Part shown: piece by piece, positions 1 to 64,000 of the stretch
How the letters are laid out: each line of letters begins with the position of its first letter
Position numbering within the stretch: the first letter of the stretch is position 1
Notes under the pieces: generated by a model
What the model saw: only the letters and a program-made list of their open reading frames with translations
Database searches by the model: none
What the model was told of the DNA's origin: nothing
From: Streptomyces sp. CNQ-509
GTDB lineage: Bacteria; Actinomycetota; Actinomycetes; Streptomycetales; Streptomycetaceae
Assembly: GCF_001011035.1 (NCBI RefSeq)
Contig: NZ_CP011492.1
Coordinates: 1,116,001 to 1,180,000 of the forward strand
Length of the DNA stretch: 64,000 nucleotides
Direction of reading: 5' to 3'
Position numbers and translations under genes: made by a program

Positions 1-161
1 TGCCCGGCATGGGCACGTTGATGATCAATGCGGTGAAGAACGGCGATCCCGCGGTCGTGCAGGGCGTGGTGCTGACCGTCGCCGTCGCCTTCGTCGTCGT
101 CAACCTCGTCATCGACATCCTCTACCTGCTGGTCAACCCCCGACTGAGGAGTGCCGCCTGA
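1..161 (+). CDS. DppB/OppB-type ABC permease, C-terminal end (partial)
   Basis: This is the last 52 or so codons of a gene that begins outside the window. The fragment reads PGMGTLMINAVKNGDP, then one strongly hydrophobic helix and a short tail ending VNPRLRSAA. The NPR-L ending after a final membrane helix is typical of the first inner-membrane permease of oligopeptide/dipeptide/nickel ABC importers. Its TGA stop shares a base with the ATG of the next gene (TGATG), so the two are translationally coupled. The solute-binding protein and the rest of this permease should lie upstream. The family assignment is firm; the substrate cannot be read from this piece. Confidence 0.8.
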   Translation, partial: PGMGTLMINAVKNGDPAVVQGVVLTVAVAFVVVNLVIDILYLLVNPRLRSAA

Positions 162-2179
162 TGCTCGCCACCCTCGGGGGCCGCCAGAAGCTCGCGGAGC
201 GGCTGTCCCGGCCCGGCCTGCGGCTCCGCGGGCTCAGCCGGCTGCCCTGGACGTCCCGGATCTCGCTGGGCCTGCTCACCCTGGTGGTGCTGGTCGCGGT
301 CTTCGCGCCGCTGCTCGCCCCGCACGACCCGCTGGACCAGCAGGCGCAGGCCGGCGGCACCGGACACCCGTCCGCCGACCACTGGATGGGGCAGGACAGC
401 CTCGGCCGCGACATCCTCAGCCGGCTGATGTACGGGGCCCGCTGGTCGCTGATCATCGGGCTGGGCGCCACGCTGCTCGCGCTGGTCGCCGGGGCCGTGC
501 TCGGGGCGATCGCCGCCACCTCCCGCAAGGCGGTGGACGAGTTCGTCATGCGCTGCCTGGACATCGTCATGGCGTTCCCGGGGATCGCGCTGGCCGCGGT
601 GCTCGTCGCCGTCTTCGGCGGCAGCATCCCGGTGCTGGTGTGCGCCATCGCGTTCCTCTACGTGCCGCCGATCGCGCGGGTCGTCCGGGCCAACGTGCTG
701 GACCAGTACGGCGAGGACTACGTGACCGCGGAACGGGTCATCGGGGCCCGTACGCCGCACATCATCGTCAAGCACGTCGCCATCAACTGCGCCGCGCCGA
801 TCCTGGTGTTCTGCACCGTGCAGGTCGCCGAGGCGATCGTCTTCGAGGCGTCGCTGTCCTTCATCGGCGCGGGCGTCCGCCCGCCGGACCCGTCCTGGGG
901 CAGCGTCATCGCGGACGGCAAGAACATGGTGCTGCTCGGCGGCTGGTGGGCCACGGTCTTCCCGGGCCTGCTGATGCTGCTGACCGTGCTGGCGCTCAAC
1001 ATCCTCTCCGAGGGCATTTCGGACGCCTGGGCGGCGCCCGCCTCCCGGCGGTCCGAGAGCGTGGTGGTCAAGGAGGCCGGCGCCGAGGACCGGATCGAGG
1101 CCGCCGCGCCCGGCACCGGCAAGGTGCTGGAGCTGCCGGGTCTCACCGAGGCCGCGCGCAGGCTGCGCGAACGGGCCCGGCCGCTGCCCGGCGGCGAGCC
1201 GGTGCTGGCGGTGAGGGACCTGGCCATCGGCTTCGACCAGCGGCACGCGGGCGTGGACATCGTCGACGGCATCAGCTTCGACGTCAGGCCCGGCGAAGTC
1301 CTCGGCCTCGTCGGCGAGTCGGGCTGCGGCAAGTCGCTGACCGCGCTGACCGTGATGGGCCTGGAGCCGGCCGGCGCGCGGGTGCGCGGCAGCGTCGTCT
1401 TCGACGGCCGGGAGCTGGTCGGCCTGCCGATGCGGATACGCCGCAAGCTGCTCGGCCACGAGATGGCGATGATCTACCAGGACGCGCTCAGCTCGCTCAA
1501 TCCGGCGATGACGATCCGCGCCCAGCTCAAGCAGTTGATCCGGCGCGGCGGCACGCGCACCGCGACCGAACTGCTGGAGCTGGTGGGCCTGGACCCGGAA
1601 CGTACGCTGCGCAGCTATCCGCACGAGCTGTCCGGCGGGCAGCGGCAGCGGGTGCTCATCGCCATGGCGCTGTCGCGCAACCCGAAGCTCATCGTCGCCG
1701 ACGAGCCGACGACCGCGCTCGACGTCACGGTCCAGGCGCAGGTCATCGAGCTGCTGCTGCGGCTGCGCGAGGAGCTGGGCTTCGCGCTCATCCTGGTCAG
1801 CCACGACCTGGCGCTGATCTCCGACGTCACCGACCGGGTGGTCGTCATGTACGGGGGGCAGATCGTCGAGACCGGCGTCACCGCCGACCTCGTCGAGGCG
1901 CCCTCCCACCACTACACCCGCGGGCTGCTGGGCTCGGTGCTGTCGCTGGAGTCGGCCCAGGAGCGGCTGACGCAGATCCGCGGCGTCGTACCCTCCCCGG
2001 CCGACTTCCCGGCCGGCTGCCGGTTCGCCGACCGCTGCCCGATGGCGAGCGGCCGGTGTCTGGACACCGCGCCGGAACTGGTCGGCGAGGAACGCAAGCA
2101 CGAGGTGGCGTGCCACCACCCGGCGGTCGAGCCGGCGGTCGCCGCCGTGGGCGAGGCGGAGAAGGAGGCGCTGCGATGA
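161..2179 (+). CDS. Fused DppC-type permease and DppD-type ATPase of an oligopeptide-class ABC importer
   Basis: This 672-residue protein joins two usually separate subunits. Residues 1-295 are a membrane permease with several hydrophobic helices and the inner-membrane coupling region (residues around EDYVTAERVIGA). Residues about 347-590 are an ABC ATPase with Walker A GESGCGKS near 385, signature LSGGQRQRV near 490 and Walker B LIVADEPTTALD near 510. The C-terminal 60 residues carry the cysteine-containing oligopeptide-transporter tail (GCRFADRCPMASGRC). Such permease-ATPase fusions are known in actinobacteria. It is coupled by overlap to the permease before it and the ATPase after it. It should power import of peptides or, judging from the downstream aldolase and sialidase, possibly sialic acid; that substrate is inference. 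Confidence 0.9.
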   Translation: MLATLGGRQKLAERLSRPGLRLRGLSRLPWTSRISLGLLTLVVLVAVFAPLLAPHDPLDQQAQAGGTGHPSADHWMGQDSLGRDILSRLMYGARWSLIIGLGATLLALVAGAVLGAIAATSRKAVDEFVMRCLDIVMAFPGIALAAVLVAVFGGSIPVLVCAIAFLYVPPIARVVRANVLDQYGEDYVTAERVIGARTPHIIVKHVAINCAAPILVFCTVQVAEAIVFEASLSFIGAGVRPPDPSWGSVIADGKNMVLLGGWWATVFPGLLMLLTVLALNILSEGISDAWAAPASRRSESVVVKEAGAEDRIEAAAPGTGKVLELPGLTEAARRLRERARPLPGGEPVLAVRDLAIGFDQRHAGVDIVDGISFDVRPGEVLGLVGESGCGKSLTALTVMGLEPAGARVRGSVVFDGRELVGLPMRIRRKLLGHEMAMIYQDALSSLNPAMTIRAQLKQLIRRGGTRTATELLELVGLDPERTLRSYPHELSGGQRQRVLIAMALSRNPKLIVADEPTTALDVTVQAQVIELLLRLREELGFALILVSHDLALISDVTDRVVVMYGGQIVETGVTADLVEAPSHHYTRGLLGSVLSLESAQERLTQIRGVVPSPADFPAGCRFADRCPMASGRCLDTAPELVGEERKHEVACHHPAVEPAVAAVGEAEKEALR

Positions 2180-3315
2180 GCGCAAAGGACAGCGGCGGCC
2201 CGGGGTCGATCGGCGAGCTGGCCGGCGAGCCGCTGGTCGAGGGCGATGGGCTGGTCGAGGGCGGCGGTGCGCCGCCGGCGCTCGTCACCGTACGGAACGC
2301 GCATGTGGTGCACCGGGCGCGCACGGGCGGCCTGTTCGCCCGCGACCGGGTGTACGCGCTGACCGGCGCGGACCTGACGATCGCCGCGGGCGAGACGGTC
2401 GGCGTGGTCGGCGAGTCCGGCTGCGGCAAGTCGACGCTGGCGAAGGTGCTGGTCGGGGTGGAGGAACCGACGGCGGGCACGGTGGAGTTCCGGGGCCGCG
2501 ACATCTGGAAGATGGACGGCGGCGAGCGGCGTACGGCCATCGGCACCGGCGCGGGCATGATCTTCCAGGACCCGTCGACCGCCCTCAACCGGCGGCTGCC
2601 GATCCGGCAGATCCTCCGTGATCCGCTCGACGTGCACCACCGCGGCACGGCCGCCCAGCGCACCGAGCGGGTCCGGGAGCTGATGGCCCTCGTCGGCCTG
2701 CCGCCGGTGCTCGCGGACGCGCTGCCGGGCCAGTTGTCCGGCGGCCAGCGGCAGCGGGTGGCGATCGCCCGGGCACTGGCGCTGGAGCCGGACCTGGTGG
2801 TGGCCGACGAGCCGACGTCCGCACTGGACGTGTCCGTACGGGCGCAGATCCTCAACCTGCTGCTGGACCTGAAGGAGCGGCTGAACCTGGCGCTGGTGTT
2901 CGTCTCGCACGACATCCAGACGGTGCGGCGGATGAGCGACCGCGTCATCACCATGTACCTGGGCAGGATCGTGGAGGAGGCGCCGGCCGTCGCGCTGGGC
3001 TCCGGCGGCGACTCCCCGGCGGAACACAGCACGGACACCGCCCGGCACCCCTACACGCGGGCGCTGTTCTCGGCGACGCCGGGGCTCCTCGACCCCATCG
3101 ACCCGATCCCGCTCGCCGGCCCCGTGCCGTCGGCGACCCGGCCGCCGAGCGGCTGCCCGTTCCGTACCCGGTGCTGGAAGGCCACGGCGGAGTGCGCCGC
3201 GGCCATGCCGGAGGTCACGCAGGCGGCGCAGTCCCACCGGTTCCGCTGCCACCACCCGGTGGCCGCCGGGGAGAGCACCCGTGATCTCGTGATCCAAGCG
3301 AAGGAGAGCGCATGA
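2176..3315 (+). CDS. DppF/OppF-type ABC transporter ATPase
   Basis: A 379-residue ATPase, the second nucleotide-binding subunit of the importer. The start is the ATG overlapping the previous stop (ATGA). Walker A GESGCGKST is near residue 80, signature LSGGQRQRV near 187, Walker B LVVADEPTSALD near 205, H-loop VSHD follows, and the C-terminal tail again has the four-cysteine pattern of the family (GCPFRTRCWKATAEC). The first 35 residues are an Asp/Glu/Gly-rich extension of no clear role. It overlaps the aldolase gene that follows by four bases, so all four genes form one coupled operon. Confidence 0.9.
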   Translation: MSAKDSGGPGSIGELAGEPLVEGDGLVEGGGAPPALVTVRNAHVVHRARTGGLFARDRVYALTGADLTIAAGETVGVVGESGCGKSTLAKVLVGVEEPTAGTVEFRGRDIWKMDGGERRTAIGTGAGMIFQDPSTALNRRLPIRQILRDPLDVHHRGTAAQRTERVRELMALVGLPPVLADALPGQLSGGQRQRVAIARALALEPDLVVADEPTSALDVSVRAQILNLLLDLKERLNLALVFVSHDIQTVRRMSDRVITMYLGRIVEEAPAVALGSGGDSPAEHSTDTARHPYTRALFSATPGLLDPIDPIPLAGPVPSATRPPSGCPFRTRCWKATAECAAAMPEVTQAAQSHRFRCHHPVAAGESTRDLVIQAKESA

Positions 3316-4241
3316 CCCGTCCCACCCACCTGACCGGCGTCGTACCGCCCGTCTGCACCCCCCTGACGCCGGACGCCGAGGTGGACACCGCCTCGCTGAT
3401 CAGGCTGGTGGACTTCCTCGTGGCGGGGGGCGTCGACGGGCTCTTCGTGCTCGGCTCGTCCTCGGAGGCCGCCTACCTCAGGGACGAGCAGCGCAGGGCC
3501 GTGGTGGACACGGTGGTACGGCACGTCGGCGGCCAACTGCCCGTACTCGCCGGCGCGATCGACATGACGACGCCGCGCGTGCTCGACCACGCCCGCAGCG
3601 CGCTCGACGCCGGCGCGGACGCGCTCGTCGTCACCGCGCCGTTCTACACCCGCACCCACCCGGCGGAGATCGACCGGCACTTCCGCGAGGTCGCCGGCCG
3701 CACCGGCGCGCCGGTCTACGCCTACGACCTGCCGGTGTCCGTGCACACCAAGCTCGGCCACGACCTGGTGCTCCGGCTCGCCGCCGACGGGGTGCTGGCC
3801 GGGCTGAAGGACTCCAGCGGCGACGAGACGGGGCTGCGCCGCGTCATCGTCGGCGTCCGGGACAAGGTCGCGGGCTTCTCCGCGCTGACGGGCTCCGAGA
3901 CGATGGTGGACAGCGCGCTGGCGATGGGCGCCCACGGCGTCGTCCCGGGCCTGGGCAACGTCGACCCGCACGGCTACGTGCGGCTGTTCCGCAGCGCGCG
4001 GGAGGGCGACTGGGAGTCGGCCAGGACCGAACAGGAGCGGCTGCTCGCCCTCTTCGGGATGGTCAGGAGCGGCGACCCGGCGCGGATGGGCATGAGCTCG
4101 TCGGCGCTCGGGGCGTTCAAGGCGGCCCTGCATCTGCGCGGGGTCATCGACTGCCCGGCGACGATGCTGCCGCAGATCCCGCTGGACACCGAGGAGGTAC
4201 GGCGGGTGGAGAAGCACCTCGCCGCGGCGGGGCTGCGCTGA
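3312..4241 (+). CDS. DHDPS / N-acetylneuraminate lyase family class I aldolase
   Basis: A 309-residue TIM-barrel aldolase. It has the carboxylate-binding loop as GSSSE (48-52), the active-site tyrosine region VYAYDLP (135-141) and the Schiff-base lysine in GLKDSSG (K166). These spacings match both dihydrodipicolinate synthase and N-acetylneuraminate lyase, where the catalytic tyrosine and lysine are near 137 and 165. It cleaves or forms a 2-keto acid through a lysine imine. Being coupled by an ATGA overlap to an ABC importer and lying next to a sialidase, it is more likely catabolic (sialic acid to ManNAc plus pyruvate) than the lysine-pathway enzyme. Other 2-keto-3-deoxy sugar acids remain possible substrates. 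Confidence 0.85.
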   Translation: MTRPTHLTGVVPPVCTPLTPDAEVDTASLIRLVDFLVAGGVDGLFVLGSSSEAAYLRDEQRRAVVDTVVRHVGGQLPVLAGAIDMTTPRVLDHARSALDAGADALVVTAPFYTRTHPAEIDRHFREVAGRTGAPVYAYDLPVSVHTKLGHDLVLRLAADGVLAGLKDSSGDETGLRRVIVGVRDKVAGFSALTGSETMVDSALAMGAHGVVPGLGNVDPHGYVRLFRSAREGDWESARTEQERLLALFGMVRSGDPARMGMSSSALGAFKAALHLRGVIDCPATMLPQIPLDTEEVRRVEKHLAAAGLR

Positions 4242-4261
4242 CGGGGCTCCGGTGCCGTACG

Positions 4262-4312
4262 CCGGCGGGAGGGGCGGGCCAGGGGATGGCCCGGCGCCCT
4301 CCCGCCGGTTTT
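4262..4312 (+). terminator. Rho-independent terminator after the importer/aldolase operon
   Basis: A long GC-rich hairpin follows the aldolase stop by 20 bases. The left arm begins CCGGCGGGAGGG and the right arm ends CCCTCCCGCCGG, with additional GGGCC/GGCCC pairing inside, followed by TTTT. This is a textbook intrinsic terminator for the + strand operon. Confidence 0.75.
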
Positions 4313-4382
4313 CTGCTCCCCCGGCGGCGACCGGCCGGCCGCCAGGCACCGCCGGTCGCCGCCGGGGGCGTCAGCCGCCCAG

Positions 4383-4490
4383 GCCCTGTCTGGCACATAG
4401 CGCCGTCCGCCCTCTGGGCGGGCTCCCCCACAGCGCGCAAGCGCGCGTGGGCGGTACCCCCAGACGCAGGCGGGATTTGTCAGACAAGGC
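4383..4490. mobile_element. MITE-like element copy 1 (108 bp) at the sialidase 3' end
   Basis: Ends are inverted: the left end is GCCCTGTCTGGCA and the right end, read inward on the other strand, is GCCTTGTCTGACA. It is flanked by CCAG and CGAG, possibly decayed CTAG duplications. The core holds a strong hairpin (CCCAC, GCGCGC, short loop, GCGCGC, GTGGG). The copy at 63029-63137 is nearly the same sequence in the opposite orientation. The right end contains the sialidase stop codon, so the last residues (GLV) and stop of that gene come from the element's terminal repeat. It has no coding capacity. Confidence 0.7.
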
Positions 4491-5703
4491 CGAGGTTCCG
4501 CAGGTCCAGGCGGCGGAACTCGATGGTCTCGTACGACCCGGCCGCGCCCGTCTCGTACAGGACCCCGATCGTCTGGCCGTTGACCTGCACCAGGTCCGAG
4601 TACGCCGCCGGCTGCTGCGACAGCGTCGTCACCTTGGTGAAGTTGCGCCCGGCGTCGTCGCTGCGCCAGACCGCCAGCTTCTCGCGCTTGGCGGGGTTCG
4701 AGGGCCCGGAGAAGAGCAGCGGCGCGTGCCGGCCCACGGGCTGGAGCACGCTCGCCTGGACGACCGGCACCTCGTCGAGGTCCGGCTGCACCCGGTACGG
4801 CCGGTCGAGGGTCGCGCCGCCGTCGCTGGAGTAGGCGTCGAGGCGGTTGCCGGGAGAGGTGCCGTTCTGGTCGCGGGTGCTGAAGTACAGGCGGCCGTCG
4901 GGCAGTTCGGCGGCGATGTTCTCGTTGCTGTTGATCTCGCCCTCGTACTCGTCGTCGACGAAGCCCATCTTCCAGGAGCGGCCGCCGTCGTCGCTGTAGA
5001 TGGCGTGGGCGCCGTAGTACCGGGCCTCCTGCCCGGTGTCCGCGGAGCCGGCCGGCGGGGCGGTGGAGTGGTTCGAGGGGATGACGAGCCGGCCGCGGTT
5101 CGGCCCCTGCTTGAGGGCGACGGCGTGGCCGGGACCGGTCGCGTACCAGCGCCACTGCGGCAGCTTGACGTCGGCGGTGATCTCCCGCGGCGCGTCGAAC
5201 GTGCGGCCGTCGTCGGTGGAGCGCTGCACGAAGACCCGCCGGCTCTGCTCGGCGGTGACCTCGCCGCGCATGATCTGCGCCTCGGTGACCTTACCGCTGT
5301 TGTACGAGGTGACGAGCACCAGGTCGCCGGTCTCCGGGTCGACGACGGGCGCCGGGTTGCCGCGGGTGTCGCCGCCGCCCGCGGCGACGACGGACATCGG
5401 GCCCCAGGTGCAGCCGCCGTCCTCGGAGCGGCGGACGACGACGTCGATGTTGCCGGTGTCCCCGGCGCCGCCGACGCGGCCCTCGGCGAAGGCGAGGAGG
5501 GAGCCGCCGCGGGTCTTCACGGTGGCGGGGATGCGGTACGTGTCGTAGCCGCCCTCGCCGGATCTGTAGGGGACGGAGGACGTGCAGCGGGCCTGGCCGG
5601 ACGCCGTGGCCCCGGCGTCGGCCGCCGCCGTGCCGGGGCCCGCGGCCAGGGTGCCGAGCAGGGCGGTCGCGGAGAGGAAGAGGAGGCTTGTCGAGGTGCG
5701 CAT
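4480..5703 (-). CDS. Secreted exo-alpha-sialidase (neuraminidase, BNR repeats)
   Basis: A 407-residue secreted protein with a signal peptide (hydrophobic run 6-21, cleavage near the AAADA region). It has the YRIP motif at 56-59, supplying the first arginine of the catalytic triad. Five Asp-boxes follow: SEDGGCTW (93), STDDGRTF (162), SDDGGRSW (237), SSDGGATL (292) and SDDAGRNF (348). The Glu region NENIAAELPDG is near 260-270, and the AYSDL segment near the end would carry the nucleophilic tyrosine. It should release terminal sialic acids from glycoconjugates outside the cell. It converges on the importer/aldolase operon. The extreme C-terminus is encoded by a mobile element terminus. Confidence 0.92.
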   Translation of the reverse strand: MRTSTSLLFLSATALLGTLAAGPGTAAADAGATASGQARCTSSVPYRSGEGGYDTYRIPATVKTRGGSLLAFAEGRVGGAGDTGNIDVVVRRSEDGGCTWGPMSVVAAGGGDTRGNPAPVVDPETGDLVLVTSYNSGKVTEAQIMRGEVTAEQSRRVFVQRSTDDGRTFDAPREITADVKLPQWRWYATGPGHAVALKQGPNRGRLVIPSNHSTAPPAGSADTGQEARYYGAHAIYSDDGGRSWKMGFVDDEYEGEINSNENIAAELPDGRLYFSTRDQNGTSPGNRLDAYSSDGGATLDRPYRVQPDLDEVPVVQASVLQPVGRHAPLLFSGPSNPAKREKLAVWRSDDAGRNFTKVTTLSQQPAAYSDLVQVNGQTIGVLYETGAAGSYETIEFRRLDLRNLGLV

Positions 5704-5721
5704 GCGGCGACTCCGAAGTCA

Positions 5722-5743
5722 TGGGACGTAGGAGGTGGGATGT
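5722..5743. promoter_or_regulatory. Direct repeat upstream of the sialidase (candidate operator)
   Basis: TGGGACGT and TGGGATGT are repeated 14 bases apart, 19-40 bases before the sialidase ATG. Three GATCGCA-type sequences also lie in this 231-base divergent region (around 5746, 5804 and 5836). These could be sites for a sugar-responsive repressor, but no regulator gene adjoins them, so the assignment is tentative. Confidence 0.3.
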
Positions 5744-5934
5744 CCGATCGCAAAACGTAGAGGGCGCGGCGGCCCGAGGCAAGACCCCGGACGCCGGGAA
5801 AGATCGCACCAACGCACGGGAGTCCAGGTGTTCGTGTGCGATCGTGAGCGGGAATCGAGCCTGTTGGACAGGGGAAACGGGCCCCGGGAGGCGCGGACAC
5901 CGAGCGGGCGGAACGGGCAGGCGGAGGAGGCCGG

Positions 5935-7146
5935 GTGGCGAGCACGGGCGAGATACGGCGGGCGCGGTACGCCGTCGCGGCGGTGTTCGCCGCGCACGGC
6001 GCGGTCACCGGCAGCTTCGCCACCCGGGTCCCCTGGGTGCAGGACCACGCCGGGATCAGCGCCGGGCAGCTCGGTCTCGCGCTCGCCATGCCCGCCCTCG
6101 GTGCCGCCAGCGCGATGCCGCTCGCCGGCCGGATCAGCCACACCTTCGGCGCCCGCCGCGCGCTGCGCGGGCTGATGGTCATGTGGTGTCTCGCGCTGGT
6201 GCTGCCGGCCCTCGCGCCCGGGCTCGCGACGCTCTGCGCGGGCCTGTTCGTGTACGGCGCGACCGCCGGCATGGCGGATGTCGCGATGAACGCGCTCGGC
6301 GTCGACGTGGAACAGCGGCTCGGCCGCTCGATCATGTCCGGGCTGCACGGCATGTGGAGCGGCGGCGCGCTCGCGGGCTCCGCGGCCGGCACCGTCGCCG
6401 CGCACACCGAGCTGGACGGCCGGGTGCACTTCGCGCTCGCCGCCGCCGTCCTCACCGCGGTCTCGGCCGTCGCCTGCCGCTGGGTGCTGGAGCCCGTCGC
6501 GCACGCCGACGAGGAGCCGCCGCCGCACTTCGCGCTGCCACCGCGCTCGGCGCTGCTCATCGGCGCGGTCGGGTTCTGCGCGGTGTTCGCCGAGGGCGCC
6601 AGCCTGGACTGGTCGGCGGTCTACCTGCGCGACGAGATGGGCTCCTCCCCCGGCCTCGCCGCCGCGTGCACCACGGGCTTCGCGCTGACGATGGCGGTGG
6701 CCCGGCTGGTGGGCGACGCGGTCGTCGAACGCCTCGGCCCGGTGCGCACGGTGCGCGCGGGCGGGATGCTGGCGACGCTCGGCGGGGTGCTCATCGTCAC
6801 CTCGTCCGCCGCGGCGCAGGCGATGGCCGGGTTCGGGCTGCTGGGGCTGGGCATCGCGGTCGTCGTGCCGGTGGTCTTCGCGGCGGCGGCCCGGTCCGCC
6901 CACGCGCCGAGCCAGGCGATCGCGGGGGTGGCGACAATCATGTACGCCTCCGGGCTGATCGCCCCGGCGGCGATCGGGCAGGTCGCCGACGCGACGTCGC
7001 TGACCGTGTCGTTCGGGCTGGTGACCGTGCTGGCCACCGGGCTCATCGCGGGCGCGGGGCTGCTGCGCGGGCAGCGCTCAAAGACGCGGGCCAAGGCGCC
7101 CGGCGCCGTACCGGATCCGGCGCCCGCGCCGGGCACGGACATGTAG
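5935..7146 (+). CDS. MFS transporter (YbjJ-like)
   Basis: A 403-residue integral membrane protein with about twelve hydrophobic segments and little polar sequence outside the central loop (DEEPPPHFALPPRS). The loop GRISHTFGARRAL near residue 65 corresponds to the conserved MFS loop 2-3. The GTG start is preceded by GGAGGAGG at good spacing. The sequence is of the YbjJ/fucose-permease-like branch, in which SLDWSAVYLRD begins the second half. Substrate unknown; efflux of a small metabolite is the usual guess. It stands alone between the sialidase and the FAD dehydrogenase and converges with the latter. Confidence 0.85.
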   Translation: MASTGEIRRARYAVAAVFAAHGAVTGSFATRVPWVQDHAGISAGQLGLALAMPALGAASAMPLAGRISHTFGARRALRGLMVMWCLALVLPALAPGLATLCAGLFVYGATAGMADVAMNALGVDVEQRLGRSIMSGLHGMWSGGALAGSAAGTVAAHTELDGRVHFALAAAVLTAVSAVACRWVLEPVAHADEEPPPHFALPPRSALLIGAVGFCAVFAEGASLDWSAVYLRDEMGSSPGLAAACTTGFALTMAVARLVGDAVVERLGPVRTVRAGGMLATLGGVLIVTSSAAAQAMAGFGLLGLGIAVVVPVVFAAAARSAHAPSQAIAGVATIMYASGLIAPAAIGQVADATSLTVSFGLVTVLATGLIAGAGLLRGQRSKTRAKAPGAVPDPAPAPGTDM

Positions 7147-7172
7147 GCGGGTGGCCGAGCCCGTACGGGCCC

Positions 7173-8828
7173 TCAGCCCACCGCCTTCGCCGCCGCGCGG
7201 CCCGCGGCCCGGCCGGAGAAGAGGCACCCGCCGAGGAACGTGCCCTCCAGCGCGCGGTACCCGTGGACGCCGCCCCCGCCGAAGCCGGCGGCCTCCCCGG
7301 CCGCGTACACGCCCGGCAGCGGCTCCCCGCCCTCGGCGAGCACCCGCGAGGACAGGTCCGTCTCCAGCCCGCCGAGGGACTTGCGGGTGAGGATGTTCAG
7401 CCGTACGGCGATGAGGGGGCCGTTCTTCGGGTCCAGGAAGCGGTGCGGGGAGGCGGCGCGGATGAGCTTGTCGCCGAGGAAGTTGCGGGCGCCGCGGAGG
7501 GCGGTGATCTGCATGTCCTTCGTGTAGGCGTTGTCGATCTCGCGGTCGCGGGCGGTGAGCGTGCGGCGCAGCGCCTCCTCGTCGATGAGCTTGTCGCCGG
7601 TCAGCTCGTTCATCCTGCGGACCAGGGTGGCGAGGTCGCGTTCGACGATGAAGTCGACGCCGTTGTCCATGAACGCCTGCACGGGCGCGGGCGCCCCGGA
7701 GCCGGCCCGGCCCAGCACGTCGCGGACGCTCTTGCCGGTCAGGTCCGGGTTCTGCTCGCTGCCGGAGAGCGTGAACTCCTTCTCGATGACCTTCTGGCTG
7801 AGGACGAACCAGGTGTAGCCGTGGCCCGACTTCATGATGTGCTCCAGCGTGCCGAGCGTGTCGAAGCCCGGGAACAGCGGCACCGGCAGCCGGCGGCCGG
7901 TCGCGTCCAGCCACAGCGACGAGGGTCCCGGCAGGATCCGGATGCCGTGCCGGGCCCAGATGGGGTTCCAGTTCTCGATGCCCTCGGTGTAGTGCCACAT
8001 CCGGTCGCGGTTGATGAGCCGGCCGCCCGCCGCCCCGGCGACGTCGAGCAGCAGCCCGTCGACGTGCGCGGGGACGCCGGAGAGCAGCTTCTCCGGCGGG
8101 GTGCCGAGCCGCTCCGGCCAGTGGGCGCGGACGAGGTCGTGGTTGCCGCCGATGCCGCCGGAGGTGATGATCACCGCCTGGGCGCGCAGCTCGAAGGTGT
8201 CGGCCACCTCCCGGCCGCTCGCGGTGCCGCGCGGGGCGTCGCTGGGTTCGAGGATGTCGCCGGTGACGGTGTCGACGGCGCCGCCGCTGCGGGCCAGCCC
8301 GGTGACGCGGTGCCGGAAGCGCATGTCGACGCGGCCGAGTTCCGCGGCCTCGCGCACCCGCCGCTCGAAGGGGGCGACGACGCCGGGCCCCGTGCCCCAG
8401 GTGATGTGGAAGCGGGGTACGGAGTTGCCGTGGCCCTCCGCGTCGTAGCCGCCGCGCTCGGCCCAGCCGACGACCGGGAAGAACGACATGCCCTGGGCGC
8501 GCAGCCAGGCGCGCTTCTCGCCGCTGGCGAAGTCGACGTACGCCTCGGCCCACTTGCGCGGCCAGTGGTCCTCGGCGCGGTCGAAGCCCGCGGTGCCGAG
8601 CCAGTCCTGCCAGGCCAGCTCGCGGCTGTCGCGGATGCGCAGCCGGCGCTGCTCGGGCGAGCCGACGAAGAACAGGCCGCCGAAGGACCAGTGCGCCTGG
8701 CCGCCGAGAGCCTGTTCCGGCTCCTGGTCCAGCAGGATGACCTTGCGTCCCGCGTCGGCCAGCTCCGCGGTCGCGGCGAGTCCTGCGAGCCCCGCTCCGA
8801 TCACGATGACGTCGGCGTCGTAGACCAT
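7173..8828 (-). CDS. FAD-binding dehydrogenase (KsdD / fumarate-reductase flavoprotein type)
   Basis: A 551-residue flavoprotein. The start chosen (MVYDADVIVIG) places the dinucleotide-binding motif VIGAGLAGLAA at residues 8-18, as usual for the family; a longer reading frame upstream has no homology. The C-terminal GEAAGFGGGGVHGYRALEG closes the FAD-binding domain. Members oxidise steroid or fatty ring compounds or act as ketosteroid dehydrogenase-like enzymes; the exact substrate is not evident. The sequence ACCGGTCGGT lies 23-32 bases upstream of the start and recurs at two other promoters in this window, suggesting control by the TetR protein at 13807-14400. Confidence 0.85.
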   Translation of the reverse strand: MVYDADVIVIGAGLAGLAATAELADAGRKVILLDQEPEQALGGQAHWSFGGLFFVGSPEQRRLRIRDSRELAWQDWLGTAGFDRAEDHWPRKWAEAYVDFASGEKRAWLRAQGMSFFPVVGWAERGGYDAEGHGNSVPRFHITWGTGPGVVAPFERRVREAAELGRVDMRFRHRVTGLARSGGAVDTVTGDILEPSDAPRGTASGREVADTFELRAQAVIITSGGIGGNHDLVRAHWPERLGTPPEKLLSGVPAHVDGLLLDVAGAAGGRLINRDRMWHYTEGIENWNPIWARHGIRILPGPSSLWLDATGRRLPVPLFPGFDTLGTLEHIMKSGHGYTWFVLSQKVIEKEFTLSGSEQNPDLTGKSVRDVLGRAGSGAPAPVQAFMDNGVDFIVERDLATLVRRMNELTGDKLIDEEALRRTLTARDREIDNAYTKDMQITALRGARNFLGDKLIRAASPHRFLDPKNGPLIAVRLNILTRKSLGGLETDLSSRVLAEGGEPLPGVYAAGEAAGFGGGGVHGYRALEGTFLGGCLFSGRAAGRAAAKAVG

Positions 8829-8850
8829 GGCTGCCGCCCCTCCGAAGGTT

Positions 8851-8860
8851 ACCGGTCGGT
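8851..8860. promoter_or_regulatory. TetR-type operator, site C (before the FAD dehydrogenase)
   Basis: ACCGGTCGGT here is the exact reverse complement of ACCGACCGGT at 11417-11426 and identical to 15292-15301. The surrounding bases (TTACCGGTCGGTTCA) form an imperfect palindrome typical of TetR-family sites. Confidence 0.55.
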
Positions 8861-8979
8861 TCAGATCCTGTTGACCGGGCGCCCGCCCGTCAACCGCCGG
8901 ACGCCGGCCACTTTCCCCGCCCGCGGGCGGGGCGGGTCGGCCGCGGGGTGCGCGGGGGCGTTCGGTTAGGGTCGAGGCC

Positions 8980-9378
8980 GTGAGCGACCCGGAACGTCCG
9001 TCCGCCGTGCGGTTGTGGTTCTCGCCCCGGCGGCTGCGTGCCGAGGGCCGCACCCCGGACTACCGCTTCTCGCTCGCCAACGAGCGGACGTTCCTCGCCT
9101 GGGTGCGGACCGCGCTGGCGCTCGTCGGCGGCGGCATCGCCGCGGACCAGTTCCTCACCGAGATGTCCCGCCCCTTCCGTACGGCCATCGCCGCCGTGCT
9201 GCTCGCGGGCGGGGCGGTGTGCGCGGTTCGCGCCGTCAACCACTGGATCCGCTGCGAGCGCGCGATGCGCCGCGGCGAGGACCTGCCGGAGTCCCGCTTC
9301 CCCGGACTGCTCGCCGTGGGCACGGCGGTGGCGGCGGCGGTGCTGATCGTCGTGGTGCTGGTCGGGGCCGGGCGGTGA
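8980..9378 (+). CDS. DUF202 (YidH-type) membrane protein
   Basis: A 132-residue protein starting with GTG. It contains the DUF202 hallmark LANERTFLAWVRTALAL at residues 30-46, followed by two more hydrophobic helices, giving three in all. DUF202 proteins are small bacterial and fungal membrane proteins (YidH) without a proven biochemical role. A four-base overlap (GTGA) couples it to a second, shorter DUF202 gene. Confidence 0.85.
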   Translation: MSDPERPSAVRLWFSPRRLRAEGRTPDYRFSLANERTFLAWVRTALALVGGGIAADQFLTEMSRPFRTAIAAVLLAGGAVCAVRAVNHWIRCERAMRRGEDLPESRFPGLLAVGTAVAAAVLIVVVLVGAGR

Positions 9379-9683
9379 GCGGCGCCCGGGACCCCGGGGC
9401 GCAGCCGGAGCGGACGCGCCTCGCGTGGCGGCGTACGACGCTGGCGTTCGCGGTCGTGGTGGTGCTGGAGCTGCGTCGGGTGGTCGTCGAGGGGGGCTCC
9501 GCGGGCGGGTACGCGGGGCTGTCGCTGGCGCTGTGCACGTGGCTGGTGTTCCTGGCGGTGGGCCAGCGGCGGATAAAACAACTGGCCGCCGCCGCACCGG
9601 CGGCGATGGCGCCGGGCCTGGCGCTGGGCGCGGGCCTGTGCCTGGTGGCGTCCGCGACGTCCGCGGCCGTGCTGCTCATCTGA
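9375..9683 (+). CDS. Second DUF202-family membrane protein
   Basis: A 102-residue membrane protein starting with the GTG that overlaps the stop of its neighbour. PERTRLAWRRTTLAF at residues 10-24 is a diverged DUF202 signature, and two further hydrophobic segments follow. The pair resembles tandem DUF202 genes seen in other actinobacteria and may form a heteromeric membrane complex; this is inference from coupling and similarity only. Confidence 0.8.
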   Translation: MSGARDPGAQPERTRLAWRRTTLAFAVVVVLELRRVVVEGGSAGGYAGLSLALCTWLVFLAVGQRRIKQLAAAAPAAMAPGLALGAGLCLVASATSAAVLLI

Positions 9684-9835
9684 CGCCGCCGTGGCCGCCG
9701 TCCGCACGCTCCCGTCCGAACGCCCCGCGTCCGCTTCCGGGTCGCCGACGGGCCGCCGTCCCCGCCCGCGCCCGGTCCTAAGCTCGCAGGCGGCACCGCG
9801 GTGCGGGCAGGAGTTGTCGTGAGGGGGGCATGCGC

Positions 9836-11203
9836 ATGGGCGTCACCGTGCCGCTGATCGTCGTGATGGGGGTGTCCGGCTGCGGCAAGACCACGGTGGG
9901 CCGGGAGCTGGCCGAGCGGCTGAACGTGCCGTACGCGGACGGCGCCGACATCGGCCGGGAGGCCGGCCTCTCCCCCGCCCTCGGCGAGCCGTCCGACGAG
10001 GCCGTCGCCGGCTGGCTCCGCAGACGGGCCGCGAGCGGCGGCGTCGTCAGCAGGCCCGCGCTGCGCCGCCGCGACCGCGACCGGCTCGCGGCGGCCGTGC
10101 CGGGGCTGTACTTCCTCCATCTGGACGGCTCGCGGCACCTCGTCGGCGCCCGGCTGGCCGAGCGCAAGGAGCTGTTCGTGCCGCACGACGTCCTGGACGC
10201 CCAGTTCGCCGCGCTCGAACCGCTGGCGCCCGACGAGCACGGGGCGGCGGTCGGCATCGACGGCACCCCAGCGCAGATCGTGGACCGCGCGGTCGACGCC
10301 GCGCGCACGCCGTACAGCGTGCAGCTCGCCACCGGCGTGCACGCCTACATCCAGCCGGACGGCGGCTGGTGCCTGAGCAACGCGGGCTTCGTCAGCGACG
10401 GCACGACGACGCTGCTCGTCGACACCGCCGCCACCGAGCCCCGGGCGAAGCTGCTGCGGGAGGCGGTCCTGGCCAGCGGGGCGCCCGACCCGGCGCTCGT
10501 GGTCAACACCCACCACCACGGCGACCACACGTACGGCAACAGCGTCTTCGCCCCCGCCACGGTCGTCGGCCACGCCGCGTGCCGGCAGCAGGTGCTCGCG
10601 GCGGGGCGCCATCTGGAGCTGCTGTGGCCGGAGGTGGAGTACGGGGACGTGCGGCTGACGGCGCCGGGCATGACGTACACGGAGTCGATGACGCTGACCG
10701 CGGGCGGCACGGAGGTCCGGCTGCTGCACCCGGGCCCCGCGCACACGGTCGGCGACACGGTGGTGTGGCTGCCGGAGCAGCGGGTCGTCTTCGCCGGGGA
10801 CATAGCGCTCTGCGGCGGTACGCCGTTCGTCGCGTTCGGCTCGCTCGGGGGGTCGCTGCGGGCGCTGGAGCACCTGCGGTCGCTGGGCGCGGAGACGGTG
10901 GTGCCGGGGCACGGTCCGGTGACGGACGCGGGCGTGTTCGACGCGGTGGAGCGGTATCTGCGGTACGTCGGCGAGCTTGCCGCGCAGGGGCGCGCGGCGG
11001 GCCGGACGCCGCTGGAGACGGCGCGGGCCGCGGACCCGGAGGCGTTCGCGGAACTGCGGGAGCCGGAGCGGCTGGTGGCGAACCTGCACCGGGCGTACAG
11101 CGAGCTGGCGGGCGAGCCGGAGGGCCGGCCGCTGGACGCGGCGGCGTACTTCGCGGACATGGCGGCGCTGAACGGCGGCAAGATGATGCCCTGTCACGCG
11201 TAG
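9836..11203 (+). CDS. Fusion: gluconokinase-like P-loop domain plus metallo-beta-lactamase-fold hydrolase
   Basis: One 455-residue frame contains two enzymes. Residues 1-155 look like a gluconokinase: P-loop GVSGCGKTTVG near residue 11, and a C-terminal half matching the family (LRRRDRDRL, HLDG, RLAERKELFVPHDVLDAQFA, LEPL). The substrate-binding middle is shortened, and the usual FADGD-D stretch reads YADGADIG. From about 162 (YSVQLATGVHAYIQPDGG) it is a metallo-beta-lactamase fold with THHHGDHTYGN near 223, HTVGDTV and GHGPV for metal binding. There is no stop or obvious boundary between them. I chose ATG 9836 because GAGGGGGG lies 8 bases upstream; ATG 9830 is possible. Whether the kinase half is active is doubtful. 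Confidence 0.8.
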   Translation: MGVTVPLIVVMGVSGCGKTTVGRELAERLNVPYADGADIGREAGLSPALGEPSDEAVAGWLRRRAASGGVVSRPALRRRDRDRLAAAVPGLYFLHLDGSRHLVGARLAERKELFVPHDVLDAQFAALEPLAPDEHGAAVGIDGTPAQIVDRAVDAARTPYSVQLATGVHAYIQPDGGWCLSNAGFVSDGTTTLLVDTAATEPRAKLLREAVLASGAPDPALVVNTHHHGDHTYGNSVFAPATVVGHAACRQQVLAAGRHLELLWPEVEYGDVRLTAPGMTYTESMTLTAGGTEVRLLHPGPAHTVGDTVVWLPEQRVVFAGDIALCGGTPFVAFGSLGGSLRALEHLRSLGAETVVPGHGPVTDAGVFDAVERYLRYVGELAAQGRAAGRTPLETARAADPEAFAELREPERLVANLHRAYSELAGEPEGRPLDAAAYFADMAALNGGKMMPCHA

Positions 11204-11416
11204 CGCCTGCGGCGCGCGCGGCGGGGCGGCGGCGACGCGGGACGGTACGGGATCCGGCGGGAGCCGGGGCCGGGTACGTCACGCCGCGGTGGGCGCGGCC
11301 CGGTGGGCTCGGGACGCACGGTCCCGGCTTCGGCGCGAGTGCCGGCTCGGCGCGTAGCGCCGCGCGTGCCCGCGGCCGGCGCTCCGCGCGTCCCGTTCAC
11401 CGGGCCTGGACGCCAT

Positions 11417-11429
11417 ACCGACCGGTCGG
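11417..11429. promoter_or_regulatory. TetR-type operator, site A (before the acyl-CoA dehydrogenase operon)
   Basis: A perfect 12-base palindrome CCGACCGGTCGG (11418-11429) lies about 65 bases upstream of the phosphotransferase ATG. It shares ACCGACCGGT with sites at 8851 and 15292. The remainder of the 290-base gap 11204-11493 shows no gene or hairpin terminator that I can support. Confidence 0.65.
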
Positions 11430-11493
11430 CATTATGGGGGCCGGGTCCGCGCCGCCGGGTCCGCCGCCGACCGCCGCCCCCGGAGGGACCCGC

Positions 11494-12513
11494 ATGAGCG
11501 ACGACCACCCGCCCGGCCTCGACCCCGACGCGCTGCGCCGGCACCTCGACGCGCAGCTCCCCGGGCTCGTCCGCGGCGGGCTCCGCGCCCGGCTCGTCGA
11601 GGGCGGCAGGTCCAATCTCACGTACGACGTCACCGACGGCACCGGCCGCTGGGTCGTCCGACGCCCCCCGCTCGGCCATGTCCTCGCCACCGCCCACGAC
11701 ATGGCCCGCGAGCACCGCGTGCTCACCGCCCTGCACCCCACCCCCGTCCCCGTACCGCGGACCCTGCTCCTCTGTACCGACGAGACCGTGCTCGGCGCCC
11801 CCTTCTACGTCATGGAATACGTCCCCGGCACCGTCTACCGCACCGCGGGGCAACTCGCGCCGCTCGGCCCCGCGCGCACCCGCGCCGTGGTCGAAGGACT
11901 CGTCGACACCCTGGTCCGCCTCCACGAGGTCGACCCGGCCGAAGCCGGCCTAGCCGGCTTCGGCCGTCCCGACGGCTTCCTGGAACGCCAGCTCCGCCGC
12001 TGGGGCAAGCAGCTCGACGCCTCCCGCAGCCGCGAGCTGCCCGGCATCGACGAGCTGCACGACGCCCTCGCCCGCGACCTGCCGCCCGCCGCCGCACCCG
12101 CCGTCGTCCACGGCGACTACCGCCTCGACAACGTCCTCGTCGACGCCGCCGGCACCGTGACCGCCGTCCTGGACTGGGAGATGTCGACGCTCGGCGACCC
12201 GCTCACGGACCTCGGCCTGCTCGCCATGTACAGCGCCCCCGCCGGCGCCGACTCCCCCATCGCCACCACCGCGGACGCCCCGGGGCACCCGGCCGCCGCC
12301 GAGATCGTCGCCCGCTACGCCGCGCGGTCCGGCCGCGACGTCTCCCGCGTCGCGTGGTACACGGCCTTCGCGTACTTCAAGCTCGCCGTGATCCTGGAGG
12401 GCATCCACTACCGCTTCACGCTCGGCCAGACCGTCGGCGCCGGCTTCGACCGCATCGGCGAACTCGTGCCCCGCTTCATCGCGGGCGGCCGCACCACTCT
12501 GCAGGAAGGCTGA
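11494..12513 (+). CDS. Phosphotransferase (APH / choline-kinase fold), acyl-CoA dehydrogenase partner
   Basis: A 339-residue kinase-fold protein. GGRSNLTYDV (residues 34-43) is the glycine-rich loop, VVHGDYRLDNVLV near 205 carries the catalytic Asp and Asn, and VLDWEMSTLGDPLTDLG near 225 carries the metal-binding Asp. This is the APH family subgroup that occurs beside, or fused to, acyl-CoA dehydrogenases (as in ACAD10/ACAD11), where it phosphorylates 4-hydroxy acyl-CoAs. The next gene, six bases downstream, is such a dehydrogenase, which supports that role. A TetR palindrome precedes the operon. Confidence 0.85.
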   Translation: MSDDHPPGLDPDALRRHLDAQLPGLVRGGLRARLVEGGRSNLTYDVTDGTGRWVVRRPPLGHVLATAHDMAREHRVLTALHPTPVPVPRTLLLCTDETVLGAPFYVMEYVPGTVYRTAGQLAPLGPARTRAVVEGLVDTLVRLHEVDPAEAGLAGFGRPDGFLERQLRRWGKQLDASRSRELPGIDELHDALARDLPPAAAPAVVHGDYRLDNVLVDAAGTVTAVLDWEMSTLGDPLTDLGLLAMYSAPAGADSPIATTADAPGHPAAAEIVARYAARSGRDVSRVAWYTAFAYFKLAVILEGIHYRFTLGQTVGAGFDRIGELVPRFIAGGRTTLQEG

Positions 12514-12519
12514 CCGGCC

Positions 12520-13743
12520 ATGGACTTCGCACCCGACGCGCGCACCGAGGAACTGCGCGAGCGCCTGCTCGCGTTCATGACCGAGCACGTCCTCCCCGCC
12601 GAGCCCGTCGCCGCCGCGCAGCTCGCCGGGGAAGACGACCCGTGGGCGCACCCGCCCGTCGTGGCCGAGCTGCGTGCCGAAGCGCGCAGGCGCGGGCTGT
12701 GGAACCTCTTCCTCCCCGACACCGTGTACGGGGCGGGCCTGACGAACCTGCAGTACGCGCCGCTCGCCGAGATCACCGGCCGCAGCCCGCACCTGGCGCC
12801 GCTGGCCCTCAACTGCAGCGCGCCGGACACCGGGAACATGGAGCTGCTGGCCCAGTTCGCCACCCCGGAGCAGCGCGCGCGGTGGCTGGAGCCGCTGCTG
12901 GAGGGGCGTATCCGCTCGGCGTTCGCGATGACCGAGCCGGCCGTCGCCTCCTCCGACGCCACGAACATCGAGACCAGGATCGAGCGGGACGGCGACTCGT
13001 ACGTCCTCGACGGCCGCAAGTGGTACATCTCCGGGGCGATGAACCCCGACTGCGCCGTGTTCATCGTCATGGGCAAGACCGACCCGCACGGCACCGATCT
13101 CCGCCGCCAGCAGTCCATGGTCCTCGTCCCGCGCGACACCCCCGGCCTCACCGTCCGCCGGGCCATGCGCGTCTACGGCTTCGAGGACCGTCTGCACGGC
13201 GGCCACGCCGAGATCGTGCTCGACGGCGTACGGGTCCCGGCGGCGAACCTCGTCGGCGAGGAAGGCGGCGGCTTCGCCATCGCGCAGGCGCGGCTGGGTC
13301 CCGGCCGCATCCACCACTGCATGCGGCTGATCGGCATGGCGGAGCGGGCGATCGAGCTGATGTGCCGGCGGGCGGTGGAGCGTTCGGCGTTCGGCAAGGA
13401 GCTGGCGCGGCAGGGCGTGGTGCAGACGTGGATCGCGGACGCGCGGGTGGCGGTGGAGCAGTTGCGGCTGCTGGTGCTGAAGACCGCGTGGCTGATGGAC
13501 ACGGTCGGCAACCGCGGCGCGCACACCGAGATCCAGGCCATCAAGATCGCCGTGCCGCGGGAGGTCACCGGCATCCTGGACCGCGCCGTCCAGTTGCACG
13601 GCGCGGCGGGCGTCAGTCAGGACACGCCGCTGGCCGAGCTGTGGGCGTCGGCGCGCACGCTGCGGCTGGCGGACGGGCCCGACGAGGTGCACCAGCGGTC
13701 GCTGGCCCGGCGCGAGCTGCGGAAGTACGCGCGGGGCGGGTGA
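12520..13743 (+). CDS. Acyl-CoA dehydrogenase (ACAD10/11-like)
   Basis: A 407-residue flavoenzyme of the usual family length. It has FAMTEPAVASSDATNI near 139 (first acyl-CoA dehydrogenase signature), the middle beta domain, and C-terminal helices with RSAFGKELARQGVVQ and QLHGAAGVSQDTPL. It should introduce a double bond into an acyl-CoA, passing electrons to ETF. Only six bases separate it from the APH-like kinase gene, so both are co-transcribed. The pairing suggests oxidation of hydroxylated or branched acyl-CoAs. Confidence 0.9.
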   Translation: MDFAPDARTEELRERLLAFMTEHVLPAEPVAAAQLAGEDDPWAHPPVVAELRAEARRRGLWNLFLPDTVYGAGLTNLQYAPLAEITGRSPHLAPLALNCSAPDTGNMELLAQFATPEQRARWLEPLLEGRIRSAFAMTEPAVASSDATNIETRIERDGDSYVLDGRKWYISGAMNPDCAVFIVMGKTDPHGTDLRRQQSMVLVPRDTPGLTVRRAMRVYGFEDRLHGGHAEIVLDGVRVPAANLVGEEGGGFAIAQARLGPGRIHHCMRLIGMAERAIELMCRRAVERSAFGKELARQGVVQTWIADARVAVEQLRLLVLKTAWLMDTVGNRGAHTEIQAIKIAVPREVTGILDRAVQLHGAAGVSQDTPLAELWASARTLRLADGPDEVHQRSLARRELRKYARGG

Positions 13744-13806
13744 GCGTGCGCCGTACGGGCGGGGGCGCGCGGCTTGGTACGGCCGCGGCCTTCCGGGGCT
13801 CCGGCG

Positions 13807-14400
13807 TTACGGCCGCAGAGCGCGCATGAGCAGTTCCGCCATCCGGTCGCCGATCTCCCGGGCCGACATCGGCCCGTCCGGGCGGTACCAACTGCCCAGG
13901 TGGTGCAGCGCGCCGAAGTGGTAGTCGACCACCAGGTCGGCCGGGGTGGCGGTGGAGAACACGCCGCCGGCCTGGCCCTCCTCGATCAGGCCGCGGAAGC
14001 GCTCGTGGTAGCGGCGCCGCTCGGCCCGTACCTCCTTGTACTTCTCCGGGCTCAGCATGTGCATCGAGCGGAAGAAGATGAGGGCGTCCTCGTGGTGGTC
14101 GACGGTGGTGACGACCACGTCCGCCGCCGCCTCCCGCAGCCGCTGCTCGACCGGGGCGTCCAGCGCCGCGAAGTGGTCGAGACGCTGCTGCTGGAGCCGC
14201 AGGAGGCGGCCGTAGATCTCGTGCAGGAGATCGTCCTTGGAGCCGAAGTAGTGGTAGAGGGCGCCCTTGGTGACGCCCGCGGCCTCGACGAGCTCCTGCA
14301 CGGAGGTGCGGTCGAACCCCCGCTCCGCGAAGAGCCTCGTGGCGGCGGCGAGCAGCCGCTCCGGCACCGTCCCGATGTTCCCGCCCGTCGTCGTCGCCAT
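13807..14400 (-). CDS. TetR-family repressor (candidate regulator of the acyl-CoA genes)
   Basis: A 197-residue regulator with an N-terminal TetR helix-turn-helix (AATRLFAERGFDRTSVQELV, then GVTKGALYHYFGSKDDLL) at residues 17-58 and a helical ligand domain. It lies 89 bases downstream of, and in the same direction as, the SDR gene, so both probably share the promoter carrying site B. It also sits between the two gene sets whose promoters carry ACCGACCGGT. I therefore infer that it binds sites A, B and C and senses an acyl-CoA. A longer upstream reading frame exists but has no homology. Confidence 0.85.
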   Translation of the reverse strand: MATTTGGNIGTVPERLLAAATRLFAERGFDRTSVQELVEAAGVTKGALYHYFGSKDDLLHEIYGRLLRLQQQRLDHFAALDAPVEQRLREAAADVVVTTVDHHEDALIFFRSMHMLSPEKYKEVRAERRRYHERFRGLIEEGQAGGVFSTATPADLVVDYHFGALHHLGSWYRPDGPMSAREIGDRMAELLMRALRP

Positions 14401-14489
14401 GTCCTCGCCCTTCGTCGTCCCGGCCTCCAGTGTCGGTCCCGGCACCCCGGCCCGTCCCGGGCTCCCGGAAGGCCCCCGGCCCGCCCGGG

Positions 14490-15251
14490 TCAGTCCCGGC
14501 CCTCCTCCAGTGTCCGCTGCAGCTTGTTCATGCCGCTCAGCCAGCGGTCCGGGTCGGTGGCGCGCAGCGCGCTGTAACCGGCGACCTCGGGGTGCGGCAG
14601 GATCAGGAAGCGGTCCTCGGCGATGCCGGCCAACACGGCGTCGGCGACCTGCTCCGGCTCGATCGCGCCGGGGGCGAGCACGAGGTCGCCCGCCGCGCCG
14701 GTGGCGCGGAGCATGTCGGTGCGTACGCCCTGAGGGCAGACCGCGTGCACGGAGATGCCGCGGTGGCGGTACGTCAGCGAGAGCCACTCGGCGAAGGCGA
14801 GCGCGGCGTGCTTGGTGACGGCGTACGGGGCGGCGGCGACCATCGACAGCAGGCCGGCGGCCGAGACGGTGGCGACGAACCGGCCCCCGCCGCGCTCCAG
14901 CCACTCCGGCACCAGTTGGCGTGCGGCGCGCACGTGGGCCATGACGTTGACGTCCCAGGCGGCGGACCACTCGTCGTCCGGGGTCTCGGGGCCGCCGCCG
15001 GTGGCGAGGCCAGCGTTGGCGCAGAAGAGGTCGATGCCGCCGAGCGCCGCGCGGGCGGCGGGTACGGCGTCGGAGGCGTCGCCGGGCAGTGCGACGCCGC
15101 CGATCTCGGCGGCGACGGCGCGGGCCCCGGCCTCGTCCAGGTCGTTGACGGCGACGCGGGCACCCTCGGCGGCGAGCCGCCGCGCCAGTGCGGCGCCGAT
15201 GCCGGCGGCGCCTCCGGTGACCACTGCCCGCGCGTCCCGCACGCTGCCCAC
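14490..15251 (-). CDS. Short-chain dehydrogenase/reductase
   Basis: A 253-residue classical SDR. The NAD(P) motif TGGAAGIG is at 13-20, NAG near 79, and the catalytic Ser and YAVTK near 130-147 are all present. NDLDEA after strand 2 (an acidic residue) favours NAD over NADP. It could oxidise a 3-hydroxyacyl-CoA or related alcohol in the same pathway as the neighbouring acyl-CoA dehydrogenase and MaoC hydratase. The downstream TetR gene is probably in its operon. Confidence 0.88.
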   Translation of the reverse strand: MGSVRDARAVVTGGAAGIGAALARRLAAEGARVAVNDLDEAGARAVAAEIGGVALPGDASDAVPAARAALGGIDLFCANAGLATGGGPETPDDEWSAAWDVNVMAHVRAARQLVPEWLERGGGRFVATVSAAGLLSMVAAAPYAVTKHAALAFAEWLSLTYRHRGISVHAVCPQGVRTDMLRATGAAGDLVLAPGAIEPEQVADAVLAGIAEDRFLILPHPEVAGYSALRATDPDRWLSGMNKLQRTLEEGRD

Positions 15252-15291
15252 GGTGCCCGCCTCCCCACGGTTGCCGGTACCGCGCAGACTA

Positions 15292-15301
15292 ACCGGTCGG
15301 T
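15292..15301. promoter_or_regulatory. TetR-type operator, site B (before SDR-tetR)
   Basis: ACCGGTCGGT, about 40 bases upstream of the SDR start, matches sites A and C. The flanks (CTAACCGGTCGGTATG) extend the similarity with site A (ATACCGACCGGT) on the opposite strand. It would give autoregulation of the SDR-TetR operon. Confidence 0.6.
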
Positions 15302-15377
15302 ATGCCGAGGGGGAAGGTCGCGGGTGCGCGCCGCCCGCGGTACGGGGCCGTTGACACGGCCCCGTACCGCGACGATG

Positions 15378-15393
15378 CTAAGCAGTCGCTTAG
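15378..15393. promoter_or_regulatory. Palindromic operator before the MaoC gene
   Basis: CTAAGC, a four-base spacer, then GCTTAG: perfect 6-base arms, 41 bases before the MaoC ATG. The same 6-4-6 geometry (CTGAGC/GCTTAG) occurs at 16621-16636 before the neighbouring TetR gene, implying one shared repressor. Confidence 0.6.
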
Positions 15394-15433
15394 ACGATCC
15401 CGACGCACCCGCGCCCGCCCCGGGAGGCACGCC

Positions 15434-15895
15434 ATGGCAGAGCCCCGCACGTTCACCTCGGTCGACGAGCTGAAGGGCGCGGTGGGCGAGGAGTTGGGGT
15501 ACACGGACTGGGTGGAGATCGACCAGCGGCGCGTCGACCTGTTCGCCGAGGCGACCGGGGACCACCAGTGGATCCACGTCGACCCGGAACGGGCGGCGGC
15601 GGGCCCGTTCGGCGGGACCATCGCGCACGGCTACCTCACGCTCTCGCTGCTGCCGCTCTTCGGCCCGCAGCTCATCGACGTCACGGGCGTGCGCATGGGC
15701 GTCAACTACGGCACGAACAAGGTGCGTTTCCCCGCGCCCGTGCCCGTGGGCTCCCGGCTGCGGGCGTCCGCGACGATCACGGACGTCGCCGAGGTCACGG
15801 ACGGCGTGCAGCTCGCCGTGCGGTACACGGTCGAGCGCGAGGGCGGCGGGAAGCCGGTGTGCGTCGCGGAATCGGTGGTCCGCTACTCCTTCTGA
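15434..15895 (+). CDS. MaoC-family (R)-hydratase/dehydratase
   Basis: A 153-residue hot-dog-fold protein. The hydratase-2 motif ATGDHQWIHVDPERA is at residues 35-49, followed by GPFGGTIAHGYLTLSL; Asp38 and His43 would be the catalytic pair. It should hydrate enoyl-CoAs or dehydrate 3-hydroxyacyl-CoAs. The ATG after GGGAGGC is chosen; upstream codons have no homology. It is single, faces the second TetR gene, and shares a palindrome with that gene's promoter. Confidence 0.9.
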   Translation: MAEPRTFTSVDELKGAVGEELGYTDWVEIDQRRVDLFAEATGDHQWIHVDPERAAAGPFGGTIAHGYLTLSLLPLFGPQLIDVTGVRMGVNYGTNKVRFPAPVPVGSRLRASATITDVAEVTDGVQLAVRYTVEREGGGKPVCVAESVVRYSF

Positions 15896-15925
15896 CCGCT
15901 CCTCCGACCGATCCGCTCCGGCCGG

Positions 15926-16570
15926 CTACTTCCGGGCGCTCCGCTTCGCGGCAGGCGGCGCGGCCGGTGCCGCGACCATCCGGCCGACCAGGTCCGCGTA
16001 GAGCGCCGCCAGCTCTTCCGGCGGCCTGCTGCCCGACGCGCTGAACCACCGGGCCACGTCCACGCACAGCGACAGCACGGCCAGCGCCGTCCCCGGCACG
16101 TCGGCCACCGCGAACTCGCCGTCCCGTACGCCGTCCTCGATGATCCCCCGCACCAGCCTGTCGATGTCCCGCCGCAGCGCGACGATCTCCGCGTAGTGCT
16201 CCTCGCCGAGCGCCGCCAGTTCGTACTGCACCACGCGCGCCGTCGTGTGGTGCTCCGCGTGCCAGCGCGCGAAGGCCCGTACGGCGCGCGCCAGCCGCTC
16301 CCCTGCCGGGCCCCCGGACTCCGCCGCCGCGGCGATGATCGCCCGCGCCCGCTCGTGGCCGACCCGGCTGATCCGGAAGAGCAGCTCTTCCTTGGTCTTG
16401 AAGTGGATGTACAGCGCGGCAGGGCTCATCCCGGCGCGGCCGGCGATGTCGCGGGTGGTGGTGGCGTGGTAGCCGCGCTCCGCGAAGGCCTCGACGCCCG
16501 CGGTGAGCAGCCGCTGCGCCGCCTCCGGCTCGACGCCGCCCCAGGCCGCGGGGTCCTGGACGTCCTGCAT
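15926..16570 (-). CDS. TetR-family regulator
   Basis: A 214-residue TetR protein with helix-turn-helix residues near 22-63 (GVEAFAERGYHATTTRDIAG, GMSPAALYIHFKTKEELLF) and a C-terminal domain ending in basic residues. The HTH resembles regulators of acyl-CoA/steroid catabolism (KstR2-like), which bind AAGC/GCTT-type palindromes. Such a palindrome lies 51 bases upstream (16621-16636) and another lies before the convergent MaoC gene. Likely autoregulated and controlling MaoC; this is inference from site sharing. Confidence 0.85.
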   Translation of the reverse strand: MQDVQDPAAWGGVEPEAAQRLLTAGVEAFAERGYHATTTRDIAGRAGMSPAALYIHFKTKEELLFRISRVGHERARAIIAAAAESGGPAGERLARAVRAFARWHAEHHTTARVVQYELAALGEEHYAEIVALRRDIDRLVRGIIEDGVRDGEFAVADVPGTALAVLSLCVDVARWFSASGSRPPEELAALYADLVGRMVAAPAAPPAAKRSARK

Positions 16571-16620
16571 GCTCGCTCTCCGCTCTCCCGGGTGCAGCGG
16601 AGAACACCCTACCGCCGACG

Positions 16621-16636
16621 CTGAGCAAGCGCTTAG
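16621..16636. promoter_or_regulatory. Palindromic operator before the second TetR gene
   Basis: CTGAGC, spacer AAGC, GCTTAG. It differs by one arm base and the spacer from the site at 15378-15393 before the MaoC gene. Position and symmetry suit TetR autoregulation. Confidence 0.6.
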
Positions 16637-16708
16637 GGCCGTACGGGCCGGGAGTGACACCCCGCGCCCGGCCGCGGCGGACCCGCGGACGCGGCCCGTG
16701 ACCTCGCG

Positions 16709-16725
16709 GTTAGCGCTGCTAGTTT
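16709..16725. promoter_or_regulatory. Operator before the third TetR gene, shared with the aldehyde dehydrogenase promoter
   Basis: GTTAGCGCTGCTAGTTT lies 30-45 bases before the ATG at 16754. It closely matches ACTAGCGCCGGTAGTTT at 26421-26437, upstream of the aldehyde/alcohol dehydrogenase pair 10 kb away. The consensus TAGCGCYGSTAGTTT is long enough to be unlikely by chance in such GC-rich DNA. Confidence 0.55.
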
Positions 16726-16753
16726 CCGCTGCACGCGCCCTAAAATGTGCCGC

Positions 16754-17401
16754 ATGGCCCGCCCCCGCAAGCCCCTGCTGAGCCGCGAGCGCATCGTCAC
16801 GGCGGCCCTCGCCCTCGTCGACGCCGAGGGGCTGCAGGCCGTGTCCACCCGGCGGCTCGCGGCCGAGCTGGGGGTGAGCGGCCCCTCGCTCTACAACCAC
16901 TTCACGACGAAGGACGAACTGCTGGACGCCGCCGTCGACGCCGTGGTCGCCGAAGTCGACCTGTCGATGTTCGCGGACGGCCTGCCGTGGCCCGAGGCGC
17001 TGCTGGCCTGGGCGAGGTCGTACCGGGCGGCGCTGGCCGCGCACCCCAACATCGTGCCCGTGCTCGCCCAGGGCCCCGGCCGCAGGCCGGCGGCGCTGCG
17101 GCTGGCGGACGCCGTCTTCGGCGGCATGGTCGACGCCGGCTGGCCGCCGGCGCAGGCCACCCGGGTCGGCGCGCTCATGCGCTACTACGTGGCCGGATCC
17201 GCGCTCGGCTCGTTCGCGGGCGGCTTCGTCGCCGACCCGGCGGCGTACGACCCGGCGGACTACCCGCACCTCGGCCGGGCGCACCTCCTGGCGGAGCACC
17301 GCCAGGAGGTGGACGAGGGCGCGTTCGAGACCGGGCTGCGGGCGCTCGTGGACGGGCTGAAATTGCAGTTCGCCCAGCTCAGCGGGGAGCCGTCGGCGTG
17401 A
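16754..17401 (+). CDS. TetR-family regulator with TetR_C domain (TetR/tetracycline-repressor subclass)
   Basis: A 215-residue regulator starting at the ATG of MARPRKPLLS; the other ATG three codons upstream is also possible. The HTH spans about 10-50 (IVTAALALVDAEGLQAVSTR, GVSGPSLYNHFTTKDELLDA). The C-terminal domain has the pattern of the classic TetR_C group (LLAWARSYRAALAAHPNIVPVL). It is divergent from the second TetR gene. The operator overlapping its promoter reappears before the dehydrogenase genes ending at 26377, suggesting it controls them in trans. Confidence 0.85.
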   Translation: MARPRKPLLSRERIVTAALALVDAEGLQAVSTRRLAAELGVSGPSLYNHFTTKDELLDAAVDAVVAEVDLSMFADGLPWPEALLAWARSYRAALAAHPNIVPVLAQGPGRRPAALRLADAVFGGMVDAGWPPAQATRVGALMRYYVAGSALGSFAGGFVADPAAYDPADYPHLGRAHLLAEHRQEVDEGAFETGLRALVDGLKLQFAQLSGEPSA

Positions 17402-17459
17402 CGCGGGCTCGGCGCGGGGGTGCCGCCCGGCGGGCCGCGGGCGGGGCTATGATCCCGCA

Positions 17460-17972
17460 ATGGCCGACCTGGTACGCGTGATCTACCGCAAGTACGACGG
17501 CACCCTCCACTGGAACTCGACCATGCGCCGCCTCGGCGAGGACGAGCACGGCGTGTGGCTCGGCCAGCCCGCGGGCGGTACGACGCGCAAGGGCACCGGC
17601 CCGCCCGTGGTCTTCGAGTGCGCGCACGTGGCCCTCTTCCCCCGCGACGCCTGGTGGACCGCCGAGTTCAACGCCCCGCCGCGGCGCACCGACCTCTACG
17701 CGGACATCACCACGCCGCCGCGGTGGCGCTCGGCCGCGGAGGTCACGATGGTCGACCTGGACCTCGACGTCGCCCGGCGGCGCGGGGAGCGCGAGCCGCG
17801 GCTGCTGGACGAGGACGAGTTCGCCGACCACCGGGTGCGCTACGGCTACTCCGAGGAGACCGTCGCGCGGGCGACGGCGTCGGCCGCGTGGCTGATGGCG
17901 GCGGTGGCGGCGGGCACGGAGCCGTTCGCCGGGGCGTACCTGCACTGGCTCGAACAGGTGGCGGAGGGCTAG
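17460..17972 (+). CDS. DUF402 protein (FomD-like)
   Basis: A 170-residue protein with the DUF402 pattern: FPRDAWWTAEFN, then YADITTPPRW, then VDLDLDVARRRG, and LLDEDEFADHRVRYGYSEE. In the family these Asp/Glu and His residues bind metals, and characterised relatives hydrolyse nucleoside diphosphates or cytidylyl-phosphonates (FomD). Substrate here is unknown. Its TAG stop codon lies within the CTAG that abuts the mobile element following it. Confidence 0.82.
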   Translation: MADLVRVIYRKYDGTLHWNSTMRRLGEDEHGVWLGQPAGGTTRKGTGPPVVFECAHVALFPRDAWWTAEFNAPPRRTDLYADITTPPRWRSAAEVTMVDLDLDVARRRGEREPRLLDEDEFADHRVRYGYSEETVARATASAAWLMAAVAAGTEPFAGAYLHWLEQVAEG

Positions 17973-18214
17973 GGTCTGTCTTCACTCTCGCGTCGTTCGC
18001 CCGAAGGGCGGGCGGCGCAGGGGGCACCGCCCACGCCCCCCGGGGCGTAGGGGGAGTCCGGTGCGTGCGATCGCAAGGCGGAGGGTCGATCGCGTAGTGG
18101 GCCTCTTCGGTCGATCCCGACAACGCAGCGAGCGTGCGTGCCAGGCTCCCCCACAGCGCGCTGCGCGCACGTGGGCGGTACCCCCAGCCGCAGACGGGAG
18201 AGTGACGACAGACC
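17973..18214. mobile_element. MITE-like element copy 2 (242 bp) with 4-bp CTAG target duplication
   Basis: This is the best preserved copy. Terminal inverted repeats GGTCTGTCTTCACTC (left) and GGTCTGTCGTCACTC (right end, reverse strand) match at 14 of 15 bases. They are flanked by CTAG on both sides (17969-17972 and 18215-18218). The left CTAG contains the TAG stop of the DUF402 gene. The right half carries the same hairpin core as copies 1, 3 and 4; the centre has about 100 extra bases, including two GGTCGATC repeats. No transposase is encoded, so it would have to be mobilised by an element elsewhere. Confidence 0.8.
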
Positions 18215-18312
18215 CTAGGACCGGCCGCGCGCACCGGCCGGCGGGTTACCGGCGCGTCGGGAGGCGTGAATTCGCAGGTCCGGTGGAGGTGGGCCGACCT
18301 ACCATGGCGGGC

Positions 18313-18372
18313 ATGGCCCAGTCGAACACCTTCGTACGCCCCCGCCCGCCACGCCCCCGCGGTCGCCGATGA
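18313..18372 (+). CDS. Possible 19-residue Arg/Pro leader peptide coupled to the MalY-type gene
   Basis: ATG at 18313 (or in-frame ATG 18304) opens [19 protein letters not shown], whose TGA overlaps the aminotransferase ATG (ATGA). GGAGGTGG lies upstream, whereas the aminotransferase has no ribosome-binding site directly before its own ATG, so translation of the leader could couple to it. It may equally be chance. There is no homology to judge by. Confidence 0.3.
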
Positions 18373-19568
18373 GCGCCGGGACGCCGGACGCCCCGGTGGC
18401 CGATCCGCTGCGCGGGCCGACGCTCGCGGAGCTGCGCCGGCGGACGTCGGTGAAGTGGCGGGCGTATCCGCCCGACGTGCTGCCGCTCTGGGTCGCCGAG
18501 ATGGACACCCGGCTCGCCGCGCCCGTCGCCGAGGCGGTGCGCACGGCGGTCGACCTGGGCGACACGGGGTACGCGACCGTCGAGCCGTACGCGGAGGCGG
18601 TGGCGGAGTTCGCCGGGAGCCGCTGGGACTGGCGGGTGCCGACGGAGCGGATCGCCCTCGTGCCGGACGTGATGCGCGGCATCGCCGAGGTGCTGAGGCT
18701 GGTCACGGCCCCGGACGACGCCGTCGTCGTCAACTCCCCGGTCTACCCGCCGTTCTACGCCTACACCGAGCACCTGGGCCTGCGCGTGGTCGAAGCGCCG
18801 CTGGGCGAGGACGGGCGCATCGGCTTCGCCGCCCTGGCGGAGGCGTTCGCCTCCGCGCGCGCCGGCGGCCACCGCGCGGCGTACCTGCTGTGCAGCCCGC
18901 ACAACCCGACCGGCACCGTGCACACCGCCGCCGAGCTGGCGCGGGTCGCCGCGCTCGCCGGGGAACACGGGGTGCGGGTCGTCGCCGACGAGATACATGC
19001 CCCGCTGGTGCCGCCGGGTGCGCGGCACGTCCCGTATCTGACCGTGCCCGGCGCGGAGCGCGGCTTCGCGCTGCTGTCGGCGTCCAAGGCGTGGAACCTC
19101 GCGGGGCTGAAGTCCGCGGTCGCCGTCGCGGGCGAGGAGTCGGCGGGCGAGCTGGCGCTGCTGCCGCAGGAGATGTCGCACGGAGCGAGCCACCTCGGTG
19201 CCCTCGCGCACGTGGCCGCCTTCCGGCACGGCGGCCCGTGGCTGGACGCGCTGCTCGCCGGTCTCGACGAGAACCGGCGGCTGCTCGGACGGCTGCTGGC
19301 GGAGCGGCTGCCGGGGGCGGAGTACCGCGTTCCGGACGGTACGTTCCTGGCCTGGCTCGACTGCCGCGCGCTGGGGCTCGGGGACGACCCCGCGGCGGTG
19401 TTCCTGGAGTACGGACGGGTGGCGCTGGCGTCGGGCATCCCGTTCGGCACGGGCGGCGCGGGGCACGCGCGGCTCAACTTCGCCACCTCGCCCGAGGTGC
19501 TGACCGAGGCGGTGGACCGGATGGCCACCGCGGTGGAAACGTCACCCCAGCCGGGAGGCAGGCCATGA
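18369..19568 (+). CDS. MalY/PatB-type PLP-dependent C-S lyase / aminotransferase
   Basis: A 399-residue fold-type I PLP enzyme. It has the MalY-type N-terminus [13 protein letters not shown] at 38-50, [11 protein letters not shown] near 176 and the Schiff-base lysine in [12 protein letters not shown] near 238, followed by the C-terminal small domain. Family members cleave cystathionine or other cysteine conjugates; some are aminotransferases. It overlaps the amidase gene by four bases, so an amide-bearing amino acid could be handled by both. Assignment to the family is firm; the reaction is not. Confidence 0.88.
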
Positions 19569-21103
19569 CCGACGACACGACGGCGGACCGGCAGGACGGC
19601 AAGGCGGCCGGCGAGCGCGGCCGCGGGGCGCGGCGCGGAGACCCGGGCGCGGGAGCGCGTGCGGGCACGGCGGCGACGCCCGCGGCCCACCCGCCCGTGC
19701 ACGCCTTCCGGGACGACGCCCTCGGCGCGCACGACGCCGTCGCCCTCGCCGCGCTCGTCCGCGACGGCGAGGTCGGTGCCGGGGAGCTGGCCCGGGCCGC
19801 GGTGGAGCGGATCCGGCTCGTCGACCCCGAGTTGCACGCCGTCGCCGTCCCGGCCTTCGACACGTACGAGACGGACGGCGCGGCCACGGGACCGCTCGCG
19901 GGCGTACCCACGCTGCTCAAGGACAACACCGACTACGGCGGTCTCCCCACCGGCCACGGCAGTGCGGCCTTCACCCCGCACCCCGCGCCGCGGCACGCGC
20001 CGTTCACGCGCCAGTTCCTCAGCACCGGCATGACGTTCCTCGGCAAGACCCGGCTGCCGGAGTTCGGCTTCAACGCCAGCACGGAGTACGAGGACGGCGA
20101 GCCGGTCCGCAACCCCTGGCACACCTCGTACTCCCCCGGCGGCTCGTCGGGCGGCAGTGCCGCGCTCGTCGCCTCCGGCGCCGTGCCGATCGCGCACGCC
20201 AACGACGGCGGCGGCTCCATCCGCATCCCCGCCGCGTGCTGCGGGCTCGTCGGCCTCAAGCCGACCCGGGGCCGGGTCGTCGCCAACGAGACGGGCCGCA
20301 GGCTGCCCATCGACATGGTGGGCGACGGGGTGCTGAGCCGCTCCGTGCGCGACACCGCGGCGTTCCTCGCCGCGGCCGAACGGCACTGGCGCAACCCGCG
20401 CATGCCCCCGCTGGGCCTGGTCGAGGGCCCGGGGACGCGCCGGCTGCGGATCGGCCTGGTGGCCGAGTCGCCGACCGGCGCGCCGACGGACGCGGCCACG
20501 CGCGCGGCCGTGGCGGCGGTCGCCACCGCGCTGGCGGGGCAGGGGCACACGGTCGAGACCTACGCGCTGCCGCTCGACGGCCGCTTCGAGCAGGACTTCA
20601 TCGCGTACTGGGGGATGCTCGCGTTCCTCGCCGGCGCGGGCGGCCGGTTCGTGTACGACCGGCATTTCGACGCGCGCCGGATGGACGGCCTGAGCAAGGG
20701 CCTGCGGTCGACGTACGTGCGCCGCATGCACACCACCCCGGCGTTCCTGCGCCGACTGCGCCGCGCGGCGGACGAGGCGTACGACGCGGCGCTCACGCGC
20801 TACGACGTGCTGCTGTCCCCGGTGCTGGCGCACACCACCCCGCGCCTGGGCCACCTGTCGCCGAACGTCCCGTACGAGGAACTGCTGAACCGCCTGCGCG
20901 CGTACGTGGCGTTCACCCCCATCAACAACATCAACGGCGGCCCCGCGATCTCCCTCCCCGCCCCCGCCACCGAACCGGCACCGGCGGACGGTCTGCCGGT
21001 GGGCGTGATGCTCTCGGCGGCCCACGGCGACGAACGCACCCTGCTGGAACTGGCCTTCGCCCTCGAGGCCGACCTGCCCTGGCGCCGCATCCAGGACGCC
21101 TGA
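19565..21103 (+). CDS. Amidase-signature-family amidase
   Basis: A 512-residue enzyme. After an unusual Gly/Arg/Ala-rich N-terminal 50 residues comes a typical amidase: catalytic Lys in [10 protein letters not shown] (near 120), and [16 protein letters not shown] with the cis-Ser (near 200). The Ser nucleophile in [20 protein letters not shown] follows near 222. It hydrolyses amides to acid and ammonia. Its ATG overlaps the MalY-type stop, and a GNAT gene follows after 18 bases, giving a three-gene operon. Confidence 0.9.
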
Positions 21104-21121
21104 GAGAACGAGGAAAGCCGG

Positions 21122-21658
21122 ATGGTCTTCGGAAAGCGGGTGAAGCTGCGGGCGTTCGAGCCCGCTGAGGCGGACGCGCTGTGGCGGTGGAACCACGACC
21201 CCGACGTGATGCGCTGGATGGACGACGGCTACGCCGCGTCGCTGGCGCGGGTCCGCCGGAACCTGGAGGAGCGCGCCCCGAACGCGTACGGAGACGTGCT
21301 GTACGCGGTCGAGGTGCTGGCCGACGGCGCGCTGATCGGCCTCGTCCGGCTGCGCGACGCCGAGCCGGAGACGGGTCTGGCCGCGCTGGACGTCTACCTC
21401 GGCGAGAAGGAGTACTGGGGTCGCGGCTACGCCACCGACGCGGTGCACGCGCTCTGCCGCTTCGGCTTCGAGGACATGCGGCTGCACAAGATCTCGCTGA
21501 CGGTGGTGACCGAGAACCACGCGGCGATCAGCGTCTACAAGAAGGTGGGCTTCGTGGAGGAGGGTCGGCTGCGGTCCGTGTTCCGGCGGGACGGGCGCTG
21601 GTACGACCAGTTCACGATGGGGCTGCTGGAAGGCGAATTGGTCGACGGCCGTCCCTAG
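21122..21658 (+). CDS. RimJ/RimL-type GNAT acetyltransferase
   Basis: A 178-residue acetyltransferase. VKLRAFEPAEADALWRWNHD opens the fold, EKEYWGRGYATDAV near 100 is the acetyl-CoA-binding A motif, and VVTENHAAISVYKKVGFVEEG near 130 the B motif. It may acetylate an alpha-amino or ribosomal-protein-like target, or the product of the upstream amidase. GAGGAAAG precedes the start. Its TAG stop forms part of the CTAG abutting mobile element copy 3. Confidence 0.88.
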   Translation: MVFGKRVKLRAFEPAEADALWRWNHDPDVMRWMDDGYAASLARVRRNLEERAPNAYGDVLYAVEVLADGALIGLVRLRDAEPETGLAALDVYLGEKEYWGRGYATDAVHALCRFGFEDMRLHKISLTVVTENHAAISVYKKVGFVEEGRLRSVFRRDGRWYDQFTMGLLEGELVDGRP

Positions 21659-21733
21659 TGTCTGTGGTCAATCTCCCGTCTGCGGCTGGGGGTACCGCCC
21701 ACGCGCGCGCAGCGCGCTGTGGGGTGGGCGGGG
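21659..21733. mobile_element. MITE-like element copy 3 (one end only)
   Basis: Immediately after CTAG (21655-21658) comes TGTCTGTGGTCAATCTCCCG and then the hairpin core GCTGGGGGTACCGCCCAC, GCGCGCGCAGCGCGC, TGTGGGG. It aligns almost base for base with the right end of copy 2 on the opposite strand. No matching inverted end was found before the next gene, so this is a solo end or a deletion remnant. Confidence 0.6.
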
Positions 21734-22119
21734 TTCAGCCGCAGTCGGCCTCTCTCGCGCCCGCCGACCAGCGGACGCCGCCGAGGAGGTGGCGGACGAA
21801 GTCCGGCTCGGCGGTGTGGCCGCCACGATGGGGAACGACTGGCCGCCCTCTACTCCTGGCCTGGTAGAAGGCGTTCGGGGCCCGCAAGGGATATAAGTGG
21901 CGAACTACCACACTCCATTACATACTAGGAAAAGGTGCCACAAGGCACAGTGCTGGATAGGGCCGCCCGACCACCCGCCGTCAACCGACACCACACGTGG
22001 TCGACCCGGCATTCCGCGACGGCCGGCGGGCGGCTGGTCCGGCCGAGAACTCCTCGCGTTGGGCATCCATCCGAAAGCCGGGCCCGCATGGGTCCACCCC
22101 CCACACGAATGGACTACAT
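21734..22119 (+). promoter_or_regulatory. Gene-free promoter/leader region of the DUF4397 gene
   Basis: From about 21880 the DNA is clearly richer in A+T than its surroundings (GATATAAGTGG, then CCATTACATACTAGGAAAAGG). The TACATA-type -10 sequence near 21920 is a likely promoter, leaving an untranslated leader of roughly 190 bases. No conserved riboswitch or open frame with homology was recognised in it. Confidence 0.4.
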
Positions 22120-22956
22120 ATGAAGAACTCGCGCAGCAGGAAGACCGCCGCTGCCGCCGCCGGTGCCTGCATATTGTCCCTGGCCGTGGCCGTCCCCGCC
22201 TCCGCAGAGGGCACGGCGCAGAAAGACACCGAGGTGTCCGTCTTCCACGGTGTTCCGGGCCTCACCGTCGACGTGTTCGCCAACGGGGACGAATTGGTCC
22301 CCGACTTCAAGCCCGGCACCCTGACCGAGCCGCAGCCGCTGGCTCCCGGCACCTACGACATCGAGGTCTTCCCCGACGGGGAGGGCCCCGACGGCGAACC
22401 CGCCATCCAGAAGAGCATCGAGGTCCCGGCCGGGGCGAACGCCACGATCGCGGCCCACCTCAACGCGCAGGGCGACCCCACGCTCACCGCGTTCGTCAAC
22501 GACACCTCCAAGGTCCCGGCCGGCGAGTCGCGGCTGACCGTCCGCCATGTGGCTGCGGCACCCGCCGTGGACGTCCGCGCGGACGGCAAGCCGGTCATCG
22601 AGGGCCTGACCAACCCCAACGAGAAGTCGCTCAAGGTGCCCGCCGGCACGGTGAGCGCCGATGTCGTCCTGGCCGGGACGGACACCGTGGCCATCGGCCC
22701 CGCCGACCTCAACCTCGCCGAGGGCACCAACACCATCGTCTACGCCTGGGGCAGCGCCGAGGACGACAACCTGGCACTGAAGACGCAGACGATCAGCGGC
22801 GTGGATTCCGCACCGCGTGGTGCGAGCGCCGGTGAGAGCGGCGCGATGGCCGGCGACAACGAATCCGCCGCCGTCTGGTTCGCCTCGGGGACCACGGGTG
22901 CCGTCGCGGTTGCCGGTCTCCTGGCCTCCCGCCGCCGGCGCAGCAGGAGCAACTGA
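22120..22956 (+). CDS. Secreted, wall- or membrane-attached DUF4397 protein
   Basis: A 278-residue exported protein. It has a signal peptide (KNSRSRKTAAAAAGACILSL, cleaved near VPASAE). Two related DUF4397 beta-domains follow, recognisable from VSVFHGVPGLTVDVFANG (around 40) and LTVRHVAAAPAVDVRADG (around 140). The C-terminus has a hydrophobic segment (AVWFASGTTGAVAVAGLLAS) followed by RRRRSRSN, as in sortase substrates or tail anchors, but no LPXTG is visible. The sortase gene nine bases downstream is a regular companion of DUF4397 genes in actinobacteria. Confidence 0.85.
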   Translation: MKNSRSRKTAAAAAGACILSLAVAVPASAEGTAQKDTEVSVFHGVPGLTVDVFANGDELVPDFKPGTLTEPQPLAPGTYDIEVFPDGEGPDGEPAIQKSIEVPAGANATIAAHLNAQGDPTLTAFVNDTSKVPAGESRLTVRHVAAAPAVDVRADGKPVIEGLTNPNEKSLKVPAGTVSADVVLAGTDTVAIGPADLNLAEGTNTIVYAWGSAEDDNLALKTQTISGVDSAPRGASAGESGAMAGDNESAAVWFASGTTGAVAVAGLLASRRRRSRSN

Positions 22957-22965
22957 CAGACGGGC

Positions 22966-23646
22966 ATGCGTTCCTCCACCGCGGGCGCGCGCCTCTCCGC
23001 GGCGGCCGTCGGGGCCGCCGCGGTGGCCGCCGCCGTCCTGTCGGCGCTGCCGGTCTGGTCCCTGTGGCCGACCGGTGCCCCGGTGCCGCCGGACTTCGGC
23101 GACCGGCCGGGGCCCCGGGAGCCCGCGGCCGTCCCCTCGTCGGCGGCCTGGGAAAGGGGACCCGGCACGGCGGAGGACGGGGCCGGCCCTGTACCCGAGC
23201 CGACGGCGCTGCGCGTACCAGAGGTCTCGCTGCACACCCGGGTGAGGGACGTCGGCGTCGAGGACGACGGCACGGTGGAGGTCCCCGCCAACACGGGACA
23301 GTCCGGCTGGTACCGCTACGGCCCCGCGCCGGGTGCCTCCGCCGGGTCCGCCGTCCTCGTCGGCCATGTGGACGACCGCACCGGCGACCTGGGCGCTTTC
23401 GCCAAGCTGTACGAGGTCAGGAAGGGCGACGAGGTCACCGTCGCCCGCGAGGACGCGCCTCCCGTGCAGTACGAGGTGGCGGCCCGCGAAGTGGTCGACA
23501 AGGACAGGCTCCCCGTCGAGGTGTTCCGGCGCCACGGGCGGCCGGTCCTGACCCTGGTCACCTGCGCGCCCCCTTACGATCCCGCGCGCGGCGGCTATCA
23601 GCGGAGCCTGCTGGTATACGCCGTCCCCGTCCAGGAGCGCGGCTAA
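22966..23646 (+). CDS. Class F sortase
   Basis: A 226-residue membrane-anchored transpeptidase. It has one N-terminal transmembrane segment (residues 10-32) and a Pro-rich linker to 75. The sortase barrel has catalytic His in VLVGHVDD (near 128), Cys in LTLVTCAPPYD (near 197) and Arg in YQRSLLVYA (near 213). Class F sortases attach or crosslink surface proteins in actinobacteria. It is in one operon with the DUF4397 protein, its probable substrate or partner. Confidence 0.9.
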   Translation: MRSSTAGARLSAAAVGAAAVAAAVLSALPVWSLWPTGAPVPPDFGDRPGPREPAAVPSSAAWERGPGTAEDGAGPVPEPTALRVPEVSLHTRVRDVGVEDDGTVEVPANTGQSGWYRYGPAPGASAGSAVLVGHVDDRTGDLGAFAKLYEVRKGDEVTVAREDAPPVQYEVAAREVVDKDRLPVEVFRRHGRPVLTLVTCAPPYDPARGGYQRSLLVYAVPVQERG

Positions 23647-23829
23647 GCCCCGCAGGACCGGGTGCCGGGAAGGGTGGTTCTGCGTGCCGCCCGTTCACCG
23701 GCCGCCGCCTCCCCCGTCCGGGAAGTGAGGACACCGCGGACCGGCCGTCAGGGCGCCGCCTCCTTTCCGCGCGCCGGCACGGCCGTCACGTCATCCGGCT
23801 GACCGCGGAGGGCGGACGGCGGCGGGCGC

Positions 23830-24918
23830 TCAGAACAGCACGAGCGCCCGGCCCCCGCGACCCGCCAGCATCGCGTCGAACGCCGCCGGGATGCCGTCGA
23901 GCCCGATGCGGGCGGTGACGAGCCCGCCCAGGTCCAGTTCCCCGGTGCGTACGTGCGCGGCGATGGCCGGCAGGTCGCGGGCCGGGTCGCTGTTGCCGTA
24001 GACGCAACCGGAAAGCGTGCGGCCGAAGTAGAAGAGCTCCAGCGCCGAGAACGACACCCGCTCCTCCTGGCCGCCGATGCCGACGACCGTCGTCCGCCCG
24101 CCGCGCCGCGTGCTGGACCAGGCGGTGCGTATCGACTCCGCCCGGCCGGCGCACTCGATCGCCACGTCGGCGCCGATCCCTGCGGTCAGCGTACGGATCC
24201 GCTTCGCGGTGTCGCGCTCCCCGCCCGGCGCGGCGAGGACGAAGTCGGTGGCCCCGGCGGCGCGCGCCAGTTCCTCCTTCGCCGGCGACACGTCCACCGC
24301 GACGAGCGGCCCGGCGCCCGCGATCCGGGCGGCCTGGAGCACGGCGAGCCCCACGCCGCCGGCGCCGAAGACGGCGACCGACTCCCCGGCCCGTACCGCG
24401 GCAGCGTGGTGCACGGCGCCCCAGCCGGTGAGGACGGCGCAGCCGAGGAGCGCGGCGTCGGCCAGCGGTACCCCGGCGGGCAGGGGCAGTACGGCGCGGG
24501 CGGGCACGACGGTCTCCTCGGCGAAGGCGGCGGTGCCCAGGCCCGGGTAGAGGCCGGCGCCGTCGCGGGTGGCGTACGGCTCGGCCGCGGCGGCGCCCGC
24601 GGCGGCGCAGAGCCACGGCTCGCCGAGCCCGCAGTAGTGGCACGCGCCGCAGGACGGTGCCCAGTTGAGCACCACCTCGTCGCCCACGGCCACGCCGGTG
24701 ACGCCCTCGCCGACCGCGACGACGGTGCCGGCGCCCTCGTGGCCGAGCACCGCGGGTACGGGCTGGCGCAGCGTGCCGTTGGCGAGGGAGAGGTCGGAGT
24801 GGCAGACGCCGGCGGCGGCGAGCCGGACGCGCACGTGTCCGGCGCCCGGGGCGGGGAGGTCGATGTCGGCGAGTTCGAGCGGGGAGCCGATCGCGGGCAG
24901 GACGGCGGCGCGGGTCAT
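23830..24918 (-). CDS. Zinc-dependent alcohol dehydrogenase
   Basis: A 362-residue MDR enzyme. Catalytic zinc ligands lie in GVCHSDL (Cys 39) and GHEGAGTVVAVGEGVTGVAV (His 60), and the structural zinc cluster is CGACHYCGLGEPWLC (near 90-104). The nucleotide motif VFGAGGVGLAVL is near 180. It is of the class III-like, mycobacterial/streptomycete type acting on aldehydes or alcohols with NAD. It lies 40 bases downstream of an aldehyde dehydrogenase, giving a two-step alcohol-to-acid pathway. Confidence 0.9.
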   Translation of the reverse strand: MTRAAVLPAIGSPLELADIDLPAPGAGHVRVRLAAAGVCHSDLSLANGTLRQPVPAVLGHEGAGTVVAVGEGVTGVAVGDEVVLNWAPSCGACHYCGLGEPWLCAAAGAAAAEPYATRDGAGLYPGLGTAAFAEETVVPARAVLPLPAGVPLADAALLGCAVLTGWGAVHHAAAVRAGESVAVFGAGGVGLAVLQAARIAGAGPLVAVDVSPAKEELARAAGATDFVLAAPGGERDTAKRIRTLTAGIGADVAIECAGRAESIRTAWSSTRRGGRTTVVGIGGQEERVSFSALELFYFGRTLSGCVYGNSDPARDLPAIAAHVRTGELDLGGLVTARIGLDGIPAAFDAMLAGRGGRALVLF

Positions 24919-24958
24919 CGGGGGCTCCGTATCTCCGGGTGGCGGCGGGGTGCGTACG

Positions 24959-26377
24959 TCAGAACTGCAGCGACTTGGTGTGCAGGAACTCCGCGAGCCC
25001 CGCCACCCCCAGCTCGCGGCCGATACCCGACTGCTTGTGGCCGCCGAACGGCGCCAGCGGGTCGAACTTCCCGCCGTTGACGACCACCGTCCCGGTCTCC
25101 ATCCGCCGCGCGAACGCCGCCGCTTCCGCATCACTGGCCGCCCACACGGCGCCGGCCAGGCCGTAGACCGTGCCGTTGGCGATGCGCAGGGCGTCGTCCT
25201 CGTCCTCGTACGGCATGATCGCCAGCACCGGACCGAAGATCTCCTCCTGCGCGATGGTCATGCCGGGGGTGACGTCGGCGAAGACGGTGGGCCGGACGTA
25301 GTAGCCGCGCTCGCGCCCCTCGGGCGCCCCGGGCCCGCCGGCGAGGAGCACGGCGCCTTCTGCGGTGCCGCGCTCGATGTAGCCGCGGACGCGCTCGCGC
25401 TGTACGGAGCTGACGACGGGCCCGAGGCGGGTGGCGGGGTCGCGGGGGTCGCCGGGCGCGTACTTGGTCAGGGCGGTGGTGGCGAGGGTGAGCGCCTCGT
25501 CGTACGCGTCCCTGTGGACGAGCATCCGGGTCCAGGCGGTGCAGGTCTGGCCGGAGTTGGCCATGACGTTGGCGACACCGGCGCTGACGGCCCTGGCGAG
25601 GTCGGCGCCCGGCAGGATGACGTTCGCGGACTTGCCGCCCAGCTCCAGCGCCACGGGCTTGACGGCCGCGCCCGCCGCCGCGGCGACGGTCCGCCCGACG
25701 GCGGTGGATCCGGTGAACGACAGGAAGTCGGTGCCGGGGTGCTCCACCAGCGCCCGGCCGGCCTCGGCGCCGTACCCGGTGACGACGTTGAGGACGCCGG
25801 GCGGGAAGCCGGCCGCGGCGACGGCCTCGGCGAAGATCCGGGCGACCAGCGGGGTGTTCTCCGCGGGCTTGAGGACCACGGTGCAGCCGGCTGCGAGCGC
25901 GGGGGCGGCCTTGGCGACGATCTGGTGCAGCGGGTAGTTCCACGGCGTGATCGCGCCGACGACGCCCACGGGCTCGTGCAGGACGGTGGCGGTCCCGGCC
26001 TTCTCCTCGTACGGGTACGAGGCGCCGATCCGCGCGTACGAGGCGGAGACGGCGACCGGCACCGCGGCGTGCACCTTCCGGCTGAACGTCAGCGGCGCGC
26101 CCAGCTCCGCGGTGACCGTCGCGGCGATGTCCTCCGCCCGGGCGGCCAGCACGTCGCCGAGCGCCCCGACGCGCGCGGCCCGGTCGGCGGGCGGCGTCGC
26201 CGCCCAGCGGGGGAACGCGGCGCGGGCGGCGGCGACGGCGGCGTCCACGTCGGCCGCGGTGCCGGCCGGCACGGTGGCGATGACCTGCTCGTCGGCGGGG
26301 TCGACGACCTCGATGACACCGTCGCCGGCGGCGGGCTGCCAGCGGCCGTCGATGAACATGCCGTCGTGAGCCTGCAT
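24959..26377 (-). CDS. NAD(P)-dependent aldehyde dehydrogenase
   Basis: A 472-residue ALDH of normal length. [20 protein letters not shown] (near 145), catalytic Glu in [12 protein letters not shown] (near 245) and catalytic Cys in [11 protein letters not shown] (near 275) are present, as is the C-terminal [13 protein letters not shown]. It converts an aldehyde to an acid. It is the first gene of a two-gene operon with the alcohol dehydrogenase. The palindrome AACTA...TAGTT at 26420-26436 upstream is shared with the TetR gene at 16754. Confidence 0.92.
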
Positions 26378-26419
26378 CGGTACGTCTCCCGGTGGGTCGG
26401 CGGTGTGCCTACGCCACCA

Positions 26420-26437
26420 AACTAGCGCCGGTAGTTT
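26420..26437. promoter_or_regulatory. Palindromic operator before the aldehyde/alcohol dehydrogenase operon
   Basis: AACTA and TAGTT arms flank GCGCCGG. The sequence CTAGCGCCGGTAGTTT matches the site at 16709-16725 before the third TetR gene, suggesting regulation in trans by that protein. Confidence 0.55.
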
Positions 26438-26507
26438 TCTGCGCCCAGGCCGTCCGGGCGTGCGGTGGGTCACGCGCGCCGGGTGGCGCCGCCCGCGTGC
26501 ACCTGAG

Positions 26508-26537
26508 ACCATTCCTATGGTTCCCCATAGGAATGGT
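26508..26537. promoter_or_regulatory. 13-bp perfect inverted repeat before hmgA (candidate GntR operator)
   Basis: ACCATTCCTATGG, loop TTCC, CCATAGGAATGGT: 13 of 13 bases pair. It ends 23 bases before the homogentisate dioxygenase ATG and is A+T-rich compared with its surroundings. The GntR gene overlapping the end of hmgA is the obvious binding protein. Confidence 0.65.
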
Positions 26538-26560
26538 GACGGGAAGACGGGCGGTACCCC

Positions 26561-27943
26561 ATGACCAGCAGCGCAGAGCAGGAGCGCGCCGAGCGGGCGC
26601 GCAAGACCGCCGAAGGGCTGACGTACCTCTCCGGCTTCGGCAACCAGCACAGCAGCGAGGCGATCCCCGGCGCCCTGCCCACCGGGCGCAACTCCCCCCA
26701 GCGCGCCCCCCTCGGGCTCTACGCCGAGCAGTTGTCCGGCTCCGCGTTCACCGAGCCCCGCGCCCGCAACCGGCGCTCCTGGCTCTACCGCATCCGCCCC
26801 TCCGCTGCCCACCCCCGCTTCGTCCGCGCGGACAACGGCGCCCTGCGCACCGCCCCGTTCACCGAGGCGGTCCCCGACCCCAACCGGCTCCGCTGGAACC
26901 CGCTGCCCGAACCCCCGCCAGGCACCGACTTCCTGGCCGGCCTCTGGACCCTCGGCGGCAACGGCGACGCCGCCCAGCGCACCGGCATGGCGATTCACCT
27001 CTACGCAGCCAACGCCCCCATGGACCGCGTCTTCTCCGACGCCGACGGCGAACTCCTCGTCGTCCCCGAGCGCGGCGGGCTGCTGCTGCGCACCGAACTC
27101 GGCCTGCTGCACGCCGAGCCGGGACACGTCGCCCTCGTGCCCCGCGGCGTCCGCTTCCGCGTCGAGCCGCTGACCGCGGGCGCCACCGTGCGCGGCTACG
27201 TCTGCGAGAACTACGGCAGCCCCTTCGTCCTCCCCGAACTCGGCCCCATCGGCGCCAACGGCCTGGCCAACCCCCGCGACTTCCTCGCGCCCGTCGCGGC
27301 GTACGAGGAGACGGAGGGCCCGGTCGAGGTCGTCAGCAAGTTCTGCGGCAACCTGTGGGGGGCCACGTACGACCACTCCCCGCTCGACGTCGTCGCCTGG
27401 CACGGCAACCACGTCCCGTACGTCTACGATCTGCACCGCTTCAACGTCATCGGCACCATCAGCTACGACCACCCCGACCCGTCCATCTTCACCGTCCTCA
27501 CCTCGCCCTCCGACACCCCGGGGCTCGCGGGGGTCGACTTCGTCGTCTTCGCGCCGCGCTGGCTCGTCGGGGAGGACACCTTCCGCCCGCCGTACTTCCA
27601 CCGGAACGTGATGAGCGAGTACATGGGCCTCGTCGAGGGCGCGTACGACGCGAAGACAGCCGGGCCGGGAGGTTTCGTGCCCGGCGGCGGCTCGCTGCAC
27701 AACATGATGTCCGCGCACGGGCCCGACCAGGAGACCTTCGACCGGGCCTCGGCCGCCGAGCTGAAGCCGCAGAAGATCGACGACGGGCTGGCGTTCATGT
27801 TCGAGACCCGCTGGCCGGTCACGCTCACGCCGCAGGCGCGGGACGCCGAGCACCTCCAGCAGGGCTACGACGACGTGTGGCGGGGGCTGCTGCGGCAAGC
27901 AGGGGGTCTGGGGGGTTCCCCCAGAGGACACCGCAGGCCATGA
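26561..27943 (+). CDS. hmgA: Homogentisate 1,2-dioxygenase
   Basis: A 460-residue enzyme opening homogentisate to maleylacetoacetate in tyrosine/phenylalanine breakdown. The characteristic start [21 protein letters not shown], the central segments [23 protein letters not shown] and FTVLTSPSD, and the iron-ligand region [14 protein letters not shown] with [12 protein letters not shown] leave no doubt. The final 15 residues ([15 protein letters not shown]) go beyond the family's usual end and are encoded by a G/C hairpin sequence. It overlaps the GntR gene by four bases. Confidence 0.95.
27908..27924. repeat. REP-like hairpin inside the hmgA 3' end
   Basis: CTGGGGG and CCCCCAG arms around a short GTT loop form a compact hairpin within the last codons of hmgA. 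It encodes the extra C-terminal residues and resembles G/C palindromes scattered between Streptomyces genes. Confidence 0.45.
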
Positions 27944-28692
27944 CCGGTCTCTTCGCCCCCGACTCCCTCCAGCTCAACCGCAAGCTGCCGCTGTGGTACC
28001 AGGTGTCGCAGTCCCTGCGCGCCTCCATCCTCGGCCGCCCCCCGGACGCGCCGCTGCGGCTGCCGACGGAGGAACAGCTCGCCGGGCACTACGGCGTCAG
28101 CGTGCTCACGCTCCGCCAGGCCCTCAAGGAGCTGGAGGAGGAGGGCCTGATCACGCGGCACCGGCGGCACGGCACGTTCATCGAGGCCACCGCCCGGCAC
28201 ACCGCCCCCGTCCGGCTGCTGGGCTCGGTCGACGCGATCGTCGCCCAGCAGTCCGGCGACCGCACGACCCTCCTGGCCCACGGCCCCGCCCCGGTCCCCG
28301 CGGACCTCGCCGGGTACTTCCCGGACCTCGCCGAGGCCATGACGTACCGCCGGCTGCGCCACGACGGCGCCACCGGCGAGGCCACCAACTGGGCCGACAA
28401 CACCGTCCACCCGGAGGCGGCGGCCCGCATCGACCCGGCGGACCTGGAGCGCTGGCCGATGACGAAGGTCCTCCGCGACCGCGCCGGCATCCGCATCGCC
28501 CGCATCACGGACACGGTCACCGCCACACTGGCGGAACCGGAGACGGTCGAACTGCTCGGCGTCCCGCTGCTGAGCCCGATCCTGCACTACACGGGCGTCT
28601 CGTACGACGACGCCGGCAGGGTGGTGGACGTGGCCAGGATCCGCTACCGGGGCGACCGGTTCTCGTTCAGCGTGACCCTGGAGGCGCCGTAG
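27940..28692 (+). CDS. GntR-family (HutC/UTRA) regulator
   Basis: A 250-residue regulator. The winged HTH is at 15-75 ([55 protein letters not shown]), followed by a UTRA ligand domain ending [15 protein letters not shown]. It starts at the ATG overlapping the hmgA stop. Being coupled to hmgA and downstream of a perfect palindrome, it likely represses tyrosine catabolism and responds to a pathway intermediate. Confidence 0.88.
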
Positions 28693-28828
28693 CTCCGCAA
28701 CGGCCCGCGAGCCACCAGTCGTCGGCCGGCCGCGAGCGGCGGGACGGTGACGGCGTCCGGGGTGTCGCACCGGGATCGTAGGATGCGAAGCGCCCTGCGG
28801 GGGCTCGGAGTCGAGGGGAGGTCGCGGG

Positions 28829-30250
28829 ATGGGTGGTTCGGCGGACGGCGGTCCCGCCGTGGCGGAGCCCGCCGCGTCCGCGGAGGAGCCGCCGGCGGAG
28901 GAGCGGGCCGTGCACGGGGAGTCCGCGGCGGACGCGGCCCCGGCGGCGCGGGGGTCCGTCGTCAGGCCGCGGGCGTCTGTGGAAGGCGGCGCGTCGCCCG
29001 CCCCTTCCCGCGAGCCCGCCGAAGGTGACTCCGCCCCGCTGCTCGCCGATCTCATGCCCTGGGGCGTCGCCCCGCTGCGGCTCGGGCGGGGGTGGGTCAT
29101 GGCGCCCGACGCCGCCTCGCTGCGGCGGCGGTGGGATGCACTCGTACGGGCCGAAGGCGACGAGCGGGACGCACTCTTCCGGGCGACGCGGGCACGGACG
29201 ACGCACAGTGCCGTGGCGCAGTTGCCCGGCCGGGCCGCCGGGACCGGGCGGCTGGCGCGGGAGGCGGGGCCGTGTCCCGAGCCGGTGCGGGTGCTGCACG
29301 GGGCGTACGACCGGCAGTGGCTGATCCCGGACAACCGGCTGCTCGACGCCGCCCGGCCCGAGTTGTGGCGCGTCGCGGACGACCGGCAGTTGTTCGCCGT
29401 CGAGGCGGGGTACGTCACGCCGGGGCCCGGCGGGTCCCGCGGGCTCGCCGTGGTCGCGTCCGCACTGCTGCCGGACGGCCGGTCGCCCGCCGGGCGGCCG
29501 GGCCGGATCCGGCCGCTCTACCGGCGCCCCCGCGGCCGGGGGCCCAATCTCCCGCCGCGGCTGCTGCGCTGGCTGGGCAGGCGGCTGGGCGGCAAGGTCG
29601 GTGCCGAGGACGTGTTCGCCTGGGTGCTGGCCGCCGGGCAGGCCACCCCGCGCGGGTGCGCGGTGCCGCTGACCGCGGACCCGGAGGTGTGGCGGGCCGG
29701 CGTGGAGCGCGGGCGGCGGCTGCTGGAGGTGCAGCTCCGCGGCGCCCGCGGCGGCGGAAGGCCCCGGCTCCCGGGCGGCCGGCGGCCGTACGTGCGGGCG
29801 GCGCTGCCGGCGAGGCCCGCGGAGGTGTCGTACGACCCGGAGGAGGAGGCGCTGCTCCTCGGCGAGGGCCGCATCTCGCCGGTGCCGCGCGGCGCGTGGG
29901 AGTTCACGGCGGGCGGCGTCCCCGTGCTGGAGCAGTGGCTCGCCGCACGCCTGGAGCCCGCCGAGCCCGGGACCCTGGCGGCGATACGGCCGGCGGCGTG
30001 GCCGCAGGAGTGGACGTCGGAGCTGCTGGAGCTGATCACCGTGCTGGCGCTGCTCGCGGAGGCGGCGGACCCGGGCGCGGACGAGGCGCGGGGCACGGAC
30101 GGCTCGTACACCGGGGAGATCACCGCGGAGATCACCGCGGCCGAACTGCACGAGGCGGGCATCCTTCCCGCCCCGGCCTCGGCCCGCCGCCCCGCGTCGG
30201 TGCTGGACCACCACGAGGAGGGCCCGGAGGGGCAGTTCGCCCTGATCTGA
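28829..30250 (+). CDS. Orphan type ISP restriction-enzyme specificity-domain-like protein
   Basis: A 473-residue protein with an Ala/Glu-rich first 70 residues. The rest (from LLADLMPWGVAPLRLGRGWV) contains segments I recognise from Streptomyces proteins annotated as type ISP restriction/modification enzymes: REAGPCPEPVRVLHGAYDRQ, RQWLIPDNRLLDAARPELWR, RIRPLYRR, RPASVLDHHEEGPEGQFAL. These correspond to the LlaBIII-type C-terminal target-recognition region. No helicase or methyltransferase motif (FGG, NPPY) is present and no partner adjoins it. The function as a stand-alone protein is unknown. Confidence 0.6.
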   Translation: MGGSADGGPAVAEPAASAEEPPAEERAVHGESAADAAPAARGSVVRPRASVEGGASPAPSREPAEGDSAPLLADLMPWGVAPLRLGRGWVMAPDAASLRRRWDALVRAEGDERDALFRATRARTTHSAVAQLPGRAAGTGRLAREAGPCPEPVRVLHGAYDRQWLIPDNRLLDAARPELWRVADDRQLFAVEAGYVTPGPGGSRGLAVVASALLPDGRSPAGRPGRIRPLYRRPRGRGPNLPPRLLRWLGRRLGGKVGAEDVFAWVLAAGQATPRGCAVPLTADPEVWRAGVERGRRLLEVQLRGARGGGRPRLPGGRRPYVRAALPARPAEVSYDPEEEALLLGEGRISPVPRGAWEFTAGGVPVLEQWLAARLEPAEPGTLAAIRPAAWPQEWTSELLELITVLALLAEAADPGADEARGTDGSYTGEITAEITAAELHEAGILPAPASARRPASVLDHHEEGPEGQFALI

Positions 30251-30544
30251 GCACGCGGCGGGCGTGCGGCTGGTCGCTCGCGCGGCGTTCCACCGCCACA
30301 GGCTCCCTACCGGTCCCGTCGACGACGTCCCGTGAGCGGACTGCCCCGCGAACGGCCTTCGGCCGAGCCGATACGCGCCCTGGGCCGTGCGCCCGGTCGG
30401 CGCGGACGACGCGCAGGGACTGCTGCCCGGCTCCAGCGGCCCGCGGACCGCCCGGGGAGGCACAAGGCAGCGGAACGTCATCTCAAGGCGGGGACGCCTT
30501 TCAAGAGGGCGCCGGGCAGCGTCGGCCGCCCTGGCAGGACCCCG

Positions 30545-31300
30545 TCACTCCGGCCCGCCGGAGGGCTCGAAGCCGTCCAGCACCCGTCCCAGCAACCGCC
30601 GGAACGCCGCCTCGTGGTCCCCCGGTTGCGGCGCCTGGGCCAGGGTCGCGGCCAGGTGGGGATACTCGCCCGTCGCCAACTGCCGCGCCAGATACGCCCC
30701 CCGGACCGCCTCTTCCTCCGCCTCGGTCCACGGCAGCGCGCGGGCCCGTTCCGCAAGCGCGATCTCGAACGTGACGTAGCTGGTCACCGACGCCGTGACC
30801 ATCGCGACCAGCTCCATCTTGGTGCCCGGCGGCACGTCCAGGCCCGCCAGGGCGGCGAGGAACCGGTCGAGGTAGCGCAGCGCGTGGGGCGTGAACCCGT
30901 ACGCGGTGGTCGAGGTGAGCCGCGGCAGCCAGGGGTGCCGGCGCATCAGGTCCCGCGACTGCTCCGCCAGCGCCAGCACGTCGGCGCGCCAGTCGCCGGT
31001 GAGGGGCACCGACAGGTCGTACTCGGCGCTGACCGCGTCGACCATCAGCTCGTGCAGGTCCTCCTTGCGCGGCACGTAGTTGTAGAGCGACATGGTGCCG
31101 CTGCCGATCTCGGCGGCGACGCGGCGCATCGAGACGGCGTCGAGCCCGTCCGCGTCGGCGATGCGGACCGCGGCGGCGGCGATCGCGGCGCGGCTGTGCG
31201 CCGGGCGCGGGCCGCGGCCCGCGCGCTCCGGGCGGGTCCAGATCACCTCGGGTGCGGCGCCGCGCGCCGTCCCGTCGGCGGCTCGTCCGCTCGCTGCCAT
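30545..31300 (-). CDS. TetR-family repressor of the adjacent ABC exporter
   Basis: A 251-residue TetR protein. The HTH lies near 38-78 (IAAAAVRIADADGLDAVSMR, EIGSGTMSLYNYVPRKEDL) and a TetR_C-like ligand domain follows. It is divergent from a DrrA-type ATPase gene. Two copies of GTACAGCGTAC lie in the 69-base gap and just inside the ATPase gene, an arrangement typical of TetR repressors controlling multidrug ABC exporters and themselves. Confidence 0.88.
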   Translation of the reverse strand: MAASGRAADGTARGAAPEVIWTRPERAGRGPRPAHSRAAIAAAAVRIADADGLDAVSMRRVAAEIGSGTMSLYNYVPRKEDLHELMVDAVSAEYDLSVPLTGDWRADVLALAEQSRDLMRRHPWLPRLTSTTAYGFTPHALRYLDRFLAALAGLDVPPGTKMELVAMVTASVTSYVTFEIALAERARALPWTEAEEEAVRGAYLARQLATGEYPHLAATLAQAPQPGDHEAAFRRLLGRVLDGFEPSGGPE

Positions 31301-31336
31301 CGCTGCCTTCCTCGGGGTCGTCGGGTGCCGGTTTAC

Positions 31337-31391
31337 GTACAGCGTACTGAGTCGGCTATGCTCGGCCGCATGACAACTACGTACGCTGTAC
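31337..31391. promoter_or_regulatory. Paired TetR operators and leaderless promoter of the ABC exporter
   Basis: GTACAGCGTAC at 31337-31347 and its reverse complement GTACGCTGTAC at 31381-31391 are centred 44 bases apart. Between them TATGCT (31357-31362) lies 8 bases before the ATG, so the mRNA is probably leaderless; the second operator is inside the first codons of the ATPase gene. Confidence 0.65.
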
Positions 31392-32368
31392 TTAGTAAGG
31401 CGCTGCAGAAGCGCTACGGCGACGTCCACGCCCTCCGCGGCCTCGACCTCGGCATCCCCGAGGGCACCGTCTGCGGCCTCCTCGGCCCGAACGGCGCCGG
31501 CAAGACCACCGCCATACGCGTGCTGACCACACTCGTCGCGCCGGACGGCGGCACCGCGCGGGTCGCCGGGTACGACGTCGCCGCCGAGCCGGCCGCCGTG
31601 CGCCGGGCCATAGGCGTCACCGGGCAGGCCACGTCCGTGGACGACGACCTGTCCGGGCGCGAGAACCTGCGCCTCTTCGCCCGGCTGCTGCGCCTGCGCG
31701 GGCCCGCGGGACGGGAGCGGGCGGACGAGCTGCTGGAGCGGTTCGGCCTCGCCGAGGCCGCCGGCCGGCCGGCCCGCACGTATTCCGGCGGCATGCGGCG
31801 GCGGCTCGACCTGGCCGCGAGCCTGCTCTCCCGGCCGCGGGTGCTCTTCCTCGACGAGCCGACCACCGGGCTCGACCCGGCCAGCCGCGGGCAGATCTGG
31901 GCGGCGGTACGGGAGCTGGCGGCGGCGGGCACGACGGTGCTGCTCACGACGCAGTACCTGGAGGAGGCGGACCGGCTGGCCGACTCGGTGGTGGTCGTCG
32001 ATCACGGCCGGGCGGCCGTCACCGGCACGCCGGACGAACTGAAGCAGCGCGTGGGCGCGTATGCGGAGGTGGTCGTGGCCGACGACGCGGCGCTCGCGGC
32101 GGCGGCCGTGGTGCTCGGGCCGCTGACCGGCGGCGAGCCGCGGCTGGACGCGGAGCGGCGCGCGGTGGGGGCGGCCGCGTACGACCCGGAGCTGACGCTG
32201 CCGCGCGTGGTGCGGGAGCTGGACGCGGCCGGGGTGCCGGTGGTCGACGCGACCCTGCGCCGGCCGACGCTGGACGAGGTGTTCCTCCGGCTCACCGGGG
32301 CGGACGCCGCCGGGACGGCGAAGGACGGCTCCGGGACCGCGCGGCACGCGAAGGAGGCGGCGGCGTGA
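31370..32368 (+). CDS. DrrA-type ABC exporter ATPase
   Basis: A 332-residue ATPase. Walker A GPNGAGKTT is near 42, signature YSGGMRRRLDLA near 138, Walker B VLFLDEPTTGLDP near 160, and the DrrA C-terminal domain ends in LRRPTLDEVFLRLTG. This daunorubicin-resistance subfamily exports antibiotics, lipids or other hydrophobic compounds. It is coupled by overlap to a two-domain membrane partner. Confidence 0.92.
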   Translation: MTTTYAVLSKALQKRYGDVHALRGLDLGIPEGTVCGLLGPNGAGKTTAIRVLTTLVAPDGGTARVAGYDVAAEPAAVRRAIGVTGQATSVDDDLSGRENLRLFARLLRLRGPAGRERADELLERFGLAEAAGRPARTYSGGMRRRLDLAASLLSRPRVLFLDEPTTGLDPASRGQIWAAVRELAAAGTTVLLTTQYLEEADRLADSVVVVDHGRAAVTGTPDELKQRVGAYAEVVVADDAALAAAAVVLGPLTGGEPRLDAERRAVGAAAYDPELTLPRVVRELDAAGVPVVDATLRRPTLDEVFLRLTGADAAGTAKDGSGTARHAKEAAA

Positions 32369-33162
32369 GCGACCTCGCGTACGACGGCATGGCCATCGTC
32401 GGCCGCCAGTTGCAGCGCGCCCGGCGCAACCCCGCGCTACTCGTCACCACCCAGGTGATGCCGCTGACGCTGCTGCTCTTCTTCGGCTACGTCTTCGGCA
32501 ACTCGGTCTCACTCCCCGGCGACGCCGACTACCGCACGTACATCGTCCCGGGCCTCTTCGCCACCACCGCCGCCGGCGGCCTGGTCACCGGCATGCTCCA
32601 GGCCGCCGTCGACACCGGCCGCGGGGTGACGGAGCGCTTCCGGGCGCTGCCGATCAGCCGGGCGGCGGTGCCGCTGGGGCACGCGGTGGCGGACGTGCTG
32701 CTGTTCGCCGCCGGGCTGGTGCCGCTGGTCGCGGTGGGCTACGCCGTGGGCTGGCGGAACGACGGCTCCGCGGCGGCGACGGCGGGGGCGCTGGGGCTGC
32801 TGCTCCTGCTGCGGTTCACCTCAGCGTGGATCGGGATCCACCTCGGCATGGCGGTGGGCAACGAGGAGGCGGCGGGGCAGTTGGCGAGCACGACGTTCAT
32901 GCTGCAGTTGCTCTCCAACGCCTACGTACCGACCCACGGCATGCCGGGGTGGCTGCGGGCGGTGGTGGAGTGGAACCCGCTCAGCGCGTACGTCACCGCC
33001 GTACGGGACCTGACGGGCAGCGCGCCGCCGGGGCTGGACGACGCGCCGGGCGCGGCGTGGCCGATGACGCATCCGGTGGCGGCGGCGCTGGTCTGGTCGG
33101 TGGTGCTGCTGGCCGTCTTCGTACCGCTGGCGGTGCGGCGCAGCGCGCGGGGACGGGGCTGA
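32365..33162 (+). CDS. DrrB-type ABC-2 permease
   Basis: A 265-residue membrane protein starting at the GTG that overlaps the ATPase stop. It has about six hydrophobic helices and the ABC-2 features: RNPALLVTTQVMPLTLLLFF at the start, TTAAGGLVTGMLQAAVDTGR and RFRALPISRAAV in the conserved loop, and the final VEWNPLSAYVTAVRDL. It forms the channel of the TetR-controlled exporter. Confidence 0.92.
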   Translation: MSDLAYDGMAIVGRQLQRARRNPALLVTTQVMPLTLLLFFGYVFGNSVSLPGDADYRTYIVPGLFATTAAGGLVTGMLQAAVDTGRGVTERFRALPISRAAVPLGHAVADVLLFAAGLVPLVAVGYAVGWRNDGSAAATAGALGLLLLLRFTSAWIGIHLGMAVGNEEAAGQLASTTFMLQLLSNAYVPTHGMPGWLRAVVEWNPLSAYVTAVRDLTGSAPPGLDDAPGAAWPMTHPVAAALVWSVVLLAVFVPLAVRRSARGRG

Positions 33163-33213
33163 GACGCGCCGCTCCGGGTCCGCTCGGGTGGGGGCGAACG
33201 GACGCGGGCAGCG

Positions 33214-33257
33214 ATCGGGGCGGGCGCGGCATGCCGGGTCGCCGCGCCCGCCCCGAT
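33214..33257. terminator. Bidirectional hairpin terminator
   Basis: ATCGGGGCGGGCGCG pairs perfectly with CGCGCCCGCCCCGAT across a 14-base loop. It lies between the convergent ABC permease gene and the small gene at 33270-33536. Confidence 0.65.
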
Positions 33258-33269
33258 ACGGGCTGTCTG

Positions 33270-33536
33270 TCAGCTCCGGCGGTTGCCGAAGAGGGTGCGC
33301 CGCAGCTTCCGCAGCGGGGCGAAGAGGGAAACGCGCGCCATACGGCCCGGCTTCGCGGCCCTCTCCTCGCGCGCGGTCAGCTCACGCATCAGCATGGTGG
33401 CGCTGTCCGTGTCCCCCTGGGGGGCGGCGGGTCCGCCGAGCACGGCGAGATGCCGGTCGACGCGTGCCCGCGACGCGGTGCTCCCGCAGTTGATCGCAGG
33501 AACTCGCGCTTTGCCGCGCATTGCTATCTGATCCAT
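33270..33536 (-). CDS. Small basic hypothetical protein
   Basis: An 88-residue protein beginning MDQIAMRGKARVPAINCGST, with a basic C-terminus (LRKLRRTLFGNRRS). No domain is recognised. It has one cysteine and no membrane segment. An A+T-richer 200-base region upstream (33537-33737) likely holds its promoter. Its reality is supported by codon composition and the clear upstream promoter-like region, but not by function. Confidence 0.6.
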   Translation of the reverse strand: MDQIAMRGKARVPAINCGSTASRARVDRHLAVLGGPAAPQGDTDSATMLMRELTAREERAAKPGRMARVSLFAPLRKLRRTLFGNRRS

Positions 33537-33737
33537 GACACTCCCCACCCTTACGAGGGCTCCCGGCCCGGGCAGGCTAACCCTATCGTCTGCCTGCGTC
33601 ACATGCGCATCCCCCACAAGGGAATCATCCCCAATTCCCGGCCCAGAACGCGGTCTTGACCTGGAGAACCGTTTCATCTGGCTGGAATACGCCCCTCGAC
33701 GGTGGATCGCGTTCCGCTTCTCCCGGTTCCTCCGGCC

Positions 33738-35816
33738 CTACGGCGCCGGGGACGCGGACTCGTCCGCCGGCGCGTCGACCGGCCAGGAGTACCAGGAGCC
33801 TTCGAGGGTGTCGTAGTCGTACAGCGGACGGCCCTTGAGGGAGCTGGTACGGAACGGGGCGCCCTGGTCGTCGATGCGTACGGCCCCGGACTCGTCACCG
33901 CTGCTCCACTCGACCTCCAGATACCAGCCGACGTCGTAGTCCTCGGTGTCGGCGTGGATGAGGAGGGACAGCGGCTCGTCGTCGGTGACGCGGAACGGCA
34001 GCGCCGGAGGGTCCCATGTGTGCGTGGAGTCGCCGCCCTGCCGGGGCTTGAGGACGGGGCGGGGCTTGTCGAGATCGACGCGGTACGCCGCCTGGGTGAC
34101 CTCGCCGCCGCAGCCGCTGGACATCGCGAACGCGCTCCACGGCAGCGGAGCGCCGGTCGAGGTCTTGCGCACGTGGACGGCGTTGATGGTCACCGGCTCG
34201 TCGCCGCGGGGCTCGATGGCGGTCTCGATGTTCGTGGTCCCGCCGTGGACGGCGCCCTGGCTGGAGGCCCACGCCTCGGCGTCCTGCGCCACGGGCGGGG
34301 GCGGCACGTCGTCGGGCGACTTGTCGATGAGGTAGCGGTGGTCGCAGCCGTTCGACCAGACGTGGGAACGGACGGACCAGGCGAGGGGGGTCCGCACGGC
34401 GGGCGTGTCCTTGCCCGCGGTTCCGGCCCCGCCCCTGCGGGGCGTGGCACCGGGGGTCGCGTCCGCCTCCGCACCCTCACCACCGCCGGCGGGCGCGGGC
34501 TTGCGCCGCTCGGAGGGCTCGGCGGACCGCTCCTTCTCCGCGCTCTCGCCCCCCTGTGCACCCCCGCCACCGCGGCCCCCGTCGGCCAGGACCCCGCTCG
34601 CGGGCCCGGTGTCGCCGTCGGCGCGGCCTTCGCCGGTGGACCCGCTGGAGGCGGCCACGAACGCCACGAGCGCGGCAGCCGCCACCCCCGCCCCGGGCAC
34701 CCCCACCCGCCGCCACCGCCGCGCCCACCGCGGCCCGCGGCCGTCGCGCGAGGACGGGGAGGCGCCACGGGCGGAGTCGCGACCGGGGCGCAACTTGCCG
34801 GAAAGACGACGGATTTCGCCGGAGCCGGAGTCGCTTGCGCCGCCGCGGACCTCGCGGGCGGGAGAGCCGAGGGGCGCGGAAGCCGACGCGTCACCGGCGC
34901 CGCCCTCACGGGCGGCATCGCCGCGGGGAGCGGCAGCCGAAGGCCCGTGGGTGGCCACGCCGGTGCCCCCGGCCACGGAATGCTGCACCGCGGAGTCCGC
35001 TACGTCGCCGGCACCGCCCCCGGCGGAGCCCGCGCCACCACGGACTCCACCAGAGCCCGCACGTACGTCGGCGCCCCGCGCGGCTATGCCGCCAGAGGCC
35101 ATGGGCCGCTCGGCCGGCGCGGCCGAGTCCGGCGCCTCACCGGCGCCGGAGTCCCGTCCGTCCGCGCCGCCGGAGGCGGAGGGCCGTGCGGCTGAAGCCG
35201 CCCCGGCCGCAGCGGAGCCGCGCCCTTGCGCGGCGCCCGGCGGCGAAGGCACCGTTGCGGTTGCGTCGTTCGCGGCGGGACCCGCCGCCGGGGGCTTCGC
35301 CTCGTTCACCTCGCCGGTGGCACCGCCACGTGCCGCCTCCGCTGCCGCGCCGGACCGGTCGCCGACTCCGCCACCCGCCGCCGCGCCACTGCCCGGCCTC
35401 GCTCCGCGCGACCGGCGTCCCGCTTCTCCCTCGCTCATGCCCGCCCCAGGCGCACCGCGGGCTCCACTGCCCCGCGCACCCGGCCGTGCGCCAGCCGGCC
35501 GGCCCTCCGCTCCCCCGCGGCTCGAGCCCGCCGGCGGCTCCCCCGCCGCCCACGACGGAGCCGACCCGCGGCGCGTGCCGTTGACGCGGTGCCAACGGCG
35601 GTGGAGTTCCACCAGTTCTTCCGGGGTCGCGCCACACAGGCGTGCGAAGCGTTCCGCCGGGGCATAACTCGATGGGACCGCGTCGCCGTTGCAGTAGCGG
35701 TGGAGGGTCGACGTACTCACGTGGAGGCGCGCCGCAAGCGACCCGTAACTGCGCCCCGAGCGCTGCTTCAACTCGCGCAACAGCGCCGCGAACTTCTCCG
35801 TCGCCGCGTCTTTCAC
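33738..35816 (-). CDS. XRE-type HTH membrane regulator with a very long Ala/Gly/Ser linker
   Basis: A 692-residue protein in five parts. Residues 5-75 are a helix-turn-helix domain (RSGRSYGSLAARLHVSTSTL, ATPEELVELHRRWHRV). Residues 80-365 are low-complexity Ala/Gly/Ser/Arg/Glu sequence. Residues about 370-390 are a transmembrane helix. A second charged linker runs to about 475. A folded extracytoplasmic domain follows (from LAWSVRSHVWSNGCDHRYLI) with two cysteines. Streptomycetes carry many such HTH-TM proteins, thought to pass an external signal to DNA. The cytoplasmic linker here is unusually long. A partner is not evident. Confidence 0.75.
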   Translation of the reverse strand: MKDAATEKFAALLRELKQRSGRSYGSLAARLHVSTSTLHRYCNGDAVPSSYAPAERFARLCGATPEELVELHRRWHRVNGTRRGSAPSWAAGEPPAGSSRGGAEGRPAGARPGARGSGARGAPGAGMSEGEAGRRSRGARPGSGAAAGGGVGDRSGAAAEAARGGATGEVNEAKPPAAGPAANDATATVPSPPGAAQGRGSAAAGAASAARPSASGGADGRDSGAGEAPDSAAPAERPMASGGIAARGADVRAGSGGVRGGAGSAGGGAGDVADSAVQHSVAGGTGVATHGPSAAAPRGDAAREGGAGDASASAPLGSPAREVRGGASDSGSGEIRRLSGKLRPGRDSARGASPSSRDGRGPRWARRWRRVGVPGAGVAAAALVAFVAASSGSTGEGRADGDTGPASGVLADGGRGGGGAQGGESAEKERSAEPSERRKPAPAGGGEGAEADATPGATPRRGGAGTAGKDTPAVRTPLAWSVRSHVWSNGCDHRYLIDKSPDDVPPPPVAQDAEAWASSQGAVHGGTTNIETAIEPRGDEPVTINAVHVRKTSTGAPLPWSAFAMSSGCGGEVTQAAYRVDLDKPRPVLKPRQGGDSTHTWDPPALPFRVTDDEPLSLLIHADTEDYDVGWYLEVEWSSGDESGAVRIDDQGAPFRTSSLKGRPLYDYDTLEGSWYSWPVDAPADESASPAP

Positions 35817-36242
35817 GTCCCGCCCCCGTTCCGACGCGTTCCACCCTAGTCCTGTCCGCGCTGGTCGGTGGCCGGATTCCCGTTCCAGCTTCCCGTTTCC
35901 ACCGCGATCGCTTGCGGCCGGTTCCCCCGGGTCCGCAGGCTTGTCACCAGCACCAAGCCAAGCCCCAGCACCGAAGCGGCGCGGCGCCGGGCGGAGTACG
36001 GGGGTATCCGCTCGGCGCCGCGCGACGGCCTCCCGGGCCGGGTCGGTTCGCGGGCGGCTCCGGGTGCGGTCTGCGTACGTCGTCGGCTCGGCCCTTGGTG
36101 GGCCTCGTCGGCCGGGTCGCTGCGCGCCGACCGTCCGCCCGGCGCCGTACCCGCGAGCACAACGGCCCGGCCCGGGTGACGAGGCCCCAGGTTCGGCGTG
36201 TACCCCCGAGGACCCGGACCGGGTCCCGAGCCCGGTGGGGTC
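35817..36242. other. Gene-free interval (426 bp)
   Basis: The stretch between the HTH-membrane gene and the GntR gene shows no frame with recognisable homology, no clear terminator hairpin and no copy of the mobile element. It probably contains the promoter of the HTH-membrane gene near its left end (CACCCTAGTCCTGTC). Confidence 0.4.
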
Positions 36243-36620
36243 CTACGCGCCGGCGTAGGCGGCGCGCAGCGCCTCTTCCACCGCGGTCAGCGCGGTTCCG
36301 TGGTCGAGTCCGAGGCGCTGCGCCCGCTGCGCGTACACCTGTGCCGCCGCGGCCGCCTCGCGCTGCGCGGCGTCGCCCGCGGCGGCCACGTAGCTGCCGT
36401 GCCGGCCGCGGGTCTCGATCACCCCGTCGCTCTCCAGCGCGCGGTACGCCTTGGCGACGGTGTTCGGGGCGAGGCCCAACTGCTCGGCGAGGCCCCGGAC
36501 GGTGGGCAGCTTGGTGCCGGCCGGGAGGACGCCACCGCGGGCCTGGGCGGAGATCTGGGCGCGCACCTGCTCGTACGGTGCCTCGGGCGCCTGCTGGTCG
36601 ACGATAATCTGGATGGTCAC
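36243..36620 (-). CDS. YtrA-subfamily GntR regulator
   Basis: A 125-residue protein consisting of a GntR winged helix (PYEQVRAQISAQARGGVLPA, LPTVRGLAEQLGLAPNTVAK, AYRALESDGVIETRGRHGSY) plus a short helical tail with no effector domain, the YtrA pattern. It starts at GTG (VTIQIIV). YtrA regulators usually control ABC transporter genes beside them. None is next to it here; it is divergent from a GNAT gene. Confidence 0.85.
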   Translation of the reverse strand: MTIQIIVDQQAPEAPYEQVRAQISAQARGGVLPAGTKLPTVRGLAEQLGLAPNTVAKAYRALESDGVIETRGRHGSYVAAAGDAAQREAAAAAQVYAQRAQRLGLDHGTALTAVEEALRAAYAGA

Positions 36621-36690
36621 GGACTCATTGTGGTCCGCGGGGCGAAATTCGCACGACAGCGGCACCCCCGTCGCCGTACGGTGCGGCGCC

Positions 36691-37602
36691 ATGAGTGTGC
36701 TCGTACGCGACTTCCGCCCCGAAGACGCCGACGCCGTCGCCGAGGTGCAGCGCGCGGCGGTGCCGTTCCTCGTCACCACTCCCGAGTCGGTCCGCTGGAA
36801 CGTGGCGTCCGCGCCGCCGGAGAAGCGGCTGCGGGCGCTGGTCGCCGAGGTCGGCGGGAAGGTCGTCGGCGAGTGCGAGGCGTTCGTCCAGTACGACAGC
36901 AGCACCCCGGGGCAGGGCATCGCACAGCCGTACGTGCACCCCGGGCACACCGGCCGCGGCGCCGGTTCCGCGCTGGTCGCGGCGGCCGAGGCGCATCTCG
37001 CGGCGCGCGGCGTGACCACCGTCTACACCTGGGTGTACGACACGGAGCGCGACCTCGGCTTCGCCGAGCGGCGCGGCTACCGCCGGGGGCGCACCGGCCG
37101 GATCCTCCACCTCGACCTGCGCGCCGCGCTCCCGCCGCGGCGCGAGCCGGCCGCGGACGTGGAGCTGCGCGCCTTCGCGGACTTCGACGATCCCCGGCCG
37201 CTGTACGAGGCGGACGCGGAGGCGGCGCTGGACGAGCCGAGCGACACGCCGGCCGACGCCATGTCGTACGAGCACTGGCTCGACCACACCTGGCGCGAGC
37301 CGCTGCTCGACCGCGACCTGACGATCGCCGCCCTGGTCGACGGCGAGGTGGCGGCGTTCAGCCTGGCGGAGACCGACGGGCGCACGCGCTATCTGTCCGG
37401 GATGACCGGCAGCCGCCGGGCGTTCCGCGGCCGGGGGCTGGCGAAGCTCGCCAAGCACGAGTCGCTGCTGCGGGCGCGGGCGGCCGGGTACACCGACGCG
37501 TTCACGGGCAACGACAGCGGCAACGAGCCGATGCTCGCGATCAACCGCTGGTTCGGCTACGAGCCGTTCCTGACCGAGCTGCGCTGCATCAAGGACCTCT
37601 GA
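36691..37602 (+). CDS. Tandem-GNAT acetyltransferase
   Basis: A 303-residue protein with two GNAT folds. The first (residues 1-150) contains YVHPGHTGRGAGSALVAAAE near 87. The second (155-303) contains TGSRRAFRGRGLAKLAKHES near 238 and NEPMLAINRWFGYEPFLTEL near 275. The two-domain layout resembles mycothiol synthase and aminoglycoside-type double GNATs, but the substrate is not evident. It is divergent from the YtrA-type gene and convergent with a Nudix gene. Confidence 0.85.
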   Translation: MSVLVRDFRPEDADAVAEVQRAAVPFLVTTPESVRWNVASAPPEKRLRALVAEVGGKVVGECEAFVQYDSSTPGQGIAQPYVHPGHTGRGAGSALVAAAEAHLAARGVTTVYTWVYDTERDLGFAERRGYRRGRTGRILHLDLRAALPPRREPAADVELRAFADFDDPRPLYEADAEAALDEPSDTPADAMSYEHWLDHTWREPLLDRDLTIAALVDGEVAAFSLAETDGRTRYLSGMTGSRRAFRGRGLAKLAKHESLLRARAAGYTDAFTGNDSGNEPMLAINRWFGYEPFLTELRCIKDL

Positions 37603-37617
37603 GGGCCCCGCCCGGCG

Positions 37618-38199
37618 TCACGGCGGGCCCGCCGTCTGCGGCAGCACCACGGCCCGGTCCGGTATCCGCGGGTCGTATGCCAGGGGGTCGTCCGCCTCGT
37701 GCCAGTGCACGACGAACCGCTCCCCCGCCCGGTACGCCTCGAGCCCCGCCCGGCACGACGCCACCAGGTCGTCGGGAAGCGCGTCCAGCGGATACCAGCC
37801 GATCTCGGCGCACTTGTCCGGCTCCGCATTCACCACCCGGGCGCCGGGCGGCAGTTCCGCGGCGAAGAACCATCCCATCCTCGACCGGCCCGCCGGCGGC
37901 TTGTGCTGCATGACCAGCGCCACCGCGACCTGCTCCGGGGCGAGCACGAGGCCGATCTCCTCGGCGGCCTCGCGCAGCACCCCGGACCGTACGTCCTCGC
38001 CGTCCTCCAGATGGCCGCTGGGCATGTTCAGCAGGCCGTCGGCGTAGCCCGTGCCCGCCCGGCGGGCGAGCAGCACCTCCGGCGCGGGGGCGCGCCGGAG
38101 GAGCAGCAGGTGCACGTCCACGATCTCCCGGTGGCGGTCGGGGCGCTCCAGCCGGGCCACGCGCTCTCGCGGTGCGCCGTCGGTCACTTCTGCGCTCAT
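37618..38199 (-). CDS. Nudix hydrolase
   Basis: A 193-residue pyrophosphohydrolase. The Nudix box GHLEDGEDVRSGVLREAAEE, then IGL, at about residues 62-84 fits the GX5EX7REUXEEXGU pattern exactly. It would hydrolyse a nucleoside diphosphate derivative such as an oxidised nucleotide. It reads toward the GNAT gene, with a short GGGCCCC/GGCGGGCCC hairpin at the junction. Confidence 0.88.
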   Translation of the reverse strand: MSAEVTDGAPRERVARLERPDRHREIVDVHLLLLRRAPAPEVLLARRAGTGYADGLLNMPSGHLEDGEDVRSGVLREAAEEIGLVLAPEQVAVALVMQHKPPAGRSRMGWFFAAELPPGARVVNAEPDKCAEIGWYPLDALPDDLVASCRAGLEAYRAGERFVVHWHEADDPLAYDPRIPDRAVVLPQTAGPP

Positions 38200-38240
38200 G
38201 CGCCGATCCTCGCAGCCGCCACTGGACACCTGCTTGGCGC

Positions 38241-39242
38241 TCAGCAGTCGTAGAGCGCGCTCCCGTGGACCGCCTCGCAGTAGCGCACGTGCAGGTGGTT
38301 GTCGTGGTTGGCGTACTGGGTGACCAGGCCCTCGGAGATCAGCTGCGGATCGTTGAAGAAGATCAGCTTGATGTGCCCGGGGGCCGAGGCGCGGATGGCC
38401 TTGACCAGGTCGCGGGTCGCCGCGCGGTCGTACGCGGCCGACTGCCAGGTGATACGCCCGGCGGTGCACTGGGCCGAGTCCGTGCGGATCGGCCAGACGT
38501 CGAAGTCGAGCCCCAGCTCGTGGCTGGCGTGGCCCGGGATGTCGCCGCCGTGCTCGAACCCGCTGTCGCCGACCGGCAGCTTGCCGTTGCCGGTGCCCGC
38601 GAAGGAGGCCGCGGCGGCCTCCAGTTGGGCGACGGCGGCGGAGGTGCCCCAGTGGGCGTTCGCGTTGCCGTCCGGGCTCTGGCCGCACATCGTGCTGCCG
38701 AAGCTGGTGTTCTCGTAGTGCCAGAGCAGGTTCTTCCAGGTGACGGGACCGACGATGCCGTCCACGCCGATGCCCGCGTGGCCCTGGAAAGTGCGTACGG
38801 CCGCGGTCGTGGCGGCGTCGAAGGTGCCGCTGACCGTGAGCCCGGCGCCGCGCTTGGCGTTGAGCGCGGCCTGGAGGGCCCTGACGGCCCCGCCGGTGTC
38901 GCCCTGGCGGATCGTGGGGGTGAGCGCGCCCCAGGTCTGCGGTCCCACGATGCCGTCGACGCCGAGGCCCTTGGCGCTCTGGAACTGGCGCACCGCCGTG
39001 TTCGTGGCGGGGCCGAACACTCCGTCGGGCGAGACCGAGATGCCCTGTCCGGTCAGCAGGTGCTGCAGCGCCAGGACGTCGGTGCCCCTGTTGCCGCTGC
39101 TCTGCGTCGGGAAGGCGGCCTGGGGGTACGCGTACGCCGGGGAGCCGAGGCCCAGGAGCAGGGCGGCCACGGTGGCGACCAGGGCGGCCAGCCGGAACAG
39201 CGGTCTGTTCTTCCGTTTCTTCGTCTTCTTCATCTTCTTCAT
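38241..39242 (-). CDS. Secreted MepA-like (M74) murein endopeptidase with two peptidoglycan-binding domains
   Basis: A 333-residue secreted protein. It has a very basic N-terminus (MKKMKKTKKRKNR) and signal helix to about 38. Two PG_binding_1 repeats follow (centred on GVFGPATNTAVRQFQSAKGL and GTFDAATTAAVRTFQGHAGI), then a LAS-type metallopeptidase domain from about 175. Its zinc ligands are in GHASHELGLDFDVWP near 235 and DNHLHVRYC near 320, matching penicillin-insensitive endopeptidase MepA. GGAGGAGAACGCG precedes the start. It should cut peptide crosslinks in the cell wall. It follows the DUF1906 gene by 26 bases. Confidence 0.85.
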   Translation of the reverse strand: MKKMKKTKKRKNRPLFRLAALVATVAALLLGLGSPAYAYPQAAFPTQSSGNRGTDVLALQHLLTGQGISVSPDGVFGPATNTAVRQFQSAKGLGVDGIVGPQTWGALTPTIRQGDTGGAVRALQAALNAKRGAGLTVSGTFDAATTAAVRTFQGHAGIGVDGIVGPVTWKNLLWHYENTSFGSTMCGQSPDGNANAHWGTSAAVAQLEAAAASFAGTGNGKLPVGDSGFEHGGDIPGHASHELGLDFDVWPIRTDSAQCTAGRITWQSAAYDRAATRDLVKAIRASAPGHIKLIFFNDPQLISEGLVTQYANHDNHLHVRYCEAVHGSALYDC

Positions 39243-39268
39243 CGCGTTCTCCTCCGCGGAATCGCCGG

Positions 39269-41029
39269 TCACTTGCCTGCCTGCAGCGCGCCCCAGGTCG
39301 CGGGTCCCACGATGCCGTCCACGCCGAGCCCGCGGCTGGTCTGGTAGTCGCGTACGGCCGTCTGCGTGCCGGAGCCGAAGATGCCGTCGATGCCGACGGT
39401 GCGGCCGAGCGCGGCGGTCAGGGCGCGCTGGAGCCGGGTGACGGCGTCGCCGGTGGAGCCGTTCTGCAGGGTGGGCGTGGTGCCGCGGGCCAGCAGCGCG
39501 GTCCAGGTGCGGGGGCCGATGATGCCGTCCGCGGTGAGGCCCCTGGCGGTCTGGAACGCCTTCGTGGCGGTGACGGTGCCGGCGTCGAAGGTGCCGGTCG
39601 GGGTGGCGCCGCCGGGGTCGTGTCCCGCGGCCTCCAGGAGGCACTGGGCGGCGTCGACCAGGGCGCCCGTCGAGCCGGAGCGGATGGTCCCGTAGGCGTT
39701 GAAGCTCAGGTTGGCGGTGGTGCAGGTGACGGGCGGCGGGGTGCCCTTGCCGACGTCGAGGTAGTTGCGGTCGATGTGCAGGCGCTGGCCGCCGTACGTC
39801 TCGTAGACCTCGCCGACGTACTGGTGGATGCGCTGGTGGCCGGCCCAGTAGGAGTCCGGGACGTACGATCCCGCGTCGGTGTCGGCGACGCCGTTCCACC
39901 ACGCGAACCACAGGTGGTCCACGCGCAGGTAGCGGGCGTCGTCGTAGACGCTGGCCGCGTCCCGGATGCCGGAGGAGGCGCTGGAGTACAGGCCGGAGAG
40001 GTAGCCCTTGGCGTGCAGGCCCTCGGTCCAGCCGGAGACGTAGCTCATGACCGCGGCCTTGCAGGAGGCGGTGGAGGTGTAGCCCTCGATGTCGGAGTAG
40101 AGCGCGCTGCCGGCCGGGATGCCGAGGCTCTGGGCGGCGGTCACCGAGGCGTTGGCGGCGCTGACGCCCTGGGCGCGGGCGGTGACGGGGTCGGACGACA
40201 TCTTGTTGGAGAAGTTGCTGCACGGCGCCTGGCGGCCGACGTCGATGGGGATGAGGTGCCAGCCCTTGTTCGTCTGGTTCGTCACCCAGCTCGCGGTGAG
40301 GTTGGGCTGCGCGCAGGCGCGGGTGGCGCCGGAGATGTAGACGCCCACGGCGCGGTACGGGGAGCCGGCGAGCCAGGCGTCCATCGTGGTCTGCGACGGC
40401 GCGGCGCAGGCGTCGAAGCCCTGGCCGCGGAAGTCGCCGGGCTGCGGCCCCGCGGCGGCCGTCGGCGCGGCGGCGCCCCCGGACGCGGCTCCGGCGGCGG
40501 GCAGTTCGGTGCGCTCCGCGCCGGCCGTCAGCTCGGCGCCGGCGAGGACGCCGCGTACCAGGTCCTCGGTCGCGGGGCCGTGCGCGGCGGTGACCAGGAC
40601 GCCCGCGTCCTCGACGGCCACCTGGATCGCGCCGTCGCGGGACTTCGCCGCAGGCGCCGTCGCGCTGCCGCGCGGGGCGACGGCGGTGGCCGCTGTGGTC
40701 TGCCGCGCGGCCCCGGCGTCGATCGGCTCCACGACGAGCCCGGCGGTGCGGCCCTTGAGCCCGGGCGGGCAGGAACTCTGGTCGCCGGGCTCGCCGAGGT
40801 AGACGGCGGGGCGGTCGAAGCGGATGCACGCACCCGGGTCGGCGGCGAGGTCGACGACCCGCCAGCCGGCCGGGACGGTGACCTCGTAACCGCGGTAGTC
40901 GACGGTTCTGCCGGTACCGGGCGGGGACGCGGCGGCGGCCGGGCCCGCGGCGGTGAGCCCGCCGAGGGTGACGAGGGCCGCCAGGCCGGCGAGCAGGGGG
41001 CGCCAGGACCCCGTACGGCTGGGTGACAT
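39269..41029 (-). CDS. Secreted DUF1906 (Rv2525c-like) glycoside-hydrolase-fold protein with two peptidoglycan-binding domains
   Basis: A 586-residue exported protein. It has a signal peptide (1-37), an N-terminal domain (38-190) of unknown type, and a DUF1906 domain from GFDACAAPSQTTMDAWLAGS to IDRNYLDVGKG (about 200-430). Two PG_binding_1 repeats end the protein (GTFDAGTVTATKAFQTARGL, GIFGSGTQTAVRDYQTSRGL). DUF1906 has a GH25-like barrel and is linked to cell-wall modification in mycobacteria. Here it is the first gene of an operon with a MepA-type endopeptidase. The start GTG/ATG chosen gives the best signal peptide. Confidence 0.82.
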   Translation of the reverse strand: MSPSRTGSWRPLLAGLAALVTLGGLTAAGPAAAASPPGTGRTVDYRGYEVTVPAGWRVVDLAADPGACIRFDRPAVYLGEPGDQSSCPPGLKGRTAGLVVEPIDAGAARQTTAATAVAPRGSATAPAAKSRDGAIQVAVEDAGVLVTAAHGPATEDLVRGVLAGAELTAGAERTELPAAGAASGGAAAPTAAAGPQPGDFRGQGFDACAAPSQTTMDAWLAGSPYRAVGVYISGATRACAQPNLTASWVTNQTNKGWHLIPIDVGRQAPCSNFSNKMSSDPVTARAQGVSAANASVTAAQSLGIPAGSALYSDIEGYTSTASCKAAVMSYVSGWTEGLHAKGYLSGLYSSASSGIRDAASVYDDARYLRVDHLWFAWWNGVADTDAGSYVPDSYWAGHQRIHQYVGEVYETYGGQRLHIDRNYLDVGKGTPPPVTCTTANLSFNAYGTIRSGSTGALVDAAQCLLEAAGHDPGGATPTGTFDAGTVTATKAFQTARGLTADGIIGPRTWTALLARGTTPTLQNGSTGDAVTRLQRALTAALGRTVGIDGIFGSGTQTAVRDYQTSRGLGVDGIVGPATWGALQAGK

Positions 41030-41132
41030 CGCGAATCGCTCTCCTACTGCGGTGGGGTTCCGGGGAACTCCGTGCGGGCTCCGGTCGCGGGACGGCACTG
41101 CGGCACGTGTCTACGCGACGACCGGAGCGCGG

Positions 41133-41153
41133 CGGTTGCGCGACGGTTGCGCG
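41133..41153. repeat. Tandem CGGTTGCGCG repeat in the divergent promoter region
   Basis: CGGTTGCGCG occurs twice, 11 bases apart (41133-41142 and 41144-41153), about 105 bases before the DUF1906 gene and 170 before the hydrolase gene. It may be an activator site. Nothing else is seen in 41030-41324. Confidence 0.3.
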
Positions 41154-41324
41154 GCTGCTGCCCGCGGCGACCGCGGGTGCCGGGCAGGGCCGTTGCCGTG
41201 GGGGCGACGCGGCGGACGAGGGCCCGGCTGCCCGGGCTGAGGGCCGGTGGTGGCGGTAGGTACACCGCCGGGCGGGCGGGCAGGGCCATGGTGGGGCGTC
41301 CCGGCCGTTCCTAGCGTTGCCGGC

Positions 41325-42365
41325 ATGGAAGACATGGCTGACAACGGAGAACAGCTCGGCACCAGGCCCACGGGCGGTACGGACGCGTCCGGCCGTCGCA
41401 GCCCTTCGCGGCGGTTCGCCCTGCGAGGGCTCGCGGCCTCGGCGGGCGGCGCGGCGCTCGCCGCGGGGGTGGGTACGGGGACCGCACGGGCGGCCGGTGC
41501 CGGGCGGCGGCGCGACGGAGTGCGCACGTACGTCCTCGTCCACGGGACGCACAGCGCCGGCGCGTTCTGGACGGAGATCGGGCGGGAGCTGGCGCTGCGC
41601 GGGCACCGCGTCGTGGCCGTGGACCAGCCGCTGCACGGCACCGAACGGTTCGTACCGGAGGCGTACCAGACGCAGGATCTGGCGGCTCTCGCGACGGAAC
41701 CCTCCCCGGTCGCCGCGCTGAACCTGGACGCCTTCGAGGCGCGCGTCACCGGCGCCGTACGCCGGGCCGCGCGCCTCGGCGGGCCCGTGGTGCTGGTCGG
41801 GCACAGCATGGGCGGCCTGTCGGTGAGCCGCGTCGGGAACGCCGTGCCCGAACTCCTCGACCACATCTGCTATATGGCCGCCTTCTGCCCGAGCCGCACC
41901 ATGCCGTCGCTGGACGTCTGCGCCGCCTCACCGGAGGGGCAGGACGCCATCAGCCCGGTGGAGCAGGTCGTCGGCGATCCGGAGAAGCTGGGTGCGCTGC
42001 GGCTGAACTGGCGCAGCGCGAACCCCCGTGACCTCGCGGTCTTCAAGGAGATGATCTGCGCGAACTACACGGACGGCGCGTTCCTGCGGGTGCTGGAGGG
42101 CATGCAGACGGACGAGTCGCTGACGGCGTACGCCGGGCGGGCGGTGGGACGCAGGCACACGTGGGGGCGGGTTCCCCGCACGTATCTGCGGTTCGGCAAC
42201 GACAGGACCGTGGCCACCGCGCTCCAGGACCGCATGATCGCGGAGGCCGACGCACTCACCCCGCACAACCGCTTCACGGTCCACGACTTCCCGGACGCCG
42301 GCCACCTCGGCCCGGCCGATCCCGCCCCCGTGACCGACATCCTGCACGGGCTGCCGCTTTCCTGA
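41325..42365 (+). CDS. Tat-exported alpha/beta hydrolase
   Basis: A 346-residue hydrolase. The N-terminus carries SRRFALRGLAASAGGAALAA, a twin-arginine signal. The core begins VRTYVLVHGTHSAGAFW, the nucleophile is in VLVGHSMGGLS and the catalytic His near the end in FPDAGHLGP. It is of the EstC/hydroxynitrile-lyase-like group. Starts at 41325 or 41334; no Shine-Dalgarno precedes either, and CTAGCGT 10-15 bases before the ATG suggests a leaderless message. Substrate unknown. Confidence 0.82.
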   Translation: MEDMADNGEQLGTRPTGGTDASGRRSPSRRFALRGLAASAGGAALAAGVGTGTARAAGAGRRRDGVRTYVLVHGTHSAGAFWTEIGRELALRGHRVVAVDQPLHGTERFVPEAYQTQDLAALATEPSPVAALNLDAFEARVTGAVRRAARLGGPVVLVGHSMGGLSVSRVGNAVPELLDHICYMAAFCPSRTMPSLDVCAASPEGQDAISPVEQVVGDPEKLGALRLNWRSANPRDLAVFKEMICANYTDGAFLRVLEGMQTDESLTAYAGRAVGRRHTWGRVPRTYLRFGNDRTVATALQDRMIAEADALTPHNRFTVHDFPDAGHLGPADPAPVTDILHGLPLS

Positions 42366-42396
42366 CCCGGCGGCGCGGCGGCCACCTCCGCACGCC

Positions 42397-43026
42397 TCAA
42401 GGCGGTGTGAGGTCGTCGAGTTGTGCGGTGAGGCCGGGGTGGGCGGTCAGGTGGGGGCGGGTGGCGGCGAGAGGCCGGACGAGTTCGGCGGGGTCGTCCT
42501 GGGCCAGCGCCGCATGGAGCCGGCTGAGCGGGAGGCGGGCCGTGGCGGGCAGGTCGGTCAGGGCGGCGATCTGCCCGGCGATACGGCGCAGGTCGGCCGC
42601 GTGGTCGCGGGCCCAGGCGGCGACGGTGCGTTCCGCGGCGCGCCGTTCGCGGGTGGCCTGGACACGCTGCTCACCGGTGGTGCCGGCGGGCCCGGGGCGG
42701 CCGCGGAGGTAGCGCCGCTCGGCGGCCTGGCGGCTGGCGACCCCGAGCGGATGGGCCAGGTCGGCCCAGCTCGCCCCGGCGTCGCGGGCGGTTTCGATCA
42801 GGCCGGTCTCCCATCCGGCGAGCTGCTCGCGCACCTGCCGCAGCAGCACCAGGGAGGCGAGCGCCTGCTCCGGCCCGGGACCGGGAGCGTCAGGGGCGTC
42901 CGGGGACTCGCGCTGGGCGCCCCGCACGGCGTCGTCGATGGCATGCAGAGCTGCCGCGGCGGCGAGGAACGACGCCGGGCTCTGCGCGTTCGTGCTGGTC
43001 AGGGACGGCTCGTCGGCTGCAGTCAC
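42397..43026 (-). CDS. rheA: Probable RheA-type repressor of hsp18
   Basis: A 209-residue protein read divergently from the small heat-shock gene, as rheA is in Streptomyces albus. It has a helix-turn-helix-like segment (GASWADLAHPLGVASRQAAE, near 90) flanked by Arg-rich helices. The GTG start is chosen because GGAGAGGAG lies six bases before it; an ATG seven codons upstream is possible. The gap carries an exact copy of the published RheA site. Identification rests on position and operator, not on remembered sequence of RheA. Confidence 0.65.
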   Translation of the reverse strand: MTAADEPSLTSTNAQSPASFLAAAAALHAIDDAVRGAQRESPDAPDAPGPGPEQALASLVLLRQVREQLAGWETGLIETARDAGASWADLAHPLGVASRQAAERRYLRGRPGPAGTTGEQRVQATRERRAAERTVAAWARDHAADLRRIAGQIAALTDLPATARLPLSRLHAALAQDDPAELVRPLAATRPHLTAHPGLTAQLDDLTPP

Positions 43027-43067
43027 GGACACTCCTCTCCTCGTCATCAGATGGACGACACCATGTT

Positions 43068-43086
43068 TGTCATCCATTGGATGACA
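43068..43086. promoter_or_regulatory. RheA operator
   Basis: TGTCATC, five bases (CATTG), GATGACA: identical in form to the TGTCATC-N5-GATGACA repeat established as the RheA binding site in Streptomyces albus. It lies 67-85 bases before the hsp18 ATG and 42-60 before the divergent gene. Confidence 0.85.
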
Positions 43087-43152
43087 TGGTACAACGGTGT
43101 CAGTGAGGCGCATTGGCAGCAACTGCCTGAACCTGCTGGAGGTGTTTTCACG

Positions 43153-43578
43153 ATGTTGATGCGCACTGACCCCTTCCGCGAGCTGGACCGCCTGGCGCAG
43201 CAGCTCATGGGCCCGGGCACCTGGTCCCGCCCCTCGCCGATGCCGATGGACGCCTACCGCGACGGCGACGAGTATGTGGTGGCCTTCGACGTCCCGGGCG
43301 TCACCGCGGACGCGATCGAGATCGACGTCGAGCGGAACATGCTCACCGTCAAGGCCGAGCGGCGCCCGGCGGCGAAGTCCGGCGACGTGCAGATGGAGCT
43401 GTCCGAGCGGCCGCTGGGTGTCTTCTCCCGCCAGATCATGCTCGCCGACACCCTCGACACCGAGCACATCCAGGCCGACTACGACGCGGGCGTGCTCACC
43501 CTGCGCATCCCGATCGCCGAGCGCGCCAAGCCCCGCAAGATCACCATCGGCTCGGGCCGCAAGGAGATCCCCGGCTGA
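43153..43578 (+). CDS. hsp18: Small heat-shock protein HSP18 (HSP20 family)
   Basis: A 141-residue alpha-crystallin-type chaperone. The start MLMRTDPFRELDRLAQQLMG follows GGAGGTG. The crystallin domain runs from DGDEYVVAFDVPGVTADAIE to GVLTLRIPIAERAKPRKITI, including the conserved G-x-L motif and the C-terminal IxI-type residues (ITI). It holds unfolding proteins during heat stress. Expression should be controlled by the RheA site upstream. Confidence 0.93.
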   Translation: MLMRTDPFRELDRLAQQLMGPGTWSRPSPMPMDAYRDGDEYVVAFDVPGVTADAIEIDVERNMLTVKAERRPAAKSGDVQMELSERPLGVFSRQIMLADTLDTEHIQADYDAGVLTLRIPIAERAKPRKITIGSGRKEIPG

Positions 43579-43590
43579 TCACCGTCCGGA

Positions 43591-43628
43591 GAGGTGCGGA
43601 GGGCGGAACTCCCCGCCCTCCGCACCTC
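43591..43628 (+). terminator. Hairpin terminator after hsp18
   Basis: GAGGTGCGGAGGGCGG pairs perfectly with CCGCCCTCCGCACCTC across a short loop, 12 bases after the hsp18 stop. The rest of the gap to 43800 shows nothing I can name. Confidence 0.7.
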
Positions 43629-43800
43629 CCTGAGCAGTCCGCGGCCAGACGGGGGCGGCCCCCTGCTGCCGCGCGGACTTCAGGGGCGCGATCCTGCTCC
43701 CGCCGGCCATCACCCGCCCTGCGGCCGTCCCGAGCCACGTGACCATCCCGCACGCCCGGTGCCAGAACACCGGCCACGAACAGAAAGGCGAATCACCCCA

Positions 43801-44250
43801 GTGATCTCCGACCGGCACGTACCGCCCCAGCGACCGTACGGGACGGCGTACGAGCAGATGCTGGAGAGGGTCCGCTACGAGGGCGCCTACCCCACCCGTG
43901 AGAGGGCCGACGAAGCCGTCCGCCTCGTTCTGGCCGGACTGGGGCGCCAGCTCACCGGCGAGGAACGTGTCGACCTGGCCGGCTGCCTGCCCGTGGAAGC
44001 AGCGCGCGTGCTGACCGCGCAGATCCCCGACGTCCGGCCCCTGACCGGCTGGGACTTCGTCGAGGACCTCGCCGCAGGCACCGGCGCTTCCCTGGCGACC
44101 ACGCGCTGGGACGTCGGCTCCGTCTTCTCCGTCGTGGCCGCCTACGCGCGCCCCGACCTGATAACCCGCATCCTCCGTCAGGTCCCCGCCGGCTACGCCC
44201 TGTTGTTCGGCCGCGCCGAACTCGCACCGGCCGCGGCGGCGAACCGTTGA
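43801..44250 (+). CDS. DUF2267 protein
   Basis: A 149-residue helical protein starting at GTG. AYEQMLERVRYEGAYPTRER and ADEAVRLVLAGLGRQLTGEE, then LAGCLPVEAARVL, are typical of DUF2267. The family has no known reaction; it is common next to stress genes in actinobacteria, in keeping with its position beside hsp18. Alternative starts a few codons later cannot be excluded. Confidence 0.8.
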   Translation: MISDRHVPPQRPYGTAYEQMLERVRYEGAYPTRERADEAVRLVLAGLGRQLTGEERVDLAGCLPVEAARVLTAQIPDVRPLTGWDFVEDLAAGTGASLATTRWDVGSVFSVVAAYARPDLITRILRQVPAGYALLFGRAELAPAAAANR

Positions 44251-44370
44251 CGGCTCAGTGGACGGGTTTGTCCCAGGTCAGTGAGTACCGGCGCAGTACG
44301 TGCCGAGTAGAGCGAAGGGTGCGTCAGGCGCGCTGTGCCCCGACTGCGCCGCCGTCCCTACGATGAGGTG

Positions 44371-44703
44371 ATGACGACGGAGCTGTGGCACATCACCGAG
44401 CGGGCGCGCTGGGAAGCCGCACGGCGGACCGGGGTGTACGAGCAGTCGACCCGCGGCCGCACCCTGGCCGAGGAGGGCTATATCCACTGCTCACTTCCGC
44501 ACCAACTCGCGCCGGTGGCACAGGCGCTCTACGGCACGCGCCCGGAAGAGGACCCGGTGGTGCTGGTCATCGACGCCGGCCGGCTGTCCGCGCCGGTGCG
44601 TTTCGAGGCGGCGGAGCCCGGCGGCGAGGAGTTCCCGCACGTATACGGCCCGATCCCCGCCGACGCGGTCGTCCGGGCCGATCCCTGGCCCGCCCCCCGG
44701 TAA
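44371..44703 (+). CDS. DUF952 protein
   Basis: A 110-residue protein with the full DUF952 pattern: LWHITERARWEAARRTGVYE, EEGYIHCSLPHQL, VVLVIDAGRL and FPHVYGPIPADAVV. These small proteins have a ferredoxin-like fold and no proven activity. ATGAGGTG precedes the start. It is monocistronic. Confidence 0.85.
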   Translation: MTTELWHITERARWEAARRTGVYEQSTRGRTLAEEGYIHCSLPHQLAPVAQALYGTRPEEDPVVLVIDAGRLSAPVRFEAAEPGGEEFPHVYGPIPADAVVRADPWPAPR

Positions 44704-44884
44704 CCGGGCACGGCCCGCGGCGCCCGGCGAAACCGCGAATGAACGCAGAAGCGGCCTTCGGCGCTGTGGCTCCGGGGGCCGCCCGACTCCTGCGCGCTCA
44801 CCCGCATCGACGTCGCCCGCTGACCAACGATCTTCACCACGGACAACCGGCCCGAAAGCCGCAAGTCTCCTCAACCTCAACACC

Positions 44885-45643
44885 GTGAACGGGGCCTCCC
44901 GAATACGGACCTGGGAAGTGCCCGCCGGCACGGACGCCGCAAACCCCGCCGCACCGGGGTCCGCACTCAGCCCCGACGGCACGACACTGGGCTACTCCGG
45001 CCCGGAACCACGCACCGGAAAGCCGTACCGCCTGGTCCTCCAGGACACACACGCCGGAAGAATCCGCCGTTCCGTCGTCTTGGACGCCCCGGGCCGCGGC
45101 CCGGTCGCCGCGCTCGCGTTCAGCAAGGACGGCCGGACCCTCGCCGCGAGCAGAAACGCATCCGAGGACCACCCCGACTGGTCCACCGACATCATCGACA
45201 CCGCAACGGGCCGCGTATCCCGCACCCTGACCGACGTCGGCGGATCCGGAGCGGCACTCGGCGGCTCCGGCGACGACTTGGTCCTCGTCACGACATCGAG
45301 CGACAGAGTCGACCTGCGCACGGGCCGGGCAACGCGCAATGCCCTGCGAAACACCGACCTGTACACCGTCACGTTCAGCCCCGACGGAAAGACCCTGGCC
45401 GTCAGCGACCCCACCGGCATCGCCCTCTGGAATGGGGACGCCACCCAACGCCTGGGCCGCATGCCCGGCCGCCCGGTCACGCCCCTGCGGTTCTCCCCGG
45501 ACGGACACTCCCTCGCCGGCGTCGAAGACTCGGAGCTGCTCCGGCTCTGGGACGTACCGTCCCGCCGACCGCTGGGCGCGGCCCTGCCAGGAAGCGGAGA
45601 CACCCTCCACGACGTGGCCTTCGACGACCAGGGAAGTCCCTGA
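44885..45643 (+). pseudogene. Remnant of a WD40-repeat (STAND-type) protein
   Basis: The 252-codon frame contains three or four recognisable WD40 blades: SALSPDGTTLGYSG, LAFSKDGRTLAASRN, VTFSPDGKTLAVSDPTGIAL and LRFSPDGHSLAGVEDSELLR. It begins mid-repeat, ends abruptly at FDDQGSP, and lacks the HTH, AAA/NACHT parts and remaining blades of such proteins, which run to over 1000 residues. Base composition is somewhat lower in GC and AC-richer than the neighbours. I read it as a decayed gene rather than a working small beta-propeller. Confidence 0.6.
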
Positions 45644-45672
45644 GAGGTCCCTGGCGCCCGTGCTTCCGATCA

Positions 45673-45723
45673 AGGGGTTCGCATCGTCACGGCTCAACGC
45701 GCTTGCCTCCCCTGCGAACCCCT
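45673..45723. repeat. 11-bp inverted repeat between the WD40 remnant and the SARP gene
   Basis: AGGGGTTCGCA and TGCGAACCCCT pair perfectly across 29 bases. It could be a terminator, a regulator site or the scar of a recombination event that truncated the WD40 gene. Confidence 0.45.
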
Positions 45724-45729
45724 GCCACC

Positions 45730-45751
45730 TTGACATGTACCGCCCAGTACA
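45730..45751 (+). promoter_or_regulatory. TTGACA box overlapping a palindrome, before the SARP gene
   Basis: TTGACA (45730-45735) is followed directly by TGTAC, CGCCCA, GTACA, a palindrome where a -35 to -10 spacer would be. This suggests a repressed sigma-70-type promoter for the large regulator gene starting at 45804. Confidence 0.45.
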
Positions 45752-45803
45752 AGGATGGTGACGCCGAAGCAGCTCACGACGACCGTGACCAGGGGACGGT
45801 GTG

Positions 45804-48800
45804 ATGCGCTATCGGGTCCTCGGCAGGCTCGACGTCTGCAACGGCACGCGGCGGATCACGCTGAACGCCGCGAAGCAGCGTGCGCTGCTCGCCCATCTGC
45901 TCATCAACGCGGGCCGGTTCGTCCCCGCCGACGCGCTCATCACCGAGCTGTGGGGCGACGACGTACCGGATTCGGCCGCCAAGTCGCTCCAGGTCTACGT
46001 GCACCGGCTGCGCCGCGCCCTGGGCGGTGACCCGGAGACGCTGCACACCCGTCCCGGCGGCTACGAGCTGGGCATCGAGCCCGACGGCACCGACGCCGCC
46101 CGGTTCGCCACCCTGGCCGCCGCCGGACGCGCGGAGCTGGCCGACCGGCGCCCCGCCGCCGCCGTGGAGACGCTCACCGAGGCGCTGGGGCTGTGGCGCG
46201 GCCCGGCGTTCGCCGACGTGCCGGCCACCGATGCCGTACGGGCCGAGGCCGCGCGGCTTGAGGAGAACCGGCTGACGGCCTGGGAGGACCTGGCCGACGC
46301 GAAGCTGGCCGTCGGCCGGCACCCGGAACTGGCCGCGGAGCTGGGCGCACTGCTCGCGCAGCATCCGCTGCGGGAGCCGCTGTGGGGCCGGCTGATGCTG
46401 GCGCTGCACCGCGCCGGGCGGCGCTCGGACGCGCTGCGGACGTACGCGCGGGCCCGCCGGACACTCGCGGACGAGCTGGGCGTGGAGCCGGGGGCGCAGT
46501 TGCAGGAGGTGCACGCGGCGGTGCTGGCGGGCGGCCCCGAGCCGGCGCCGCGGCCCGAGGCCGCGGAGCGGCCGGCGTACTGCCAACTGCCGGCGCGCAT
46601 CCCGGACTTCGTGGGACGGCGGGAACAGTTGGTGCAGGTGCTGCGGTGGCTGGGGCAGCCGGAGGGGGCGGCGGACCGCGAGGCCCCCGGCCTCGACGCG
46701 TGGCAGGTCGACGCGCGTCACCCCGCGCCGCGCACGGTCCTCGTCACCGGGGTCGCGGGCGCCGGCAAGTCCACGTTCGCGGTGCACGCGGCGCATCTGC
46801 TCCGCGACGCCTTCCCCGACGGCCAGTTGCACGCCGACCTGCGGACCGCCGCGGGCCACCCGGCCGACACCGGCGACGTGCTGGCCTCCCTGCTGAAGAC
46901 CCTCGGCATGACCGGCGCCGGCATCCCCGAGAGCCTGGAGGAGCGGGTCCGGCGCTACCGCGCGGAAATCGCCGACCGCCGCGTGCTCGTCGTCCTCGAC
47001 AACGCGGGCTGCGAGCGGCAGATCCGCCCCCTGCTGCCCGGCACCGGCGACAGCGCCGTGCTCGTCACCAGCCGCGCCGCCCTCGCCGGCCTCGAAGGTG
47101 CGCTCCGCGTGGAACTGGGCCTGCTCAGCGACGCGGAGGCGCTGGAGTTGCTGGCGCGGGCGGCCGGCGACGACCGAACCCGCCGCGACCCCGCGGTCGC
47201 CACGCGGATCGCGGCGCAGTGCGGCAACCTGCCGCTCGCGCTGCGCATCGCGGGCGCCCGGCTGGCGACCCGGCGGCACCTGTCGCTGCCGCGGCTGGCG
47301 GATGCGCTTGCCGACGAGCGGCGGCGGCTGGACGAGCTGGTCGCGGGCGACCTGGAGGTACGGGCCAGCGTCACGCTGGGCTACGCGGCCCTCGACCCGG
47401 CGGCGCAGCGGGCGTTCCGGCTCCTGGGCCTGCTGGACGTGCCGACGGTGCCGGGCTGGGTGGTGGCCGCGCTCCTCGGCGACGCGCCGGCCGGTACGGA
47501 CGAAGACGGCAGGGCCGGAGACGGCGTAGGCGGAGACGGTACGGCCGGAGGCGACACGGTGCGGGGCGCGCGGCCCGCGGCCGATCCCACGGCCCTCGCC
47601 GAGCGGTCCCTCGACGCGCTCGTCGACAACCACCTCGTCGAGGTCCACACCGCGGAACCCGCCGCGGAACCCCGCTACCGCCTCCACGACCTCCTGCGCC
47701 TCTACGCCCGCGAGCGCGCCCACGCCCAGGAGCCGCCCGCCGAACGCGCCGCCGCGCTCGGCCGCGTCCACACCGCCTACCTCGACCTCGCCCGCCGCGC
47801 CGACGACGCCCTGTCCTCCGGCTTCTCCGGCCGCGTCCAGGCGCCGGCCCCCGGCCACAGCCCTCCGGCGGCCGAGGCGGCCCGGGTCGCGGCGGAGCCG
47901 CTGGCCTGGCTGGAGGCCGAACGGACCACGCTGCGCGCCCTGGTCCGCCAGGCGGCCGACGCCGGCGAGGCGGGCACCGCGTGGCGGCTGGCGGCGGCGC
48001 TGGCGGCGTTCTTCGAGACGTCCGCGCACTTCGACGACTGGCGCGAGACGCACCGGACGGCGCTGGCGGCCGCGACCGCGGCCGGCGACCGGCTCGGCGT
48101 CGCCGTCCTCCACCGCAACCTGGGCGAGCTGGAGACCGTGCAGGACCACTACGGCGAGGCGGTGGTGGCGTTCAAGCGGTCGCTGAAGGAGTTCGCGGCG
48201 CTGGACCGCCCGCGCGCGCTCCCCCGCGCGAAGCCGGGCGACCGCCCCCGCGACCCGGCGCGCGGCCCGGCCCGCGACGGCCGTCAGGACACCGGCGGCC
48301 ACCACCCCGCCGAGTCCGCCGCGGCGGCGGGCCTCGGCGTGCTGCTGCGGCTGCGCGGGCAGTACGCGCAGGCCGCCGCCTGTCTGCGGCGCGGCATCGA
48401 GCGGGCCAGGGCGGGCGGCAACGTGCGGTCCGAGGCGTACGCGCGCTGCGGCCTCGGCACCGTCCATCTGGAGTGCGGCGAACCGGGCGCCGCCCGGCGC
48501 GAGTTCGACCTGGCGCTGGCCCTCGCGCAGCAGGACGGCTACCGGCACGGCGAGGCGTCCGCCGAGCGCAACCTCGGCCTCGCGGACCTCGCCGTCGGCC
48601 GCGTGCACGCGGCGGCGGCGCGGATGCTGCGGAGCTGCGAGCTGGCGGTGGAGAGCGGCGACCGGGTGGGCGAGGTGCACGCGCTGCAGTGGCTCGGGCA
48701 TCTGACGGACGTGGCCGGCGAACCGGCACGCGCGGAGCGGATGCTCGACGAGAGCCTGGCGGCGTACCGGCGGTTCGGCGAGCGGTTCGGCGAGGCACTG

Positions 48801-49160
48801 ACGCTGCGCGCGCAGGCGGACCTGCTGCTGCACGCGCACCGGCCGGCGGAGGCCAAGGCGACGGCGCGGCAGGCGCTGTCGATCTGGCGGCACCTCGACA
48901 CCCCGTACTGGACGTCGCGCACGCTCGACGTGCTCGCCGCCGCGCACGCGGCGGCGGGCGGCGCGGGGGGTGAGGTGGCGGCCGCCAGGGTACGTCGTCA
49001 GGCCTCGGCTCTACGCGCGTCAGTCGGCCTGCCCGCGGCCCTCCGGGCCCCCGTCGCCGCAGGCCGCCGTCTCGGCGGCCACCTCACCCCGCCCCCGGAG
49101 CCGCCCCCGTCCTTCCGCACCCCGCGCGACCCGCTGCGGGTGGCGGCGGAGAGCCGCTGA
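45804..49160 (+). CDS. Large SARP-type regulator (BTAD, NB-ARC and TPR domains; AfsR-like)
   Basis: A 1118-residue regulator. Residues 1-95 are the OmpR-type DNA-binding domain (NAAKQRALLAHLLINAGRFV, then LQVYVHRLRRALG). Residues 96-245 are the BTAD domain. From about 260 comes an NB-ARC ATPase with Walker A VTGVAGAGKST near 314 and VLVVLDNAG near 395. From about 640 a helical TPR region runs to 1080. AfsR-like SARPs activate secondary-metabolite genes by binding heptameric direct repeats near -35. No such cluster is within the window, so its targets lie elsewhere. ATG 45804, with AGGGGAC before it, is preferred to the GTG one codon earlier. Confidence 0.9.
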   Translation: MRYRVLGRLDVCNGTRRITLNAAKQRALLAHLLINAGRFVPADALITELWGDDVPDSAAKSLQVYVHRLRRALGGDPETLHTRPGGYELGIEPDGTDAARFATLAAAGRAELADRRPAAAVETLTEALGLWRGPAFADVPATDAVRAEAARLEENRLTAWEDLADAKLAVGRHPELAAELGALLAQHPLREPLWGRLMLALHRAGRRSDALRTYARARRTLADELGVEPGAQLQEVHAAVLAGGPEPAPRPEAAERPAYCQLPARIPDFVGRREQLVQVLRWLGQPEGAADREAPGLDAWQVDARHPAPRTVLVTGVAGAGKSTFAVHAAHLLRDAFPDGQLHADLRTAAGHPADTGDVLASLLKTLGMTGAGIPESLEERVRRYRAEIADRRVLVVLDNAGCERQIRPLLPGTGDSAVLVTSRAALAGLEGALRVELGLLSDAEALELLARAAGDDRTRRDPAVATRIAAQCGNLPLALRIAGARLATRRHLSLPRLADALADERRRLDELVAGDLEVRASVTLGYAALDPAAQRAFRLLGLLDVPTVPGWVVAALLGDAPAGTDEDGRAGDGVGGDGTAGGDTVRGARPAADPTALAERSLDALVDNHLVEVHTAEPAAEPRYRLHDLLRLYARERAHAQEPPAERAAALGRVHTAYLDLARRADDALSSGFSGRVQAPAPGHSPPAAEAARVAAEPLAWLEAERTTLRALVRQAADAGEAGTAWRLAAALAAFFETSAHFDDWRETHRTALAAATAAGDRLGVAVLHRNLGELETVQDHYGEAVVAFKRSLKEFAALDRPRALPRAKPGDRPRDPARGPARDGRQDTGGHHPAESAAAAGLGVLLRLRGQYAQAAACLRRGIERARAGGNVRSEAYARCGLGTVHLECGEPGAARREFDLALALAQQDGYRHGEASAERNLGLADLAVGRVHAAAARMLRSCELAVESGDRVGEVHALQWLGHLTDVAGEPARAERMLDESLAAYRRFGERFGEALTLRAQADLLLHAHRPAEAKATARQALSIWRHLDTPYWTSRTLDVLAAAHAAAGGAGGEVAAARVRRQASALRASVGLPAALRAPVAAGRRLGGHLTPPPEPPPSFRTPRDPLRVAAESR

Positions 49161-49162
49161 GC

Positions 49163-49197
49163 CCGCGGGCGGGGCGGGAGCACCCCGCCGCCCGCGG
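49163..49197. terminator. Hairpin terminator between convergent genes
   Basis: CCGCGGGC and GCCCGCGG arms with an inner GGGGCGGG/CCCCGCC pairing, in the 42 bases between the SARP gene and the dimethylargininase gene. It can serve both strands. Confidence 0.6.
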
Positions 49198-49202
49198 CGG
49201 CG

Positions 49203-49979
49203 TCAGGCGTACAGGCCGCGCATGCGTACCGACAGACAGGTCACCGAGCCCTCCAGCTTCTCGAACTCGCTGATGTCCACCGGCACCGGCGTGTAGCCCA
49301 GCTCCTCGTACAGCGCGGCCGTCTGCGGCGCACTCGCCGCCATCAGCAGCGCGCCGCCGCCCAGGAGGATGACGTGCGCCCCGGCCGCCTCCGGCACCTC
49401 GATACGGCCCGGGAAGAGCTCCGGTGTGTCGATCAGCCCGGCGTGGGTGGCGAAGGTGCCGTCCGGCAGGGCGGTGATGCCGGACTTCAGGTGCAGCACC
49501 TTGGTGACAGGGACGGTGACGACGCGGGCGCCGAGCGGTTCGAAGCAGGCGCGGAGCTGCCGGATGCCGTCGGTGTTGGTGCGCCCGCCGAGGCCCACGT
49601 AGAGAGTGTCGCCGACCTTGAGCACGTCGCCGCCGTCGAGCGTGCCGGGCGCGTGGACCCGGTTCACGGAGCAGCGCATGAGGCTCACCGCGGCCTCGAC
49701 GCCGGGGGTCTCCGGCTTGCGGGAGTCGGCGCCGGGGCGGGTGACGAGGGCGACGTTCTTGTACATCACCACCGTGTCCTCGACGAAGACCGCGTCAGGG
49801 CAGTCGTCCGCGGGCTCGACCTCAACGGTCTCCCAGCCGTGCAGTTCGAGGGCGGCGACGTAGGACCGCCACTGGGCGAGGGCCCGGTCCGCGTCGACCG
49901 GCGTGCGGTCGATGTGCGTGACCAGGCCCTCGGCGAGACGGGGTCCGGGACGGCGTACGAGAGCTTTCCTGCTGCGCAT
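49203..49979 (-). CDS. ddaH: Dimethylarginine dimethylaminohydrolase
   Basis: A 258-residue amidinotransferase-fold enzyme. DAVFVEDTVVMYKNVALVTR near 62, GTLDGGDVLKVG near 113, catalytic His in KVLHLKSGITAL near 162 and catalytic Cys in GSVTCLSVRMRG near 248 are present. It hydrolyses methylated arginine to citrulline and methylamine. Streptomycete homologues (DDAH) are well characterised. It is a single gene. Confidence 0.92.
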   Translation of the reverse strand: MRSRKALVRRPGPRLAEGLVTHIDRTPVDADRALAQWRSYVAALELHGWETVEVEPADDCPDAVFVEDTVVMYKNVALVTRPGADSRKPETPGVEAAVSLMRCSVNRVHAPGTLDGGDVLKVGDTLYVGLGGRTNTDGIRQLRACFEPLGARVVTVPVTKVLHLKSGITALPDGTFATHAGLIDTPELFPGRIEVPEAAGAHVILLGGGALLMAASAPQTAALYEELGYTPVPVDISEFEKLEGSVTCLSVRMRGLYA

Positions 49980-50000
49980 GGAGCAGGTCTACCACGCCCT

Positions 50001-51014
50001 TCAGTGGCTGTGACCGCCGCCGTCCGCCTCGTCCTGCCCGCTCTCCGCGTCCTGCTCGCCGTCCGCGCTGCCGCCCGCGGTGACCGTGAAGGCCGCGGTG
50101 CGCACCTCGCCGTCGTGCTTGAAGTCGAGGAACAGGCGGTACGAACCGGTGCTGGGCGCCGTCGCGGAGAAGGCCACCTCGGGGCCGGGCTCCGTGCTGC
50201 CGTCGCCGGGCTCGCCGTTGGGGTGGACGTGCAGGTACGCCAGGTCGCCGGCGCGGAGCGCGACGAGGTGCCCGTACGCGCCGAGGTACGGCTGGAGGTC
50301 GGTGACCGGCTTGCCGTCCTTCTCGACGGAGAACTCCACCTCGCGGGCGGAGCCCGGCGTCAGGGCGCCGTCCAGCGTCACCTCGTACCCGTCGACGGTC
50401 GCCGTCCGCTCCGGCTCGGCGAGCGCCGCCGGACGGTAGTCCCCGGCGACGGCGAGGTCGCCGCCCAGGGTCAGGCCGTTCTCGGGGCCGCCGGTGGGCA
50501 CGAAGTCGGCGAAGACCCGGTAGTCACCGGCCTTGGGCAGTTCGACGGGCGTGCTCCAGGTGCCGGCGGCGTCGCGGACGGGGTGGAGGTGCCGGTACGT
50601 ACCGAGATCGCGGGAGGCGACGATCAGGTGCAGCTCCTTGCCGTGCTCCCGCTCGTACGAGGTCACGGGCTCGCCGTCCGCGCCGCGCACCGCGAAGCGC
50701 AGTTCGGCGGGGCTGCGGGCGTCGATCCGCCGGGTGTCCAGGTCGAGCGTGTAGCCGGACTCGGAGAGCTGGAGGCCGCCCGCGGCGGGTCCCGCGTCCT
50801 CGCCGTGGCCGCCGCCGTGCCCGTCCCCCTTCTCTCCCGCGTCCTTTCCCGCTTCTTCCCTGGCGCCCGCGCCCGTGTCCGCGGCGTGTCCGCCGTGGGC
50901 CGGGGCGGTGTCCTCGTCGGTGACGGGCCCCACGGCGCTGCCGACCCCGTACGCCCCGGCGAACGCGACGGCCAGCGCACCTGCGAAGAGTCCGGCCCTG
51001 GCTGCGGTGTTCAT
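50001..51014 (-). CDS. Secreted His-rich metal-associated protein (copper locus)
   Basis: A 337-residue exported protein. It has an N-terminal hydrophobic segment (7-30) and a His/Asp/Gly-rich stretch (HGGHAADTGAG ... GDGHGGGHGED, 40-75). Two beta-sandwich-like halves follow, with HLIVASRDLGTYRHLHPVRD near 130 and LRAGDLAYLHVHPNGEPG near 265. It ends in DEADGGGHSH. Many His residues in conserved HLHP/HVHP motifs suggest copper binding outside the cell. It is divergent from copA, with a CsoR-like palindrome before each gene. Function beyond metal handling is unknown. Confidence 0.75.
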   Translation of the reverse strand: MNTAARAGLFAGALAVAFAGAYGVGSAVGPVTDEDTAPAHGGHAADTGAGAREEAGKDAGEKGDGHGGGHGEDAGPAAGGLQLSESGYTLDLDTRRIDARSPAELRFAVRGADGEPVTSYEREHGKELHLIVASRDLGTYRHLHPVRDAAGTWSTPVELPKAGDYRVFADFVPTGGPENGLTLGGDLAVAGDYRPAALAEPERTATVDGYEVTLDGALTPGSAREVEFSVEKDGKPVTDLQPYLGAYGHLVALRAGDLAYLHVHPNGEPGDGSTEPGPEVAFSATAPSTGSYRLFLDFKHDGEVRTAAFTVTAGGSADGEQDAESGQDEADGGGHSH

Positions 51015-51069
51015 CGCTCGCTCCTCTCGGTCGGCCCGTCCCTGCGACCGGCCCTCGACACTGGCGACG

Positions 51070-51086
51070 ATACCCCCTAGGGGTAT
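51070..51086. promoter_or_regulatory. CsoR-type operator before the His-rich protein gene
   Basis: ATACCCCCTAGGGGTAT is a near-perfect palindrome with the TACCCC/GGGGTA pattern of CsoR sites, 56 bases before the start at 51014. Copper should release the repressor. Confidence 0.75.
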
Positions 51087-51153
51087 AAAGTCAAGCGAGG
51101 GCGCCGCTTGCGTGGGATACGGGTCAGGGGTATACATGGTGTCGGAGGATCTA

Positions 51154-51170
51154 ATACCCCCTGGGGGTAT
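51154..51170. promoter_or_regulatory. CsoR-type operator before copA
   Basis: ATACCCCCTGGGGGTAT is a palindrome ending 21 bases before the copA ATG, differing by one base from the site at 51070. A weaker GGGGTATAC half-site lies at about 51126. Confidence 0.75.
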
Positions 51171-51191
51171 AGCGAGCCACGAGGAGCAGTG

Positions 51192-53459
51192 ATGACCACC
51201 ACCACGCCTGGCAGGACGGCCGAGGTCGAACTCGCGATCGGCGGCATGACCTGCGCCTCCTGCGCCGCACGGATCGAGAAGAAGCTCAACCGTATGGAGG
51301 GCGTCGAGGCCACCGTCAACTACGCCACCGAGAAGGCCAAGGTCACCTTCGCCGGCGACGTGGCGGTCGACGACCTGATCGCCACCGTCGAACGTACCGG
51401 TTACACCGCCGCACCGCCCGCCCCCGCCGGCCAGGACGCCGGCGACGGCACGGCGGACGGCACCGGCGGGCAGGGCCCGCCGGACGAACTGCGGACGCTG
51501 CGCCAGCGGCTCTTCGGCTCCCTGGCGCTGTCGGTGCCGGTGATCGCGATGGCCATGGTCCCGGCCCTGCAGTTCGAGTACTGGCAGTGGCTCTCGCTCA
51601 CGCTGGCCGCACCGGTGGTGGTCTGGGGCGCCTGGCCGTTCCACAAGGCGGCCTGGACCAACGCGCGGCACGGCGCGGCCACCATGGACACGCTGATCTC
51701 GGTCGGTACGACCGCGGCGTTCCTCTGGTCGCTGTGGGCGCTGTTCTTCGGCACCGCGGGCGAGCCCGGCATGACCCACCCCTTCGAGCTGACCATCGCC
51801 CGCGGCGACGGCTCCGGCAACATCTACCTCGAAGCCGCGGCCGGCGTGACGACGTTCATCCTCGCCGGGCGGTACTTCGAGGCGAAGTCGAAGCGGAAGG
51901 CGGGCGCGGCGCTGCGCGCGCTGATGGAGCTGGGCGCCAAGGAGGTCGCGGTGCTGCGGGACGGCCGCGAGGAGCGGGTGCCCGTGGACCTGCTCGCGGT
52001 CGGTGACCGCTTCGTGGTCCGGCCGGGCGAGAAGATCGCCACCGACGGCACCGTCGTCGAGGGCACCTCCGCCGTCGACGCCTCCATGCTCACCGGCGAG
52101 TCCGTGCCGGTGGAGGTCACCGTGGGCGACGCCGTCACCGGCGCCACCGTCAACGCCGGCGGCCGGCTGGTCGTGGAGGCCACCCGGGTCGGGTCGGACA
52201 CCCGACTGGCCCGGATGGCCCGCCTGGTCGAGGACGCCCAGAACGGCAAGGCCGCCGTGCAGCGGCTCGCGGACCGGATCTCCGGCGTCTTCGTGCCCGT
52301 CGTCATCGCCCTGTCCCTCGGGACGCTGGGCTTCTGGCTGGGTACGGGCGACGGGATCGCCGCCGCGTTCACCGCCGCGGTCGCCGTGCTGATCATCGCC
52401 TGCCCCTGCGCCCTCGGCCTGGCCACCCCGACCGCCCTCATGGTCGGCACCGGACGCGGCGCGCAGCTCGGCATCCTCATCAAGGGCCCCGAGGTGCTGG
52501 AGTCGACCCGCAAGGTCGACACCGTCGTCCTGGACAAGACCGGCACCGTGACCACCGGCACCATGACCCTGCACGCCCTGCACACCGCGGGCGGCGAGGA
52601 CGAGGAGACGGTGCTGCGCCTTGCGGGCGCGCTGGAGCACGCCTCCGAGCACCCGATCGCCCGGGCGGTGGCCGCGGGGGCGACCGACCGCCTCGGTACG
52701 CTGCCGGTGCCCGAGGACTTCGCCAACGTGCCCGGGCTCGGCGTCCAGGGCATCGTCGAGGGCCACGCGGTCCTCGTCGGGCGGCAGCAGCTCCTCGCGG
52801 AGTGGGCGATCACGCTGCCCGCCGGACTCGCCGCCGCCAAGGAGCGGTCCGAGCAGGCCGGGCGCACCGCGATCGCGGTCGCCTGGGACGGCGAGGCCCG
52901 CGCCCTGCTCGAAGTCGCCGACGCGGTGAAGCCCACCAGCGCGCAGGCCATCAAGCGGCTGCGGGACCTGGGCCTGACCCCGATCCTGCTCACCGGCGAC
53001 AACACGGCCGTCGCGAAGACCGTCGCCGCCGAGGTCGGCATCGACGAGGTCATCGCGGAGGTCCTCCCCGAGGACAAGGTCGACGCGGTCAAGCGGCTGC
53101 AGGCCGAGGGCCGTACGGTCGCGATGGTCGGGGACGGCGTCAACGACGCCGCCGCCCTCGCCCAGGCCGACCTGGGCCTGGCCATCGGCACCGGCACCGA
53201 CGCCGCGATCGAGGCCGCCGACCTCACCCTGGTCACCGGCGACCTGCGGGCCGCACCGGACGCCATCCGGCTCGCCCGCTCCACCCTGTCCACCATCAGG
53301 ACCAACCTCGGCTGGGCGTTCGGCTACAACACCGCGGCCCTCCCCCTGGCCGCCGCGGGCCTGCTCAACCCGATGCTCGCGGGCGCGGCGATGGCCTTCT
53401 CCTCCGTCTCGGTGGTCGCCAACAGCCTCCGGCTGCGGCGCTTCCGGCCGCTGGGCTGA
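51192..53459 (+). CDS. copA: Copper-exporting P1B-type ATPase
   Basis: A 755-residue copper pump. The metal-binding domain has GGMTCASC (17-24). Eight membrane segments follow the usual order, with CPC near 404-406 in the sixth, the phosphorylation site DKTGTVTTG near 448, HP in SEHPIARA, and [10 protein letters not shown] near 646. It exports Cu(I). GAGGAG precedes the start. Its promoter carries a CsoR-like palindrome, but no csoR gene is in the window. Confidence 0.95.
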
Positions 53460-53484
53460 GAGCCGCCGCACCGGGGACCGGTGA

Positions 53485-53535
53485 CGCCGCGCCGCCCGAC
53501 GGGCCGAAACGGCCCGTACGGGCGGCGCGGCGTTT
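53485..53535 (+). terminator. Terminator after copA
   Basis: CGCCGCGCCGCCCG pairs with CGGGCGGCGCGGCG, with an inner GGCCG/CGGCC stem and AAA loop, followed by TTT. It stands 26 bases after the copA stop. Confidence 0.75.
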
Positions 53536-53753
53536 ACGCGTGGCCTGCGGACGGCCGGAGGTGCCGGCCGCCGACGCACCGGGGGTCTCCGCCGGACGCT
53601 TCCGGTGCTCCCGCCGTCCCGGCGAGCACTGCCGCGTCCGCGGCATACGCTCGTACCCGAGCCGCGGGTCGCGCCCGCGGCGACGGGGTACGGTGCCCTC
53701 CGCGGACGCGCGGCAGCAGGGTGCGGCGCGGGGCTGAGGGGGAGGAAGGCGTC

Positions 53754-55307
53754 GTGGAGATGAGGGAGACGGAAGAGTCGCGGGAGTCCGGGGCGGCCCG
53801 GCCGGTGGCCGGGGCAGAGACGTCCTGGGAGCTGTTCCCGGCGCTGCGTACCGCGCCGGAGCGGGTCGCGCTGCGCTTCGGCGGCACCGTCCTGACGTAC
53901 GGCGAGCTGGCCGCGGCGGCGGACGGCGTCGCCCGGCGGCTCGGCGGTGCCCGGCGGGTGGCGGTCTGGGCGACGCCGGAGCCCGCGACGGCGGTGGCGG
54001 TGACGGCGGCGCTGGTGGCGGGCATCGCGGTGGTGCCGCTCAACCCCCGTACCGGGGTGCGGGAACTGGCGCACATCGTGACCGACAGCGAACCGGAGCT
54101 GGTGCTCGCGGCGCCCGGGGCGGAGCTGCCCGAGGCGCTGGCGGGGGTGGCGCGGGTGGACGTGGCCCCCGGGACCCCCGGTTCCGAACCCGGGTCCGCG
54201 ACCCCCCGGCCCGCGCCCGCGCCGCCCGGCCCCGGCACCCCCGGGCTCGTCGTCTACACCTCCGGCACGACCGGGCCGCCCAAGGGCGTCGTCCTGCCGC
54301 AGCGGGCGCTGGCCGCGACCCTCGACGACCTCGCGGAGGTCTGGGGCTGGACCGAACGGGACACGGTCGTGCACGCGCTGCCGCTGTTCCACGTGCACGG
54401 GCTGGTCCTCGGCGTGCTGGGCCCGCTGCGCCGCGGCGGCGCCGTGCACCACGTGGGGCGGTTCGCCCCGGAGACGGTCGCGGCGGCGCTGGCCGCGGGC
54501 GGCACGATGCTGTTCGGGGTGCCGACGATGTACCACCGGCTGGCCGACGCCCTCGACGCCGAACCGGCGGCCGCCCCCGGGGCACCGTCCGGTACGTCCC
54601 TGGCCGCCGCCCTCGCGGGTGCCCGGCTGCTGGTCTCCGGCTCCGCCGCGCTGCCGGTCGCCGACCACCGCCGGCTGACCGCCGCGACCGGCCGCCGGGT
54701 CGTGGAGCGCTACGGCATGACGGAGACGCTGATGAACACCAGCGTCAGCCCCGGCGACCCGGACGCCACCGGCAGCGTCGGCGTGCCCCTGCCGTCCGTC
54801 GCCGCCCGGCTCGTCGACGACGCGGGGGCCGAACTCACCGCGTACGACGGGGAGACGGTCGGCGAGATCGAGGTCCGCGGCCCGAGCCTCTTCACCGGCT
54901 ACCTCAACCGCCCCGAGGCGACGGCGGCGGCGTTCCGCGACGGCTGGTTCCGCACCGGCGACATGGCCGTACGGGACGCGGCCGGCCGCTTCCGCATCGT
55001 CGGCCGCCGCGCCACCGACCTCATCAAGTCCGGCGGCTACAAGATCGGCGCCGGGGAGATCGAGAACGCGCTGCTCGAGCACCCGGCCGTCGCCGAGGCG
55101 GCGGTCACCGCCGAGCCCGACCCGGACCTGGGCGAGCGCATCGTCGCCTGGGTGGTCCCGGACGGTGCGGCGCCGCCCGCCGCGGAGCTGTCGTCGTACG
55201 TGGCCGACCACCTGGCCCCGCACAAGCGCCCCCGCAAGATCCACTTCCTCGACGCCCTCCCCCGCAACGACATGGGCAAGGTCCTCAAGCGCGCCCTGGG
55301 CGGCTGA
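53754..55307 (+). CDS. Acyl-CoA synthetase (AMP-forming; malonyl-CoA synthetase-like)
   Basis: A 517-residue ANL-superfamily ligase. The AMP-binding P-loop is VVYTSGTTGPPKGVV (near 165), ERYGMTETLMNTSVSPGD is near 318, WFRTGDMAV near 400 and the C-terminal lysine motif in PRNDMGKVLKRAL. LFHVHGLVLGVLGPLRRGG and SVGVPLP are like MatB malonate/methylmalonate ligases. It makes acyl-CoA from acid, ATP and CoA. GTG 53754 follows GGGGGAGGAAGG; ATG 53760 is possible. It is monocistronic between copA and the mutasome genes. Confidence 0.87.
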   Translation: MEMRETEESRESGAARPVAGAETSWELFPALRTAPERVALRFGGTVLTYGELAAAADGVARRLGGARRVAVWATPEPATAVAVTAALVAGIAVVPLNPRTGVRELAHIVTDSEPELVLAAPGAELPEALAGVARVDVAPGTPGSEPGSATPRPAPAPPGPGTPGLVVYTSGTTGPPKGVVLPQRALAATLDDLAEVWGWTERDTVVHALPLFHVHGLVLGVLGPLRRGGAVHHVGRFAPETVAAALAAGGTMLFGVPTMYHRLADALDAEPAAAPGAPSGTSLAAALAGARLLVSGSAALPVADHRRLTAATGRRVVERYGMTETLMNTSVSPGDPDATGSVGVPLPSVAARLVDDAGAELTAYDGETVGEIEVRGPSLFTGYLNRPEATAAAFRDGWFRTGDMAVRDAAGRFRIVGRRATDLIKSGGYKIGAGEIENALLEHPAVAEAAVTAEPDPDLGERIVAWVVPDGAAPPAAELSSYVADHLAPHKRPRKIHFLDALPRNDMGKVLKRALGG

Positions 55308-55316
55308 CCGCGCCCG

Positions 55317-56339
55317 TCAACTGCCCCGCCCCCGCTCCTTCCACCCCGCCGCCGGCGGCTCCGCCGCCAGGGTCGCGGGCCTGACGGCCTCGGGGCCGAA
55401 GCGCCTGCGGGCCCGGTCCGCGGCCGCCTCGGCGCGGCGGGCGCGGACGTCGCCGGGGTCCAGCGAGAGCTGCCGGTACGCGCCGGCCGCCGGCAGCAGG
55501 TGGTCGGCGCTGAGCGCGTACGCCCGTACCCGGGCCCGCTGCAGCCCGAGGGCGGCCAGCAGGCCGAGGGCGGTGGCGGCGAGTACGGGCGAGTGGTCGG
55601 TGGGTTCGGCGATGGCCCGGGTCCGCGTGGTGGAGCTGCGGTCGGCGTACCTCACCACGAGGGTGACCCGGCCGGCGACCTGCCCCTCCCCGCGCAGCCG
55701 CTGGCCGATCCGCTCGGCGAGCCCCAGGACGGCCCTGTGGTGCCGTACGGGATCGAGGCAGTCGGCGTCCAGCACCAGCTCCGCCGACAGGGACGCCGCC
55801 GGTTCCGCGGGGGTGACCGGGCGCGGGTCGTAGCCGCGGGCGCGGTCGCCGAGCAGGCGGGCCTGGTTGACGCCGAGGAGCCGCTGCAGGGTCACCGCGG
55901 GCAGGTCGGCGATCTGCCCGACGGTGTGCAGGCCGTACCGGCCGAGCTTCTCCGCGGTCGCGCGGCCGACCCCGGGCAGGGCGGCGACCGGGCGCGGGTA
56001 CAGCCACTCCGCCGCCCGCCCCGTGGGCACGGTGGTGGTCTCCCCGGGCGCGGACGCGTCGGCCGCCATGGCCGCGAGCATGCGGTTGCCCGCGAGTCCG
56101 GCGCTGCTGTCGATGCCGTAGAGGGCCTTCAGCCTCATCTTCACGAGCTGGACCGCGTCGTAGGCCGACAGGTCGAAGTACCGGAGCGCGGACGTCAGAT
56201 CGAGCTGGACGGCGTTCGGCGGCATCTCCTGGACGTGGGGCGTGACGCCGCCCATCAGCTCGACGATGTCCGCGTACTGCTCCTCGCTCGGCGAGGCGTG
56301 CAGATGGAGGTGCGCGATGTGCCGTCGGCGGGCGGTCAT
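55317..56339 (-). CDS. Catalytically incomplete Y-family polymerase (ImuB-like mutasome subunit)
   Basis: A 340-residue Y-family protein missing much of the palm. It begins RHIAHLHLHASPSEEQYADI in place of the DMDAFFA metal-binding motif, and no SxDE motif follows. It keeps the thumb helix-hairpin-helix VAALPGVGRATAEKLGRYGL (near 115) and the little-finger domain. This matches ImuB-like proteins, which lack activity and link DnaE2 to the beta clamp. Its ATG overlaps the dnaE2 stop. A clear clamp-binding QLSLD-like peptide occurs near the end (YRQLSLDPGD). Confidence 0.8.
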   Translation of the reverse strand: MTARRRHIAHLHLHASPSEEQYADIVELMGGVTPHVQEMPPNAVQLDLTSALRYFDLSAYDAVQLVKMRLKALYGIDSSAGLAGNRMLAAMAADASAPGETTTVPTGRAAEWLYPRPVAALPGVGRATAEKLGRYGLHTVGQIADLPAVTLQRLLGVNQARLLGDRARGYDPRPVTPAEPAASLSAELVLDADCLDPVRHHRAVLGLAERIGQRLRGEGQVAGRVTLVVRYADRSSTTRTRAIAEPTDHSPVLAATALGLLAALGLQRARVRAYALSADHLLPAAGAYRQLSLDPGDVRARRAEAAADRARRRFGPEAVRPATLAAEPPAAGWKERGRGS

Positions 56340-59300
56340 CCCGCGCTCCCCGGGCTGCGGTGGCCGAGCTTCTTCAGGTCGGCCGACCGGCTGCCGGCGG
56401 GCTGCAGGTCGGCGTACGGGTGCAGGCGGGCGCCCGCGGTGCCGTCGGTCAGGGCGCGGCCCGGCTGGGCGGGCGTCGGGTGCGGCCGGTCCTCACCCAG
56501 GAGGGCGAGCGCGGCCTCGGGTCCGTCGTCGCGGCGGGCGGCGGCGATCCGGTCCAGGTCCCAGGCCATGGTGCCGACGACGGTGCGGCGGGTGCCGCGC
56601 ACCTGGACCGTGCCGCGGACCAGCAGCAGGCCGCTGTGGAAGACGGTGTGCGCGCAGGCCGGGTGGGAGTCCTCGAAGAACGCCAGGTCGACCAGGCCGG
56701 AGCCGTCCTCCAGCGTGACGAAGATGATGCGCTTGCCGCTGGCGATCGGCGGGGTCTGGGTGGAGGCCCGCACGCCGGCGACGAGCACCTGCTGCCCGGG
56801 GCGCAGGCCGGCGAGGTGGGCCGCGTCGGTCGCGCCGATCTCGCGCAGCAGCCGGTGGTGGTGTTCCATCAGGTGCTTGGAGACGTCGATGCCGAGGGTG
56901 TCGAGTTCGGCGCTCAGGGTCTCGCGGCCGGTCATCTCCGGCAGTCCGCTCGGCTCCGTGCCGCCGACCGCGTCCGTGCCGAGGGGCAGTTGGCCGTCGG
57001 CCGCGAAGCGGGCCCGGGACTGCCGGTGCAGCTCGTCGATCTGGAGGAGGAGGTCGCGGCGGGTGGAGCGGCCGTCATCGGGACCGCCGAGGCCGTCGAG
57101 GGCGCCGATCCGGGCCAGGCGCTCGGCGACCGGCCTGCTGGGCCGGGCCCGCTGCCAGAAGTCCGACAGCGACGCGTAGGGCTGCCCCTCCTCGATCCGT
57201 ACGCCCTCGTCCTCGCTGATGCCGTGCACCGCGGCCAGCGCGAGCCGCACCCCCCACCGGTCCGTGTCGGTCTTCTCCACGGTGTGCTTCACCTTGGAAC
57301 GGTTGACGTCGACGGGCAGGAGGGGGACACCGCGCCGGCGGGCGTCGGAGACGAGGACGCGCTTGGGCCACATGCCGGGGTCGTGTTCGAGGAGGCCGGC
57401 CAGCAGGAACGCCGGATAGTGCGCCTTGAGCCAGGCGCTCTGCAGCGCGGGGACGGCGAAGGCGACCGCGTGGGCCCGGCAGAAGCCGTAGGCGCCGAAG
57501 GCCGCGACGGTCTTCCAGACCTCGTCCCGTACGGCCGTGGTGTAGCCGCGCGCCCGCGCCCGCCGGTGGAACCAGTCCCTGATCCGGGGCAGCCGGTCCT
57601 CGTCCCCGAGCGCGCGCCGGGCGATCTCCCCCAGGGCCCGGTCGCATCCGGTCATCACCCGGAAGGTCTCGATGATCTGCTCGTGCCAGATGGTCACGCC
57701 GTACGTGTCGGAGAGCACCGGTTCGAGGTCCGGATGGGCGTACTCGGGTGCGCCGCCGTGGCGGGCGGCGACGTAGCGCTCGGGCATGCCGCCGGCGACA
57801 GGGCCCGGGCGGAAGAGGCTGATGTCCGCGATGACGTCCTGCGGGTCGCGGGGCTTGAGCCGGGAGAGCAGGTCCTGCTGGCCGGGGGACTCGAGCTGGA
57901 ACAGGCCCAGGGTCTCGCTGTCCTGGATGAGCTTGAACGCGAAGACGTCGTCGAGCGGCACCTGCCCGGGGTCGTCCAGGTCGATGTGGTCGCCCGTCGC
58001 CTGGGCGATCTCGGCGACGGCGTGGGCCATCGCGGACTGCATGCGTACGCCCAGGACGTCGAGTTTGATGTTGCCGAGGTCCTCGATCTCCTCCTTCGCG
58101 GCCATGGCCATGGGGTAGTCGCCCTGCGGGGTGGGCTGCACCGGCAGCCGGTCCAGGAGGGTGGCGTCGCTGATGACCACGCCGCAGGGGTGCATGGCCA
58201 TGCCGTGGACGAGGGCGTCGAGACCTTCCGCGAGCTCCCACAGCGGGCCGTACCGGTGCGCCTCGGCGGCCAGTTGCCGCAGTTCGGGCAGTTCGGCGAG
58301 GGCGCCGGTGATGTCGGCGGCCCGCAGGTGCGGGAAGCTCTTGGCGATCCGGTCGACGTCGGCGGGCGCGATGCCGAGGGCGAGGCCGGCGTCCCGCAGC
58401 GCCCTGCGGGCCCGGTAGGTCTCGGGCATCGCGGTGACCGCCACCCTTTCCTTGCCGAACCGGTCGAAGATCACGTCGTAGCACTCCAGCCGGCGGGCCG
58501 ACTCCACGTCGATGTCGATGTCGGGCAGCGACGTGCGCCGCACGCTCAGGAAGCGCTCGAACAGCAGCCGGTGGTCGAGGGGGTTGGCCGTGGCGATGTC
58601 CAGGACGTGGCAGACCAGCGAGCCGGCGCCGGAGCCGCGGGCCGCGACCCGGATGCCCTTGGCCCGGATGTCGGCCACGACCTGGCCGACGGCGAGGAAG
58701 TACGAGTCGTAGCGGAGCGTGGAGATCGCTTTCAGCTCCTCATCCAGTCGGGTACGGGCCTCGGGGTCGCGGTCGAGGCCGCGCCGGGCCATGCCTGCCT
58801 CGCACCGCCGGCGCAGCAGCCGCGCGGCGCCGTCCGCCCCGGGCCCGGCGCCGAAGAGCGCCGGCTCCGGGAAGTGCGGCCGCCCCAGCCCGAGGTCCGC
58901 CCCGGGGTCGATCGTGCACGCGGCGGCCGTCGCGGCGGTGTCCGCCATCAGGCGGCGTGCGCGCCGTACGTCCGCTCCCGCGCACTCGGCGACCAGCCGC
59001 GCGACCGCCGCCATCGCCCGCTCGTCCTTGAGCCAGCGCTGCCCGCTGTCCAGCCGGCGCCAGTCGATCGGCCGCAGCAGCCGCGCGGCGTCCAGGACGT
59101 CCGCGAGCCGGTGCTGGCCGGGGTCGGCGTAGCGGACGGCGTTGGAGAGCACGACGGTGGTGCCCGTACGGTCGCCCAGCGCCAGGGTGCGGGCGGCGAG
59201 GCGCAGCGACCCGGGCCCGAGACCCGCGCGCTTGTGGGCGACGGCCTCCAGCCGGAGCCCGGCCCCGAAGACCTCCCGCCACGGCGCCAGCAGCCTCGCC

Positions 59301-59797
59301 GCGACGTCCTCCCGCCCCACCGCCAGCGCCCGCACCGGCTCGGAGAGCGGCCCGAGCAGGGCGACCAGGCCGGGGCCGCCGTGCTCGCGCAGCGCCTGCC
59401 ACGGCACCACCGGCGGGCTGCCGCCGGTCGCACCCGCGTGGGCGGCGGACACGATGCGGCACAGCCGCGCCCACCCCGCCCCGTCCCGCGCGAGCAGCAC
59501 GAACCGCAGCGGCGGCTCGACCACATGGCCACCGCCCCGCGCCGGGGTACGCCGCCGCAGCGCGGGCGGCGGCGGTGCCACGCCCGCCACCGCCAGATCG
59601 ACCCCCAGCACCGGCCTGACCCCGGCCCCGGCGCAGGCCCGTACGAACCGGACGGCACCCGTGACGGTGTCCCGGTCGGTCAGCGCGAGGGCTCCCATGC
59701 CGCGCTCGGCGGCGCGCCGGACGAGGTGTTCGGGATGGGCGGCGCCGTAGCGGGCGGAGTAACCGGACGCGACGTGCACGTGGGCGAAGCCCACCAT
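56336..59797 (-). CDS. dnaE2: Error-prone DNA polymerase III alpha subunit DnaE2 (ImuC)
   Basis: A 1153-residue C-family polymerase. It has an N-terminal PHP domain (HVHVASGYSARYG; TDRDTVTG), the catalytic aspartates in SLPDIDIDVES near 425, FGAYGFCRAHAVAFAVPALQ near 780 and a C-terminal OB fold (QQVLVAGVRASTQTPPIASG). It performs mutagenic translesion synthesis with ImuB. GGAGGTG precedes the start, and a LexA box lies 54-69 bases upstream, so it is SOS-induced. Coupled to the ImuB-like gene. Confidence 0.92.
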   Translation of the reverse strand: MVGFAHVHVASGYSARYGAAHPEHLVRRAAERGMGALALTDRDTVTGAVRFVRACAGAGVRPVLGVDLAVAGVAPPPPALRRRTPARGGGHVVEPPLRFVLLARDGAGWARLCRIVSAAHAGATGGSPPVVPWQALREHGGPGLVALLGPLSEPVRALAVGREDVAARLLAPWREVFGAGLRLEAVAHKRAGLGPGSLRLAARTLALGDRTGTTVVLSNAVRYADPGQHRLADVLDAARLLRPIDWRRLDSGQRWLKDERAMAAVARLVAECAGADVRRARRLMADTAATAAACTIDPGADLGLGRPHFPEPALFGAGPGADGAARLLRRRCEAGMARRGLDRDPEARTRLDEELKAISTLRYDSYFLAVGQVVADIRAKGIRVAARGSGAGSLVCHVLDIATANPLDHRLLFERFLSVRRTSLPDIDIDVESARRLECYDVIFDRFGKERVAVTAMPETYRARRALRDAGLALGIAPADVDRIAKSFPHLRAADITGALAELPELRQLAAEAHRYGPLWELAEGLDALVHGMAMHPCGVVISDATLLDRLPVQPTPQGDYPMAMAAKEEIEDLGNIKLDVLGVRMQSAMAHAVAEIAQATGDHIDLDDPGQVPLDDVFAFKLIQDSETLGLFQLESPGQQDLLSRLKPRDPQDVIADISLFRPGPVAGGMPERYVAARHGGAPEYAHPDLEPVLSDTYGVTIWHEQIIETFRVMTGCDRALGEIARRALGDEDRLPRIRDWFHRRARARGYTTAVRDEVWKTVAAFGAYGFCRAHAVAFAVPALQSAWLKAHYPAFLLAGLLEHDPGMWPKRVLVSDARRRGVPLLPVDVNRSKVKHTVEKTDTDRWGVRLALAAVHGISEDEGVRIEEGQPYASLSDFWQRARPSRPVAERLARIGALDGLGGPDDGRSTRRDLLLQIDELHRQSRARFAADGQLPLGTDAVGGTEPSGLPEMTGRETLSAELDTLGIDVSKHLMEHHHRLLREIGATDAAHLAGLRPGQQVLVAGVRASTQTPPIASGKRIIFVTLEDGSGLVDLAFFEDSHPACAHTVFHSGLLLVRGTVQVRGTRRTVVGTMAWDLDRIAAARRDDGPEAALALLGEDRPHPTPAQPGRALTDGTAGARLHPYADLQPAGSRSADLKKLGHRSPGSAG

Positions 59798-59850
59798 GCC
59801 GCACCTCCATCACTCCACCCCGTTTCGGACTTTTATCCCGATCAGTTCTC

Positions 59851-59866
59851 TCGTACGTTCGTTCGA
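59851..59866. promoter_or_regulatory. LexA (SOS) box before dnaE2
   Basis: TCGTACGTTCGTTCGA matches the actinobacterial LexA consensus TCGAAC-N4-GTTCGA at 11 of 12 fixed positions, 54 bases before the dnaE2 start. Confidence 0.75.
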
Positions 59867-60069
59867 ATATCCTAGCTCTCCCAAGTCCGCCCGGCGAACG
59901 CTCCGGATCGCGCAATCTCCCAGCTCGGAGGGGCCGCGAAGGTCGCCGGCGCCGCGCTTTCCGCCATCTCCGCGGCAGGGCGGGCCAGTTGGGCGCACAC
60001 GGGCCCGCACATGAGATGCGTCACTCGCCCGGCGCGGCCACCGCCCCGCCTCCATCCGGCGACATCCTG
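59867..60069. other. Gene-free spacer between dnaE2 and the hexosaminidase dre sites
   Basis: No open frame with homology, hairpin or repeat that I can support occurs here. It separates the divergent SOS and chitin-type promoters. Confidence 0.4.
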
Positions 60070-60085
60070 ATTGGACTAGACCAAT
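60070..60085. promoter_or_regulatory. DasR dre site 1
   Basis: ATTGGACTAGACCAAT is a palindrome close to the dre consensus built on TGGTCTAGACCA. GlcNAc-6-phosphate or GlcN-6-phosphate normally releases DasR. Confidence 0.7.
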
Positions 60086-60137
60086 AAGAACGTTTCAAGC
60101 TTCCCTTGCCCCCCTCTCACCAGGGGTTTTCGATTTA

Positions 60138-60182
60138 ATTGGTGTAGACCTCTTGACCCTTGAGTGCGCGCGCACCTACGTT
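60138..60182 (+). promoter_or_regulatory. DasR dre site 2 and promoter of the hexosaminidase
   Basis: ATTGGTGTAGACCTCT (60138-60153) is a second dre-like sequence, abutting TTGACC (60153-60158) and TACGTT (60177-60182), which are spaced 18 bases as -35 and -10 boxes. DasR binding would block the promoter. Confidence 0.65.
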
Positions 60183-60286
60183 CCGGTCGATCCCCCCGCC
60201 CCCGGACCCCACAGCCGGCCGCCCGTGCACCGCCATGCCAAGGACCGACCGCTGCCCACCCGCCCACCCATCTCCGGGAGTAGACG

Positions 60287-62644
60287 ATGTCCGCACCGTC
60301 CGAAGAGCAGACCGTCCGCCGCAGAACCGTCCTCGCCGCCGCCGGGTCCGCCGCCCTCGTCGCGGCCTCCGCCACCCCGGCCCTGTCCGCACCGGCACCC
60401 GCGGCCGCCCCGGCCGCCGCCGACGGACCTGCCGCCGACGCCGCCTGGCCCGACCCCGCGCGCGACGTCGCCAGGGACGGCACCGCGACCGCGTCCAGCG
60501 TCTACGACCGCGACCCGGCGAGGTTCGCCGCCGCGCACGTCAACGACGGCGACCTGAGCACCCGGTGGGGCTCCAACTCGCCCGAGAACGGCTATCCCGA
60601 CCCCAGCCGCGAATGGGTGCAGATCGAACTCGCCGAGCCGAGCCCGGTGCACCACGTGGTGATCCACTGGGAGACCGCGCGCGCCGCGCACTACCAGATC
60701 CACGTCTCCGACGACGGCGAGACCTGGCGTACCGCCCGCGACGTCCCCGACGCCCCGGGCGGCCGGGAAGTCCTCGAACTCGGCCTCACCACCGCCGTCC
60801 GCTACGTGCGCATGCAGGGCGTCGCCGTGGCCACCGGCTGGGGCTACTCGATCTTCGCCATGGAGGTCTGGAACGGCCCGCGCCCGGGCGTCGGCCTCCC
60901 CGCGGGCCGGGTGATCCCGGTCCCGGTCGCGCAGACCTCGCAGCCGGACGCCCGCCCCTTCGTGCTGGACCGCCGCAGCCGGATCGTCGCCGCCGACCCG
61001 AAGGCCCGGGCCGTGGCCGGGCTCCTCGCCGGCTACCTGCGCCCGGCGACCGGCTACCCGCTGCCCGTGGTCACCGGCCCGGCCCGGGACGGCGACATCA
61101 CGCTGCTGCTCGGCCGTGCCCACGCCCCGTCCCGGGCGCGGCTGGCCGTCGCCGAGGGCTACACCCTGGCCGCCGGCGAGCGCGGAGTGCGGATCGCGGC
61201 GGCGACCCCGCACGGACTGCTCAACGGCGTGCAGACGCTCCGGCAACTGCTGCCCCCGTGGATCGAGAGCGACACGGCAGGGCCCGGCCCGTGGACCGTC
61301 GAGGCGACCGAGATCCGCGACCACCCCCGGTTCGCGCACCGCGGCCTGATGATCGATCCGGCCCGCAACTTCCTGGAGGTCCGCGAGGTCAGGGAACTCA
61401 TCGACGGACTCGTCCAGTCCAAGGGGAACGTGCTGCACTGGCACCTCACCGACGACCAGGGCTGGCGGGTCGAGATCGACTCCTGGCCCCGGCTCACCGA
61501 GGTCGGCGGCGGGATGTCCATGCCCGGCGGGCGGACCGGCTTCTACACCAAGGACCAGATCCGGGACGTCGTACGGTACGCCGCGGAGCGGCACGTGCAG
61601 GTCATCCCCGAGATCGAGATGCCCTCGCACACGACGGCGGCCAGGACCGCGTACCCGCAGCTGAGCGGCGCCGGCGGCTACCTGGCGGATCTGGAGACCA
61701 CCTACGCGTTCGTCGACGACGTGCTCCGCGAGGTCGCCGCGCTCTTCCCCTCCCGGTACGTCCACCTGGGCGCCGACGAGTCGGACATGCCGCACGACCA
61801 GTACGTACGGTTCCTGCGCCGGGTCGAGGGCATCGCCCGCGGCCACGGGAAGACCATGATCGGCTGGTCGCCGAGCTGCGGGGTCGGCCTGGACACCGAG
61901 ACGGTCCACCACTACTGGCAGGACCAGAGCCGGGAGATGTCACGGGAGTGGTTCGACCCGCGCCGCCCGGTGCTGCTCTCCCCGACCCAGCAGACGTACC
62001 TGGACTACCCCTACCCGACGTACGACACCCGGCGCGCGTACTCGTGGAACCCGTCCGACCTCACCGACGGCTGGACGGGCGCCAAGGTGCAGCGCGACTA
62101 CGGGCTCAACAACGAGGACATCATCGGCATCGAGGCGCCGATCTGGGGCGAGCGGATGCTGCGCGGCCTGCCCGACGTGCAGTACCAGGTGTTCCCGAGG
62201 CTCCCGGCGATCCTGGAGAAGGCGTGGTCCCCCGCCGAGGTCACCGAGGACGCCGAGGGCGTGGTGGCCAGGACCGGAGTGCAGGGCGCGCGCTGGCTCT
62301 TCGCCGGCCGGAACTTCTGGGCGGACCCGGGGGTGCGCTGGGAGCCCGCGGCCGTCGGCGCCGATCTGCGCGCCGACCGGGACGGCACCGTGAGCGGCGC
62401 GGTGGCGCGGCTGGCGCTGCCGGGGGTGGCGCCGGCCGGGGTCACGGCGACGGTCGAGTGGGGCGACGGCACCACGGGCCCGGCCACGGTCACGGGCGAC
62501 GCCCCGGGCGACCGCCAGATCAACGGCGTCTACCGTATCGAGGCCGGCCACCGCTATGCCCGCCGCGGCACCTACCGGGGCACCGTCCACCTCACCACCC
62601 CGACCGGCAGGACGACCGCCCGCTTCACCGCCACCCACGGCTGA
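60287..62644 (+). CDS. Secreted GH20 beta-N-acetylhexosaminidase with F5/8-type (CBM32) domain
   Basis: A 785-residue exported glycosidase. It has a Tat-like signal (VRRRTVLAAAGSAALV) and an F5/8C carbohydrate-binding module at 50-200 (NDGDLSTRWGSNSPENGYPD, DDGETWRTARDVPDAPG). The GH20 N-domain is near 215-345. A GH20 catalytic barrel from RGLMIDPARNFL (350) has the catalytic Asp-Glu in VHLGADESDMP (near 490). A C-terminal PKD-like beta domain includes EWGDGTTGPATV. It removes terminal GlcNAc or GalNAc. Two dre sites put it under DasR. Confidence 0.93.
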   Translation: MSAPSEEQTVRRRTVLAAAGSAALVAASATPALSAPAPAAAPAAADGPAADAAWPDPARDVARDGTATASSVYDRDPARFAAAHVNDGDLSTRWGSNSPENGYPDPSREWVQIELAEPSPVHHVVIHWETARAAHYQIHVSDDGETWRTARDVPDAPGGREVLELGLTTAVRYVRMQGVAVATGWGYSIFAMEVWNGPRPGVGLPAGRVIPVPVAQTSQPDARPFVLDRRSRIVAADPKARAVAGLLAGYLRPATGYPLPVVTGPARDGDITLLLGRAHAPSRARLAVAEGYTLAAGERGVRIAAATPHGLLNGVQTLRQLLPPWIESDTAGPGPWTVEATEIRDHPRFAHRGLMIDPARNFLEVREVRELIDGLVQSKGNVLHWHLTDDQGWRVEIDSWPRLTEVGGGMSMPGGRTGFYTKDQIRDVVRYAAERHVQVIPEIEMPSHTTAARTAYPQLSGAGGYLADLETTYAFVDDVLREVAALFPSRYVHLGADESDMPHDQYVRFLRRVEGIARGHGKTMIGWSPSCGVGLDTETVHHYWQDQSREMSREWFDPRRPVLLSPTQQTYLDYPYPTYDTRRAYSWNPSDLTDGWTGAKVQRDYGLNNEDIIGIEAPIWGERMLRGLPDVQYQVFPRLPAILEKAWSPAEVTEDAEGVVARTGVQGARWLFAGRNFWADPGVRWEPAAVGADLRADRDGTVSGAVARLALPGVAPAGVTATVEWGDGTTGPATVTGDAPGDRQINGVYRIEAGHRYARRGTYRGTVHLTTPTGRTTARFTATHG

Positions 62645-62657
62645 CGCCGCCCCCCGG

Positions 62658-62689
62658 GTCCGCCGGCGCCCAGCGGGGCGCCGGCGGAC
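62658..62689. terminator. Perfect hairpin terminator after the hexosaminidase
   Basis: GTCCGCCGGCGCC pairs at 13 of 13 bases with GGCGCCGGCGGAC across a six-base loop, 14 bases after the stop codon. It also lies at the broken end of the ADP-ribosylglycohydrolase remnant. Confidence 0.7.
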
Positions 62690-62691
62690 CG

Positions 62692-62965
62692 TGCCGCGGT
62701 GCATGTCGTCGGCGTACGCGGCCGCCAGGCGCAGCGCGAGACGGTCCTGGTCGACGGCACCGCCGCCCTCGGCGAGTTCGCGTACGAGAACGAGCGCCTG
62801 AGCGGTGTCGTCGCTCCACCGCCACACCTCTTCCCGGGGCAGCGTCCGCGCCTCCAGGGCCGCCGGTCCCTCCCGGCGCAGGATGCCGAACCAGCGGTCA
62901 CCGAAGGCGTCACGGAAGGCGAGCCCGTGCAGCGAATCCAGCACGGGGGCAGGCAGGTTGGTCAC
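62692..62965 (-). pseudogene. Truncated ADP-ribosylglycohydrolase (N-terminal fragment)
   Basis: From a GTG at 62965 the frame reads VTNLPAPVLDSLHGLAFRDA, FGDRWFGIL, then WRWSDDTAQALVLVRELAEG and DQDRLALRLAAAYADDMHRG. This is the first third of an ADP-ribosyl-(dinitrogen reductase) hydrolase-type protein, including the first metal-binding W-S-DD-T motif. Homology stops at MHRG, where the hexosaminidase terminator begins; the frame runs on antisense to that gene without meaning. The other two thirds and the C-terminal Asp cluster are missing, so it is a deletion remnant. Confidence 0.7.
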
Positions 62966-63028
62966 CGGGGCAGTATCGCAGCGAGACGTCGCTCCCCCAC
63001 CCGGGTTCTCGGCAGGGCGCGGTCCTCG

Positions 63029-63137
63029 GCCCTGTCTGACAGATCCCGCCTGCGTCTGGGGCACCGCCCACGCGCGCTTGCGTGCTGTGGGGGAGCCCGC
63101 CCAGAGGGTGGACGACGCTATATGTGCCAGACAGGGC
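63029..63137. mobile_element. MITE-like element copy 4 (109 bp) at the response-regulator 3' end
   Basis: Ends GCCCTGTCTGACA and (reverse) GCCCTGTCTGGCA; flanks CTCG (63025-63028) and CTAG (63138-63141). The right CTAG contains the TAG stop of the response regulator gene. The body is nearly identical to copy 1 in reverse orientation, with the same GCGCGC hairpin core and a conserved CGCTATRTGTGCCAGACA end. Confidence 0.75.
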
Positions 63138-63809
63138 CTAGTGGCCCGTCGGGCGGATGAGGCCCGTTTCGTAGGCGAAGACCGCCGCCTGGGTGCGGTC
63201 GCGCAGGGACAGTTTGGTCAGGATGCGGCCCACGTGGGTCTTCACCGTCTGCTCCGCCACCACCAGCCGCTCGGCGATCTCCGCGTTCGACAGGCCCTGC
63301 GCGATCAGGCTCAGGACCTCCGTCTCGCGTTCCGTCAGGCCGCCGACGCGGTCCTTGAGCGGGGTGCGCGGGGTACGGGTCAGGCGGGCGAACTCGGTGA
63401 TGAGGCGGCGGGTGACCGCCGGGGCGAGCAGGGCGTCGCCGGTGGCGACGACCCGTACGGCGTGGGCCAGTTCCGCGGCCGAGGCGTCCTTCAGGAGGAA
63501 GCCGGACGCGCCCGCGCGCAGCGCCTCGTACACGTACTCGTCGAGGTCGAAGGTCGTCAGGATCAGCACCCGGACGGCCGCGGACGGCGGCTCGGTGAGG
63601 CGGCGGGTGGCCTCGATGCCGCCGAGGCCGGGCATCCGGATGTCCATCAGGACGACGTCCGGGCGCAGTTCCGCGGTCTTCGCGACGGCGTCGGCGCCGT
63701 CCACCGCCTGGCCGACGACCTCGATGCCGGGCTCGGCGTCGAGCAGCACGGTGAAGCCCTGGCGCACCATGACCTGGTCGTCGGCGATCAGCACGCGGAT
63801 GTTCGTCAC
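63138..63809 (-). CDS. NarL/LuxR-family response regulator
   Basis: A 223-residue regulator. The receiver domain has DD at 10-11, phospho-acceptor Asp in VVLMDIRMPG (near 55), Thr in ILTTFD and Lys in FLLKDASA. The LuxR HTH is LTERETEVLSLIAQGLSNAE, then QTVKTHVGRILTKL (155-205). It starts at GTG overlapping the stop of the kinase gene upstream. No target is evident in the window. Its stop codon abuts mobile element copy 4. Confidence 0.93.
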   Translation of the reverse strand: MTNIRVLIADDQVMVRQGFTVLLDAEPGIEVVGQAVDGADAVAKTAELRPDVVLMDIRMPGLGGIEATRRLTEPPSAAVRVLILTTFDLDEYVYEALRAGASGFLLKDASAAELAHAVRVVATGDALLAPAVTRRLITEFARLTRTPRTPLKDRVGGLTERETEVLSLIAQGLSNAEIAERLVVAEQTVKTHVGRILTKLSLRDRTQAAVFAYETGLIRPTGH

Positions 63810-64000
63810 GGGGTGTCCTCACCGTCCGGGATGGCGGGGCTGGCGGGGGCGGCGGGTACGGGCGCCGCCGCGGGCAGTATCGCGGTGACCTCGTAGCCGC
63901 CGTCGGGGGTGGTGCCGGTGGCCAGTTCGCCGCCCAGCATCGCGGCGCGCTCCCGCATCCCGAGCAGCCCGTGCCCCGCCCCGGCCCAGGGCGGCGCGGC
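63806..64000 (-). CDS. Sensor histidine kinase, C-terminal end (partial)
   Basis: The frame running in from the window's right edge reads GHGLLGMRERAAMLGGEL, the G2 box of the HATPase domain of NarX/DesK-type kinases (HisKA_3 family). It continues GGYEVTAILPAAA and a Pro/Ala tail ending PDGEDTP. Its TGA overlaps the GTG of the response regulator. The rest of the gene lies outside the window. Confidence 0.88.
   Translation of the reverse strand, partial: AAPPWAGAGHGLLGMRERAAMLGGELATGTTPDGGYEVTAILPAAAPVPAAPASPAIPDGEDTP

What the first reader, a model, noticed from the sequence alone, without database searches (positions are those of the whole stretch)
9836..11203. Gluconokinase-like domain fused to a metallo-beta-lactamase-fold hydrolase
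The N-terminal 155 residues keep the P-loop and C-terminal half of gluconokinase but have lost part of the substrate-binding middle, while the MBL half looks intact. I do not recognise this pairing as a described enzyme. It might couple nucleotide-dependent binding to hydrolysis, or the kinase half may have become a regulatory domain.
Basis: partly seen in the sequence, partly recalled or inferred. Interest (0 to 1): 0.6.

Follow-up and report, generated by a model that had tools for sequence, protein, structure and literature searches.

The report
Dead gluconokinase fused to metallo-hydrolase
In one small group of Streptomyces (S. aculeolatus and its kin) two neighbouring genes, a sugar-acid kinase and a zinc hydrolase, have merged into one protein whose kinase half has lost its sugar site but is still kept by selection; the join is real, and it gives a rare before-and-after view of how a two-domain protein arose, though what it does is not yet known.

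Summary
Window 9836-11203 is one uninterrupted reading frame that joins a GntK-type gluconokinase domain to an MBL-fold hydrolase. It is not a sequencing artefact: five independently sequenced genomes carry it at identical length, and a sixth holds its 5' end at a contig end. It is confined to the S. aculeolatus clade (3 of 393 Streptomyces genomes searched). Elsewhere the same MBL is a separate gene.

The origin was reconstructed. Genome G413 holds the unfused order DUF202-DUF202-gntK'-MBL-APH-ACAD, with the two genes adjacent, co-directional and in the same frame. The join removed the gntK' stop, the spacer and the variable MBL N-terminus.

The kinase half keeps the P-loop and lid arginines. 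It has lost 20 of the 50 positions conserved in 43 intact kinases, mostly in the gluconate-binding segment. After fusion that segment drifts at the neutral rate while the rest of the domain is under strong purifying selection. The MBL half keeps all seven metal ligands.

Best reading: an active metallo-hydrolase carrying a pseudo-gluconokinase as a nucleotide-binding or dimerising accessory domain. A complete gluconokinase gene survives elsewhere. Nucleotide binding, regulation and the hydrolase substrate are inferred, not shown.

The parts
9836..11203 (+). fused gene, 455 aa, stop included; mechanical ORF starts at 9830
   Evidence: start 9836 conserved in all five full-length members
9836..10297 (+). 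GntK-like (pseudo-gluconokinase) domain, aa 1-154
   Evidence: TIGR01313; predicted fold pLDDT 89.5, pTM 0.86; best structural matches are gluconate kinases 4eun, 1ko1, 1knq, 3t61, Z 19-20
9869..9892 (+). P-loop GVSGCGKT (aa 12-19), with Lys18; Thr20 follows at 9893-9895
   Evidence: invariant in the five fusions; K18 and T20 43/43 in intact kinases
9944..10015 (+). degenerated gluconate-site segment (aa 37-60), site of a 9-aa deletion; evolves at about the neutral rate
10151..10168 (+). lid region with Arg106 and Arg110 kept (aa 106-111); Gly112 and His113 next to it replaced by Glu and Leu
10298..11200 (+). MBL-fold hydrolase domain (aa 155-455)
   Evidence: PF00753; predicted fold matches 8d2z Z 34.4 (284 aligned, rmsd 2.2) and chlorothalonil dehalogenase 6uxu Z 30.4
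10511..10528 (+). HHHGDH metal motif (His226, His228, Asp230, His231); other ligands His303, Asp322, His359
   Evidence: 33-34 of 34 homologues
8980..9378 (+). DUF202 gene a, conserved upstream neighbour
9375..9683 (+). DUF202 gene b, conserved upstream neighbour
11494..12513 (+). APH-family phosphotransferase, conserved downstream neighbour
   Evidence: PF01636 E 6.6e-59
12520..13743 (+). acyl-CoA dehydrogenase, conserved downstream neighbour

Best explanation
Two adjacent, co-directional Streptomyces genes, a gluconokinase paralogue (gntK') and an MBL-fold hydrolase, were joined in frame in an ancestor of the S. aculeolatus clade by loss of the gntK' stop codon, the spacer and the variable N-terminal tail of the MBL (shown by comparison with G413). 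The kinase half then lost its acceptor (gluconate) site and catalytic residues (shown at sequence level), so it very probably no longer phosphorylates gluconate (inferred). It is kept by selection as a folded P-loop domain (shown), most likely as a nucleotide-binding and/or dimerising accessory domain (inferred) for the MBL half, which keeps a complete metal site and should be the active hydrolase (inferred). Its likely chemistry is hydrolysis of an acyl thioester or ester, by analogy with the MBL thioesterase group of ActIV, MrqD and NftF1 and with its APH/ACAD neighbours (weakly inferred). The gluconokinase reaction itself is covered by a complete gntK elsewhere in the genome (gene shown, activity inferred).
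For: Fusion at identical length in five genomes. Unfused gntK'-MBL pair in the same position and frame in G413, and gntK' alone in that position in G113, G256, G237, G112. Loss of 20 of 50 conserved kinase positions, including Asp37, His40, Ser74, Tyr80 and His113, each 43/43 in intact kinases; K18, T20, R81, R106, R110, Q123, E134 kept. Outside the lost segment nonsynonymous changes are far below the neutral expectation (5.5 vs 20.1 and 12.5 vs 26.1, 0 of 400 simulations as low); inside it they equal that expectation (9.0 vs 9.2, 12.5 vs 12.7). Confident kinase fold despite the deletion. Complete MBL metal site. Complete gntR-gntK-gntP set at 4.35 Mb in G000.
Against: No binding or activity data. 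Purifying selection could act only on folding or solubility of the fused protein. The phylogeny alone cannot place the kinase half (long branch, p-AU 0.18 with gntK' and 0.45 with gnt-operon kinases). The hydrolase substrate is a guess: the MBL is below every curated NCBIfam cut-off.
Confidence: 0.7

Rival explanations
1. The kinase half is a passive remnant: a folded N-terminal cap or dimerisation module with no ligand. Selection only keeps it from misfolding.
For: Acceptor site lost and drifting. GntK-type kinases are generally dimeric (own knowledge). Not enough time may have passed to lose the domain: members are still 92-98% identical.
Against: The P-loop and lid residues needed for phosphate binding but not for folding (K18, T20, R106, R110) are invariant in all five fusions; with only five close members this is weak evidence.
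Confidence: 0.3
2. True bifunctional enzyme: the kinase half has a new acceptor and still transfers phosphate, perhaps to a product or substrate of the MBL half.
For: P-loop, lid arginines and Q123 kept. Some kinases accept new substrates after changes in exactly this segment (own knowledge).
Against: The Asp that closes the DxD motif (43/43 in intact kinases) is Ala or Glu, and the segment that would form a new acceptor site evolves at the neutral rate and varies among the five members.
Confidence: 0.12
3. The MBL is also, or only, made from an internal start, so the fusion is partly nominal.
For: In-frame GTG codons lie near the junction.
Against: No ribosome site precedes those codons by inspection, whereas the unfused MBL of G413 has a purine-rich stretch before its ATG. 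The kinase half shows no stop or frameshift in five genomes.
Confidence: 0.08
4. Sequencing or assembly artefact.
For: None found.
Against: Same 1374-nt frame in five separately sequenced genomes, with codon-position signal of a translated protein.
Confidence: 0.01

Closest known systems
GntK/IdnK-type gluconokinase (TIGR01313; structures 1knq, 1ko5, 3t61, 4eun; SCO1679 in S. coelicolor)
   Same: Fold, P-loop, lid arginines, 36-56% identity to intact Streptomyces and other actinobacterial kinases
   Different: 9-residue deletion and loss of DxD Asp, HPxxN, KMxxGxPLxDxDRxPW, Ser-Ala-Leu Ser, Tyr and GHF; scores below the family cut-off; fused to an MBL
Standalone Streptomyces MBL between DUF202 and APH/ACAD genes (for example L002, L125), and the MBL in a type II PKS locus (L091)
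   Same: 67-70% identity (L091 59%), same metal ligands, same gene neighbourhood for the first group
   Different: They are separate proteins without a kinase domain
MBL-fold thioesterase/cyclase group ActIV, MrqD, NftF1 (PMC10265476)
   Same: MBL fold with THxHxDH motif; one 59% relative of the window protein lies next to a ketosynthase-like and a carrier-protein gene
   Different: Direct sequence comparison with ActIV was not made; the window locus is not a PKS cluster
LvaA/LvaC and ACAD10/ACAD11 4-hydroxyacyl-CoA pathway (PMC11342911)
   Same: Adjacent APH-type kinase and acyl-CoA dehydrogenase genes
   Different: No MBL is part of that pathway; orthology of the window APH and ACAD to LvaA and LvaC was not tested

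Membership tests
GntK-type gluconokinase (TIGR01313) | score above the curated cut-off (113.75 bits) | tested here: not met
   81.5-86.1 bits; unfused gntK' of G413 scores 177.3
GntK-type gluconokinase (TIGR01313) | P-loop for ATP phosphate binding | tested here: met
   GVSGCGKT, K18 and T20 invariant
GntK-type gluconokinase (TIGR01313) | DxD / HPxxN / KMxxGxPLxDxDRxPW acceptor-site segment | tested here: not met
GntK-type gluconokinase (TIGR01313) | gluconate kinase activity | not testable with these tools
   needs an assay
P-loop kinase fold (gluconate kinase type) | predicted fold matches solved gluconate kinases | tested here: met
   Z 18.6-20.3, rmsd 2.5-2.6, 148-156 aligned
Metallo-beta-lactamase superfamily (PF00753) | score above cut-off and complete HxHxDH...H...D...H ligand set | tested here: met
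   91.7 bits vs 22.7; ligands; fold Z 34.4 to 8d2z
True beta-lactamase (class B) | score above the NCBIfam subclass cut-offs | tested here: not met
   63.9 bits vs 200 for subclass B1
ActIV/MrqD/NftF1 MBL thioesterase group | orthology to, or direct similarity with, a characterised member | not tested
   only indirect: a 59% relative beside KS-like and carrier-protein genes and the literature

The most novel reading that the evidence does not exclude
A nucleotide-gated metallo-hydrolase: ATP or ADP bound to a pseudo-gluconokinase domain switches or tunes the MBL half, so a dead metabolic kinase has been recruited as a built-in energy-charge sensor.
Probability: 0.25. Interest if true: 0.6.

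Novelty: new variant of a known kind. Interest (0 to 1): 0.4.

Why it matters
Both halves belong to well-known families, but I found no description of this pairing, and its history can be read step by step: unfused neighbours, in-frame join, decay of one active site, and selection keeping the rest. If nucleotide binding proves to control the hydrolase, it would be a clear case of a metabolic kinase turned into a regulatory domain inside one clade. If not, it is still a clean, datable example of gene fusion followed by pseudoenzyme formation.

Tried and rejected
(1) Fusion by deletion between the canonical gnt-operon gntK and MBL: first suspected because both lie within 4-21 kb in several relatives, rejected as a simple event because the DUF202 genes that lie between them are intact upstream of the fusion; the DUF202-adjacent gntK' explains it better. 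(2) Kinase tree: could not place the fused kinase; neither grouping rejected. Signature residues (HLDGS, IDGT rather than HLTGD, VDVSG) favour gntK'. (3) Apparent longer matches in G075 and G748 were read and have no kinase upstream; those in G461 and G724 carry stops. No second fusion in 393 Streptomyces or 394 class-level genomes at the thresholds used; a very divergent one could be missed. (4) Large joint alignments (A1, A4) put kinases against the MBL half and were discarded; the 17-row A2 and the kinase-only A3 were used. (6) Literature search for gluconokinase plus MBL fusion: one hit, not inspected further, which mentions each term once.

Full report
Observation. The frame 9830-11203 on the + strand is open throughout. 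Its first 156 codons match TIGR01313, GntK-type gluconokinase, with E 5.6e-23 but a score below the family cut-off. The rest matches PF00753, the MBL superfamily, with E 7.4e-26. Residue numbers below count from 9836 (455 aa) unless stated.

Distribution. In 393 genomes of the genus, 199 have a strong match, but only G000, G071 (98% identity) and G129 (95%) match over the full length; in the others the match begins near residue 114-165, that is, at the MBL. A named-genome scan with the kinase half found S. aculeolatus DSM 41644, Streptomyces sp. CNH099 and a contig end of S. phytophilus. The five complete copies have the same length and no stop or frameshift. The relation of the unnamed G genomes to the named ones is not known, except that G074 holds the same 3529-base contig layout as S. 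phytophilus. S. aculeolatus belongs to the MAR4 clade (PMC10897937). In 394 genomes drawn across the class no further fusion appeared.

Origin. In most relatives the order is FAD dehydrogenase, DUF202a, DUF202b, MBL, APH, ACAD, with the canonical gntR-gntK-gntP operon further upstream where present. In the window clade a kinase sits between DUF202b and the MBL, so a simple deletion between the gnt operon and the MBL cannot explain it. Four other genomes (G113, G256, G237, G112) have a full-length gntK paralogue, gntK', directly after DUF202b and no MBL there. G413 has both: DUF202b, gntK', MBL, APH, ACAD, with gntK' and MBL co-directional, in the same frame, and separated by the gntK' stop, a spacer and a variable MBL tail. 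The fused protein lacks exactly those parts. I infer that an in-frame deletion joined the two genes. The kinase tree does not settle which kinase group is the parent, because the fused branch is long (about 1.06 changes per column; p-AU 0.18 for gntK', 0.45 for the gnt operon). Position and signature residues (HLDGS, IDGT) favour gntK'.

State of the kinase half. Among 43 intact kinases, 50 positions are at least 90% conserved. The fusion keeps 30 and loses 20. Kept: the P-loop Lys18 and Thr20, Arg78, Arg81, the lid arginines 106 and 110, Gln123 and Glu134. Lost: Asp37 of the DxD motif, His40, Asn44, five deleted positions of KMxxGxPL, Asp47, Asp49, Arg50, Trp53, Leu54, and outside that segment Ser74, Tyr80, Asp82 (in one member), Gly112, His113 and Leu119. 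That this segment binds the acceptor sugar and that the DxD Asp is catalytic is established knowledge of this kinase fold, not tested here. AlphaFold gives a confident domain (pLDDT 89.5, pTM 0.86) whose best matches are gluconate kinases (Z up to 20.3), so the fold survives the deletion.

Selection. Pairwise comparisons among the fused copies were set against random mutations drawn from the fourfold-site spectrum. Outside the lost segment, nonsynonymous changes are far below expectation (5.5 against 20.1 for G000-G129; 12.5 against 26.1 for L069-L070; none of 400 simulations as low). Inside it (residues 37-60) they equal it (9.0 against 9.2; 12.5 against 12.7); in the third pair, G000-L069, they are somewhat below it (6.0 against 9.2, 9 of 400). 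The MBL half is also constrained. So the domain is maintained, but not as a gluconate binder. This does not separate nucleotide binding from mere folding.

MBL half. All seven metal ligands (His226, His228, Asp230, His231, His303, Asp322, His359) are present and nearly invariant in 34 homologues. The model matches 8d2z (function not stated in the entry title) with Z 34.4, and chlorothalonil dehalogenase 6uxu with Z 30.4. It is far below cut-offs for true beta-lactamases. One 59% relative (L091) lies beside a ketosynthase-like protein and a carrier protein, which recalls the MBL thioesterases ActIV, MrqD and NftF1 (PMC10265476). The downstream APH and acyl-CoA dehydrogenase pair recalls LvaA/LvaC and ACAD10/11, which handle 4-hydroxyacyl-CoAs (PMC11342911). 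Together these make an acyl thioester or lactone a reasonable first guess for the substrate, no more.

Gluconate metabolism is not lost: G000 has a complete GntK (186 bits) with gntR-like and gntP-like neighbours at 4.35 Mb.

Verdict. The finding is real and correctly described. It is a clade-specific fusion of two adjacent genes of known families, with a pseudo-gluconokinase half. The regulatory reading is plausible but open. I found no description of this architecture in the library searched, which does not show that none exists.

Noticed in passing
L154 (G413) 6569-8511: Unfused gntK' and MBL in tandem between DUF202b and APH: the apparent pre-fusion state.
   Followed up: yes
window 3312-5703: A DapA/NanA-family gene beside a weakly scoring neuraminidase-like gene on the opposite strand; the neuraminidase-like gene is present in L069, L070, G071 and G129 too. 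Possibly sialic-acid use.
   Followed up: partly
window 11494-13743: APH-family kinase next to an acyl-CoA dehydrogenase, conserved across Streptomyces, resembling the LvaA/LvaC (ACAD10/11) pair for 4-hydroxyacyl-CoAs.
   Followed up: partly
window 7173-8969: FAD-binding dehydrogenase far above the cut-off of NF009472 (972.8 vs 476 bits); its ortholog-like matches occur in 375 of 393 Streptomyces genomes.
   Followed up: no
L126, L127, L133, L135, L137, L138, L140, L144, L145, L146: A further set of intact GntK-like kinases in Streptomyces that lie neither in a gnt operon nor next to DUF202 within the 1.5 kb flanks read.
   Followed up: no
L091 (G748) 4331-5188: MBL relative (59%) directly after a ketosynthase-like gene and a carrier-protein gene, suggesting a thioesterase or cyclase role in a type II PKS locus.
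   Followed up: partly
L159 (G143) 1526-5975: ACAD and DUF202 matches are split between frames and the MBL match carries a TAG, which looks like local sequence errors or decay in that assembly.
   Followed up: no
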